Shown: positions 1 to 45,169 of the stretch, one piece after another
How the letters are laid out: every line of letters begins with the position of its first letter
Position numbering within the stretch: the stretch's first letter is position 1
From: Nitrospirota bacterium
GTDB lineage: Bacteria > Nitrospirota > Thermodesulfovibrionia > Thermodesulfovibrionales > UBA6898
DNA length: 45,169 nucleotides
Reading direction: 5' to 3'
Assembly (NCBI GenBank): GCA_016214855.1
Contig: JACRMT010000014.1
Coordinates: forward strand, 1 to 45,169
Notes under the pieces: model-generated
The model's input: the letters and a program-made list of their open reading frames with translations, nothing else
The model's database searches: none
What the model was told of the DNA's origin: nothing
Position numbers and translations under genes: made by a program

Positions 1-141
1 AGGGCCGCTTACCATAACCACGACCAGTTTACCGGGTGGGGTTGTGGGCACAGCATACCCTGCAACGACCCTGACGGCAACAGGCGGCTTTGGTCCGAAG
101 ACCTGGTCTATAGTATTGGGCGGAGGTGGCATCGGGGTTCC
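1..141 (+). repeat. Exact 141-bp direct repeat, copy 1 (window edge)
   Basis: Every base from 1 to 141 matches 4117-4257. The match ends at base 142 (A here, C at 4258). Its left limit is the window edge itself. Confidence 0.9.
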
Positions 142-295
142 AAGTGGCGGACTTCCTGGCGGCTTGACGCTGAGCGCAGCAGGAGTAATTACCGGAACAC
201 CGACAGCACCGGGGACCTTTAATTTCACGGTGCGGGTAACAGACAGCAGCGGCTCTGTAACAAAGTCCCTGAGTATTGTTGTGGCAGCGCCATAA
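2..295 (+). CDS. C-terminal part of a secreted protein with Ig-like (He_PIG) repeats, 5' end outside the window
   Basis: The frame is open from the window edge to TAA at 293-295, so only the last 97 or so residues are seen. The visible part is a putative-Ig (He_PIG) type repeat: a '[19 protein letters not shown]' opening, a '[10 protein letters not shown]' middle and a '[17 protein letters not shown]' ending. The same repeat forms the tail of the third oxidase-like gene (2852-4267). By analogy this is probably the tail of another cupredoxin or surface protein lying just upstream of the oxidase run; the gap to the next start is 53 bp and all genes point the same way. These domains usually mediate extracellular adhesion or spacing. 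The first 141 bases are identical to 4117-4257, so the join to upstream sequence is uncertain. Confidence 0.7.
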
Positions 296-348
296 TTATG
301 GTGAATGGATTACATGAAGCGATCCAGCTGACAAAAAGGAGTGATATT

Positions 349-1533
349 ATGAAAATAAGAAGGGTCTTATCTATCATCGGGTTGCAATTTATTGGCCTCA
401 TCTTTTGCGCATTGTCCGAGGGTGTCGTCAATGTGCAATGCCCGGGAGACATAGATGGGGACGCGCAGTGGACAGGGGCTGAAGTGCAGCCACCGAACAC
501 GCAGTGCATTCACCTTGCTGCCGGCGATGGTTTCGTAACCATGGCTGACGGCCATCTCCAGTACACCTTTGGATTTTCCGAGGTGACCGGTGTGCTGCCG
601 GAAGATGTCATGAGCACCGGGATGCTTGCGGCCGAATTTCCCGGCCCGACCATCAAGGTAAAGGAAGGATCCAATGTCTATCTGACCCTGACCAACGTGG
701 GGATGATAAGGCGGCCGGATCTGTTCGATCCGCATTCGGTTCATTTTCACGGCTTTCCGAACGCTGCGCCGATCTTCGACGGCGAGCCGATGGCGTCTCT
801 CGCCATCAACATGGGTTCCAGTCTGACCTATTACTACCAGGCGCCTGAGCCAGGCACCTATATGTATCACTGCCATGTAGAGGCGACGGAGCATATGCAG
901 ATGGGCATGCTCGCAAACTTGTGGGTTACCCCGCTGCAGGATGGTACAACGGTTGGCGGCTGCACCGCGCAGCAGTACGTGTTCAATGACGGCGATGGCT
1001 CGACCTGCTATGATCTGGATTTTCCCATACAGCTCAGCGGCTTTGACTCTATTTTTCATGACCTGCATATTGCAGTCCAGCCGCTCCCCTTTGCCATGAT
1101 GAAGGACAACTATCCGATGATCAATGGGCGCGGGTATCCTGACACCATCAACCCCAATCCTCTGTCGGCACCAGCAGAGAACGGCGGCATTCAATCACAG
1201 CTTATGAGCTCGCTGATCACGGCGACAGCCGGGCAGAAAATCCTGCTCCGCGTTTCCAGCCTTGGCACCGTGGATTTTTACACCTTGTCCGTCCTTGGCA
1301 TACCCATGAGGGTGGTCGGCAGAGACGCGAGAATACTGAGGAGTTCCTCGGGCCAGAACCTTTCGTACATTACCAACTCTGTCACCCTGGGCGGCGGCGA
1401 GTCTTATGACATCATTCTTGACACGGCCGGTATTGCACCCGGCACCTATTTCCTGTACGCGAAAGACCTGAACAACCTGAGCAACAACACGGAAGATTTC
1501 GGCGGCATGATGACTGAAATCGTTATCCTGTGA
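349..1533 (+). CDS. Two-domain multicopper oxidase subunit carrying the type 1 copper site
   Basis: A secreted cupredoxin protein of 394 residues. The start at 349 has an AAGGAG seven bases upstream and is followed by a hydrophobic signal-like segment; the frame is open further upstream but without comparable signals. The first cupredoxin domain (about residues 50-205) holds H129-x-x-H132-x-H134-G and then H174-C175-H176 with H182 and M187, which is a full type 1 copper set (His, Cys, His, Met) plus two His-x-His halves of a type 2/3 cluster. The second domain (about 220-394) keeps the fold pattern, but the positions that normally read HPxHxHG and HxH are replaced (for example 'VDFYTLSVLG'). 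Alone it can supply only four of the eight cluster histidines. The next gene supplies the other four. Family assignment is firm; substrate (phenols, Fe(II), Mn(II), Cu(I)) is unknown. Confidence 0.85.
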   Translation: MKIRRVLSIIGLQFIGLIFCALSEGVVNVQCPGDIDGDAQWTGAEVQPPNTQCIHLAAGDGFVTMADGHLQYTFGFSEVTGVLPEDVMSTGMLAAEFPGPTIKVKEGSNVYLTLTNVGMIRRPDLFDPHSVHFHGFPNAAPIFDGEPMASLAINMGSSLTYYYQAPEPGTYMYHCHVEATEHMQMGMLANLWVTPLQDGTTVGGCTAQQYVFNDGDGSTCYDLDFPIQLSGFDSIFHDLHIAVQPLPFAMMKDNYPMINGRGYPDTINPNPLSAPAENGGIQSQLMSSLITATAGQKILLRVSSLGTVDFYTLSVLGIPMRVVGRDARILRSSSGQNLSYITNSVTLGGGESYDIILDTAGIAPGTYFLYAKDLNNLSNNTEDFGGMMTEIVIL

Positions 1534-1561
1534 GCTCTTGATAAAGCGAAGGAGGAGTTTA

Positions 1562-2836
1562 ATGGAAAACACATCTAAGAGAAAAACGATAGGGATATGG
1601 TTATTGTCCGCAGTGGTTGTCCTGTTTGCAGCATTCCCAGCGCACGGAGCCATAGACGGCATCACCGGTACGACATTCAATCTGACGGCAAGACCGGGAT
1701 ATATCTCGACCGCCGAGGGAGGCAGTTACCTGATGTGGGGATACGCCAACGGAATTGGATCAGGCGCGATGCAGTACCCAGGTCCCACCCTGATCGTTAA
1801 TCAGGGAGATGTGGTCACGGTCAATCTCAGCAATCAATTGACGATGCCGGTATCGATCGTCTTCCCCGGCCAGTCTGCTGTTACGGCAACCGGAGGGACG
1901 CCGGGACTTCTGACCCGCGAGGCTGCTCCAGGCGGAACTGACACGGTGAGCTATACCTTCACGGCTGCTCAGCCAGGGACCTACACCTATTACAGCGGGA
2001 CGCGGCCAGAGTTGCAGATCGAGATGGGGCTTGTGGGAGCCTTGATCGTGCGGCCGACCACTAATCCGGCAACGCAGGCCTACAATCACCCCGATTCTCA
2101 GTTCGATCATGAATATCTCTTTCTGCTGAGTGAAATTGATCCTATCATCCACGACCAGGTCTCTGCCGGCAATATGGCGTTGGTGGATAACACTACCTAT
2201 TTCCCGGTCTACTGGATGATCAACGGCCGGACCGGACCTGACACCATGACGCCGGCCAATAATCCCCTGCTGCCGAACCAGCCCTATAACAGCATGCCAA
2301 TGATGCACCCCGGTGAAAAGATCCTTCTCAGGATGATCGGCGGCGGCAGGGACATGCATCCGTTCCACACCCACGGCAATCACCACAAGGTTATTGCCCG
2401 CGACGGCAGACTGCTTTCGAGCGGCGTGGGAGCCGATCTTGCAGAGATGGCCTTTACGACCACGGTTGTGCCGGGCTCGACTGCTGATGCTATCTTCGGC
2501 TGGACGGGCGACAGGCTCGGCTGGGACATGTACGGGCACACGGCGGGAGATCCTCTGCAGCCGAACGAGTATGCACCTGACCACGGGAAACCCTTTCCGG
2601 TAACATTGCCGACCCAGCTGGAGGTCACCAATGGACAGTTCTTCAGCGGCAGTCCGTTCCTCGGGACTATGGGCTATATACCTCCGGGCGAGGGAGGCTT
2701 CAACCCCAATAGCGGCTTCTTATACATGTGGCATTCTCACAATGAGAAGGAGATTGTTAACAACGATATTTTTCCAGGCGGGCTGATGACCATGATGATT
2801 ATTGAAGCTCCCGGCGTAGTGCTTGACAACCCATAG
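1562..2836 (+). CDS. Two-domain multicopper oxidase-like subunit carrying only the second half of a trinuclear site
   Basis: 424 residues, start at 1562 behind a strong AAGGAGG, 28 bp after the previous stop. Signal peptide at about residues 1-32 ending 'FPAHGA'. Domain 1 aligns with domain 1 of the preceding protein but has lost its ligands: the HFHG position reads 'IVFPGQ' and the HCH position reads 'YYSGTRP'. Domain 2 has H266-P-F-H269-T-H271-G and 'MWHSHNEKE' with H391-S392-H393. Ser392 sits where a type 1 copper Cys would be in an HCH motif, so it should hold no type 1 copper but offers two His-x-His pairs. This is the complement of the preceding gene. I infer that the two proteins assemble; neither looks like a complete oxidase by itself. 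Confidence 0.8.
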   Translation: MENTSKRKTIGIWLLSAVVVLFAAFPAHGAIDGITGTTFNLTARPGYISTAEGGSYLMWGYANGIGSGAMQYPGPTLIVNQGDVVTVNLSNQLTMPVSIVFPGQSAVTATGGTPGLLTREAAPGGTDTVSYTFTAAQPGTYTYYSGTRPELQIEMGLVGALIVRPTTNPATQAYNHPDSQFDHEYLFLLSEIDPIIHDQVSAGNMALVDNTTYFPVYWMINGRTGPDTMTPANNPLLPNQPYNSMPMMHPGEKILLRMIGGGRDMHPFHTHGNHHKVIARDGRLLSSGVGADLAEMAFTTTVVPGSTADAIFGWTGDRLGWDMYGHTAGDPLQPNEYAPDHGKPFPVTLPTQLEVTNGQFFSGSPFLGTMGYIPPGEGGFNPNSGFLYMWHSHNEKEIVNNDIFPGGLMTMMIIEAPGVVLDNP

Positions 2837-2851
2837 GAGAAGGAGATGGAA

Positions 2852-4267
2852 ATGAAAATATGCAGAGGAAAATCAATAGTGCAGGGCGTCTTTCTGATGC
2901 TGATCTGCATTCTTGGGTTAAGCAGCGCCTCCTGGGGTGCGGAGTTCTGGCTCAGGGCCGAAACGCTTACGAAGACCATGCCGGACACAAGCGTGGTCAC
3001 CATGTGGGGCTTTGCTCAGTGCACTGACGGCACGTATGCGAGCTGTACTCCGGCAACGGTGCCCGGGCCGCGCTTGACAGTGCCAGTCGGTGACACGACT
3101 CTGACTATCAACTTGCGCAACAATCTTACCGGCCCCTTTGTCGAGCCGGTATCGCTCGTGATTCCCGGACAGACGATCGTTCCTGCACCAGTGAGGAATC
3201 CGGATGGCAGGGTCAGATCATTTACAACCGAAACGCCTCCGGACAACGCCACAACAGTAACCTACACATGGACCAGCATGAAAACCGGGACCTATCTCTA
3301 CCAGAGCGGCAGCCATCCGGCTGTACAGGTCCAGATGGGACTGTACGGCGCTGTCACCCGTAACGCAGCTGCAGGGCAGGCCTATGGTCCATCGACCGCG
3401 TACGCTGCAGAAGCGATCCTGTTGTTCAGCGAGATCGACCCTGTGCTCCATGGGCATGTTGCGGCCGGCACTTATGGGCAACTGCCGCCAACCGGCATTA
3501 CCAGCACTATGAACTATGAACCCAAGTATTTTCTGATCAACGGCGAACCATTCACCCCTGCTGCCCCTCGTATCTCCGCTGGAATAGTCGGCCAGAACCT
3601 GCTGCTTCGTTTTCTGAGTGCAGGGCTCAAGCACCGTGTGCCGACCATCTACGGCTTGAATATTTCCCTGGTGGCTGAGGATGGTAACCCTTATCCCTAT
3701 CCGAAAGAACAGTATTCGCTGCTGCTCTCTCCAGGCAAGACCCTGGACGCACTGGTGACGGCAACTCCGCAGGGGGAATTCCCCGTGTACGACCGCAGGC
3801 TGGGATTAACAAACAATGCAGCTCCGTACGGAGGCATGCTTACCTACTTGAGTAACCTGCCGCTTACCATAACCACGACCAGTTTACCGGGTGGGGTTGT
3901 GGGCACAGCATATCCTGCAACGACCCTGACGGCAACAGGCGGCTCTGGTCCGAAGACCTGGTCTGTATCGGCTGGAGCGCTTCCTGGCGGCTTGACGCTG
4001 AGCGCAGCAGGAGTAATTACCGGTACGCCGACAGCACCGGGGACATTCAATTTCACGGTGCAGGTAACAGACAGTAGCGGCACAGCAACAAAGCCTCTGA
4101 GTATTATTGTGACAGTAGGGCCGCTTACCATAACCACGACCAGTTTACCGGGTGGGGTTGTGGGCACAGCATACCCTGCAACGACCCTGACGGCAACAGG
4201 CGGCTTTGGTCCGAAGACCTGGTCTATAGTATTGGGCGGAGGTGGCATCGGGGTTCCCATAACGTGA
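2852..4267 (+). CDS. Ligand-free cupredoxin-like protein with C-terminal Ig-like repeats
   Basis: 471 residues. I prefer ATG 2852 over ATG 2846 because the AGGAG at 2841-2845 is then six bases away. Signal peptide about 1-30 ('SASWGA'). Two cupredoxin-like domains (about 31-170 and 175-335) align with the two preceding proteins, but no His-x-His motif survives: the domain 1 sites read 'LVIPGQ' and 'YLYQSGSHP', and the domain 2 site reads 'LKHRVPTIYG'. It is probably a structural partner. Residues from about 337 are He_PIG-type repeats: one complete unit and a second that stops abruptly after 'GIGVP' with the unrelated ending 'IT'. The last complete 141 bases of repeat recur at the window start, so the short ending could be a real truncation or an assembly branch. 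Confidence 0.75.
   Translation: MKICRGKSIVQGVFLMLICILGLSSASWGAEFWLRAETLTKTMPDTSVVTMWGFAQCTDGTYASCTPATVPGPRLTVPVGDTTLTINLRNNLTGPFVEPVSLVIPGQTIVPAPVRNPDGRVRSFTTETPPDNATTVTYTWTSMKTGTYLYQSGSHPAVQVQMGLYGAVTRNAAAGQAYGPSTAYAAEAILLFSEIDPVLHGHVAAGTYGQLPPTGITSTMNYEPKYFLINGEPFTPAAPRISAGIVGQNLLLRFLSAGLKHRVPTIYGLNISLVAEDGNPYPYPKEQYSLLLSPGKTLDALVTATPQGEFPVYDRRLGLTNNAAPYGGMLTYLSNLPLTITTTSLPGGVVGTAYPATTLTATGGSGPKTWSVSAGALPGGLTLSAAGVITGTPTAPGTFNFTVQVTDSSGTATKPLSIIVTVGPLTITTTSLPGGVVGTAYPATTLTATGGFGPKTWSIVLGGGGIGVPIT
3859..4257 (+). repeat. Tandem He_PIG-coding repeats inside the third oxidase-like gene
   Basis: A unit of about 260 bp starting 'CCGCTTACCATAACCACGAC' at 3859 recurs from 4119, the second copy being incomplete. 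The copies are nearly identical at the DNA level (for example TATCCT against TACCCT), which indicates recent duplication or gene conversion. Confidence 0.85.
4117..4257 (+). repeat. Exact 141-bp direct repeat, copy 2
   Basis: Identical to bases 1-141. The sequences diverge at 4258, five codons before the early stop of the third oxidase-like gene. Confidence 0.9.
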
Positions 4268-4370
4268 ATATGTCTATCATGGGTCCCAACATGAACCATG
4301 AATCGTGCGGATGATGCAGGGCATGACGGGACAACAAGAGAAGATTCCTGCAGAGAAGAAGGGCCGCCAT

Positions 4371-4787
4371 ATGAGTTATCTCATATGGTGGCTTCTTCTG
4401 TCCCTTCTTCTGATGTGCAGCGGAAATAGTTCGGCGGCTGATGATGTTCGGTCCGCAATGGAAATGCAGTGGGGTGTAAAGGTCATGCCGATACACCTGT
4501 CAGCGGAAGGATATATGCTCGACTTCCGCTACCGGGTGCTTGATCCGGAAAAAGCTGCGCCCCTCTTCGACCGGAAGATCAAGCCTTACCTGGTAGACGA
4601 AGCCACTGGCGCGGTATTGGGTGTACCGGAACCGCCAAAAGTGGGGGCGCTCCGAAATACACGGAAGCCCCTGCCGGACCGCAACTACTTTATCCTGTTT
4701 GCCAACCCGGGACGGTACGTGCAGAAGGGCAAGAAAGTTACTGTAGTGATCGGTGATTTCAAGGTCGAACACCTCGTCGTGGAATGA
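4371..4787 (+). CDS. Small secreted protein of unknown function next to the oxidase genes
   Basis: 138 residues from ATG 4371; the frame is open back to GTG 4305, but a signal peptide (about 1-24, 'WWLLLSLLLMCSGNSSAAD') begins exactly at 4371 with a weak AAGAAGG upstream. The mature part has no cysteine cluster; it contains a 'LDFRYRVLDPEKA' strand-rich segment and ends in 'VTVVIGDFKVEHLVVE', suggesting a compact beta-rich periplasmic protein. It lies 103 bp after the oxidase genes on the same strand, so it may be an accessory or chaperone of that system. I do not recognise a named family with certainty. Confidence 0.65.
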   Translation: MSYLIWWLLLSLLLMCSGNSSAADDVRSAMEMQWGVKVMPIHLSAEGYMLDFRYRVLDPEKAAPLFDRKIKPYLVDEATGAVLGVPEPPKVGALRNTRKPLPDRNYFILFANPGRYVQKGKKVTVVIGDFKVEHLVVE

Positions 4788-4947
4788 ACTTCGGATATGG
4801 CTCAATAAAGGCCAAAGATAATAAGAGAGCGACTTCTAACGCAGGAATGTAGTGGTTTTCTTGTCGCAATAAATACTGTTTCATTGCCCTGCAGATAATA
4901 TTGATACTCTCTATAAGCAGCCGGGCAGCTCCAGGCGAGAGAGAATG

Positions 4948-6897
4948 CTATCTGATCTTTGCCCCTTCCTCAACGTCCTTTTCCGGTATGAGGATGATCG
5001 GCACGCCGTCAGCGCCTGTTGCGGCAAGGAGCATGCCCTGTGATTCAACGCCCATCAGTTTTGCAGGCTGGAGGTTCGTGACCACGACGATCTTCCTGTT
5101 GATAAGGTCTTCAGGAGCATAGGCCTTCCCGATGCCTGCCACGATCTGCCGCATGCCTCCGGTGTCCACCTGAAGACAGAGGAGCTTATCTGATTTTTTC
5201 ACTCTTTCGGCGCTTATCACTTTGCCGATCCTGAGCTCTACCCTGGCTACATCCTGTATGGAGATGAGGTTTGTCTCTTCTTTTTTTTCTTCGAGAGGCT
5301 TTGTTTCTTCTGTCATCTTTTTATCCTTTTCTATTCTCGGGAAGAGCTGCTCCCCTTTTGCTGTTTTTATGGCATAGTCCGGCATCCATTCCACATCGCA
5401 GATACGCGGCAGCTCTGCTTCTTCTGTTATGCTTTGGCCTGTTTCTCCGGTCAGCGACTTCAGGCCCAATTGCTGCCATATCTTCTCTGCAGTTGGCGGC
5501 ATGAAGGGGTAGATCGAGAGGGCGATCAGCCTGAGCGCATTCCAGAGATCGAACATGACCTCCTTCAGTCTGGGCAGGTCTGACTTTGCCAGTTTCCACG
5601 GTTCAGTCTGGGCTATGTGGTTGTTGGCAGCCCTCACCAGATCCCAGATATGATCGAGGATACCGTTGAACTGGCAGCGGGACCAGATATCATTATCATG
5701 TGCGCTGTTAAAGGCATTAAGGCACTGCAGTCCGAAATTGCTGCTGCCAAAGGGTTGCGGCTTCTCGATCGCTCCGTCGAAATACTTCTCTGCCATGGTG
5801 ATGAACCTGCTCAGAAGATTGCCGAGATCGTTTGCCAGATCGGTATTGATGCGGTTCACCAGGGCCTGTTCGGAAAAGTCACCGTCAAGGCCGAAGGGCA
5901 CTTCCCTGAAGAGAAAATATCTGAAGGCGTCCGCGCTGTATCGGTCAGCCATGGCATGGGGGTCAACGACATTGCCGATTGATTTGGACATCTTCTTCCC
6001 CTCTATCGTCCACCAGCCATGTGCGAAGATATTGCCCGGCAGAGGAAGGTCGAGCGCCATAAGCATGGTTGACCAGTACACAGCATGGGTTGTAAGGATG
6101 TCTTTGCCGACCAGATGGTGCTCTGCAGGCCACCAAAAATCGCCTGCCTTTGCTTTTTCTGCCCCTGGCGCAAGATAACGCGTTGCAGAAAAATAGTTCA
6201 CCAGGGCATCGAACCAGACATACGTGACGAACCGATCATCAAAGGGCAGCGGAATTCCCCAGGAGAGGCGTTGTTTCGGTCTTGATATGCAGAGGTCCCC
6301 GAGGGTGTTGTTTTTGAGGAAACCTAACACTTCATTCCGCCTTGTCTCCGGAAGGATATAGGCAGGATGTGCCTCGATATAGGCCACAAGCCGGTCATGG
6401 TACTTTGACATGAGAAAGAAGTAGTTCTCTTCCTGGATCTGCTCAACAGGTCTGCCGCAGTCAGGACAGTTTCCGCTTGCCAGATCCTTTTCTGTCCAGA
6501 ACCGCTCATCAGGAGTGCAGTACCATCCGGAATACGAACGCTTCTCAATCTCTCCCCTGTCCCAGAGCATCTGGAGAAGACCCTGTACGGTCCTGACATG
6601 GTTCGTATCGGTTGTTCTGATAAAGGAGTCATTCGTGATATTCAGCTTCTTCCATATGGCCTTAAAGTTGTCGACAAGGAGGTCAGCATGTTCTTTGGGA
6701 GACCGGCCCTTGTCTGCAGCAGCCTTTTCAACCTTCTGTCCGTGTTCGTCGGTGCCGGTGAGGAAGAAGACCTCATAACCGTTCAGTCTGTGGTAGCGCG
6801 CAAGAATATCAGCCGCAATGGTGGTGTATGCATGGCCGATATGGGGGATATCGTTCACATAATAGATCGGCGTTGTTACGTAAAATCTTTTGCTCAC
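4948..6897 (-). CDS. metG: Methionyl-tRNA synthetase with C-terminal tRNA-binding domain
   Basis: Charges tRNA-Met with methionine. I start it at GTG 6897, four bases after the ricT stop, because homology begins there ('FYVTTPIYYVND'); the 52 residues upstream in the open frame overlap ricT and are unlikely to be coding. 649 residues. The class I HIGH motif is 'HIGHAY' near residue 20, a single zinc-type Cys pair is seen in 'GNCPDCGRP', and the KMSKS loop is 'GKKMSKSIGN'. A lysine/glutamate-rich linker ('TEETKPLEEKKEE') leads to a Trbp111/EMAP-like OB domain (about the last 105 residues), which helps dimerisation and tRNA binding. It is the last gene of the minus-strand housekeeping operon. 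Confidence 0.97.
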   Translation of the reverse strand: MSKRFYVTTPIYYVNDIPHIGHAYTTIAADILARYHRLNGYEVFFLTGTDEHGQKVEKAAADKGRSPKEHADLLVDNFKAIWKKLNITNDSFIRTTDTNHVRTVQGLLQMLWDRGEIEKRSYSGWYCTPDERFWTEKDLASGNCPDCGRPVEQIQEENYFFLMSKYHDRLVAYIEAHPAYILPETRRNEVLGFLKNNTLGDLCISRPKQRLSWGIPLPFDDRFVTYVWFDALVNYFSATRYLAPGAEKAKAGDFWWPAEHHLVGKDILTTHAVYWSTMLMALDLPLPGNIFAHGWWTIEGKKMSKSIGNVVDPHAMADRYSADAFRYFLFREVPFGLDGDFSEQALVNRINTDLANDLGNLLSRFITMAEKYFDGAIEKPQPFGSSNFGLQCLNAFNSAHDNDIWSRCQFNGILDHIWDLVRAANNHIAQTEPWKLAKSDLPRLKEVMFDLWNALRLIALSIYPFMPPTAEKIWQQLGLKSLTGETGQSITEEAELPRICDVEWMPDYAIKTAKGEQLFPRIEKDKKMTEETKPLEEKKEETNLISIQDVARVELRIGKVISAERVKKSDKLLCLQVDTGGMRQIVAGIGKAYAPEDLINRKIVVVTNLQPAKLMGVESQGMLLAATGADGVPIILIPEKDVEEGAKIR

Positions 6898-6901
6898 GTG
6901 C

Positions 6902-7777
6902 TTAGGTGCCTGCTTCCGGCTTTGGGGGTCTCTTTTTGTTGCGCCTTCTCCGCCTTTTCTTCGGCGCAGTTCCGGGTTGCTGCTCGCTCCTCTGTCCTGA
7001 GGAAGGAGCTGCTGCCTTTTCCGCAGAATCCCCGGCAGGGCGTTCGTTCTCACTGCTGGCAGGCTGGATCTCTTCGGTCGCTTCTGCAGGCTCTTCGACG
7101 GGTTCTCTTTTCCTGCGGCCCCGCTCTTCAGGAGTCAACGGCGGCATGCCTTCGTGGTATTCATATCCCAGGCAGCACATAAGTCTGCCGCAGGCCCCTG
7201 AAAGTTTTCCGGTGTTAAGGGTAAGATCCTGCTGCTTTGCCATTTTTATCGAGATCGGCTCAAAATTGGAAAGGAAGGCCTTGCAGCAGAGTTCCTGGCC
7301 GCAGAGGCCAAAACCTCCGACCAGTTTTGCCTTATCCCGTACGCCGATCTGACGCATCTCAATGCGCGTCTTGAATCTTGCTGCAAGGTCTTTGACAAGC
7401 TCCCTGAAATCTATCCTTCCGTCCGCAGTGAAGTAAAAAACGATCCGCTTTCTGTCAAGTGTCGCTTCAGCCCGAACCAGCTTCATGGGCAACCCCCGTG
7501 CCATGACCCGTTCATAGCAGAAGCTTTTCGCCTCCTGTTCGAACTTCTCGTTGTCGGTCTTCTGTTTGAAGTCCTCATCTGATGCCACGCGGAGAACTTT
7601 CTTCAGATCCTTCTGAGGGCTCTCAAGGGGGTGGGGAGGCTCAACAACTGAGCCGATGCTCAGGCCGAACTCCGAATCAATAACGACCTTGTCTCCTTTC
7701 CGGAGATCGAGATCGTTCGCGTCGAAGTCGTAGATCTTTCCACAGCTCTTAAATCGTATTCCGACAATGTCAGGCAT
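6902..7777 (-). CDS. ricT: PSP1-domain protein RicT/YaaT
   Basis: 291 residues. The PSP1 domain has the typical cysteine signature 'GFGLCGQELCCKAFL' and 'GACGRLMCCLGYEY'. In Bacillus, RicT works with RicA and RicF as an Fe-S-containing complex that helps RNase Y mature mRNAs; no RicA or RicF gene is visible here. After about residue 215 the protein carries a low-complexity acidic/Pro/Ala tail ending in a strongly basic 'KKRRRRRNKKRPPK' stretch that could bind RNA; this tail is longer than in minimal homologs. It starts one base after the holB stop, and the tmk-holB-ricT-metG order is common in bacteria. Confidence 0.93.
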   Translation of the reverse strand: MPDIVGIRFKSCGKIYDFDANDLDLRKGDKVVIDSEFGLSIGSVVEPPHPLESPQKDLKKVLRVASDEDFKQKTDNEKFEQEAKSFCYERVMARGLPMKLVRAEATLDRKRIVFYFTADGRIDFRELVKDLAARFKTRIEMRQIGVRDKAKLVGGFGLCGQELCCKAFLSNFEPISIKMAKQQDLTLNTGKLSGACGRLMCCLGYEYHEGMPPLTPEERGRRKREPVEEPAEATEEIQPASSENERPAGDSAEKAAAPSSGQRSEQQPGTAPKKRRRRRNKKRPPKPEAGT

Positions 7778-7778
7778 A

Positions 7779-8807
7779 CTATGAATACAGTTCCTTTCTC
7801 AGCAGGCATGCGGTGTAGTTCCATGTGAGCGATTTGTTCAGATTGAACAGCAGCATGGTCTTTATGAAGCTCAGTTCCTTATACAGGTCTATTATACCCT
7901 GTACATCAAGAGATTTTCCTGTCTTCCCGAGGGTATCGGCAAGGTCTGCGTTTATAACATGCGCAGTGTTCCCGGTTATTCTGTTTACGGCAAGATCGCG
8001 GATGAATATCAGGGCAAGGTCAAACCATTTATCCATCTCTTCCCGCGATGCCCAGTTGTCCTTTTCTGCCCGGGTCATTGCCTTGAGCAGGTCCATGAAC
8101 CAATCCCGGTCCTCTTTGACATCTGACGAAAGGGCAACTCCGGGTCTTCCGAGGGAAAGTCTCAATGCCAGGTCAGCATCGTCGTCGCCCATCTTCTTTT
8201 TCAGGATCTCTCTGGACGAAATCAGAGAATGCGTATGGAACAGGATTTTCGAACAACGAGAACGTATGGTCGCCGGGAGACGATCGGGCCGAGATGTGAT
8301 CAGGATGATAAGGCTGTCTTCAGGAGGCTCTTCCAGGGTCTTAAGAAAGGCATTTGCAGCAGACGAGTTCATGCTGTCGGCATCATCGACAATGACGATC
8401 TTCTTTTTCCCTTCAAAGGGCCTGAAAGACAGGGCCTCTTCAATAGCCCGTATCTCCTCTATTTTAATGATGCGTTCTTCCGGTGCGATCGCAATGACAT
8501 CAGGGTGGGTGCCCGCATTGATCTTGCAGCAGGAGTCGCAGACCTCGCAGGCATCAAAATCAGTGATGGGTGATGGGTGATGGGTGATGAGTGATAAGTC
8601 TTTGTCCTTTAACCCATTACCCATAACGCATAACTCATTACGGTCTTTCAGGCAATTGACGGCCTTTGCAAAATTCAGCGCTGTTGTTTTTTTCCCGATG
8701 CCGGATTCTCCGCAGAAGAGATACGCGCCGGCAAGCCGGTCTCTCTTTAAGATGCCCTGAAGCATGCTGACGGCTTTGTCCTGCCCTATGATATCTTTCA
8801 ATGCCAT
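7779..8807 (-). CDS. holB: DNA polymerase III delta-prime subunit, with an in-frame insertion
   Basis: Clamp-loader subunit of the replicative polymerase, 342 residues. The AAA+ P-loop is 'GESGIGKKTTA' (near residue 35), the zinc module is 'CEVCDSCCKI' with the fourth Cys upstream ('NCLKD'), and the Walker B region is 'IVIVDDADSM' followed by 'FLKTLEEPP'. About 28 residues (about 53-82) between the first zinc-module Cys and the CxxC pair do not belong to the family. They are encoded by a heptamer-repeat cassette (8561-8648), described separately. The insertion is in the zinc-finger loop, a tolerant place. Downstream genes follow with 1-4 bp gaps. Confidence 0.93.
   Translation of the reverse strand: MALKDIIGQDKAVSMLQGILKRDRLAGAYLFCGESGIGKKTTALNFAKAVNCLKDRNELCVMGNGLKDKDLSLITHHPSPITDFDACEVCDSCCKINAGTHPDVIAIAPEERIIKIEEIRAIEEALSFRPFEGKKKIVIVDDADSMNSSAANAFLKTLEEPPEDSLIILITSRPDRLPATIRSRCSKILFHTHSLISSREILKKKMGDDDADLALRLSLGRPGVALSSDVKEDRDWFMDLLKAMTRAEKDNWASREEMDKWFDLALIFIRDLAVNRITGNTAHVINADLADTLGKTGKSLDVQGIIDLYKELSFIKTMLLFNLNKSLTWNYTACLLRKELYS
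8561..8648 (-). repeat. In-frame heptamer-repeat cassette in holB
   Basis: Read on the coding strand: a left array of degenerate 7-mers (units like TAATGGG and TTATGCG), a short A-rich spacer, then a right array of CACTCAT/CACCCAT units. It translates through the gene without a stop. The layout and part of the sequence match two cassettes in the activase gene. Confidence 0.85.
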
Positions 8808-8835
8808 ATGATTTTCCGTGCCTGTCTGATTCCAT

Positions 8836-8913
8836 AAATCTCCCCTAATCCCTCTATGCTAAAGAGGGGAGTAATTCCTCCCTTTGGCAAAGGGAGGATA
8901 GGAGGGATTTTAC
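8836..8913. repeat. 78-bp twin-hairpin intergenic repeat, copy A
   Basis: Lies between tmk and holB. The outer arms are AAATCTCCCCT and AGGAGGGATTT. It contains two inner hairpins: CCTCT/AAAGAGG and CCTCCCTTT/AAAGGGAGG. A second 78-bp copy lies at 35550-35627. It resembles REP/BIME-type elements and may stabilise or attenuate the tmk-holB transcript. Confidence 0.85.
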
Positions 8914-8957
8914 CATTATAGTTTGTCATTAATACGAGACTGCTAATAAATCATGCG

Positions 8958-9575
8958 CTACAAAAATGCCGCAACAACAGCTTTTATTTTTTGATGCACA
9001 GTCTCTAAGCCCTCACTACAGTCAATGATCCGTATCCTGTCTGGCTGCCCTGCCGCTATTTCAAGAAAACCGGCGCGCACTTTTTTATGGAAGGCGACAT
9101 CCTCGAGTTCGAGTCTGTCGCGCTTGTTGATATCCCTGTTTCTCTGCAGGCCTGTCTCGACATCAATATCAAGCAGAAGGGTCAGGTCAGGTCTCATGCC
9201 TTTTGTTGCGATAGCATCAAGTGTGTCTATCATCGTGCGGTCTATGCCTCTTCCATATCCCTGGTACGCGAGTGTGGAGTCGCTGAACCGGTCGGTAACA
9301 ACGATCTCACCCCGCTCCAGCGCAGGAGCAATGACCTCTCTGATATGCTGCACCCGGGCTGCATTATAGAGAAGAAGTTCGGTCACAGAGTCCATCTCTT
9401 TGCTCTCCAAAGAAAGCAGAAGCTCACGGATCTTCAGACTTATGGCAGTGCCGCCGGGTTCAGCCGTTCGCACAACGATCCGTCCGCGCTGCTGCAGATG
9501 TTCTGTCAGCAGCCGTGCCTGCGTAGATTTGCCCGTGCCCTCAATGCCTTCGAACGAGATGAAAAGACCCTTCAT
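8958..9575 (-). CDS. tmk: Thymidylate kinase
   Basis: Phosphorylates dTMP to dTDP for DNA synthesis. 205 residues, the usual length. The P-loop is 'FEGIEGTGKSTQ' (residues 8-19), the DRY-like motif is 'VTDRFSDSTLAYQGYGRG', and the LID region is 'RNRDINKRDRLE'. Its ATG overlaps the stop of the upstream MetE-like gene by four bases, indicating translational coupling. holB follows after a 150-bp gap filled largely by a hairpin repeat. Confidence 0.97.
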   Translation of the reverse strand: MKGLFISFEGIEGTGKSTQARLLTEHLQQRGRIVVRTAEPGGTAISLKIRELLLSLESKEMDSVTELLLYNAARVQHIREVIAPALERGEIVVTDRFSDSTLAYQGYGRGIDRTMIDTLDAIATKGMRPDLTLLLDIDVETGLQRNRDINKRDRLELEDVAFHKKVRAGFLEIAAGQPDRIRIIDCSEGLETVHQKIKAVVAAFL

Positions 9576-10576
9576 GCCAGGTCTTCTTTCAATCTCAAGA
9601 GCAGCTGGAATATCTTTACTGCCTCCTCTATGGTCCTTGATCCTGTTCCGCAGGAAGGCGTAATGAGCATATGGGAACGGATAAGCTCCTGGGGAATATG
9701 CCGTGAAAGGGTGCGCAGGCCTGCCTGAAATCTCTCACGGATAGAATCAGGATCTTCTCCCTGAATGGCATCTGATGTCGGCACAATACCCCAGGCAAAG
9801 TAGCCGCCCTTTTCAAGAAAGTTCCGGCATTCCTCAGGATACAGGGCAAGGGTGTCCAGGTAGTCATAGGCATCGAAGTTCACGATCTCCGCCCCGCTGT
9901 TCATCACCATCGGCCAGTCAGCATTTCCGCATGAATGGATGCCGGCAATGGCCCCTTCCGTCTTGATCGTATTGACCATTTCCCGGAGAAGCCTGAGCGC
10001 CTCATCAGTGCTCACGCCGAGATAACTTGAGCTGCCGAGGGCAGAAAGGATTGGCTCGTCAATAAAAACAATGACGTTTTCAGCATGCTGCTTCAGTATA
10101 TCTATCTGCCAGCGGGTCTTTGCCTGGAGGAGCATGAGAGAGATCTCGCGGAACTCTTCATCAAAGTACACGGGTTTTCCCGTATCGTCTTTCAGTCCGA
10201 GCGTGAAGGTGAGCGGCCCGGTAACATGGCCTTTCAGGATGCCGAACCGTCTGCCCCTGATCATCCTCAGAAAGGCATGCAGGCCCTGGGCATAATCCTC
10301 GGATATGGCTATTCTGCTTTCCGGCGTACAGCTCTCGTAAAAGCGCTCCAGTTCGTCGGAGACGTTCCTTTCGATCCATATCAGCCGCTTTTCCTGATCG
10401 ATCTTCAGAAACGGCATGCCTTCGGAGAACTGGGGTATCATGAACTCTTTAAAGGATATATTCGGGAATTGGGGCCAAAACGGTATATCAAAAGAACTGA
10501 GTACAAGCCTGCATCCATCAATTGCACTGTGGTGTGGAAGGCTTCCGATCCCTGTTGTCAGGCCTGGTTTTAACAT
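9572..10576 (-). CDS. Core MetE-like (cobalamin-independent methionine synthase C-terminal domain) methyltransferase
   Basis: 334 residues, so it has only the catalytic barrel and no MetE N-terminal domain. Likely zinc ligands are H214 and C216 in 'GIHSCGNADW' and C309 in 'ITPSCGTGSR'; 'FIDEP' (172-175) matches the family's acidic motif. Short MetE proteins of this type in archaea and some anaerobic bacteria take the methyl group from a methylated corrinoid protein rather than methyl-tetrahydrofolate. The corrinoid activator gene at 37315-39186 is compatible with that. A uroporphyrinogen decarboxylase-like methyltransferase with another substrate is the alternative. First gene of the minus-strand operon. 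Confidence 0.75.
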   Translation of the reverse strand: MLKPGLTTGIGSLPHHSAIDGCRLVLSSFDIPFWPQFPNISFKEFMIPQFSEGMPFLKIDQEKRLIWIERNVSDELERFYESCTPESRIAISEDYAQGLHAFLRMIRGRRFGILKGHVTGPLTFTLGLKDDTGKPVYFDEEFREISLMLLQAKTRWQIDILKQHAENVIVFIDEPILSALGSSSYLGVSTDEALRLLREMVNTIKTEGAIAGIHSCGNADWPMVMNSGAEIVNFDAYDYLDTLALYPEECRNFLEKGGYFAWGIVPTSDAIQGEDPDSIRERFQAGLRTLSRHIPQELIRSHMLITPSCGTGSRTIEEAVKIFQLLLRLKEDLA

Positions 10577-10632
10577 CTATGAATGATACTCTATCAGAGA
10601 CCATCCTTTCAAAGTCTTTTTCCTGAAAAGGG

Positions 10633-10638
10633 TATAAT
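10633..10638 (+). promoter_or_regulatory. Candidate -10 box directly before the amidase-like gene
   Basis: TATAAT ends only five bases before ATG 10644, so transcription starting at the usual distance would begin at or next to the start codon. A poor -35 (TTTCAA, 10608-10613) is 19 bp upstream. No good ribosome-binding site is present. This fits a leaderless message. Confidence 0.5.
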
Positions 10639-10643
10639 GAAAT

Positions 10644-11372
10644 ATGAAGGGACTTCTCATATTTCTGCTCCTTCTGCCATCTCTCGCAGCAGCCTTTATG
10701 TCTGACGATGAGCTCGCAGTCCTTCAGCGGACCTCAGCAGGCTGGTCAACAGGAGAGAGGATAGCCTTCTGGGCAGAGCAGTTCATCAACACGCCGTATG
10801 ACCCTGATCCTTTTGGTGAATATGTGAGAAATAATGTCCTTGTTGCTGATGATCGGGTTGACTGCATGTACCATGCGTTCAGATCGGTTGAACTTGCCCT
10901 GGGAAAGGATCCTGCTGACTCGTTAACCGTGGCCCTTGACAAGCGCTTTCATGGAAAGGGCCTTGTTGAGAACGGGAAGGTCAGCAACTATGCAGATAGA
11001 TTCAGATATGGCGAGGACATGATCGAAAGCGGGAAATGGGGCAGGGAGATTACATCAGAGCTTGGAGGGACCGTCATGATCAAGGGCGCGCGGGGCAGGG
11101 AGCGCGTTGTCATGATACGGAAGCACAATATTCCGGACGTGCAGGGCAGACTCCGGAACGGTGACCTTGTTTTTTTTGTCAAGGACCCGAAAAAAAGGGT
11201 CTCAGGAGAGATCATCGGGCATATCGGCATTATTAAGATCGAGGAAGAAAAGACATATCTCGTGAGTGCTTTTGGCAGAAAAAACAGAGGAGGAACCGTG
11301 AGAAAGGTCCTCTTATCAGACTACAGTACAGGAATGCCGTTTGCCGGGATACGGGTATCCCGCCTGGAATAA
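10644..11372 (+). CDS. Secreted DUF1460-type N-acetylmuramoyl-alanine amidase-like protein
   Basis: 242 residues with a signal peptide at 1-18 ('LLIFLLLLPSLAAAF'). The rest fits the DUF1460 branch of the NlpC/P60 fold: the likely catalytic Cys is in 'DRVDCMYHAFRS' and the likely His in 'GEIIGHIGIIK', with a 'LRNGDLVFFV' strand between them. Family members are thought to act on peptidoglycan or its fragments in the periplasm. The start is fixed by the signal peptide. The gene converges on the small ribosomal-protein gene at 11423-11518. Confidence 0.8.
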   Translation: MKGLLIFLLLLPSLAAAFMSDDELAVLQRTSAGWSTGERIAFWAEQFINTPYDPDPFGEYVRNNVLVADDRVDCMYHAFRSVELALGKDPADSLTVALDKRFHGKGLVENGKVSNYADRFRYGEDMIESGKWGREITSELGGTVMIKGARGRERVVMIRKHNIPDVQGRLRNGDLVFFVKDPKKRVSGEIIGHIGIIKIEEEKTYLVSAFGRKNRGGTVRKVLLSDYSTGMPFAGIRVSRLE

Positions 11373-11422
11373 GCATGCACTGTCCAGAATACGATATGGT
11401 CTATTGGAACAGACAGGACTGA

Positions 11423-11518
11423 TTATTTGTTCCTCCTCTGATGCTTGGTCTTCCTGAGCAGCTTCTTATGTTTATGCTTGCTCATCTTCTTTTTGCGCCA
11501 CTTGACTACGCTTCCCAC
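11423..11518 (-). CDS. AURKAIP1/COX24-domain mini ribosomal protein (bS22-like), 31 residues
   Basis: A gene too short for usual ORF cut-offs. From GTG 11518 it encodes M-G-S-V-V-K-W-R-K-K-K-M-S-K-H-K-H-K-K-L followed by 'LRKTKHQRRNK' and TAA. This is the signature of the bacterial AURKAIP1/COX24 family; a member in mycobacteria is the small-subunit protein bS22 bound near the decoding region, and mitochondria have the mS38 homolog. A very strong GGAGG lies seven bases upstream. It follows the activase gene on the same strand with a 67-bp gap. The motif match and ribosome-binding site make this confident despite the size. Confidence 0.88.
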   Translation of the reverse strand: MGSVVKWRKKKMSKHKHKKLLRKTKHQRRNK

Positions 11519-11585
11519 ACACTCACCTCCTTTTATTCGATTTTAACGTATTACAGCCAGCAGCAGAGCGAGAAAAACTGCCCAT

Positions 11586-14500
11586 CTATCCCTTTACTGC
11601 GCAATAATCCCTATCTGCCCGTTTCTTAAATTCTCTTGCCTGGTCAATGAAGGCTTCAAGCTGTATCTCGGTAGTCAGAGACTCTGTCCCATCGTAGGGT
11701 ATGCTCAAGCACGGGATCTTATGATTATTCTTGACCCCTCGCAGAAGTGCATTGACTATCGTGCCCGGCATGCAGCCAAAAGGCATTGCATTGACAATGC
11801 CTGAAGCCCCTCTCCTGATAAGGTCAATACTTTTCCCGATGCTCAGGATGGCCTCGCCTTCAAAGGTCGGGTGGATATAGGGGCGCGCATTCTGCATAAC
11901 TGTCCGTGTGTCAGGTTCATGCAGCGTGCGCAGAAAGCCCGAAAAAAGCCTTCCCAATCTATGTTCTACCCTCTTTTGAAAGAACCTCTTTGACAGAAGA
12001 GTAATCATACCAGACAGGTCTTTTTTAATCAAGACCTTGCGGATACCCATGAGGTTGATATAGCTGATCCATTCGTCGACCGGGGTGAGATATGCCTCTC
12101 CGCCGAGTGCCTCGATCCTTCTGACAAGATTATCATTGGAGAATCTGTTGGAGCGGACAAAGATCTCGCCGACAATGCCGATGAGGGGTTTTACCTCTTT
12201 TTGGACAGGGATGCCCTCAAATTCCCGCCGCGCTGTCTTCAATACTTCTTCAATGTTCCCGTTTCTTGTGCTGAGCGTTCTGCGCAGCACAAGCAGATGT
12301 TTCTGATAGGTACGGTCAGTTAACCCTTTTTCTTTTTCATAGGGTCTTGTCTCAAGAAGACATTTTCTGAGAAGGCTTATGGACACTACGCCCTCCCAGA
12401 CCCTCATTGCATACCCTTTCCCTGCCAGACCAAGGTGCTTATAAAAATGCTCGTCCTGATTTGGCGAAAAGACCGGAAGATCTTCCATGCCAAGATCACG
12501 GATCACCTGCCTTTGGAAGATATTATACTGACCGAACCGGCAGGGGCCTGTGCCCGACGGCATAAAGAAAGCCGACCGTTTCGGATCAAATCCAGGTTCC
12601 AGGGCCTTCTTTATCATATCCCCGGTTGTTACTGCGCAGGGATAGCATTCCTTTCCTGATACGAACCTCCTGCCCAGATCAACGGACTCCTGGCTTGACT
12701 CCGGGAGCACTTCTGCCGCGGTGCCGCAATACGAGAATGCAGCTGCGATCGCAAAGGCATGGTCAGACATAGGCGGAATATAAACGGTTCGGGAGGCGTC
12801 GTGCTTAATGTGTGATGGGCTGATCTTCTGAATGCTCTTCGTATGCTTCCTGATCGCGGCTGCTGCATCGCGGTTCTGAATGCTGTCGAGAAAGGCCTCG
12901 CACCGCGTTATTGCCCCTGCATCAGCACTGTGAGCATCAAGTTCAAGATGGAGATAGGATTTCCCTGCCATCTCTTCTTCAAAGAACTTCAGAATGAAGG
13001 AGTCCGGGCCGCAGGAAAAGTTGCCGATATAGACGGCATCAAGGAGCGGGTTAGAGGCTATGATCCTGCCTGCGCTGAGGATCCGCTGCCCGGCTCTCCA
13101 ATACATATTGGGCCAGTCTTTTCTTATTTCCTCCTGCTGGAGCGGCAGAAAATCCATCGGAATGGTGAGCACGCCGAGGTTACCGATCTTTTTCGGGATG
13201 TCAAGGTTCATGCCCTTATCAAAAGAATTGTACGCTCTTCCGACGATAACAAGGGCTTTATCATTCAGGGATTCGAGGACTTCCCTTCCTTTTTCCTTTA
13301 TCGTTTGCACAAAGGCTTCCTGCATCTTGTTTGCGGCAGCCATGGCTGACGATATCTCGGCAGAGGAGATCTTGAACTGCTTCAGGCTTTGCCGGAGTTC
13401 CTGCTTAAGGTTATTCTTTCCCCTGGACAGCCTGACCGCAGGCATGATGAAGGTTGTGTCAGGAAAAGCGGTCTTTGCCATGTAGGGTATGGCCTGGGTA
13501 TAAGGACAGGCAAGGCCGGACTTTGCAGGGTCAATATCAGCATTCAGATCAATAAAACTCGGTACAAGAACAGCATCCACCTCTTCCTGTATGAGATGAG
13601 CGATGTGGCCATGCGCTGCCTTTACAGGGAAACATGTCTCTGCAAGGATGGTCTCATTGCCAAGGTCAATAATACTCCTTTCTGCCCGTGGAGAAACGAC
13701 AACCTCGAAGCCGAGTTCCCATAAGAGTGTTGTCCAGTAGGGCAGAAGATCGTGGAAATAGAAGATAAAGGGAATGCCGATCCTGCCACGTGAAGCGTGA
13801 TGCTTGAAACGTGATGCGGTTTTCTTTGTTGACTCGTTACGCTTTACGTATAACGCCTTACGGTCGATATGCGCCTGCCAGAGCATCTCATCCCTGAATG
13901 CGAAGAGGTCAGGCAAGTCCGCTCTGACCGGCTTTTTTCTTACATCATATTTTTCGCATCTGCCGCCGTAATAGAGATGATCCTTCACGCCCTGCACGTT
14001 TATGCGGTTGATCTCACAGATATTTGAACAGCCTTTGCACGCAAAGGACGTTATCTCGTACGGGAGCTGTGAGGCCTCAAAGCCTTTAAAGGACGTTCGG
14101 AGTTCAGGGTTCGGAGTTTTAAGTTTTCCTTCTGACTGCTGATAGCTGACTGCTGATAACTGATTTGATATATGTTCTCTTGCTATCAGTGCCATGCCGA
14201 TGGCGCCGGTAACGTCATGATGCTCCGGCACAATGACTTTTTTACCAAGATAATTTTCGAAGGCTGCAACAACCGCCTTATTAAAGGCGACCCCGCCCTG
14301 AAAGAATATTTTCTCTCCGATCGGCCGCTTGCAGACCACGCGGTTTATGTAGTTTTGAACTATTGAATACGCGAGCCCTGCGAGAAGTTCCTCTTTCGGC
14401 AGACCTCTCTGAAGGTTTGCCATAAGCGAGTTCTCCATGAAGACCGTGCAGCGTTCACCCAGCCTGCAGGGATTTTTTGCGCATAGCGCGATCTCCTGAA

Positions 14501-16016
14501 ATTCAGCCTTGACCGAGATGTTCAGCTTCTCTGCCTGTTCCTCCAAAAAAGAACCTGTTCCTGCGGCGCAGGCCTTGTTCATTTCGAAATCGACGATCAC
14601 CCCGTTCTTCAGCGCGATATATTTCGAGTCCTGCCCGCCGATCTCGAATATCGTATCAACATCTTTATCGATAAAGGCTGCTGCTGTTGCCTGCGCAGTT
14701 ATCTCATTTTTTACGATGTCAGCTCCGATGTAATCAGCAATCATATATCTGCCGGAACCGGTCGTTCCGACCCCGGCAATGACGATCCTGTCGCCGATCT
14801 CACTGCGTATCTCTTCAAGCCCCTGCTTTACTGCCTCAATGGGTCTGCCCGCTGTCATCAGGTAACGCTTGGCGATCACATTGCAGTTTTCATCTATGAT
14901 CGCGAGATTTGTGCTGATCGACCCGATATCAACGCCAAGGTAAGTTTTTAAAGGCTGTGATGAGTGATTGGTGATGAGTGATGAGTTCGGTTCAGGCTTT
15001 AAGGGTTCTTTATGTTTTGACCCATTACCCTTTACCCGCAACCCATTACGGCTTTCGAGGTGTCTTTTCGCAAAGTCAGCTCCCCGGGCAACAAGAGGGG
15101 CGTAGCCCTTTTCCTGCGGTTTTTCAGTATTAATGAAATCTTCCAGAGATGACAGGTCAAAGGCATGAAACCTGCCTGAGTCCAGATCCTTCCATGCTGA
15201 ACCGATGGCGCCCATGAGCGCGAATTCCTCGGGGATGAACAAGTTGTCAAGAGAGAATATCTCACGAAAGGCCCTTACCATCCCCTTGTTTGCTGCAACG
15301 CCGCCCTGGAAAGAGACAGGGTTTTCAAGAATGCGGCCTTTTGCGATAGAGCCCTTGAAATTGCGGGCAACGGCAAAGCAGAGGCCGGCTGCGATATCCT
15401 CTACCGGTGTGGCGATCTGCTGCAGATGGATCATGTCAGACTTGGCAAAGACACTGCATCTTCCGGCGATCCTGGGAGGTTTTCGTGACTCAAGGCTGAG
15501 CCTGCTGAACTCCTCTATCGAGAGGTTGAGCCGTTCTGCCTGCTGGTCAAGAAACGAGCCGGTGCCTGCTGCACAGACCGAGTTCATCGCAAAGTCTTTT
15601 GCTGAGCACGTGTCTTCACCAAGAAATATGAGTTTTGAATCCTCGCCGCCAAGTTCAATGATCGTTCTTACCTTGGGGTAGAGTTTCCGCGTTGCATAGG
15701 CATGGGCGACCACTTCGTTGACCGGTGGAATGCCGAGGATCGATCCGATCGATCTTCCGGCAGAACCAGTGAGAGACAGTGATGCGTGATGAGTAATGAG
15801 TGACGAGTCCGGTTCCGGTCTTAAGGTTTTTTTATGTTTTAACCCGTTACCCGTTATACATAACCCGTCACGCGTTACGGCCTTCAGGAGTTCGAGCGAG
15901 ACATGAAGCGGCCTTCCCTTATGACGCAGATAGGCGCTGCCGAGAATGTCTCCCCTGTCATTAAGGATAATGATCTTAACTGCTACAGAACCTGCATCCA
16001 GCCCGATATAGTTCAT
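11586..16016 (-). CDS. Giant double-ASKHA acyl-CoA dehydratase activase fused to DUF2229/dehydratase-like domains
   Basis: 1476 residues. Two BadF/HgdC-type ASKHA ATPase domains lie in tandem (about 1-315 and 354-615). Each keeps the Cys pair that holds the shared [4Fe-4S] cluster in HgdC dimers: 'CAAGTGSFLDQQ' with 'GRCSVF', and 'CAAGTGSFLEEQ' with 'GERCTVF'. A Cys-rich 'FACKGCSNICEI' follows, then a DUF2229 region and 2-hydroxyacyl-CoA dehydratase-like segments ('ETCFPVKAAHGH', 'GKECYPCAV', 'MPFGCMPG'). In characterised relatives the activase uses ATP hydrolysis to push an electron onto a dehydratase or reductase. The target of this large family is unknown. At least four, possibly five, in-frame heptamer cassettes interrupt domain borders. 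The start is ATG 16016 with an extended -10 box 24 bp upstream. Confidence 0.88.
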   Translation of the reverse strand: MNYIGLDAGSVAVKIIILNDRGDILGSAYLRHKGRPLHVSLELLKAVTRDGLCITGNGLKHKKTLRPEPDSSLITHHASLSLTGSAGRSIGSILGIPPVNEVVAHAYATRKLYPKVRTIIELGGEDSKLIFLGEDTCSAKDFAMNSVCAAGTGSFLDQQAERLNLSIEEFSRLSLESRKPPRIAGRCSVFAKSDMIHLQQIATPVEDIAAGLCFAVARNFKGSIAKGRILENPVSFQGGVAANKGMVRAFREIFSLDNLFIPEEFALMGAIGSAWKDLDSGRFHAFDLSSLEDFINTEKPQEKGYAPLVARGADFAKRHLESRNGLRVKGNGSKHKEPLKPEPNSSLITNHSSQPLKTYLGVDIGSISTNLAIIDENCNVIAKRYLMTAGRPIEAVKQGLEEIRSEIGDRIVIAGVGTTGSGRYMIADYIGADIVKNEITAQATAAAFIDKDVDTIFEIGGQDSKYIALKNGVIVDFEMNKACAAGTGSFLEEQAEKLNISVKAEFQEIALCAKNPCRLGERCTVFMENSLMANLQRGLPKEELLAGLAYSIVQNYINRVVCKRPIGEKIFFQGGVAFNKAVVAAFENYLGKKVIVPEHHDVTGAIGMALIAREHISNQLSAVSYQQSEGKLKTPNPELRTSFKGFEASQLPYEITSFACKGCSNICEINRINVQGVKDHLYYGGRCEKYDVRKKPVRADLPDLFAFRDEMLWQAHIDRKALYVKRNESTKKTASRFKHHASRGRIGIPFIFYFHDLLPYWTTLLWELGFEVVVSPRAERSIIDLGNETILAETCFPVKAAHGHIAHLIQEEVDAVLVPSFIDLNADIDPAKSGLACPYTQAIPYMAKTAFPDTTFIMPAVRLSRGKNNLKQELRQSLKQFKISSAEISSAMAAANKMQEAFVQTIKEKGREVLESLNDKALVIVGRAYNSFDKGMNLDIPKKIGNLGVLTIPMDFLPLQQEEIRKDWPNMYWRAGQRILSAGRIIASNPLLDAVYIGNFSCGPDSFILKFFEEEMAGKSYLHLELDAHSADAGAITRCEAFLDSIQNRDAAAAIRKHTKSIQKISPSHIKHDASRTVYIPPMSDHAFAIAAAFSYCGTAAEVLPESSQESVDLGRRFVSGKECYPCAVTTGDMIKKALEPGFDPKRSAFFMPSGTGPCRFGQYNIFQRQVIRDLGMEDLPVFSPNQDEHFYKHLGLAGKGYAMRVWEGVVSISLLRKCLLETRPYEKEKGLTDRTYQKHLLVLRRTLSTRNGNIEEVLKTARREFEGIPVQKEVKPLIGIVGEIFVRSNRFSNDNLVRRIEALGGEAYLTPVDEWISYINLMGIRKVLIKKDLSGMITLLSKRFFQKRVEHRLGRLFSGFLRTLHEPDTRTVMQNARPYIHPTFEGEAILSIGKSIDLIRRGASGIVNAMPFGCMPGTIVNALLRGVKNNHKIPCLSIPYDGTESLTTEIQLEAFIDQAREFKKRADRDYCAVKG
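12785..12832 (-). repeat. Possible degenerate heptamer cassette in the activase gene (residues about 1061-1077)
   Basis: The coding strand reads CCCATCA, CACATTA, AGCACGA and CGCCTCC in a row, resembling a decayed right-hand heptamer array. The protein text 'SHIKHDASR' resembles the 'FKHHASR' of the clearer cassette at 13788. Weaker than the others. Confidence 0.5.
13788..13863 (-). repeat. In-frame heptamer cassette in the activase gene (residues about 718-743)
   Basis: Coding-strand left units GTAAGGC, GTTATAC, GTAAAGC and GTAACGA, an A-rich spacer, then right units GCATCAC, GTTTCAA, GCATCAC and GCTTCAC. No stop in frame. Confidence 0.85.
14095..14166 (-). repeat. In-frame heptamer cassette in the activase gene (residues about 617-640)
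   Basis: Left units such as ATCAGTT, ATCAGCA, GTCAGCT and ATCAGCA, spacer GGAAAACTTAAA, right units ACTCCGA, ACCCTGA and ACTCCGA. It sits exactly between the second ASKHA domain and the DUF2229 part. Confidence 0.88.
14956..15052 (-). repeat. In-frame heptamer cassette in the activase gene (residues about 321-353), linker between the two ASKHA domains
   Basis: Left array (TAATGGG, TTGCGGG, TAAAGGG, TAATGGG), spacer containing AAAACATAAA and CCTGAACC, right array (ACTCATC repeated, ACCAATC). Close relative of the cassette at 15778-15880 and similar to the one in holB. Confidence 0.88.
15778..15880 (-). repeat. In-frame heptamer cassette in the activase gene (residues about 45-79)
   Basis: Left array (TAACGCG, TGACGGG, TTATGTA, TAACGGG, TAACGGG), spacer with AAAACATAAA and CCTTAAG, right array (GACTCGT, CACTCAT, TACTCAT, CACGCAT). 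It lies inside the first ASKHA domain, in a surface loop by position. Confidence 0.88.
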
Positions 16017-16039
16017 ATTTTTAAAGGTTTTTTTGTTGC

Positions 16040-16045
16040 ATTATA
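16040..16045 (-). promoter_or_regulatory. Extended -10 promoter element of the activase gene
   Basis: On the minus strand the sequence reads TGGTATAAT, an extended -10 box, 24 bp before ATG 16016. I see no well-spaced -35. Confidence 0.6.
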
Positions 16046-16205
16046 CCATAAGAATTTGTCAGGTATGAGCTTTTCCCGGGCTGCCAGGGACATACTTAGT
16101 AAAAGCTGTTCTCCGCAGCAGAGCTGGAATGGTTGAAACCGGGTTGATGCATTATATATTTTATTCATACTCTTATCTGTAAATTGACATTAAAAAGAAT
16201 TTCAC

Positions 16206-16220
16206 TGACATAAAATGTCA
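16206..16220. promoter_or_regulatory. Palindrome TGACAT-N3-ATGTCA upstream of the pilin promoter
   Basis: A perfect inverted repeat about 70 bp upstream of the sigma-54 -24 element; a TTGACATTA half-site lies close by at about 16185. The position fits an enhancer-binding protein site (for example PilR), but no protein can be named from the sequence. Confidence 0.5.
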
Positions 16221-16290
16221 CTTGACTCTGAGTTGTTATCAGAGGTATAGTTTTTAACTTTAAATAACAGCAAGTTATATGATGATTCAT

Positions 16291-16306
16291 TGGCATAGCA
16301 GTTGCA
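16291..16306 (+). promoter_or_regulatory. Sigma-54 (RpoN) -24/-12 promoter of the pilin gene
   Basis: TGGCAT-N5-TTGCA agrees with the consensus TGGCAC-N5-TTGCW at all but one position, with the right GG-GC spacing. The start of transcription would be near 16318, leaving a leader of about 80 nt before the pilin ATG. RpoN/PilR control of major pilin genes is well established in other bacteria. Confidence 0.8.
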
Positions 16307-16345
16307 TATTGTTATAGAGCAACAGGCGAATCAGGCTTTTGGCAT

Positions 16346-16362
16346 TGTGACATTTTGTCACA
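16346..16362. promoter_or_regulatory. Palindrome TGTGACA-N3-TGTCACA in the pilin leader
   Basis: Perfect 7-bp arms, located between the predicted transcription start and the ribosome-binding site. It shares the TGACA core with the palindrome at 16206, so one regulator might bind on both sides of the promoter. CRP sites have a 6-bp spacer between TGTGA and TCACA; here it is seven. Confidence 0.5.
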
Positions 16363-16396
16363 TAATTTTAATCTCAAAGAACAAGGAGGAATCATC

Positions 16397-16927
16397 ATGT
16401 ATCAGGCAATGTACAATGTTAAGAATCAAAAAGGCTTTACCCTTATCGAACTCCTGATCGTTGTCGCGATCATCGGTATTCTCGCGGCAATCGCTATACC
16501 GGGCTATCTCGGTATGCAGGAAAGGTCAAGGAAGGGAGCAGTTACAAGGTCAGCAGCATCGGCTGAGCCGGATGTCCAGGGTTGGCTTTTGGCAGCTGGC
16601 AAGGGCCTTGCAGCCGGGACAGGACCTGCAGGGACGCTTGTCGAAGTTGACACCAATGGCAACGGAACCATTGCAACTCCTGACCTGAACAATTCGGCCC
16701 TTGGCGCATTGCTTACGGCAACAACCCTTTGCTCTCAGTATGTCAGTGCAAAATGGGCGCTCCAGGGTGAAATGTCCCCGTGGGCTACAACTACAGGAAC
16801 ACTCTGGGTTGACGGCGCTGCTCAACCAGGCAGGATAGCCTGCTCCATAAGCGGTACAGCTGCTGTCATTACGGCACAGGATGCCCAGGGTAACACAATT
16901 CATACCAAGTCGGTCTATTCCGACTAA
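16397..16927 (+). CDS. Type IV pilin (PilA-like), sigma-54 controlled
   Basis: 176 residues from ATG 16397, six bases after AAGGAGGA. The prepilin leader is cleaved between G and F in 'NQKG/FTLIELLIVVAIIGI', followed by the standard hydrophobic N-terminal helix ending 'IPGYLGMQ'. The globular part has a Cys pair ('TTLCSQYV' and 'GRIACSIS') that could close a D-region loop. It is a monocistronic-like unit: a GC-rich hairpin lies right after the stop. Pilins of this length serve as pilus subunits, for attachment, motility or electron transfer. The cluster behind it suggests glycan modification. Confidence 0.93.
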   Translation: MYQAMYNVKNQKGFTLIELLIVVAIIGILAAIAIPGYLGMQERSRKGAVTRSAASAEPDVQGWLLAAGKGLAAGTGPAGTLVEVDTNGNGTIATPDLNNSALGALLTATTLCSQYVSAKWALQGEMSPWATTTGTLWVDGAAQPGRIACSISGTAAVITAQDAQGNTIHTKSVYSD

Positions 16928-16947
16928 TTTTTTCTGCTTGTTGTTTT

Positions 16948-16972
16948 CGGGTCAGGGCAACCCCCTGACCCG
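16948..16972 (+). terminator. GC-rich hairpin after the pilin gene
   Basis: CGGGTCAGGG and CCCTGACCCG form a 10-bp stem with a 5-base loop, 20 bp after the pilin stop and nine bases before the next gene. There is no U-run, so it probably acts as an attenuating or mRNA-stabilising hairpin that lowers expression of the downstream genes relative to pilin. Confidence 0.7.
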
Positions 16973-16980
16973 AATTCATT

Positions 16981-18855
16981 ATGACCGATAAAATAATCAA
17001 GCGATTACACGCAGTATCATTTTCCCTCATCTTTATTGCATTTTTTTACGGTTATCTCCTTACGCCTCTCTGGGACTATGACTTCTGGTGGCATATAGCC
17101 ACAGGAAGATATATAGCAACCGAGGGGCATCTGCCCCAATCAGATCCATTTTCGTATACCTCTGTCATGGAGGAGAATAAAAATGTCTTTCCTGAGAGAG
17201 AAGTTTTTTTCCTGAAGCAGTACTGGTTTGCCCAAGTCATATTCTATTTTATCTTTTCTCTGTTTGGATCATCCGGCATGATAATTACCCGGTCGCTTCT
17301 GCTCCTTCTGACAGTTCTTACTGTCTCTTGGCGGCTTAGGCGAGATGGTGTAAGTTTTTATATTAACTTTGTATTGACTTTTCTGCTGTTTATGCTCAGT
17401 CTCAGATCTCTCGGGGAAAGGCCTGTGCTCTTCTCCATGCTATTTACCGCCCTTGTCATATTTCTTCTCGAGGAGTTCAGGGAGAGGAAAGGGCGGTTGT
17501 TGTTCCTGCTTGTACCGCTCCTGCTTGTCTGGGCGAATATGCACGGGGCTTTTGTCCTCGGTATCATCATAATCTCTCTTTATATGCTTAGTGAAGCATT
17601 GAAATTAGGTCTCCGGCGCTCTGAATTGACACAAAAGGATGCTATAGTCTTCTTTTCAGCCACTCTCATGGCAATTCTTGTTACGTATATCAATCCATGC
17701 GGCTGGGATGCTTTTTCTATGTCCCTGAACCCAAAATATGACATATTTCAGAAAGGTATTCAGGAATATATGTCACCTTTGGCTGTTTATAAGGAAAAGA
17801 TCGGCACTCTTGACTACAACTATGCAGCAATAGCAGCCCTGTTTCCCCTTGTTGTGATAATCAGGAACAGAAGGATGGACCTTGCTCATTTTCTGGTGCT
17901 GCTCGGTTTTTTTGTCATGAGCGCAAAGGCCGGCAGGTTCATTTTCTTTTACGGCATCATTGCTTCCATGCTGCTGGGCAAGGAGCTTGGTCCTCTTATA
18001 ACCGGCTTCATCGAAAAAAGACTTTCTGCTGGAACATATCATAAAATACAGGCCGGATTTGCTCTGGCAGCAATTATTTCGACAGCTCTCTTTGTTGTTG
18101 GGCTGTCCTCATCCGGGAAACCGAGACTGAACGTGGCCCGGCAGTGGAGCGTGCCAGAGAAGGCAGTCGATTTTATCGAAAAGAACAAACTGCAGGGGAA
18201 TATTTTCAATGATTACGGTTATGGTGGGTATCTTGCCTGGAGGCTCTATCCCAATAAGACCTTTATCGACAGCAGGACCCTGAATCTTACGGTTACAAAT
18301 GAATATGGGTGGGTCATCGATTCTGTAGAAAAAGTCGAGGGCATCAGGACAGCCAACGAAAAAACGCCGCTATGGGAAGGGATTCTGAATCACTACAAGA
18401 TCAGTTATATGTTTTTGTCGATTACGGATATTTATGGTGGTCTGCATCCAATTATTCTTGACCTTGCGGCAGGTGAGAAATGGGTGCCTGTCTATATTGA
18501 TAAGATTAGTATCATCTTTGTCAAAAACATCGATGCGAACAGAGAGATAATTTCGGAGTATAAGATGGCCGATGATTATGTGTATAATGTCCTCATATAC
18601 AAGCTCGCAGCATTGACACAGGGAGACCGCATTAATCCACGTTCTCTTGTTTCACTCGGAAAACTTTTCTCAAAGGTTGGCCGCGTTGACGATGCGGTGA
18701 AGGCATACCGCTTGGCCGCTGAACGCCTACATGACCCTGATTTGATGAAGAGAATTGAACAGATGGATGCTATAATTGCTCAGCAGGGCACTGCAGGCGG
18801 CAAGGAGAACCGCAGCCCTCAAGAAAGAGATAATGAAAAAAGCATGGCTGAATAA
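16981..18855 (+). CDS. GT-C-like multi-pass membrane protein with a C-terminal TPR-like end
   Basis: 624 residues. About ten hydrophobic segments cover residues 15-370. The first loop contains '[15 protein letters not shown]', the acidic motif position used by GT-C lipid-linked sugar transferases. A soluble part follows ('[20 protein letters not shown]' near residue 410) and a helical repeat-like end at about 555-600. This arrangement resembles oligosaccharyl- or mannosyltransferase-like proteins. Because it directly follows a pilin gene, glycosylation of the pilin is the natural hypothesis. The ATG at 16981 is eight bases after the hairpin and has no strong ribosome-binding site. It overlaps the next gene by 23 bp. 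Confidence 0.65.
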
Positions 18856-19810
18856 AAATGTCTTTGTGACAGGATGCACAGGACTATTGGGGTCCTGGCT
18901 TGCTGAGAATTTACTCGACCAGGGAGCGAACGTGATCGCACTTATGCGTGACCACGTCCCTTATTCAAGAGTAAGCAGGGAAGGGATTGCAGACAAGATC
19001 GCTGCAATATCAGGGAACCTTGAGGATATGGCAGTTGTTGAGCGCGCGTTAAATGAATATGAAATAGATACGGTGTTCCACCTTGGTGCACAGACGATCG
19101 TTCCGATTGCTAACAATAATCCTCTTTCTACGTTTGAGTCAAATATCAGGGGAACCTGGGTTTTGCTCGAAGCCTGCAGACGGAACAGGCGTGTAAAGAA
19201 GATAGTGGTAGCATCGAGCGACAAGGCATACGGCGATCAGGAGCATCTTCCTTATCGTGAAGATATGCCGCTCAGGGGAAGGAATCCCTATGATGTATCG
19301 AAAAGCTGTGCGGATCTCATTTCCCAGATGTATTTTCATTCCTATGGCCTGCCGGTCTGTGTCACGCGGTGCGGGAATCTTTTCGGTGGCGGCGACCTTA
19401 ACTTTAACAGGATAGTGCCGGGGACCATACGGTCAGTTCTTTTCGGCGAGCAGCCGGTGATCAGGAGCGACGGCAGTTTTGTAAGGGATTATTTTTATGT
19501 GAGAGACGCTGCCGAAGCGTATATCCTTCTTGCAGAGCAGATGGAAGACCCGGGGCTCTGGGGGCATGCATTTAACTTTGGCAATGATGAGCCGATAACA
19601 GTACTCGAAATTGTGAAGGAGATCCTTTCGGCCATGGACGCCGCAGGTCCGGCCCCATTGGTGCTTAATCAGGCAAACAGTGAGATTCACAAACAGTATC
19701 TTTCGTCGGAGAAGGCGCGCACCATGCTCCGCTGGTCCCCGTCCTTTTCTCTTCAGAAGGGGCTCAGAGAAACGGTCGATTGGTACAAGGCTTTTTTCAG
19801 TTCAACATAA
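18833..19810 (+). CDS. rfbG: CDP-glucose 4,6-dehydratase-like SDR protein
   Basis: 325 residues from ATG 18833 (inside the end of the preceding gene). Extended short-chain dehydrogenase: the NAD motif is '[11 protein letters not shown]', the YxxxK is '[12 protein letters not shown]', and the Ser/Thr position lies in '[10 protein letters not shown]'. '[20 protein letters not shown]' and '[18 protein letters not shown]' match the CDP-glucose dehydratase branch. The product would be CDP-4-keto-6-deoxyglucose. The matching cytidylyltransferase (21542-22342) is four genes on, which supports the substrate call. A GDP- or dTDP-sugar dehydratase is less likely. Confidence 0.8.
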
Positions 19811-19816
19811 TAGCTC

Positions 19817-20557
19817 ATGGATAAGGACTATGTTTCGCTCTATCACGCCCTGGAGGAGTCGCATTGGTGGTTTGTCGGCCGGCGTGATATGGTATGGCGG
19901 CTTCTCAAAGATCTTGACAGGAACTTGTCGATCCTTGAGGTCGGTTGTTCCGGTGGGCCTCTTATCCGTCTGCTGCAGAGGGAAGGGTTTGCAAAGGTGG
20001 CCGGGATCGATATCAATGAATGCTCTGTGCAGCTCTGCAGGAGCCTTGGGGACGCCGCAGTGAAGGTAGCCGATGGATGTTCCACAGGGTTCAGCGACGA
20101 ACAGTTTGACGTTGTGGTCGCTTCGGATGTGCTTGAACATATTGAGGACCCTGTCCAGGGACTGAGAGAATGGTCGAGAATACTGAGGCCAAAGGGTATT
20201 GTGCTAGTGTTTGTGCCTGCTTTTCAATTTCTCTGGAGCCGGCATGACGAAGTCAATCGTCATTACCGGCGGTACACAAAACAGGAGATCGTAACCCTTT
20301 TGGAACAGGCCGATTTTTATATTGAACGCGCAGCATACTGGAATTTTTGCTTTTTCTTTCCTGCATTGCTTGTTCGCACCATGCGAAGGATATTCAGCAG
20401 GCAACAGGGTGAAAAAGAGGGGAGCGATCTGACCGCATCAGGCAGCATCGTAAACAGAATATTTGAAGCGGTGCTCAAGGCTGAAAACAGTTTGCTGGCA
20501 GCAGGACTGAACTTTCCCTTTGGGCTCAGTCTGTTTGCGATCGCAAGGAAGCCATGA
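19817..20557 (+). CDS. Class I SAM-dependent methyltransferase
   Basis: 246 residues. Motif I is 'ILEVGCSGGPLIRLL' (about 40-52), motif II is 'VAGIDINE', and 'FDVVVASDVLEHIEDP' with 'ILRPKGIVLVFVP' matches the Methyltransf_11/23 pattern. The C-terminal third has a hydrophobic stretch ('FCFFFPALLVRTM'), suggesting membrane association, as in methyltransferases acting on lipid-linked glycans. It sits six bases after rfbG and overlaps the next glycosyltransferase by four bases. The likely role is sugar or lipid-linked intermediate methylation; the target is unknown. Confidence 0.8.
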   Translation: MDKDYVSLYHALEESHWWFVGRRDMVWRLLKDLDRNLSILEVGCSGGPLIRLLQREGFAKVAGIDINECSVQLCRSLGDAAVKVADGCSTGFSDEQFDVVVASDVLEHIEDPVQGLREWSRILRPKGIVLVFVPAFQFLWSRHDEVNRHYRRYTKQEIVTLLEQADFYIERAAYWNFCFFFPALLVRTMRRIFSRQQGEKEGSDLTASGSIVNRIFEAVLKAENSLLAAGLNFPFGLSLFAIARKP

Positions 20558-21552
20558 GAAGAATAGGTCTTTTATCAATTGTTGTCCCCTGCCACAATGA
20601 AGAAGAGATCGTGCACGGTACACATAGAAGGCTGTCTGATATTATGGCCGGTCTGCTTTCGCGGGGGACAATATCGGGGTACGAACTTGTTTTTGTTGAT
20701 AATGGGTCCACAGACCGAACGCTGAACGAATTGAAGGCCCTTTTTGATCAGGACCCGCATCTGAGGATCATATCGCTGAGAAGAAACTTCGGTTTTCAGG
20801 GATCGCTCTCAGCAGGCCTGTATCATGCAAAGGGTGATGCCGTGGTGACCATAGACGCAGACCTTCAGGATCCGCCGGAAAAGATAGAAGAAATGATCGG
20901 CCATTATGAGCAGGGACACGACCTTGTGCTTGGTGTCAGAAGATCCCGGGAAAAGGACTCTTTCTTTAAAAGATTTTTTGCCGAGAGCTACTACCGGCTT
21001 CTCAAGCTTCTCGGGGTGAACATTGTCTATAACCACGGTGACTTCAGGCTCATGTCACGATCACTCCTGGCTGAGTTCAATGCCCTGCCCGAGCGAAACC
21101 GGCTTATCAGGGCAATGATCCTGCAGCTGGAATCCAGGTATGCTGTTGTCTCGTATGAAAGGGAGAAGAGGACCGCAGGAGAATCCAAGTTTACGATCAG
21201 TTCTCTCTTCTCGCTCAGCCTTGACGGCATTGTTTCCTTTACCTATATTCCCCTTCGCTTCGCATCTATTGCCGGCATTGTATCCGCTTTTATTGCTGCT
21301 GCCGGAAGTTTCTGGGTACTGTATATCAAGTTATTCACTGACAAATTCATACCCGGCTGGGCCTCTATTCTCCTGCCTGTTTTGGCTGTCGGAGGTATCC
21401 AGTTATTCGCTCTGGGCATAATCGGAGAGTACATTGGGAGGCTCTATGTCGAGGTGAAGCAGCGCCCCATGTTTGTTGTACGCGAGGAATTTTCACATTC
21501 TTCCCGCTCAGCGGACACAGGGAAGGCAGAGGAGAGAACGCATGAAGAATAA
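20554..21552 (+). CDS. GT2 family polyprenyl-phosphate sugar transferase (GtrB/ArnC-like)
   Basis: 332 residues. GT-A fold: 'SIVVPCHNEEE' at the start, 'LVFVDNGSTD', and the metal/nucleotide motif 'TIDADLQDPPE'. Two C-terminal membrane segments (about 232-258 and 270-300) precede 'GEYIGRLYVEVKQRP', the typical end of dolichol- or undecaprenyl-phosphate glycosyltransferases. It would move a sugar from a nucleotide donor to undecaprenyl phosphate at the inner membrane, supplying donors for the GT-C-like proteins encoded on both sides. ATGA overlap with the methyltransferase. Confidence 0.9.
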   Translation: MRRIGLLSIVVPCHNEEEIVHGTHRRLSDIMAGLLSRGTISGYELVFVDNGSTDRTLNELKALFDQDPHLRIISLRRNFGFQGSLSAGLYHAKGDAVVTIDADLQDPPEKIEEMIGHYEQGHDLVLGVRRSREKDSFFKRFFAESYYRLLKLLGVNIVYNHGDFRLMSRSLLAEFNALPERNRLIRAMILQLESRYAVVSYEREKRTAGESKFTISSLFSLSLDGIVSFTYIPLRFASIAGIVSAFIAAAGSFWVLYIKLFTDKFIPGWASILLPVLAVGGIQLFALGIIGEYIGRLYVEVKQRPMFVVREEFSHSSRSADTGKAEERTHEE

Positions 21553-22342
21553 CGACATCCCTGTGGTGATCCTGGCTGGAGGCTTCGGCACGCGGCTGAG
21601 AGAACAGACAGAGTTCATACCCAAGCCTATGGTCCCTGTAGGGGGAAAGCCGATACTCTGGCATATCATGAAGTTATATGCCCATCATGGGTTCCGGCGT
21701 TTCATCATCTGTCTGGGCTATAAAGGCGAGATCATCAAGGAATATTTTTTCCATTATCGGATGAGGATCCATGATTTCACCATCGATCTCGCTAAAGAGG
21801 AGAGTATTGTTTTTCACCATTCAGGTGCCAGGGATGACTGGGAAGTGACCCTTGCAGACACCGGGCTTAAGGCAATGACCGGAGCCCGCATAAAGAACAT
21901 CGAAAAGTATATCAACTCTGACCTGTTCCTTCTGACCTATGGCGATGGCGTGTCTGATGTTGATGTGCGCAAGACCGTTGACTTTCACCTCTCGCACGGG
22001 AAAGTGGCGACCGTAACCGGTGTAAGGCCACCTTCAAGGTTTGGGGAGCTGGTCATTGAGGGCGACCGCGTTGCTGAATTCGGGGAGAAGCCGCAGGCCG
22101 GCGATGGCGTTATCAATGGCGGCTTTTTTGTCTTGAGCAAAGGTGTCTTTAACTACCTTTCTTCTGATGATGATTGTGTCTTTGAGAAAGAGCCCCTTGA
22201 AAGACTTGCGAAAGACCGGAATCTCATGGTTTACCACCACCCAGGATTCTGGCAGTGCATGGATACGCTCCGCGATATGGACCTTCTGAACCGCCTCTGC
22301 GAGAGCGGAGATGCACCCTGGAAAGTATGGAATGACGCATAG
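21542..22342 (+). CDS. rfbF: Glucose-1-phosphate cytidylyltransferase
   Basis: 266 residues from ATG 21542, overlapping the upstream gene by 11 bp. The nucleotidyltransferase signature is 'VILAGGFGTRLREQT' with 'IPKPMVPVGGKPILWHIMK'; 'YGDGVSDVDV' and 'RFGELVIEGDRV' are the RfbF-type segments that separate it from dTDP-glucose enzymes. It makes CDP-glucose from CTP and glucose-1-phosphate, the substrate of the RfbG-like dehydratase in the same operon. Confidence 0.9.
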   Translation: MKNNDIPVVILAGGFGTRLREQTEFIPKPMVPVGGKPILWHIMKLYAHHGFRRFIICLGYKGEIIKEYFFHYRMRIHDFTIDLAKEESIVFHHSGARDDWEVTLADTGLKAMTGARIKNIEKYINSDLFLLTYGDGVSDVDVRKTVDFHLSHGKVATVTGVRPPSRFGELVIEGDRVAEFGEKPQAGDGVINGGFFVLSKGVFNYLSSDDDCVFEKEPLERLAKDRNLMVYHHPGFWQCMDTLRDMDLLNRLCESGDAPWKVWNDA

Positions 22343-23303
22343 TCAGCTGTTTGCCGGCATACCGGTCCTGGTGACCGGTGCAAACGGTTTTATCGGGTCC
22401 CATCTGAGCCGGTATCTGGTCAATCTTAATGCCGATGTCCATCTCTTTCTGAGGGAAGGTTGTGATATGACAAGGATTCGGGACATCGAACCACGAGTGC
22501 GGATCTGGCGCGGCGATATGGTGAATTTTCATTCACTTCTGGGCTGTTTTAGTGCTGCTGCCCCGAAGCTCATCTTCCATCTTGCCGCAGTTCTTAATGT
22601 CAGCAGGGACATCCGATTGTTGAATTCAGCACTCGATACAAACTTCCAGGGAACGCTGAACCTCTTCAGGGCGGTCCAGAAAACAGGCATTTCTCCTGAT
22701 TGCATAATAAACACCGGAAGTTCGGAAGAATACGGCTCAGGAGCAGCGCCTTTTGAGGAATCTCAAAGGGAAATGCCGGTTTCGCCATACTCGGTCAGCA
22801 AGGTGGCGGCAACGCATCTTGGTCAGATGCTGTACAGGACATCCGGTCTGCCTGTTGTAACGCTCAGACCATTTCTCGTATACGGTCCCGGACAGAGTAC
22901 GAATATGTTTATCCCCTCATTGATCCGGCACTGCCTCGAAAAAAAGGACTTCAGCATGACCGAAGGAGATCAGACAAGGGATTTTGTATATGTGGATGAC
23001 GTCGTTGATGCATATGCACGAGCTGCTGTAAGCAGACTGGCGGCAGGAGAGGTAATCAATGTCGGCAGCGGAATAGAGAATCAGATCAGGCACGTTGCCG
23101 AGCAGGTAGTACATAAAATGGGATCTCCTGTCAGACTGATGATCGGGGCACTGCAGAAAAGAACTGGAGAGGCAGATCATTTCTTCTGCGATAATAGCAA
23201 AGCGCGGGAGGTCCTTGGTTGGGCCCCTTTGATCTCACTTGACGATGGCCTTGACAGAACAATTCAGTGGTATCAGCATAGTTTTCTGGAGAGTATCCGA
23301 TAG
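22332..23303 (+). CDS. NAD-dependent sugar epimerase/dehydratase/reductase
   Basis: 323 residues from ATG 22332, overlapping rfbF by 11 bp. Extended SDR: the NAD motif is 'VTGANGFIGSHL', the catalytic Ser region is 'NTGSSEEYGS', and the YxxxK is 'SPYSVSKVAATHL'. 'TRDFVYVDDVVDAY' and 'INVGSG' are family marks. In a CDP-sugar pathway the obvious role is a CDP-abequose/paratose-type synthase or a 4-ketosugar reductase/epimerase acting after RfbG. The exact reaction cannot be read from the sequence. Confidence 0.8.
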   Translation: MTHSQLFAGIPVLVTGANGFIGSHLSRYLVNLNADVHLFLREGCDMTRIRDIEPRVRIWRGDMVNFHSLLGCFSAAAPKLIFHLAAVLNVSRDIRLLNSALDTNFQGTLNLFRAVQKTGISPDCIINTGSSEEYGSGAAPFEESQREMPVSPYSVSKVAATHLGQMLYRTSGLPVVTLRPFLVYGPGQSTNMFIPSLIRHCLEKKDFSMTEGDQTRDFVYVDDVVDAYARAAVSRLAAGEVINVGSGIENQIRHVAEQVVHKMGSPVRLMIGALQKRTGEADHFFCDNSKAREVLGWAPLISLDDGLDRTIQWYQHSFLESIR

Positions 23304-23354
23304 TTGTGGTATAGGGGATTAGGCTGAAGTATGGTAACATTAGCAATAATGTTA

Positions 23355-23374
23355 GCTTGCAGACAGAGATATAT
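23355..23374. promoter_or_regulatory. Perfect palindrome upstream of the second pilin gene
   Basis: TAACATTA-GCAA-TAATGTTA, 18 bp before the pilin ATG region. It could be an operator or an RNA hairpin in the leader. No sigma-54 signature is present, unlike for the first pilin. Confidence 0.5.
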
Positions 23375-23392
23375 TGAGAAGGAGAAATAGCT

Positions 23393-23803
23393 ATGAACAA
23401 GAAAGGTTTTACCCTGATCGAGCTTCTGATTGTAGTAGCGATTATCGGCATTCTTGCGGCTATTGCTATCCCCGGCTATTTAGGGATGCAGAGGAGGGCA
23501 GCGAGGACAGAGGCATACACGAACCTCGAGAACTTGCGGCTTCTTGAAGAGCAGTACTTTGCAGAAAATGGTTGTTATTACCGTCCGGCAGGGGTGTGTA
23601 CAACCCTGGCGAACATGAACCTGGCGGCCATTCAGGTATTTCTTCCAAGATTTACTCCGGGAACTAGCCTGCAGTATGATTATACCTTGTCAACGACGGG
23701 AGTGGCTGCTGCAGGCTTTACTGCGAGGGCTCAGGGTAGAGCCGGGACAAGAGTTGCAGGCGATGACTTTACGATCGACAATAATAACAACAGAAACTTC
23801 TAA
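23393..23803 (+). CDS. Type IV pilin / pseudopilin, second copy
   Basis: 136 residues. The leader is minimal, 'MNKKG/FTLIELLIVVAIIG', with the N-terminal helix almost identical to that of the first pilin up to 'IPGYLGMQ'. The globular domain differs: a Cys pair ('ENGCYYRP' and 'AGVCTTL') lies early, and the C-terminus is Asn-rich ('DFTIDNNNNRNF'). It could be a minor pilin or an alternative major pilin. GAAGGAGA lies in front. Its TAA overlaps the next ATG (TAATG). Confidence 0.92.
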   Translation: MNKKGFTLIELLIVVAIIGILAAIAIPGYLGMQRRAARTEAYTNLENLRLLEEQYFAENGCYYRPAGVCTTLANMNLAAIQVFLPRFTPGTSLQYDYTLSTTGVAAAGFTARAQGRAGTRVAGDDFTIDNNNNRNF

Positions 23804-25632
23804 TGGCTTTTTCATTGCCCCCTGAGCAGAGCCGTAAGATCGGCTCTGCAGCCTTAGGGCTTATTGGGCTCCTGCTTCTCGGTTTTCTTATCTATAGCAA
23901 TGTAGTAAAGGCCCCCTTTATTTTTGATGACAGGGGCATCATTACTGAGAATCAGACGATAAAGAGCCTGCCGATAACCCTGCGGAATTTTTCCGGCAGT
24001 CGGTATGTTGGGTACCTGAGCTTTGCACTGAATTACGCTTATGGCGGTCTCGCTGTTCAGGGATATCACCTGACAAATATCGGTATTCACATTGCCAATG
24101 CGCTGATATTGTTTATTTTTATATGTCTTTTTTGCTCCACTCCGGAGATTCAAAGGGCGTATTCTTCGAAGGACTTTCTCGCATTTTCCTCTGTATTTAT
24201 TTTTCTTGTGCAGCCAATACAGACCCAGGCGGTTTCGTATATTTCCCAACGTTTTACTTCTCTTGCCACTCTTTTCTACCTCACTTCATTGATCTTTTAT
24301 ATAAAAGCAAGACTCTGCCAGACAGGGGCCGAGGAAAAGCGATTTTTTAAAATAATAGGTTTTTTTTCAGTCTCGCTTCTTTCAGCTGTTTTGGCCATGA
24401 AGACAAAACAGATAGCATTTACGATCCCGATTATGGCCTTTCTGTGTGAGATATATTTCTTTGGTTTCAGGGATAAGAACAAAAAGATACGGGGCAGTAT
24501 CAAGGCTTTTCTTCTGTTTCTCGTGCCGGTGGGGGTTGTGTTGTCGGGGGTGATCATTGCCGGAAAATCTCTTGGCGATGCAGCTTCATCGCTTGATTCG
24601 CTTTCACGGGAAACCGTGCAGATCTCAAGGAGCGAATATCTCCTGACCCAGTTCAAGGTTGTCACTACATATCTCAGGCTTATGTTCCTTCCGATGAACC
24701 AGAACCTGGATTATGATTATCCTGTATCAACCACCCTATTTTCGCGGGACATGATCCTGCCTCTTGTTGTTCTCGGATCCCTTGTTTTTGTTGCGGGCGC
24801 TGCCTATAAAAGAGTGAGGCTTCTGTCGTTCGGTATTGCATGGTTCTTTGTTGCACTTTTAGTGGAGTCAAGCGTAATACCCATACGCGACGTTATTAAT
24901 GAACACAGGATGTATCTGCCTTCAGTAGGATTATGCATCGCCTCAGTGGCTGCGGTTGACAGAGCGGTGCAGCACCAAAGGGGTAAGATAGGGCTGGTCG
25001 TCATGATCATAGTCTTTCTTGCTGTCGGGACAATGAACAGAAACCGTGTCTGGCAGGCGCCCGGGAGTCTATGGAGTGACGTTATCTCTAAGTCGCCGAA
25101 CAATGCAAGGGCTTACAATAACCTTGGTATTGTGTACAAGGAACAGAAGTTTTACGGAACAGCCAACGAGCTTTTTGAGAAGGCGCTTCAGGCGGACAAA
25201 AACTATACTGCAGTGTACTACAACCTTGGAGACGTACAATATTGGCTTGGTAATTACGAGAAGGCCCTTGAATATCTCGATATGGCCATGAAGGGGAAAA
25301 AAGACAGGCTTCTTCATGTTGATATTCTGAACAAGATGGGGCGGACCTATGGCGCGATGGGCCGGAGGGAACTGGCAATCGACAGCTTTCAAAAGGCTAT
25401 AGAGATTAACCCCTTATCTCCTGTCTTCAGAAACAATCTGGCCGTGCAGTATATCAAGGCTGAACGCTTTGATGAAGCCATTGCCACGCTTGAGCAGGCA
25501 CTGGTCTATGCGCCCCATGAAGACTATCTTTTTCTTAACCTTGCCAATGCCTATGCAGGCAAGGGAGATGAGACGAAGAGAACGATAATGTTAGAAAAAG
25601 CCCGGCAGATAAAAAGAGCACAGCAGCCGTAG
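23803..25632 (+). CDS. TMTC/GT-C-like membrane protein with TPR repeats
   Basis: 609 residues, translationally coupled to the second pilin (TAATG). About ten to eleven membrane segments cover 15-415. An early lumenal loop has 'FIFDDRGIITENQTIKSL', which matches the acidic loop of TMTC-type O-mannosyltransferases, and 'VQPIQTQAVSYISQR' is another family mark. From about 425 there are four TPR repeats ('NARAYNNLGIVYKE', 'TAVYYNLGDVQYW', 'RLLHVDILNKMGRTYG', 'SPVFRNNLAVQYIK'). The likely role is transfer of a lipid-linked sugar to protein, with the pilin next door as the obvious acceptor. Confidence 0.75.
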   Translation: MAFSLPPEQSRKIGSAALGLIGLLLLGFLIYSNVVKAPFIFDDRGIITENQTIKSLPITLRNFSGSRYVGYLSFALNYAYGGLAVQGYHLTNIGIHIANALILFIFICLFCSTPEIQRAYSSKDFLAFSSVFIFLVQPIQTQAVSYISQRFTSLATLFYLTSLIFYIKARLCQTGAEEKRFFKIIGFFSVSLLSAVLAMKTKQIAFTIPIMAFLCEIYFFGFRDKNKKIRGSIKAFLLFLVPVGVVLSGVIIAGKSLGDAASSLDSLSRETVQISRSEYLLTQFKVVTTYLRLMFLPMNQNLDYDYPVSTTLFSRDMILPLVVLGSLVFVAGAAYKRVRLLSFGIAWFFVALLVESSVIPIRDVINEHRMYLPSVGLCIASVAAVDRAVQHQRGKIGLVVMIIVFLAVGTMNRNRVWQAPGSLWSDVISKSPNNARAYNNLGIVYKEQKFYGTANELFEKALQADKNYTAVYYNLGDVQYWLGNYEKALEYLDMAMKGKKDRLLHVDILNKMGRTYGAMGRRELAIDSFQKAIEINPLSPVFRNNLAVQYIKAERFDEAIATLEQALVYAPHEDYLFLNLANAYAGKGDETKRTIMLEKARQIKRAQQP

Positions 25633-25684
25633 CATTCAGCAGTATTCAGCCGCCATCAGCTTCTTTAGCATGCGTGAGCCTATG

Positions 25685-25690
25685 CTACAA
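25685..25690 (+). promoter_or_regulatory. Extended -10 promoter element of uvrA
   Basis: TGCTACAAT at 25682-25690. Transcription would begin near 25697, next to ATG 25698, again suggesting a leaderless or near-leaderless message. Confidence 0.45.
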
Positions 25691-25697
25691 TAACAGG

Positions 25698-28526
25698 ATG
25701 TCCACGCAGGAACTGATCATTGAAGGCGCCCGGCAGAACAATCTCAGAAACATAAGCCTTTGCATTCCCCATAACAAGGTCATTGCAGTGACCGGGGTCT
25801 CCGGTTCAGGAAAATCGTCACTGGCCTTTGATACGATCTTTGCCGAAGGCCAGTGGAGGTTTATTGAATCCCTCTCCTCCTATGCCAGGTTATTCCTCGA
25901 AAAGCTGGACAGGCCTGATGTTGACGCGATCCTGAACATACGCCCGGCGATAGCGCTTGAGCAGAAGAATTCCATTCGTGGTTCGCGCTCGACCGTCGGC
26001 ACGCTTACAGAGCTGTACGATCTCTTCAGGGTCCTCTTTGCAAAGGTCTCAACCCCTTATTGCCCGCAGTGCGGCAAGGAGATACGAAAATGGGATCCAT
26101 CGCAGATATCCGCAGAGCTTGCAGAAAAATACGCGGGTCAGAAGGCATTCATCCTCTTTGATACGAAAGAGCCGCCTGAAGAGATGAAAAGAAAAGGCTT
26201 TTTCAGGGCATGGAAGGACGGGGAGATCACAGAACCCGGCCCTGACCTGCAGTCAGACGGCAATCTCACGATCGTGCTTGACCGGCTTGTTATTAAAGAT
26301 GAGCCGAGGCTTTCCGATTCCGTAGAAACTGCATGGAGAGAAGGCCGGGGCAGCATGAAGGTCTCGATCATAAGCGGTCAGTCATCAGTAGTCAGTCATC
26401 AGCAATCAGTCATCAGCAATCAGCAGTCAACAGACAATACTATTGCGTTGAAATTTTCATCAGAGCATGCGTGTGAGGACTGCGGCATTGTCTTGCCGGA
26501 GCCGTCGCCTCTCCTCTTCTCATTCAACCACCCGATTGGCGCATGCCCTGTCTGTAAAGGCTTTGGCGATACGCTCCAGTATGACGAGGATCTCATTGTT
26601 CCTGACAGAAATCTCTCTCTTGCAAAAGGGGCAGTGGACCCCTGGAACAAGCCTGCAGCAAAGTGGTGGAGAAAACAGCTTCTTGCAAAGGGGAAGAAGG
26701 CAGGTCTTGATCTTCATAAACCGTATGCTGACCTCATGCCCGAAGAAAAGGACATACTGTTTAAGGGGGTCAAAGGGTTCCATGGCATCGATGCTTTTTT
26801 TGATGAGCTTGAAGGGTGGAGGTACAAGCTCCATGTGCGGGTATTCCTCTCACGATACCGAAGGTCAGCCACCTGTCATGCGTGCGGAGGAAAGAGATTA
26901 AAGAAAGAGGTCCTCTCGCATAAAGTTTCCGGTCTGGATATTGCCGAACTGTCTGCCATGCCGGTCACTATGCTTTCTCAGTTTTTTGCAGATATCGATC
27001 TTTCTCCCTTCAGGCGGGAGATGGCAAAGGAACTGCTGAGGCAGATAGCCATGAAGCTCGAATATCTCGAAAAGGTGGGGCTTGGATACCTCACGCTCAA
27101 CCGGTATGGAAAGACCCTTTCCGGGGGTGAATATCAGCGCATCAATCTTTCAAATCAGCTTGCGTCAGTCCTTACAGGAACGCTCTATGTGCTCGATGAG
27201 CCTACCATCGGTCTTCATGCGAGAGACACGGACAGGATTGCAGGCATATTGAAGCAGCTTGCAGAATTGGGCAACACGGTCATCGTTGTTGAGCATGACA
27301 GAAGCATCATCGAGGCGTCTGCATGGATGATCGAGCTTGGCCCTGGCGGAGGCCACAGGGGGGGCAATGTAGTCTTCTCCGGACCCTTGCAGGATTTCCT
27401 TAAGGCTGATACGCTTACTGCGCGGTACCTGCGCAACGAGGAGAAGGTCCGGCTTCCGTCAAAGAGAAGGTCCTTCTCCGGAGACCTGTTGATGCTGTGC
27501 AATGCCAGCGGCAATAACCTCAAGGGCCTGGATCTGAATATCCCCCTGAAAAGATTGATCGCAGTCACCGGCGTTTCCGGCTCAGGCAAGAGCAGCCTTG
27601 TTGTCGAGACCTTGTACCGGGGTCTCGCCCGCCACTTCAGGATCGGCAATGAGCAGCCGCTTCCGTATGATGAGCTGAGGGGTGCAGAGCAGCTGAAAGG
27701 GATAAGACTCATTGATCAATCGCCGATCGGCAAGAGTCCGCGTTCAAACCCCGCAACCTATCTCAAGGTCTTTGACCATATCAGAAAGATATTTGCCCAG
27801 CAAAAAGAAGCAAAGGCACACGGCTATGAGCCTGGATTCTTTTCCTTTAATGTTGCAGGCGGAAGATGTGAGACGTGCAAGGGCGGCGGGTATGAGCTTA
27901 TGGAGATGTTTTTTTTCGAGGATCTCTATATAACCTGTGAGAAGTGCTCCGGCAAGCGGTACAGGCCAGAGGCGCTTCGCGTGACCTTCAGGGAGAAGAA
28001 TATCTACGATATTCTGAACCTTACGGTGGAGGAGGCGATAGAGCTGTTCAGGGAATACTCTGCCATAACAGCAAAGCTTACTTTGCTTATGGAAACCGGG
28101 CTTGGATATCTCCGCCTTGGGCAGTCTGCTACAACGCTTTCAGGGGGAGAGGCCCAGAGACTCAAGATCTGCGCGGAGTTGCAGAAGACAGGGATCAGGG
28201 ATCAGGGACCAGGGGTCAGTAAAGTCAAACCCAAAATCCCAATCCCTAACCCCGGGTTTTTGTACATTCTTGACGAACCGACGGTCGGGCTTCATTTTGA
28301 GGATGTGAAGGCCCTGCTTCATATTCTGAACAGGCTTGTCGAGGCAGGTAACACGGTTGTTGTGATCGAACACAATCTCGATGTTATCAGGGCAGCTGAC
28401 TGGGTTGTTGACATCGGCCCGGAAGGCGGCGATCAGGGCGGCAGGATCGTGTTTGAGGGCACCCCCGATGAACTGGTGAAAGATAAGAAGTCATATACAG
28501 GCATATATCTGAAAAAATATGGCTGA
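25698..28526 (+). CDS. uvrA: UvrA-type excinuclease ATPase, divergent, with two in-frame insertions
   Basis: 942 residues. DNA-damage recognition ATPase of nucleotide excision repair. Both ABC halves are present: Walker A '[10 protein letters not shown]' near residues 33 and 625, signatures 'LSGGEYQRI' and 'LSGGEAQRL', Walker B '[11 protein letters not shown]' and '[11 protein letters not shown]'. The zinc modules are 'CEDCG'/'CPVC' and 'CETCKGGG'/'CEKCSGKRY'. It differs from housekeeping UvrA in a short UvrB-binding region (about 130-225) and in an unusual middle ('[20 protein letters not shown]'), so it may be a UvrA2-like paralog. Two heptamer cassettes are inserted: near residue 226-245, before the zinc module, and 830-853, between the second signature and Walker B. 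I start at ATG 25698; GTG 25674 would add eight residues overlapping the promoter. Confidence 0.88.
26377..26432 (+). repeat. In-frame heptamer array in uvrA (residues about 226-245)
   Basis: Units CAGTCAT, CAGTAGT, CAGTCAT, CAGCAAT, CAGTCAT, CAGCAAT, CAGCAGT follow each other with a strict 7-bp step. They encode Ser/Gln/Val-rich text without a stop. Confidence 0.9.
28188..28258 (+). repeat. In-frame heptamer cassette in uvrA (residues about 830-853)
   Basis: Left units GGGATCA, GGGATCA, GGGACCA, GGGGTCA; spacer GTAAAGTCAAA; right C-rich units of the AATCCCT/AACCCCG kind. Located between ABC signature 2 and Walker B 2. Confidence 0.88.
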
Positions 28527-28573
28527 TGTGCCAGTCAAGTATTATTAACGCGCCAGTTAAATGCCTTAATTTT

Positions 28574-28670
28574 GTCATTCCGGCTTGCTTGTGCCCGACG
28601 TTTGGGTATCCGGAATCTTTCTTTGTTTTCGACGTATTATGCCGTCCGATCCCTGACAAGCGAGGATGAC
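28574..28670. repeat. MITE-like dispersed repeat with imperfect terminal inverted arms
   Basis: The 277-bp gap after uvrA holds a 97-bp element starting GTCATTCCGGCTTG and ending GCGAGGATGAC, whose ends are imperfect inverted repeats, with an inner CCGGAATC. The type resembles the common GTCATTCC...GGAATGAC intergenic repeats of many bacteria. No gene is seen in this gap. Confidence 0.6.
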
Positions 28671-28804
28671 GCCTTGCGATATTATATTGGCGGGTTAATA
28701 GCTGAAACAGCTTATTTGCCCGACTGCCATCATTCAATATCTTGTTGTTAAATTAACCGGCTTATCGTAAAATTACCGCAGTATCTTGGCCAATTGGAGG
28801 TGTA

Positions 28805-29071
28805 ATGCCGACCATTGCAATGTTTTATGGGATCATAGTTCGCATGTATTGTTCACCGGGCGAGCATAATCCGCCTCATTTTCATGCGTACTATCAGGAC
28901 TACAAGGCTGTTATTGACATACGGAGATGTGAATTGTCAGATGGAGAGTTGCCCGCCAGACAACTGAAGCTCGTTCAGGCATGGGCAGAAATACACAAAG
29001 ATGAGTTGCTGGCCGATTGGGAATTGGCGTCTAAAGGCGAACTGCCGTTTCCTATTGAACCGTTGAAATAA
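28805..29071 (+). CDS. DUF4160 family protein
   Basis: 88 residues. 'GIIVRMYCSPGEHNPPHFHA' at the start is the DUF4160 signature (P-P-H-F-H). A TTGGAGG lies upstream. DUF4160 genes are usually paired with a DUF2442 gene, as here, and are often found in accessory regions; a toxin-antitoxin-like or partner function has been suspected but the activity is not established. It starts 135 bp after a MITE-like repeat. Confidence 0.88.
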   Translation: MPTIAMFYGIIVRMYCSPGEHNPPHFHAYYQDYKAVIDIRRCELSDGELPARQLKLVQAWAEIHKDELLADWELASKGELPFPIEPLK

Positions 29072-29082
29072 AGGAGACAATC

Positions 29083-29334
29083 ATGTATATGCCTGTGAAG
29101 AGAGTTAACCCATTAAACGATTACAAGTTGCAGCTTACCTTTGGCGACAATGAAGAAAGGGTGTTTGATATGGCGCCGTATTTGAGCGTAGGGAAATTCG
29201 CGGAGTTGAGGGACATTTCCGTTTTTAATTCGGTCACCGTCAAATTCGACACCATAGAGTGGGCAAATCATCTGGACATGGACCCGGAGTTTTTGTATGA
29301 AAAGAGTGTAGGAATTGAACAGGTGAAAGTGTAA
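29083..29334 (+). CDS. DUF2442 family protein
   Basis: 83 residues, 11 bp after the DUF4160 gene with AAGGAG at the right distance. 'VNPLNDYKLQLTFGDNEERVFD' and the ending 'DTIEWANHLDMDPEFLYE' are typical of DUF2442. Its function is unknown; co-occurrence with DUF4160 suggests that the two act together. Confidence 0.88.
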   Translation: MYMPVKRVNPLNDYKLQLTFGDNEERVFDMAPYLSVGKFAELRDISVFNSVTVKFDTIEWANHLDMDPEFLYEKSVGIEQVKV

Positions 29335-29556
29335 TAAATGCCCTGCACAAGAAGCTTTACATTATCATAGAGAGAATAAGTTTCTTAAATGAAGAACAGC
29401 CAAGGGCGGCAATATTGATCCGCAGCACATGTCGCAGCTTCAACCTGGCATTGCAAAGACCCGGCTGCAAAACGCATCACGCCCTATTGATATCAGAACC
29501 TGGTCGCCGTAGCTTTTGCGACTTTCCTTTTGTGGCTCGATATAGGCTGAGATAAT
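29335..29556. other. 222-bp stretch without a recognised gene
   Basis: No ORF with a ribosome-binding site, no convincing hairpin terminator and no tRNA-like structure was seen. It presumably carries the rhomboid promoter; I could not pick one with confidence. Confidence 0.4.
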
Positions 29557-30228
29557 ATGTTCCCCTATAAAGACGACAATCCGACAAATACGTTTCCCTT
29601 TGTTACCATAGGCATTATTGGCTTGAACATTCTCGTTTTCCTGCTTCAGCTCATCTCAGACGTTGACGGCAAGCGCATTGTCTATGCGTATGGCGCTATT
29701 CCGCAGAACATTGTTTCTCTTGAATCTACCCAGCCCATACATCCCCTGCTTACGATATTCACCTCAATGTTCATGCATGGTGGCGTCTTCCATATCTTCG
29801 GTAATATGCTCTACCTCTGGATCTTCGGTAATAATATTGAGGACAGGCTCGGCCACGTCAGGTTTATCCTGTTCTATCTGTTTTGCGGGATTGTGGCTGC
29901 CCTGTCCCATACAATGGCCGCAGCCGGCTCGGGTGTGCCGATGATCGGCGCAAGCGGTGCGGTTTCGGGTGTGCTTGGAGCCTACCTTCTGCTTTTTCCG
30001 ATGGCGCGGATACATACGATCATCTTTCTCGGTTTTTTTGTGCAGACCGTGCAGATCCCTGCCTTGATAGTTATAGGGTTTTGGGCTATTATACAGGTTG
30101 TAAATGGCTTGATAACGCAGGGAATGGCGAGTCAGGGAGGTATTGCCTGGTTTGCACATGCAGGCGGATTCCTAGCAGGTCTTATCACCATTAAACTGTG
30201 GCAGCCAAGGAGGTCCAGCACGTGGTAG
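29557..30228 (+). CDS. Rhomboid family intramembrane serine protease
   Basis: 223 residues, about six membrane segments. The catalytic Ser is S133 in 'GASGAVSG' and the catalytic His is H201 in 'WFAHAGGFLAG'; the 'MHGGVFHIFGNMLYLWIFG' segment (residues 73-91) is the conserved TM2 motif with its accessory His/Asn. It cleaves membrane-embedded substrates, which cannot be predicted here. Its stop codon overlaps the GTG start of the next gene, so the two are co-translated. Confidence 0.93.
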   Translation: MFPYKDDNPTNTFPFVTIGIIGLNILVFLLQLISDVDGKRIVYAYGAIPQNIVSLESTQPIHPLLTIFTSMFMHGGVFHIFGNMLYLWIFGNNIEDRLGHVRFILFYLFCGIVAALSHTMAAAGSGVPMIGASGAVSGVLGAYLLLFPMARIHTIIFLGFFVQTVQIPALIVIGFWAIIQVVNGLITQGMASQGGIAWFAHAGGFLAGLITIKLWQPRRSSTW

Positions 30229-31148
30229 TTGTATGTCCAAAATGCAAGACAAGGCTGAAGGTTGACGAGACAAAGCTTTCTCCTCAGGGCTCGAGGTTCA
30301 AGTGCCCTAAGTGTAGCACAGTCCTTGTTATTAAAAAGCCTGCTGTCCAGGGGAAAAAGTCATTAGATCACAAAAAGATCCTCCTCGCGCATTCCAGCGC
30401 ATCGGTGGTCGAGAATATAACGAAACTTCTTGTCGGGGAGGGATATACGGTCGTTACGTCTGCTGATGGCATAGATGCCATGGTGACGGCATTGAAGGAG
30501 CTGCCGGCATTCGGCATCATAGAGGTTGCGCTGCCGAAGATCTACGGATTCGAGGTCTGCAAGAAACTGAAGTCGCGGCCTGAAACCAGAGAGATGAAGC
30601 TTATCCTTGTGCCTTCGATATATGACAAGACAAAGTACAGAAGAGAGCCGGTATCTCTTTATGGCGCTGACGATTATATCGAGGAGCATGACCTTTCTGT
30701 CAGGCTGATCGAGTCGATCAACCGGATAAAGAGCGGTGCTCCTGCAGAACCTCAAAAACCTGAAATGCAGACGCAGCCCGCAGCCGCTGCTCCGCAAGCA
30801 CCGCAGCCCCAGACAATAAGGAATGCAGATGCTCCGGTCAGGGAAGAGTTGACGACCCCGACTCCGGGATCAGCAGCGCCAGCAGCAGATCTGAAGACGG
30901 ATGAGTCGGTTGAAAAGGCAAGAAGGCTTTCCCGCACGATAATTAATGATATCTATCTCTATAATTCTGCCAAGGTTGATGAGGCTGTCAGGCGTGGTGA
31001 TTTCTACGCGGTTTTTGGATCCGAGGTGAAAGAAGGCTTTAAGCTTTACGAAAGCAGAATACCTCAGGAGATAAGGGCAAAAGCCGATTTTTATCGCGAA
31101 GCCATAGATAACTTTCTGGTTGCAAAGAAAAAATCACTTTCGCAGTAA
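30222..31148 (+). CDS. Zinc-ribbon protein with a degenerate (Asp-to-Glu) receiver domain
   Basis: 308 residues. I choose GTG 30222 because AAGGAGG lies eight bases upstream; GTG 30198 would put that ribosome-binding site inside the gene. Order: an MJ0042-type zinc ribbon ('VCPKCKTRLKV' and 'FKCPKCSTVLV'), a receiver-like domain at about 50-170, a Pro/Ala-rich linker, and a helical C-terminal domain of about 85 residues. In the receiver the phosphoacceptor Asp is Glu ('GIIEVALPKIYGFEV'), the acidic pair is replaced by 'AHSS', the Thr is Ser and the Lys is Glu. It therefore looks locked or phosphorylation-independent. Coupled to rhomboid. Related zinc-ribbon proteins occur in delta-proteobacterial signalling, but the function is unknown. 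Confidence 0.75.
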   Translation: MVVVCPKCKTRLKVDETKLSPQGSRFKCPKCSTVLVIKKPAVQGKKSLDHKKILLAHSSASVVENITKLLVGEGYTVVTSADGIDAMVTALKELPAFGIIEVALPKIYGFEVCKKLKSRPETREMKLILVPSIYDKTKYRREPVSLYGADDYIEEHDLSVRLIESINRIKSGAPAEPQKPEMQTQPAAAAPQAPQPQTIRNADAPVREELTTPTPGSAAPAADLKTDESVEKARRLSRTIINDIYLYNSAKVDEAVRRGDFYAVFGSEVKEGFKLYESRIPQEIRAKADFYREAIDNFLVAKKKSLSQ

Positions 31149-31229
31149 TCTATAAAAAAAAGAAGTATTTTAGAGAAAATCAGAGAAAAAACCTATTTTT
31201 CTGCTTTTTCGTTCTGCAATTGGCCTTGC

Positions 31230-31235
31230 TATAAT
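31230..31235 (+). promoter_or_regulatory. -10 box of the groESL promoter
   Basis: Perfect TATAAT about 20 bp before the CIRCE operator; the -35 (TTTCGT, 31207-31212, 17-bp spacer) is weak. Transcription would start near 31242, placing CIRCE in the early leader. Confidence 0.6.
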
Positions 31236-31253
31236 CAATCAAATCAAGTTATA

Positions 31254-31280
31254 TTAGCACTCACCGGCATTGAGTGCTAA
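31254..31280. promoter_or_regulatory. CIRCE operator (HrcA binding site)
   Basis: TTAGCACTC-N9-GAGTGCTAA, a perfect match to the CIRCE consensus. HrcA represses groESL through this element and is released under protein-folding stress. Confidence 0.97.
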
Positions 31281-31321
31281 TAACCCCAAAAATCTTATTA
31301 TTAAGGAAAGGAGAAATGCTT

Positions 31322-31582
31322 ATGAAATTTAAGCCATTGAAGGAAAGGGTATTTGTATCCTACTCTGAAGAAGGAGAAAAAACAGCAGGCGGGATTTATA
31401 TCCCTGATTCTGCCAAAGAAAAGCCCCAGAAAGGCAAGGTTGAGGCTGTCGGTTCGGAAGTGAAAGAACTGAAGGTCGGCAACATCATCCTTTTTGACAA
31501 ATATTCAGGCTCCAAGGTAAATATTGACGGAACTGACTATCTGATCGTAAAAGAAGAAGACATACTCGGCATCGTAGAATAA
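31322..31582 (+). CDS. groES: Co-chaperonin GroES with a shortened roof loop
   Basis: 86 residues from ATG 31322 (AAAGGAG eight bases upstream; ATG 31316 would be too close). The mobile loop 'EEGEKTAGGIYIPDSA' and 'GKVEAVGSE' are typical, and the end is 'EEDILGIVE'. The family norm is 94-97 residues; here about nine residues are missing where the roof hairpin normally sits, so 'AVGS' runs almost directly to 'LKVGNIILF'. The GroEL-contacting loop is intact, so function is probably kept. Forms the lid on GroEL; 38 bp before groEL; under CIRCE control. Confidence 0.95.
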   Translation: MKFKPLKERVFVSYSEEGEKTAGGIYIPDSAKEKPQKGKVEAVGSEVKELKVGNIILFDKYSGSKVNIDGTDYLIVKEEDILGIVE

Positions 31583-31617
31583 CTAAAATCCAAACACAAT
31601 TTTTCAGGAGGAAATGA

Positions 31618-33255
<1,638 letters not shown>

Positions 33256-33281
33256 GAGAGAAGACTGTTTATAGCACGCTG

Positions 33282-33309
33282 AAAAGGCGGGGCAATTGCC
33301 CCGCCTTTT
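33282..33309 (+). terminator. Rho-independent terminator of groESL
   Basis: AAAAGGCGGGGC-AATT-GCCCCGCCTTTT: a 12-bp perfect stem with a 4-base loop, followed by CTTTAT. Because of the A and T flanks it could work on both strands. Confidence 0.92.
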
Positions 33310-33317
33310 CTTTATCC

Positions 33318-33396
33318 CTCCAGAGTGTAAACACTCCAGAGGGTAAACCTTTACCCCGTTAGAAAGCCCCTCTGCTTAAAGTCTTCTAACGGGGTT
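33318..33396. repeat. Nested inverted repeats between groEL and mltG
   Basis: GAGTG-TAAA-CACTC with flanking CTCCAGAG direct repeats, followed by ACCCCGTTAGAA (33353-33364) pairing with TTCTAACGGGGT (33384-33395) over a 19-base loop. It is a compact structured element, REP-like or a second transcription-blocking hairpin; no other copy is seen in the window. Confidence 0.6.
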
Positions 33397-33431
33397 TACA
33401 TTGCCGGTCTTTTCTGGCATCCTAATTCTGA

Positions 33432-34469
33432 ATGAAAAAGAACATTTTTTTGATGTTTTCTGCTACATTTCTGCTCTTTCTGCTCTATGCGGCCATAGAG
33501 CTTTTTCTGCCTGTTCAGACCAGCAACAAGAACCTGGAAATTGAGATCCCGAAAGGATCTACCTTCAGGCAGGCTGTTGAGATACTCCGAAGTCAGAACC
33601 TGATCAGGGATAAAAGGATCTTTCTTGTCACCGGCAGACTGACAGGCGTGGACAGACGTATCAGAGCGGGGTTCTACTCCCTCTGGACCGGCATGAACCC
33701 CCTTGAGATCCTGAAGGTCCTTCGCAAGGGCAGGATCATTGAATACGAGATGAAAATACTCGAAGGTGATTCGCTGCTGGAGATCACATCTGTCTTTGCA
33801 AAGACAGGGATCATATCACCCGAGGAATTCATGGAGCTTGCGAAAGACAGCGATTTCCTGTCGACCTATGATATCAAAGCTCCGAGCATAGAAGGGTACA
33901 TTTATCCTGACACCTATTTCATACCAAAGGGCATGAAGACCGAAGAGGCCCTTGATATCATGATCTCCCGGATGCGTGAAAAGCTCACGGATAAACTGAA
34001 TGCCCGTGCAGAGGAGCTTGGCATGACCGAGAACCTGGTCCTGACCCTGGCCTCGATCATAGAGAAAGAGGCTGTTGTTGACAGCGAACGGGAACTGATC
34101 TCGGCTGTCTATCATAACCGACTCAGAAAGAATATGCTTCTCCAGGCAGACCCTACGGCGATCTATGGCGTTAAGAGCTCGAAGGAAAAGATCACGCTGA
34201 CCGACCTCAAGCGCAAGACTCTTTATAATACCTATGTTAATAAAGGGCTTCCTCCCGGTCCTATTGCCTCACCAGGCATTAAATCGATCACGGCAGCACT
34301 CTATCCGGCGAATGTGCCCTACATATATTTTGTTGCTCAGGATGACCGCTCGCATCGGTTCTCCGAAACTGCAGCGCAGCATGCAGAGGCGGTAAAACGC
34401 TATCGCATGTTGAAGCAGGAGAAAAGGCATAACGCAAAGGAAGGCAGCAATGGCAACGGCCCATCGTAA
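33432..34469 (+). CDS. mltG: Endolytic murein transglycosylase MltG (YceG-like)
   Basis: 345 residues. A membrane anchor at about 5-25 ('FLMFSATFLLFLLYAAIELF') is followed by a LysM-like region and the YceG catalytic domain. The catalytic Glu lies in 'LASIIEKEA', and 'LQADPTAIYG' and 'YVNKGLPPGPIASPG' are family signatures. It cuts nascent glycan strands in the periplasm. The 3' end overlaps ispG by 20 bp. Confidence 0.95.
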   Translation: MKKNIFLMFSATFLLFLLYAAIELFLPVQTSNKNLEIEIPKGSTFRQAVEILRSQNLIRDKRIFLVTGRLTGVDRRIRAGFYSLWTGMNPLEILKVLRKGRIIEYEMKILEGDSLLEITSVFAKTGIISPEEFMELAKDSDFLSTYDIKAPSIEGYIYPDTYFIPKGMKTEEALDIMISRMREKLTDKLNARAEELGMTENLVLTLASIIEKEAVVDSERELISAVYHNRLRKNMLLQADPTAIYGVKSSKEKITLTDLKRKTLYNTYVNKGLPPGPIASPGIKSITAALYPANVPYIYFVAQDDRSHRFSETAAQHAEAVKRYRMLKQEKRHNAKEGSNGNGPS

Positions 34470-35511
34470 CAGGACAAGAAAACTTCAGGTCGGGAATGTC
34501 CCGGTAGGCGGAGGCAGCCCTATATCCGTACAGTCCATGTCAAAGACAGATACCAGAGATGCGGCGGCAACAGCGCGCCAGATACGGAGGCTTGCAAAGG
34601 CAGGGTGTGAGATCATCAGGGTGGCAGTCCCGGACATGGAAGCTGCTCAGGCATTGGGAAAGATCAGAAAGGCAATACCCATACCCCTGATCGCGGATAT
34701 TCACTTTGACTGGAGGCTTGCGCTTGAGGCGATCAGTCAGGGGGTTGACGGTCTGCGGATCAACCCTGGAAACATAGGTGCACGCTGGAAAGTGGTTCAG
34801 GTTGTATCCGCCTGCAAGGATAAGGGCATACCCATACGCATTGGAGTGAATGCCGGCTCTCTTGAAAAGGACCTGCTCAGGAAATACGGGCACCCCACCC
34901 CTGAGGCACTCGTGGAAAGCGCAGCAGAACATATCAATATTCTGGAAAGCCTGGACTTCAGGGAGATAAAGGTATCGCTTAAGGCCTCTAATGTCCCGAC
35001 CACGGTTGACGCTTATCGTCTTTTTGCAAAGAAGTTCAAATACCCGCTCCATATAGGCATATCAGAGGCTGGCCCTTCCTTTACCGGAATTATCAAGAGC
35101 TCTGTTGGTCTCGGTATTCTCCTTTCGGACGGCATTGGTGATACCATGAGGGTCTCTCTGTCAGCCGATCCTGTGCAGGAGGTGCGCGTTGCCTACGAGA
35201 TACTCAAGTCTCTTGGGCTCAGGCAGAAGGGTGCGAATATCATCTCCTGTCCAACCTGCGGCAGATGCCAGATCGACATAAGAGGGCTGGCTGCAAAGGT
35301 CGAGAATGAACTCAAGGATACGGATAAGCAGGTGACCGTTGCTGTTATGGGCTGCGTGGTGAACGGCCCGGGAGAGGCCCGCGAGGCTGATATCGGTATA
35401 GCCGGAGGAAAAGGCACGGGTATTCTTTTCCGGAAGGGCAAGGTCGTAAAGACGGTCAAGGAAAAAGAAATGCTTAAGGAACTTATGAACGAGATCAGAA
35501 AAGGTAAGTGA
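34450..35511 (+). CDS. ispG: 4-hydroxy-3-methylbut-2-enyl diphosphate synthase
   Basis: 353 residues. Penultimate MEP-pathway enzyme, making HMBPP for isoprenoids. TIM barrel ('PLIADIHFDW', 'LRINPGNIG') and [4Fe-4S] domain with C267, C270 ('SCPTCGRC') and C302 in 'MGCVVNGPGEA', whose Glu is the fourth ligand in characterised enzymes. Short bacterial form without the plant insert. Overlaps mltG, so it is translationally coupled to it. Confidence 0.97.
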   Translation: MATAHRNRTRKLQVGNVPVGGGSPISVQSMSKTDTRDAAATARQIRRLAKAGCEIIRVAVPDMEAAQALGKIRKAIPIPLIADIHFDWRLALEAISQGVDGLRINPGNIGARWKVVQVVSACKDKGIPIRIGVNAGSLEKDLLRKYGHPTPEALVESAAEHINILESLDFREIKVSLKASNVPTTVDAYRLFAKKFKYPLHIGISEAGPSFTGIIKSSVGLGILLSDGIGDTMRVSLSADPVQEVRVAYEILKSLGLRQKGANIISCPTCGRCQIDIRGLAAKVENELKDTDKQVTVAVMGCVVNGPGEAREADIGIAGGKGTGILFRKGKVVKTVKEKEMLKELMNEIRKGK

Positions 35512-35549
35512 TATTAGGGATCTCCTAAGTGAATAGACAAAGAGTAAGA

Positions 35550-35627
35550 AAATCTCCCCTCGCCCCTCTTTTCCAAAGAGGGGAATTATCCCTCCCTTTG
35601 AAAAAGGGGGGTTAGGAGGGATTTTAC
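35550..35627. repeat. 78-bp twin-hairpin intergenic repeat, copy B
   Basis: Same length, outer arms (AAATCTCCCCT / AGGAGGGATTT) and two inner hairpins as copy A at 8836-8913, differing at scattered positions. Lies between ispG and panC. Confidence 0.88.
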
Positions 35628-35670
35628 AAATCAATGTCTTCATTATTATGAAACTGTTAATAACTGAAAT

Positions 35671-36522
35671 ATGGAAATAATCAGAATTCCGAGGATCATG
35701 CAGGATACATCGCGAGGCCACCTGCTCCGCAGCAGGACCATCGGTTTTGTGCCTACCATGGGAGCACTTCATGATGGACATTTGAGCCTTGTCAGGATGT
35801 CCAGAGAGGAAAATAACGTAACCGCGGTGAGTATCTATGTGAACCCGACCCAGTTTGGACCCTCTGAGGACCTTACCAAATATCCGAGACCGATTGAGGC
35901 TGATATCGAGAGGCTCAGGGAGGAAGCTGTCGATATTCTCTTTCTCCCTGACGATACGCTTATGTACCCGGCCGGATCTTCGACAGAGATCGAGGTGAAG
36001 GGTCTTTCTGAAAGGATGTGCGGATATTTCAGACCAGGCCATTTCAAAGGGGTAGCGACTGTCGTCGCAAAGCTCTTCGCTATTGTCAGGCCGACACGGG
36101 CCTATTTCGGTCAGAAGGACTTTCAGCAGACCGTGATAATCAGGAGAATGGCAAAGGACCTGAATCTTGATGTTGATGTTGTTGTCTGCCCTACCATCAG
36201 GGAAGAGGACGGCCTTGCCTTAAGCTCACGGAACGCCTATCTGAATACGGAACAGAGAAATGCAGCAATAGTGCTGTACCGCTGCCTCAGTTATGGAGCT
36301 GAGGCCATACGATCAGGCATACGATCAGGAGTTCAGTTGCGGCAAGCCATGAAATCTCAGCTTGCGAAAGAGGCGCAGATCACCAGTGTTGATTATGTCT
36401 CGGTCTATCATCCTGATTCGCTTGAGGAGATGGAAGATCTTCAGGGAGAGGTGCTGCTTGCCGGTGCAGTGAGGATGGGGCCGACGCGGCTTATTGACAA
36501 TATGCTTGTTGCTGTTCAGTAA
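35671..36522 (+). CDS. panC: Pantoate-beta-alanine ligase (pantothenate synthetase)
   Basis: 283 residues. Joins pantoate and beta-alanine with ATP in coenzyme A synthesis. 'FVPTMGALHDGHLSLV' holds the HxGH motif, 'SIYVNPTQFGP' the pantoate site, 'YFGQKDFQQ' and 'LALSSRNAYL' the KMSKS-like ATP loop. Preceded by the 78-bp repeat; its last seven bases overlap the convergent receiver-PilZ gene. Confidence 0.97.
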   Translation: MEIIRIPRIMQDTSRGHLLRSRTIGFVPTMGALHDGHLSLVRMSREENNVTAVSIYVNPTQFGPSEDLTKYPRPIEADIERLREEAVDILFLPDDTLMYPAGSSTEIEVKGLSERMCGYFRPGHFKGVATVVAKLFAIVRPTRAYFGQKDFQQTVIIRRMAKDLNLDVDVVVCPTIREEDGLALSSRNAYLNTEQRNAAIVLYRCLSYGAEAIRSGIRSGVQLRQAMKSQLAKEAQITSVDYVSVYHPDSLEEMEDLQGEVLLAGAVRMGPTRLIDNMLVAVQ

Positions 36523-37283
36523 TCACTGTTCAGCGCTTCGTCAAGCCACGTCTCGCCGGTATCACCGACGCTGATGTCTCTGGTTAATTCCTTTATAACA
36601 ACATAGTGGAGGCGGTAACGGACATCTTCCGGAATATCCATGAATTTTATGCCCATGCCTGATTCAGGCTGGATCTCAGCAGATATCTTTTTGGCAGATA
36701 CGACCATGCAGTGCAGTTCGATCGGATCTTCGTCATCAACCGAAAGCACGATATCCATCTCAGTGCCTACGGGATAGGGATCAGCGGTCTTCAGAAATAT
36801 ACCTTCAACAGAAAGATTCGATGCCTGAAGATCCCGCTGTTTTCCCTTGCAGGTCATGCTTATGGTAATGCTGAGCGGTGCCCTGATATGTCTTCGTTTT
36901 ATGGAATGACGAAGGCATTTCTGTATGGCAAGATAAAAGTCGGTCACATTCAGCGGTTTTTTCAGACAGGCCTGGATGTCTATCCTGTCAATGGCCGGCT
37001 TCGAAAGGCTGTTCTCCTCCGGGCTGAGCATGATAATGGGGATGTCGCGCAGATATGCGTCATTACGGATGAGGTTGAGGCACGAAACGCCGTCGATCTT
37101 GGGCAGGGTATAGTCAAGGACTATGATGGTCGGCTTCCGCTCCTTTGCAACCCGAACAGCCTCCATACCGTCAAGGGCCAGATAGACCTTGTATCCAAGT
37201 CGCTTGACAAGAATGCCGACATACATGAGGAACGATGGATTGTCATTTGCAAAGAGTATGGCATTCGAATCAGGCTGCTTCAT
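36516..37283 (-). CDS. Response-regulator receiver fused to a PilZ (c-di-GMP-binding) domain
   Basis: 255 residues from ATG 37283; further upstream the frame overlaps the next gene. The receiver (about 8-125) has Asp in 'IIVLDYTLPKIDG' and Lys in 'CLKKPL', so it should be phosphorylatable. The PilZ domain (about 135-240) has the RxxxR-type 'RRHIRAP' and 'NLSVEGIF', fitting the c-di-GMP-binding [D/N]xSxxG motif. Such proteins link phosphorelay and c-di-GMP signals, often to motility or type IV pili, which this genome encodes. No partner kinase is nearby. Confidence 0.88.
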   Translation of the reverse strand: MKQPDSNAILFANDNPSFLMYVGILVKRLGYKVYLALDGMEAVRVAKERKPTIIVLDYTLPKIDGVSCLNLIRNDAYLRDIPIIMLSPEENSLSKPAIDRIDIQACLKKPLNVTDFYLAIQKCLRHSIKRRHIRAPLSITISMTCKGKQRDLQASNLSVEGIFLKTADPYPVGTEMDIVLSVDDEDPIELHCMVVSAKKISAEIQPESGMGIKFMDIPEDVRYRLHYVVIKELTRDISVGDTGETWLDEALNSDY

Positions 37284-37314
37284 TATTCCGGTTTCTCCTG
37301 GGGCGCTGCTTGGA

Positions 37315-39186
37315 TCAGATTTTTTTATTATACCTTGTCTTGACGGTTGGGAAAAGGTCAATGTTGGTATGAGGGAGAAAAAGTGCCGACATATACTCAT
37401 CCATGAAGCCGTGCGAGACCGAAAGTTCGATATAGGTCATTTTCATTGCGATCTCTTCTGCCTCGCGCCGCATCTTTTCGGACAGCAGGCAGAGATACGC
37501 CCCTGCAATTGAGGTATTGCCGATAAAGGAGAACTTTTCCTTTGGCATGTCAGGGAGCATGCCGATCATGATCGCCTTCTCAACATTGAGGTAGTTGCCG
37601 AATCCACCCGCAATATAGATACGCTCAACCGTATCAAGGGAGAGCCCCACTTCTTTAAGCAGAACAGACATGCCGGCATAGATCGCTGCCTTTGCACGCA
37701 GGATATTCTCAATATCCACTTCCGTAAGCACGATGTCTTTTGTTTCGCCGCGATGCAGAACAAACTCGGGGCCTTCTTCCTCACTTCTGATCCTGTCGGT
37801 ATTCAGATCCAGTGCGAACTTGCCCTTCTGGTCGATGATGCCGGCAAAAAAGAATTCTGATATCGCATCGATCATGCCTGAGCCGCATATGCCCGTGGGC
37901 TGCACATTGCCGATCACGCCAAGCTCAACGTCGAAGGTCCCGGGGCTAATTTTTACCGATTCTATGGCTCCGTCAGTTGCCCTCATGCCATGCCTGATGC
38001 CGCTCCCCTCAAAGCAGGGGCCGGCCGAGGTGGCGGCGGTAATGAGCCATTCGTTATTGCCCACAACGATCTCACCGTTCGTGCCGATATCCATAAAGAG
38101 CGCTACTTCAGGATTTCTGTGCATCTTTGATGCAAGAAGACCTGCCGTGATGTCGCCGCCCACATAGCTGCCGACGCAGGGCACGGTATAGACCGGTGCC
38201 TGGTGGTTGATCAGAAGCTTTGCCGTGCCTGCACGCCATGCCGGATATGCGTTTACGGTTGGGATGTAAGGCTCCTCGCGTATCGAGGATGGGTCCAGTC
38301 CCCAGAAAAGCTGTACCATGGTGGTATTGCCGGAGATCACGGCACAGTCAATATCATCGCGGCTTATATGATTGCGCTCCATCATGGCGTTAAGCAGGCC
38401 GTTGATATCGTTCACGACAGCATTTCTCAGTTCCTGAAGAGCCCCGCCCTCTGTTGCATGTACAATTCTTGTGATGACGTCATCACCATGACGCATCTGC
38501 GAATTGTATGTAACGCCTGTATCCAGAACCGTGCCGTCAATACAGTCAACGAGATAGACGACAACGGTAGTGGTCCCGATATCAACAGCGAGGCCATAGT
38601 GTTTCACCCGTTCAGGCGAGACGATCGATATTGCCTCGAAATATTCGGTGTACGTAAGATGTACGGTCCAGTTATGCTGCCGCAGGGCCTTTGCCATGGA
38701 CTGCACAAAGCCATGGGAAAAACGCATCCCCTTGATACCATGTTCGGTCAGGGCCCTCTTTACCCGCTCTACGTCGCTGATATTGTCTTCAATGGAAGGC
38801 GGCATAAGCGTAAGCATGATCTTTCTGACAGGGGGCGTCAGCGTTGGTTCTTCTGACTTGAGGAAATCGAGAAAGCCCTTTGATTTTGAGACCGCGATCT
38901 TATCGCCGATGACCAGCCTGGAGTCTTCGGGGATCTCGATATGCAGGTCTCCCTCAGGGAAGGTCGTGCATGCCAGGACCACCTTGTCCCCGATCTCTTT
39001 TTTCTTCAGTTTTGTCGCAGATTCAGTCCGGTATCCGCCCTCGAGGACCTTTACCCGGCATTTGCCGCAGACGCCTTTTCCTCCGCAGGATGCTACGAGA
39101 TAGACGCCGTTATCCCGCAGTGTCTGGTATACGCTTTTGTCGGGATTTGCGGCAAGGGTCCTGCCGTCGAGTATTTTTATTTCCAT
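37315..39186 (-). CDS. Corrinoid-protein reductive activator (2Fe-2S ferredoxin plus ASKHA/DUF4445)
   Basis: 623 residues. An N-terminal [2Fe-2S] ferredoxin domain with C34, C40, C43 and C73 is followed by a linker and an ASKHA-type ATPase ('GLAVDIGTTTVVVYLVD', 'ISGNTTMVQL', 'DIGTNGEIVVGN', 'IYIAGGFGNYLN'). Proteins with this layout (RACo, RamA-like) use ATP to reduce Co(II) corrinoid proteins back to the active Co(I) state, as in the Wood-Ljungdahl pathway or methyltransferase systems. It is monocistronic here and separated from icd by a divergent promoter region. Which corrinoid protein it serves is not visible; the core MetE-like gene may belong to the same metabolism. Confidence 0.88.
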   Translation of the reverse strand: MEIKILDGRTLAANPDKSVYQTLRDNGVYLVASCGGKGVCGKCRVKVLEGGYRTESATKLKKKEIGDKVVLACTTFPEGDLHIEIPEDSRLVIGDKIAVSKSKGFLDFLKSEEPTLTPPVRKIMLTLMPPSIEDNISDVERVKRALTEHGIKGMRFSHGFVQSMAKALRQHNWTVHLTYTEYFEAISIVSPERVKHYGLAVDIGTTTVVVYLVDCIDGTVLDTGVTYNSQMRHGDDVITRIVHATEGGALQELRNAVVNDINGLLNAMMERNHISRDDIDCAVISGNTTMVQLFWGLDPSSIREEPYIPTVNAYPAWRAGTAKLLINHQAPVYTVPCVGSYVGGDITAGLLASKMHRNPEVALFMDIGTNGEIVVGNNEWLITAATSAGPCFEGSGIRHGMRATDGAIESVKISPGTFDVELGVIGNVQPTGICGSGMIDAISEFFFAGIIDQKGKFALDLNTDRIRSEEEGPEFVLHRGETKDIVLTEVDIENILRAKAAIYAGMSVLLKEVGLSLDTVERIYIAGGFGNYLNVEKAIMIGMLPDMPKEKFSFIGNTSIAGAYLCLLSEKMRREAEEIAMKMTYIELSVSHGFMDEYMSALFLPHTNIDLFPTVKTRYNKKI

Positions 39187-39301
39187 TGTCTTTCATTGTA
39201 TTGCTTGGCAAGAATGAAAATCAAGAAATCCTGCGGCGACGCTTTTAAACCTTGACGCTTAATATCATTCCGGGTTGGTCGCAGCGCTGATCCGGGCCCT
39301 G

Positions 39302-39329
39302 TTGACAAGGCTATGGGAGAGCCTATAAA
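39302..39329 (+). promoter_or_regulatory. Sigma-70-type promoter of the isocitrate dehydrogenase gene
   Basis: TTGACA (39302-39307), 16-bp spacer, TATAAA (39324-39329). A small inverted repeat AGGCT/AGCCT lies in the spacer. The start of transcription would be near 39336. Confidence 0.8.
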
Positions 39330-39359
39330 TTACCTTTACATTACTTTCAGGAGGCTGCC

Positions 39360-40577
39360 TTGGCTGATAAAATAACCGTAAAGAACCCGATTGTCGAGAT
39401 GAATGGCGATGAGATGACAAGGATCATCTGGCAGTTCATCAAGGAGAAGCTCATATTCCCCTTTCTCAATATTGATCTGAAATACTATGACCTCGGCATG
39501 AAGCACAGGGATGACACTGACGATCAGGTGACCATAGATGCAGCCAATGCGATCAGGGAATTCGGCGTAGGCGTGAAATGCGCCACGATCACGCCGAATG
39601 CTGCAAGGGTAAAGGAATATAATCTCAAACAGATGTGGAAAAGTCCCAACGCCACGATCCGTTCCATGCTCGACGGCACGGTCATCAGAAAGCCGATCAT
39701 TGTGAAGAATATCCCTCCCATGGTGCGGTCATGGAAAAAACCGATCATCATCGGCCGTCACGCATACGGCGATATCTATAAAAGCACTGAGCTCGTTGTT
39801 GACGGTCCGGGCAGGGCAGAACTGGTCTTTACGCCTGCAGGCGGAGGGGAGAAGAAGGTCCTCAAGATCCATGATTTTAAAAGTGCCGGTGTGATCATGG
39901 GCACCCATAATACCGAACCTTCGATCAGGAGCTTTGCAAAGGCATGCATCCAGTATGCCCTGAGCGAGAAGGTGGACCTCTGGTTCGGAGCAAAGGATAC
40001 CATTTCAAAACAGTATCACGGCTTTTTCAGGGATGTCTTTGCCGAAGAGATAGAGAAGGCAAAGGATGCCCTGCAGAAGGCCGGGGTCGCCTATCGTTAC
40101 ATGCTGATTGATGACGCTGTAGCCCAGATCATGAAGTCAGAAGGCGGCATGCTCTGGGCCTGCATGAACTATGACGGCGATGTCATGTCTGATATGGTTG
40201 CTTCGGGCTTTGGCAGTCTTGGCCTCATGACATCGGTGCTGGTTTCTCCTGACGGCAAGTTTGAGTTCGAGGCAGCGCACGGCACGGTCACGCGCCATTA
40301 TTATGAGCACCAGAAGGGCAATACGACTTCAACGAACTCCATTGCCTCGATCTTCGCCTGGACCGGCGCGATCGCAAAAAGAGGAGAGCTCGATAATACC
40401 CCAGATGTGGTGAAGTTTGCCCATACCGTAGAACAGACCGTGATCGCGACTGTGGAAAGCGGCATCATGACCAAGGACCTTATGCTTATTGCCGAGCCCA
40501 AGGTGACAACGTATGCAAAGACTGAAGAGTTCATCGATGCTGTAGTGGATCGTCTGAAGCTGCAGCTGAAAGCATAG
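39360..40577 (+). CDS. icd: NADP-type isocitrate dehydrogenase (type II, eukaryote-like subfamily)
   Basis: 405 residues. Converts isocitrate to 2-oxoglutarate (or the reverse, reductive direction in some autotrophs). It starts at TTG with AGGAGG five bases upstream. '[19 protein letters not shown]' is the substrate phosphorylation-site region of the homodimeric ~410-residue class, '[20 protein letters not shown]' holds the metal Asp residues, and '[15 protein letters not shown]' matches the NADP-binding loop. This differs from the E. coli-type enzyme. Confidence 0.96.
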
Positions 40578-40597
40578 GATACTGGCCTGACTGGAAT

Positions 40598-40939
40598 ATG
40601 ACGATACTTGTTAAGACAGCAGGTCTTTTGGTGCTTTCTAACATTTTCATGACGTTTGCGTGGTACGGCCACCTGAAAAACATGAACAATAAGGCCTGGT
40701 ATATTGCTGCTTTAGTGAGTTGGAGCATTGCACTTTTTGAATACCTGCTGCAGGTTCCGGCAAACAGGATCGGCGCAACTTCCCTGAGCCTTCCCCAGCT
40801 GAAGATCCTTCAGGAGGTGATAACCCTTTCGGTCTTTGTGCCGTTTGTGGTCCTGTACATGGACCAGCCGCTCAAGCTCGATTACCTCTGGGCCGGCATC
40901 TGCCTCATGGGCGCGGTCTATTTCATATTCAGAACATAG
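40598..40939 (+). CDS. DMT-family small membrane protein (DUF486)
   Basis: 113 residues with four membrane segments. 'IFMTFAWYGHLK' and 'FEYLLQVPANRIG' are the DUF486 signatures. Members resemble half-size drug/metabolite transporters, but no substrate is known. 20 bp after icd, so probably co-transcribed with it. Confidence 0.9.
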   Translation: MTILVKTAGLLVLSNIFMTFAWYGHLKNMNNKAWYIAALVSWSIALFEYLLQVPANRIGATSLSLPQLKILQEVITLSVFVPFVVLYMDQPLKLDYLWAGICLMGAVYFIFRT

Positions 40940-41009
40940 CTGAAGGCCTGGTATCACAGATTGTGATATCCACACAGGAAGCATTTTGGTGGGTCATTAT
41001 GGAGGGGAC

Positions 41010-41531
41010 ATGAAAGAACTTATTCCTGTTGAGATAATCGAGAGAAAAATCTATCTGATCCGTGGCGAAAAAGTAATGCTGGACAGTGACCTTGCGGCGC
41101 TTTACGAGGTGGAGACTTCTAATCTGAACAAGGCTGTTAAAAGGAATATTGATCGCTTCCCGGAGGATTTTATGTTCCAGCTCAGCAAGGAAGAGGCTGA
41201 CTCTTTGAGATTCCAAATTGGAATGTCAAAAACAGAAGGGCGTGGCGGACGGCGTTATCTGCCCTTTGTCTTTACCGAGCAAGGCGTAGCGATGCTCTCC
41301 ACCGTCCTCAATAGTGATCGGGCGGTCAAGGTCAATATCGAGATAATGCGGACATTTGTCAGACTCCGGCAGATGCTTTCGACCCATAAAGACCTCGCCC
41401 GGAAACTCGTCGACATGGAAAAGAAATATGACTCACAGTTCAAGGTAGTCTTTGATGCGATAAGGCAATTAATGGCTCCGCCTATATCCAAGAAGGGCAA
41501 GATTGGATTCAGGCGGGAGAAGGATAAATGA
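41010..41531 (+). CDS. ORF6N-domain DNA-binding protein
   Basis: 173 residues from ATG 41010 with GGAGGGG just upstream. The N-terminal ORF6N domain reads '[19 protein letters not shown]' and continues to '[15 protein letters not shown]' (about 10-100); the C-terminal part is a helical region with a basic end ('[13 protein letters not shown]'). ORF6N/KilA-N-type proteins are common in phages and mobile elements, where they act as DNA-binding regulators. It marks the start of the accessory region. Confidence 0.9.
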
Positions 41532-41833
41532 AGAGATCAAGTCTTACGCTGACAGGTATGACTCGGATGCCAAGTGGATAAACTGACGAATCGGAATAAC
41601 CTGAAGTTGCAATTTTCGACATCAGGTTCAAGATTTGCCGGGGGCAATGAGGGAGAATGTCCATAAGCAAGTCCGACCCCATAGATTGCACTATAGAAGA
41701 GATGGGTCAAGGAGGCATAACGCTGTGAGGGGTTTGCTGCGGTTAATTTGCGCCGTTATGTTCATTAAAGATGATATAATCAGAACAATTTAATGGAAAG
41801 AGCGGCAGATTTTCGCATGAGTGGCAGAACTCT
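41532..41833. other. 302-bp gap: possible gene remnant and promoter before the defence operon
   Basis: Near the left edge a short open stretch (to about 41585) reads '[20 protein letters not shown]' and stops, possibly a decayed gene. A TATAAT at 41775-41780 lies 53 bp before the HNH gene and is the likely -10 of the three-gene operon, with no clear -35. Nothing else recognised. Confidence 0.45.
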
Positions 41834-42592
41834 ATGAACAAGAAAAAGATTACAGAAAAAAACATAAAATTGTTATGGGGCAGAAGCGGAAATAAATGCG
41901 CCGTTTGTCAGGCTGCCATCACTGACGAAGGGAAGGGAGGAGACCCATACCCTGTTGGTGTGATGGCTCATATTGAGGGAGAAAATCCTGGTATCGAAGG
42001 TAAAAGCTCAAGCTCGGCGCGCTATAATCCTGAAATGCCGGAACCAGAGAGGGCCGATTATGCGAACCTCATTCTGGTCTGTCCGACATGCCACACGAAG
42101 ATTGACAATGATGTTCAGGAATACACCGTAGATAAATTAATAGGCATCAAAAAGGATCATGAGAAATGGGTTGATGAGTCAAGAAGGGTTGCTATGCCGG
42201 AGATAACCTTTGCTGAACTTGAAGTCATCGTAAAATATCTTGTAGCGGTTCCAATATCCGACAGCAATATAACTGTTATTCCGCCACATGAAAAAATAAA
42301 AAGAAATAACTTGTCCTCAGAAGTAGGCAACCTAATAACCACTGGTATGATTCAGAAAAAACAGGTTGAAAAATATTTAAATGAAAATCCTGACTACCGA
42401 TTTTCGGAGCGGTTGAGAGCGGGGTTTGTGAACAAGTATAGAGGATTAAAGAGCGACGGCCTGGAGGGTGATGCATTGTTTTATGCCTTGCTTGAGTTTG
42501 CATCTAATAATTCTTCGGATTTTAAACTGCAATCAGCAGGACTTTCGGTATTGACTCATTTTTTTGAAATCTGCGAGGTTTTCGAGCAATGA
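41834..42592 (+). CDS. ABC-3C system effector: HNH endonuclease with C-terminal coupling domain
   Basis: 252 residues. HNH nuclease with a Cys4-type frame: C22 and C25, catalytic His region H46 ('GVMAHIEG'), N78 ('ANLILVCP') and C83, C86, H87. A second, helical domain (about 145-252) should be the part that docks on the middle component. In ABC-three-component systems, an effector, a small middle protein and a DUF2326 SMC-like ATPase form a predicted conflict/defence complex; the HNH effector would cut invading or own DNA on activation. Its TGA overlaps the next ATG (ATGA). Confidence 0.85.
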   Translation: MNKKKITEKNIKLLWGRSGNKCAVCQAAITDEGKGGDPYPVGVMAHIEGENPGIEGKSSSSARYNPEMPEPERADYANLILVCPTCHTKIDNDVQEYTVDKLIGIKKDHEKWVDESRRVAMPEITFAELEVIVKYLVAVPISDSNITVIPPHEKIKRNNLSSEVGNLITTGMIQKKQVEKYLNENPDYRFSERLRAGFVNKYRGLKSDGLEGDALFYALLEFASNNSSDFKLQSAGLSVLTHFFEICEVFEQ

Positions 42593-42819
42593 TATTTCCT
42601 GATAAAAACATTACGCTTTCAAATTCCTTGATCGGAGTGGGGTCAAAGATAATCATTGAACTGAGCACGCCACAAACTGTCTCTTCCTTGTGGGAGAAAG
42701 CTCGCAAGAAATATTTGGAAGTAAGGACCTTTGAAAGATTCGTTCTCACTCTTGATTTGCTGTATGCATTGGGTTTGATAGAATTGGAAAACGGAATTAT
42801 AAAAAGGCAGATGAAATGA
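42589..42819 (+). CDS. ABC-3C system middle component (MC6-like)
   Basis: 76 residues. 'IFPDKNITLSNSLIGVGSKI' and 'PQTVSSLWEKARKK' followed by a winged-helix-like end ('FVLTLDLLYALGLIELENG') match the small middle-component families of ABC-3C systems; the subtype is a best guess. ATGA overlaps at both ends lock it between effector and ATPase. Confidence 0.75.
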   Translation: MIFPDKNITLSNSLIGVGSKIIIELSTPQTVSSLWEKARKKYLEVRTFERFVLTLDLLYALGLIELENGIIKRQMK

Positions 42820-44570
42820 TTAAAGCGGTTCGCTGCGATCATAGCTCCTTTAAGGCAGTGCGTTTCGAGGCAGGTTTTAATGTTGTCCTTGCTGAGAGAA
42901 CTAAAGAGTCTAACCCGAAGGATTCGAGAAATGGTTTGGGGAAGACAACGCTTATAGAGATAATCCATTTCTGTTTTGGCGCGGGCACAAAGCCCGACGA
43001 GGGATTGAGGGTAAAAGAGTTAGACGATTGGACGTTTATGCTGGATTTAACATTAAGGGGAAAAGATTACACGATTTACCGAAACACAAAAGACTTCAAG
43101 AAAGTGAAGATTGAAGGTGATATCTCAAGCTGGCCGATAAAACCGGATTACGATATATATGAGAAGAGATTTTCCATGAAAACAGCGGAGTGGAACTCGT
43201 TGCTCGGTTATTTGATGTTTGACCTGCCGGCAGAAGCTTCAGGCGAACAATATAAGCCGACCTTCCGCAGCTTAATCTCATATTTTGCCAGGCGAGGCGT
43301 CGGCGCATTTCATGACCCCTTTAAGCACTATGCGCAACAGAAGGAATTTGACATGCAGGTGAATAATGCCTATTTATTGGGGTTGAATTGTGAGTATGCA
43401 GCTGAGTTTCAGTTATTGAAAGATAAAGAGCATACATTGCAGGAGTTGAAAAAAGCGGCAAATCAGGGATTGTTGGTGGGCTTAATTGGAACCTTGGGCG
43501 ACATGGAAGCGGAAAGGGTGAGGCTGGAGGATGAAGTCAGCGCTGCTGAAGACCAGTTGAAAACTTTTAAGGTCCATCCGCAGTATTACTCCATTTATGA
43601 AGAAGCTGAGGCCCTGCACAAGATGATTCAGGGAATAAAGAATAAATATGCCATTAATGCTCACATCTTGAGTAAGTATGAAGAGAGCATTACAGAAGAA
43701 AGGGATGCGTCTGCGGATAGCGTAAAACAAATCTACGAACAAGCCGGCCTTATCTTCCCTGAAGGTGTTGTAAAGAAAATATACGACACCTTGGAGTTTC
43801 ACAAAACGATAGTGCGCAACCGGAAAGAATATCTGAAATCTGAGATAGCAAGGATCAGGAGTGAGATTGACGAGCAAAAATATCAAATTGAGAATAACTC
43901 CAATAAGAGAGCGGCACTGCTTGGAATCCTTAAGACGCACGGCGCACTGGAAGAATATTCCAAACTGCAAAATAGGGTTGTAGAGCTCAGGCAGCAACTT
44001 GAGGAAGTTAAGGGCAGAATAAAGAACCTCGAAGCGTTTGAAGAAGGCAAAAGCGTTTTGAAAATAGAAAAGGAAGAGCTTATCCAAAAGACCCACCGAG
44101 ATTATCAGGAAAGACAAATGCAGCTGGATAATGCGCGCAAATTTTTCAATAAGAACTCTGAAAACTTATATTCTGAACCCGGCACCCTTTCGATAGATAT
44201 TAAGGATACGGGCTATAAATATAAAGTTGAAATTAAACGGGCCAAAAGTCAGGGCATAGGGTATATGAAGGTCTTCTGCTATGATCTGACCCTTACTCAA
44301 CTTAGAGCAGCCCATGCCGATATGCCGGGCTTTCTGATACATGACAGCACTATTTTCGATGGCGTCGATGAAAGACAAATTGCAAAGGCTTTAGAGTTGG
44401 CTGCTTCTGAGGCGCAGTCAAAAGGATTTCAATATATTTGCACGCTCAATTCCGACATTATTCCCTTTAACGATTTCTCTGATAAATTCAGAAATGAATT
44501 TGACCGGTTTGTTTGCATAAAACTTACGGACGCAACAGAGGACGGAGGTATTCTCGGCGTGAGATTTTGA
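42816..44570 (+). CDS. ABC-3C system ATPase (DUF2326, SMC/RecN-like)
   Basis: 584 residues. Walker A is G40-L-G-K43-T-T ('NGLGKTTLIEII'). The middle (about 185-450) is rich in long helices with heptad-like Leu/Glu patterns, typical of a coiled coil. The C-terminal part is the DUF2326 module, with 'FLIHDSTIFDG' (D510) as Walker B region and 'YICTLNSDIIP' after it. The family is predicted to sense DNA structures or phage-related events and to control the effector through the middle component. Coupled by ATGA to the middle component. Confidence 0.87.
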   Translation: MIKAVRCDHSSFKAVRFEAGFNVVLAERTKESNPKDSRNGLGKTTLIEIIHFCFGAGTKPDEGLRVKELDDWTFMLDLTLRGKDYTIYRNTKDFKKVKIEGDISSWPIKPDYDIYEKRFSMKTAEWNSLLGYLMFDLPAEASGEQYKPTFRSLISYFARRGVGAFHDPFKHYAQQKEFDMQVNNAYLLGLNCEYAAEFQLLKDKEHTLQELKKAANQGLLVGLIGTLGDMEAERVRLEDEVSAAEDQLKTFKVHPQYYSIYEEAEALHKMIQGIKNKYAINAHILSKYEESITEERDASADSVKQIYEQAGLIFPEGVVKKIYDTLEFHKTIVRNRKEYLKSEIARIRSEIDEQKYQIENNSNKRAALLGILKTHGALEEYSKLQNRVVELRQQLEEVKGRIKNLEAFEEGKSVLKIEKEELIQKTHRDYQERQMQLDNARKFFNKNSENLYSEPGTLSIDIKDTGYKYKVEIKRAKSQGIGYMKVFCYDLTLTQLRAAHADMPGFLIHDSTIFDGVDERQIAKALELAASEAQSKGFQYICTLNSDIIPFNDFSDKFRNEFDRFVCIKLTDATEDGGILGVRF

Positions 44571-44619
44571 TCGGAAAAAGAACGTCGGTTGTTTGGAGGG
44601 GAAGCTGGGAAGGCATTAA

Positions 44620-45034
44620 TTATTCTTCGCTTTCACTGATTATGAGCGAACGGTCATACATTCTTTTATTGTCTGAATTGAACTCGTATTTAACATCAAG
44701 AGTTAAATTGCAGGCATCAAGTATTTTCCAACGTCTTGCCTTATATATATTATTTGATACAGACCGGCCATCAACGTATATCTCAAAACTAACGATAAAA
44801 TGAACAGCATCATGATTTATTTTAAAATCTTCGGAGGGCGATAAATAGAAGGAGCGCTGAGTTGTGTCAATATTTTCAATGTTGTATGTTTTGCATTCAA
44901 TATAGTAAATTTCGTTGCGCTCAGTTCTTAATTCTATATCAGGATATCCCGTTGTCTTTTGTTTCCCAGAGCTTGTTTTAGGAGTAGTCGCTCCATATCC
45001 CCCCTGGATCAAGGCTTTTTTAAGATAGAGAGAG
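44620..45034 (-). pseudogene. PD-(D/E)XK nuclease fragment, N-terminus cut by an IS element
   Basis: The C-terminal 130 or more residues of a nuclease. P24-D25 in 'TTGYPDIELR' and E39-C40-K41 in 'YYIECKTY' form the PD-(D/E)XK catalytic set; the helix 'FYLSPSEDFKINHDAV' follows. Residues are counted from TTG 45012. The frame stays open upstream ('RPSLYLKKALIQ') and runs straight into the IS-like sequence, with no ATG or ribosome-binding site, so the real start was most likely removed. It faces the ABC-3C operon tail to tail. It could be a restriction enzyme or a further defence effector. Confidence 0.65.
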
Positions 45035-45169
45035 GGTCTGGAAAAACTGGACAGTGGTATAAGTGATAAAGCTGCTCTAAACTAAGAGGGATAGAAAGGA
45101 GCAGTGACAATGGCAAGAAGACCGAGAAGGAACCATGGAGCAACATTCAAAGCAAAGGTCGCACTGGAG
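45034..45169 (+). mobile_element. Left end of an IS3-family insertion sequence
   Basis: The boundary is approximate: TGGAAAAACTGGACAG near 45035 looks like the terminal inverted repeat (TGGACA is common in IS3-family ends). The transposase orfA begins 60 bp later. The right end lies outside the window, so target duplications cannot be checked. Confidence 0.7.
45110..45169 (+). CDS. IS3-family transposase OrfA, first 20 codons only
   Basis: ATG 45110 with AAAGGAG nine bases upstream. The start 'MARRPRRNHGATFKAKVALE' is the N-terminus typical of IS3-family OrfA proteins (HTH_Tnp_1). It is cut by the window edge. Confidence 0.85.
   Translation, partial: MARRPRRNHGATFKAKVALE

Follow-up and report, generated by a model that had tools for sequence, protein, structure and literature searches.

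The window analysed here, i.e. the whole stretch of 45,169 nucleotides of contig JACRMT010000014.1 from a Nitrospirota bacterium, starts within a gene of which only a C-terminal tail with a putative Ig repeat is left (2–295). It is followed, likewise on the forward strand, by three genes, hereafter P1 (349–1533), P2 (1562–2836) and P3 (2846–4267), and by a gene for a small secreted protein of 160 aa with no assigned family (4305–4787). For P2, either TTG at 1538 or ATG at 1562 is possible as the start codon. All three proteins carry a Sec-type signal sequence at the N-terminus, as judged by inspection, and in each of them the Pfam domain Cu-oxidase_3 was found above the cut-off together with Cu-oxidase or Cu-oxidase_2. 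The initial annotation, which described three adjacent secreted proteins with two cupredoxin domains each, was thus borne out, and its three ORFs and all its residue numbers were correct on recheck. Features that it had not listed are two further conserved histidines (H129 and H266), a putative Ig (He_PIG) tail in P3 (around residues 341–473), which follows the two cupredoxin domains (around residues 35–337), and the truncation of a giant upstream gene by the contig start. Bases 1–141 of the contig are an exact repeat of 4117–4257, probably due to an assembly overlap in a repeat common to the giant gene and the P3 tail. The three cupredoxin cores are not affected, but the P3 frame stops soon after the repeat and the true end of P3 is therefore uncertain.

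The copper ligands are distributed unevenly over the six domains. Domain 1 of P1 contains a type 1 site and four histidines of a trinuclear site, i.e. H129 (type 1) and H132 and H134 (trinuclear) in the motif HSVHFHG (residues 129–135; 733–753, forward strand), as well as H174 and H176 (trinuclear) and C175, H182 and M187 (type 1) in the motif HCHVEATEHMQMGM (residues 174–187; 868–909, forward strand). The other four trinuclear-site histidines are located in domain 2 of P2, where the motif HPFHTHG (residues 266–272; 2357–2377, forward strand) contributes H269 and H271 along with H266, and the motif HSH (residues 391–393; 2732–2740, forward strand) contributes H391 and H393, with S392 replacing the type 1 cysteine. 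As had been noticed before, only these two of the six domains keep ligands, and the other four, including domain 2 of P1 and domain 1 of P2, are without ligand pairs. The P3 of the window has an HGH at residues 202–204; no HxH pair occurs elsewhere in P3, and position 204 is a histidine in just 1 of 76 relatives. A histidine between the two domains is conserved in all three proteins, i.e. P1 H237 (FDSIFH, 104/105), P2 H197 (IDPIIH, 99/105) and P3 H202 (IDPVLH, 92/105), and these residues could line a pseudo-threefold axis and bind another metal.

Ligand conservation was assessed in 105 complete P1-P2-P3 cassettes, 95 of which are distinct by sequence (92 effective). H129, H132, H134, H174, C175, H176, H182 and M187 of P1 and H266, H269 and H271 of P2 were each present in 105/105, and H391 and H393 of P2 in all 102 rows without a gap. 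Gaps aside, none of the eight trinuclear and four type 1 ligands of the split site, twelve in all, thus varies in any cassette. A pseudogene or decay is ruled out by invariant ligands across 105 loci and, judging from the sequences, the ligand pattern is neither chance nor decay.

Searching GTDB genomes for relatives of P1 yielded 223 confirmed stretches, of which 80 loci were kept. The carriers include Nitrospirota, Desulfobacterota, beta- and gammaproteobacteria, Acidobacteria, Myxococcota, Planctomycetes and Hydrogenedentes. Among them are the cultured bacteria Desulfopila sp. IMCC35006, Desulforhopalus sp. IMCC35007 and Amphritea pacifica ZJ14W. The search for a conserved triplet, suggested with the initial annotation, showed that the cassette recurs in the same gene order in around 95 distinct cases from many phyla, and misassembly as the origin of the triplet is ruled out by the identical order in independent genomes. 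Homologues of P1 or P2 that occur alone had been regarded as evidence against a split oxidase; no solitary P1 was found, and each of the 82 loci examined has P2 directly after P1, so that this check spoke for the proposal. The next gene is P3, except in six loci in which the contig ends. In the loci examined P1, P2 and P3 are three separate genes. Among 396 Nitrospirota genomes, the same 20 harbour P1, P2 and P3, additional weak matches to P2 and P3 being other oxidases, and in a Desulfobacterota sample P1 was found in 16 of 345 genomes.

In most loci a giant gene is located directly upstream of P1, mostly encoding 1,640–2,130 aa with SdrD_B and beta-helix-like regions; the truncated gene at the contig start is its counterpart in the window. 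In Hydrogenedentes (L074, 2154–9041; L077; L089) the giant and P1 are fused, with the giant at the N-terminal end of P1, and in five genomes of Nitrospirota (L114, 5351–12565; L115; L116; L117; L118) it is joined to the C-terminal end of P3. These fusions link it to the cassette. We rejected the view that a common C-terminal tail is the rule for the giant and P3, as just 8 of the 46 loci that were tested agree with it. The loci in which a tail of the same type ends both proteins of one genome are L034, L035, L036, L037, L061, L065, L070 and L073, and in L065 and L070 this tail looks dockerin-like by eye. Other neighbours are a sigma-54 regulator, a subtilase and the 160-aa protein, homologues of which were found in 38 loci, usually right downstream of P3. 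Some loci also harbour the copper-delivery genes SCO1 and NosL and a cytochrome c/binding-protein fusion nearby.

Comparison with oxidases of known structure indicates how the two sets of ligands may belong together. P1 domain 1 aligns motif on motif to domain 1 of the blue copper oxidase of N. europaea (3g5w), and the alignment of P2 to the same protein extends across the motifs of domain 2. Two-domain oxidases have their trinuclear site where domain 1 of one chain meets domain 2 of its neighbour, and those of type C bind the type 1 copper in the N-terminal domain, i.e. domain 1 (PMC13151041). The ligands of P1 and P2 together thus amount to exactly one type C active site, placed on two gene products.

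For structure prediction we used read-through translations of natural loci in relatives that have P1-P2 or P1-P2-P3 in one frame. AlphaFold2 gave a pLDDT of 84.6 and a pTM of 0.85 for the pair (L035, P1-P2, 815 aa) and a pLDDT of 79.0 and a pTM of 0.82 for the triple (L043, P1-P2-P3, 1,156 aa, 36 sequences), whereby the read-through fusion of in-frame genes forces the modelled chains near each other. The linkers have a very low pLDDT, and the high pTM may therefore be taken as a confident placement of the chains against each other. The modelled P2 half matched 2zwn and 3g5w with a Z of 31 and an rmsd of around 2.5 Å. According to Foldseek, the triple model aligns along the whole of ceruloplasmin with a high rmsd and is not superposable in gene order, which would be expected from a contact between P1 domain 1 and P2 domain 2, as such a contact would make the ring order differ from the gene order. 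Foldseek also showed that the triple model covers the Thermus laccase at a TM of 0.68–0.76 across 756–759 columns, which in the model would fit P2 domain 1 packed on P3 domain 2, like domains 1 and 3 of the laccase. The VIA structure comparison listed two-domain matches alone, with no four- or six-domain match and none to ceruloplasmin or MnxG. Inter-protein mutual information in 105 triplets, with signal peptides excluded, did not place the predicted domain contacts above chance (p 0.2–0.3), the analysis being underpowered.

Sequence, ligand conservation, synteny, gene fusions and fold support an oxidase made of P1, P2 and P3. We therefore consider it likely that the three proteins form an obligate heterotrimeric extracellular multicopper oxidase, i.e. 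a six-domain ring with one active interface. We also lean, with somewhat less assurance, towards the fuller picture of an obligate heterotrimer with a ceruloplasmin-like ring and one active interface that is borne, in many bacterial phyla, by a giant surface scaffold. The initial annotation had proposed a heteromeric six-domain oxidase with a single shared site, and this proposal gains support from the ligand inventory, the synteny, the half-matches to type C and the AlphaFold2 placement; from these we infer the physical complex, the meeting of the eight histidines, the copper loading and the oxidase activity. The six cupredoxin domains would be arranged as in the trimer of a two-domain laccase or as in ceruloplasmin, with the trinuclear copper site kept only at the interface of P1 domain 1 and P2 domain 2. 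An electron donor would reduce the type 1 copper of P1 domain 1, and the electrons would pass through C175 and its flanking histidines, the Cys-His bridge of HCH, to a cluster held by H132, H134, H174 and H176 of P1 and H269, H271, H391 and H393 of P2, which would reduce O2 to water. The route from type 1 copper over Cys-His to the cluster, with reduction of O2 to water, is established multicopper oxidase chemistry. P3 would close the ring and carry or contact the adjacent giant surface protein. The substrate is a guess, and a doubtful one: a metal ion in its reduced form (Fe, Mn or Cu) would be plausible in view of the copper-delivery genes nearby and of the ecology of the carriers, which belong, judged from record titles, to groundwater and to sulfur- and iron-cycling lineages.

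A related division of ligands was found in other Nitrospirota, where two adjacent genes, A and B, split them as P1 and P2 do (L027, 6492–8843; L028, 6325–9089; L029, 6681–9513; L030, 7831–10715; L033, 5020–9384). These split oxidases comprise two genes, once three. In the phylogenetic tree P1, P2 and P3 are each monophyletic, with P2 and P3 as sister clades (95); A clusters with these two (93), and the grouping of B with P1 is weak (56). Protein A starts with a twin-arginine (Tat) signal; B, which is the type 1 subunit, lacks a signal sequence, and in each of the five loci its start codon is preceded by a stop codon. If B is extracytoplasmic, it must exit together with A, which would call for a complex before export. 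The sequences suggest that A and B may be exported as a preformed complex, with B hitchhiking on A, and this pattern lends indirect support to a physical association in the sister system. A further adjacent pair with ligands split likewise was seen in L120 (4959–7305), its A-type protein clustering with A and its B-type protein standing alone.

The sister system also bears on the question of whether P3 belongs to the enzyme. P1 and P2 alone could be the active split oxidase, as a heterodimer or a P1:P2 oligomer, with P3 as an adaptor or anchor and the ring not completed. The two-gene systems have no third subunit, the long tails of P3 are variable, some genomes have P3 fused to the giant, and in a single genome (G118) P3 lies around 15 kb away from P2, all of which would agree with a peripheral role. 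However, P3 is part of every complete cassette, its two-domain core is conserved and the triple model has a pTM of 0.82 for the placement of the three chains, and we therefore regard an oxidase of P1 and P2 alone as rather improbable.

There is even less reason to believe that the proteins act singly, P1 being a homotrimer that serves as a cupredoxin for electron transfer or resembles a nitrite reductase, and P2 and P3 binding copper or having a structural role. It is true that P1 alone combines a complete type 1 site with four histidines and that the fold is common to copper nitrite reductases, but the eight trinuclear-site histidines are invariant and yet split exactly into halves, and the three genes always co-occur, both in the loci examined and across the 396 Nitrospirota genomes. 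Moreover, in place of the Asp in DxH and the single type 2 copper of copper nitrite reductase, P1 has HSVHFH and HCH, so that a histidine occupies the position of the catalytic Asp, which we take to be Asp98. Since large surface proteins dominate the neighbourhood, the cassette might also be thought of as a non-catalytic, copper-storing or structural part of a giant surface protein assembly. For such a use there would be no need to keep all type 1 and trinuclear ligands invariant over around 95 distinct cassettes, as they are, and we give this explanation hardly any credence. The heterotrimeric oxidase is thus the reading that we prefer.

If it is true, a redox enzyme exists with a catalytic metal cluster common to two different gene products, in a cassette widespread in sulfur-, iron- and nitrogen-cycling bacteria, of which profile-based annotation takes each of P1, P2 and P3 for a separate multicopper oxidase. 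Our literature search, with most subscription papers outside its coverage, did not turn up any publication about a two-domain oxidase that is split or heterotrimeric, and the papers searched held no description of the A/B two-gene system. Models of multicopper oxidase evolution predict that triplication turned a two-domain protein, whose trimer has three sites, into a six-domain protein, two sites being lost (PMC3600357). The cassette appears to represent triplication and site loss without fusion, i.e. the unfused counterpart of the step from homotrimeric two-domain to monomeric six-domain enzymes, and makes this step testable.

Among known systems, P1, P2 and P3 each match the profiles of the multicopper oxidase superfamily, and the type 1 ligands plus eight trinuclear histidines are found only in P1 and P2 jointly. 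With type C oxidases, such as 3g5w and the metagenomic laccase 2zwn, the cassette shares the two domains, a type 1 site that is N-terminal (P1 H129, C175, H182 and M187) and a trinuclear site that is predicted to lie between neighbouring chains. However, the type C enzymes known so far form homotrimers in which all three sites are complete and both trinuclear halves are on one polypeptide, whereas here the halves are on different genes, with one site per predicted trimer. The A/B pairs also have one protein with domain 1 ligands and one with domain 2 ligands on adjacent genes, but they lack the ligand-free third protein, and their Tat signal is on A, with none on B. Like the Mnx complex (MnxG with MnxE3F3), the cassette would be a heteromeric bacterial multicopper oxidase; in Mnx, however, MnxG is a six-domain chain by itself, and MnxE and MnxF are small and without known homologues. 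Finally, the cassette resembles ceruloplasmin and MnxG (PMC3600357, PMC5622069) in its six cupredoxin domains and in the single trinuclear site that is predicted to be left. Both of these enzymes are one polypeptide each, with type 1 sites in domains 2, 4 and 6 of ceruloplasmin and in domain 2 of bacterial six-domain oxidases, whereas P1, P2 and P3 are three separate, unfused chains, and their only type 1 site is located in domain 1 of P1.
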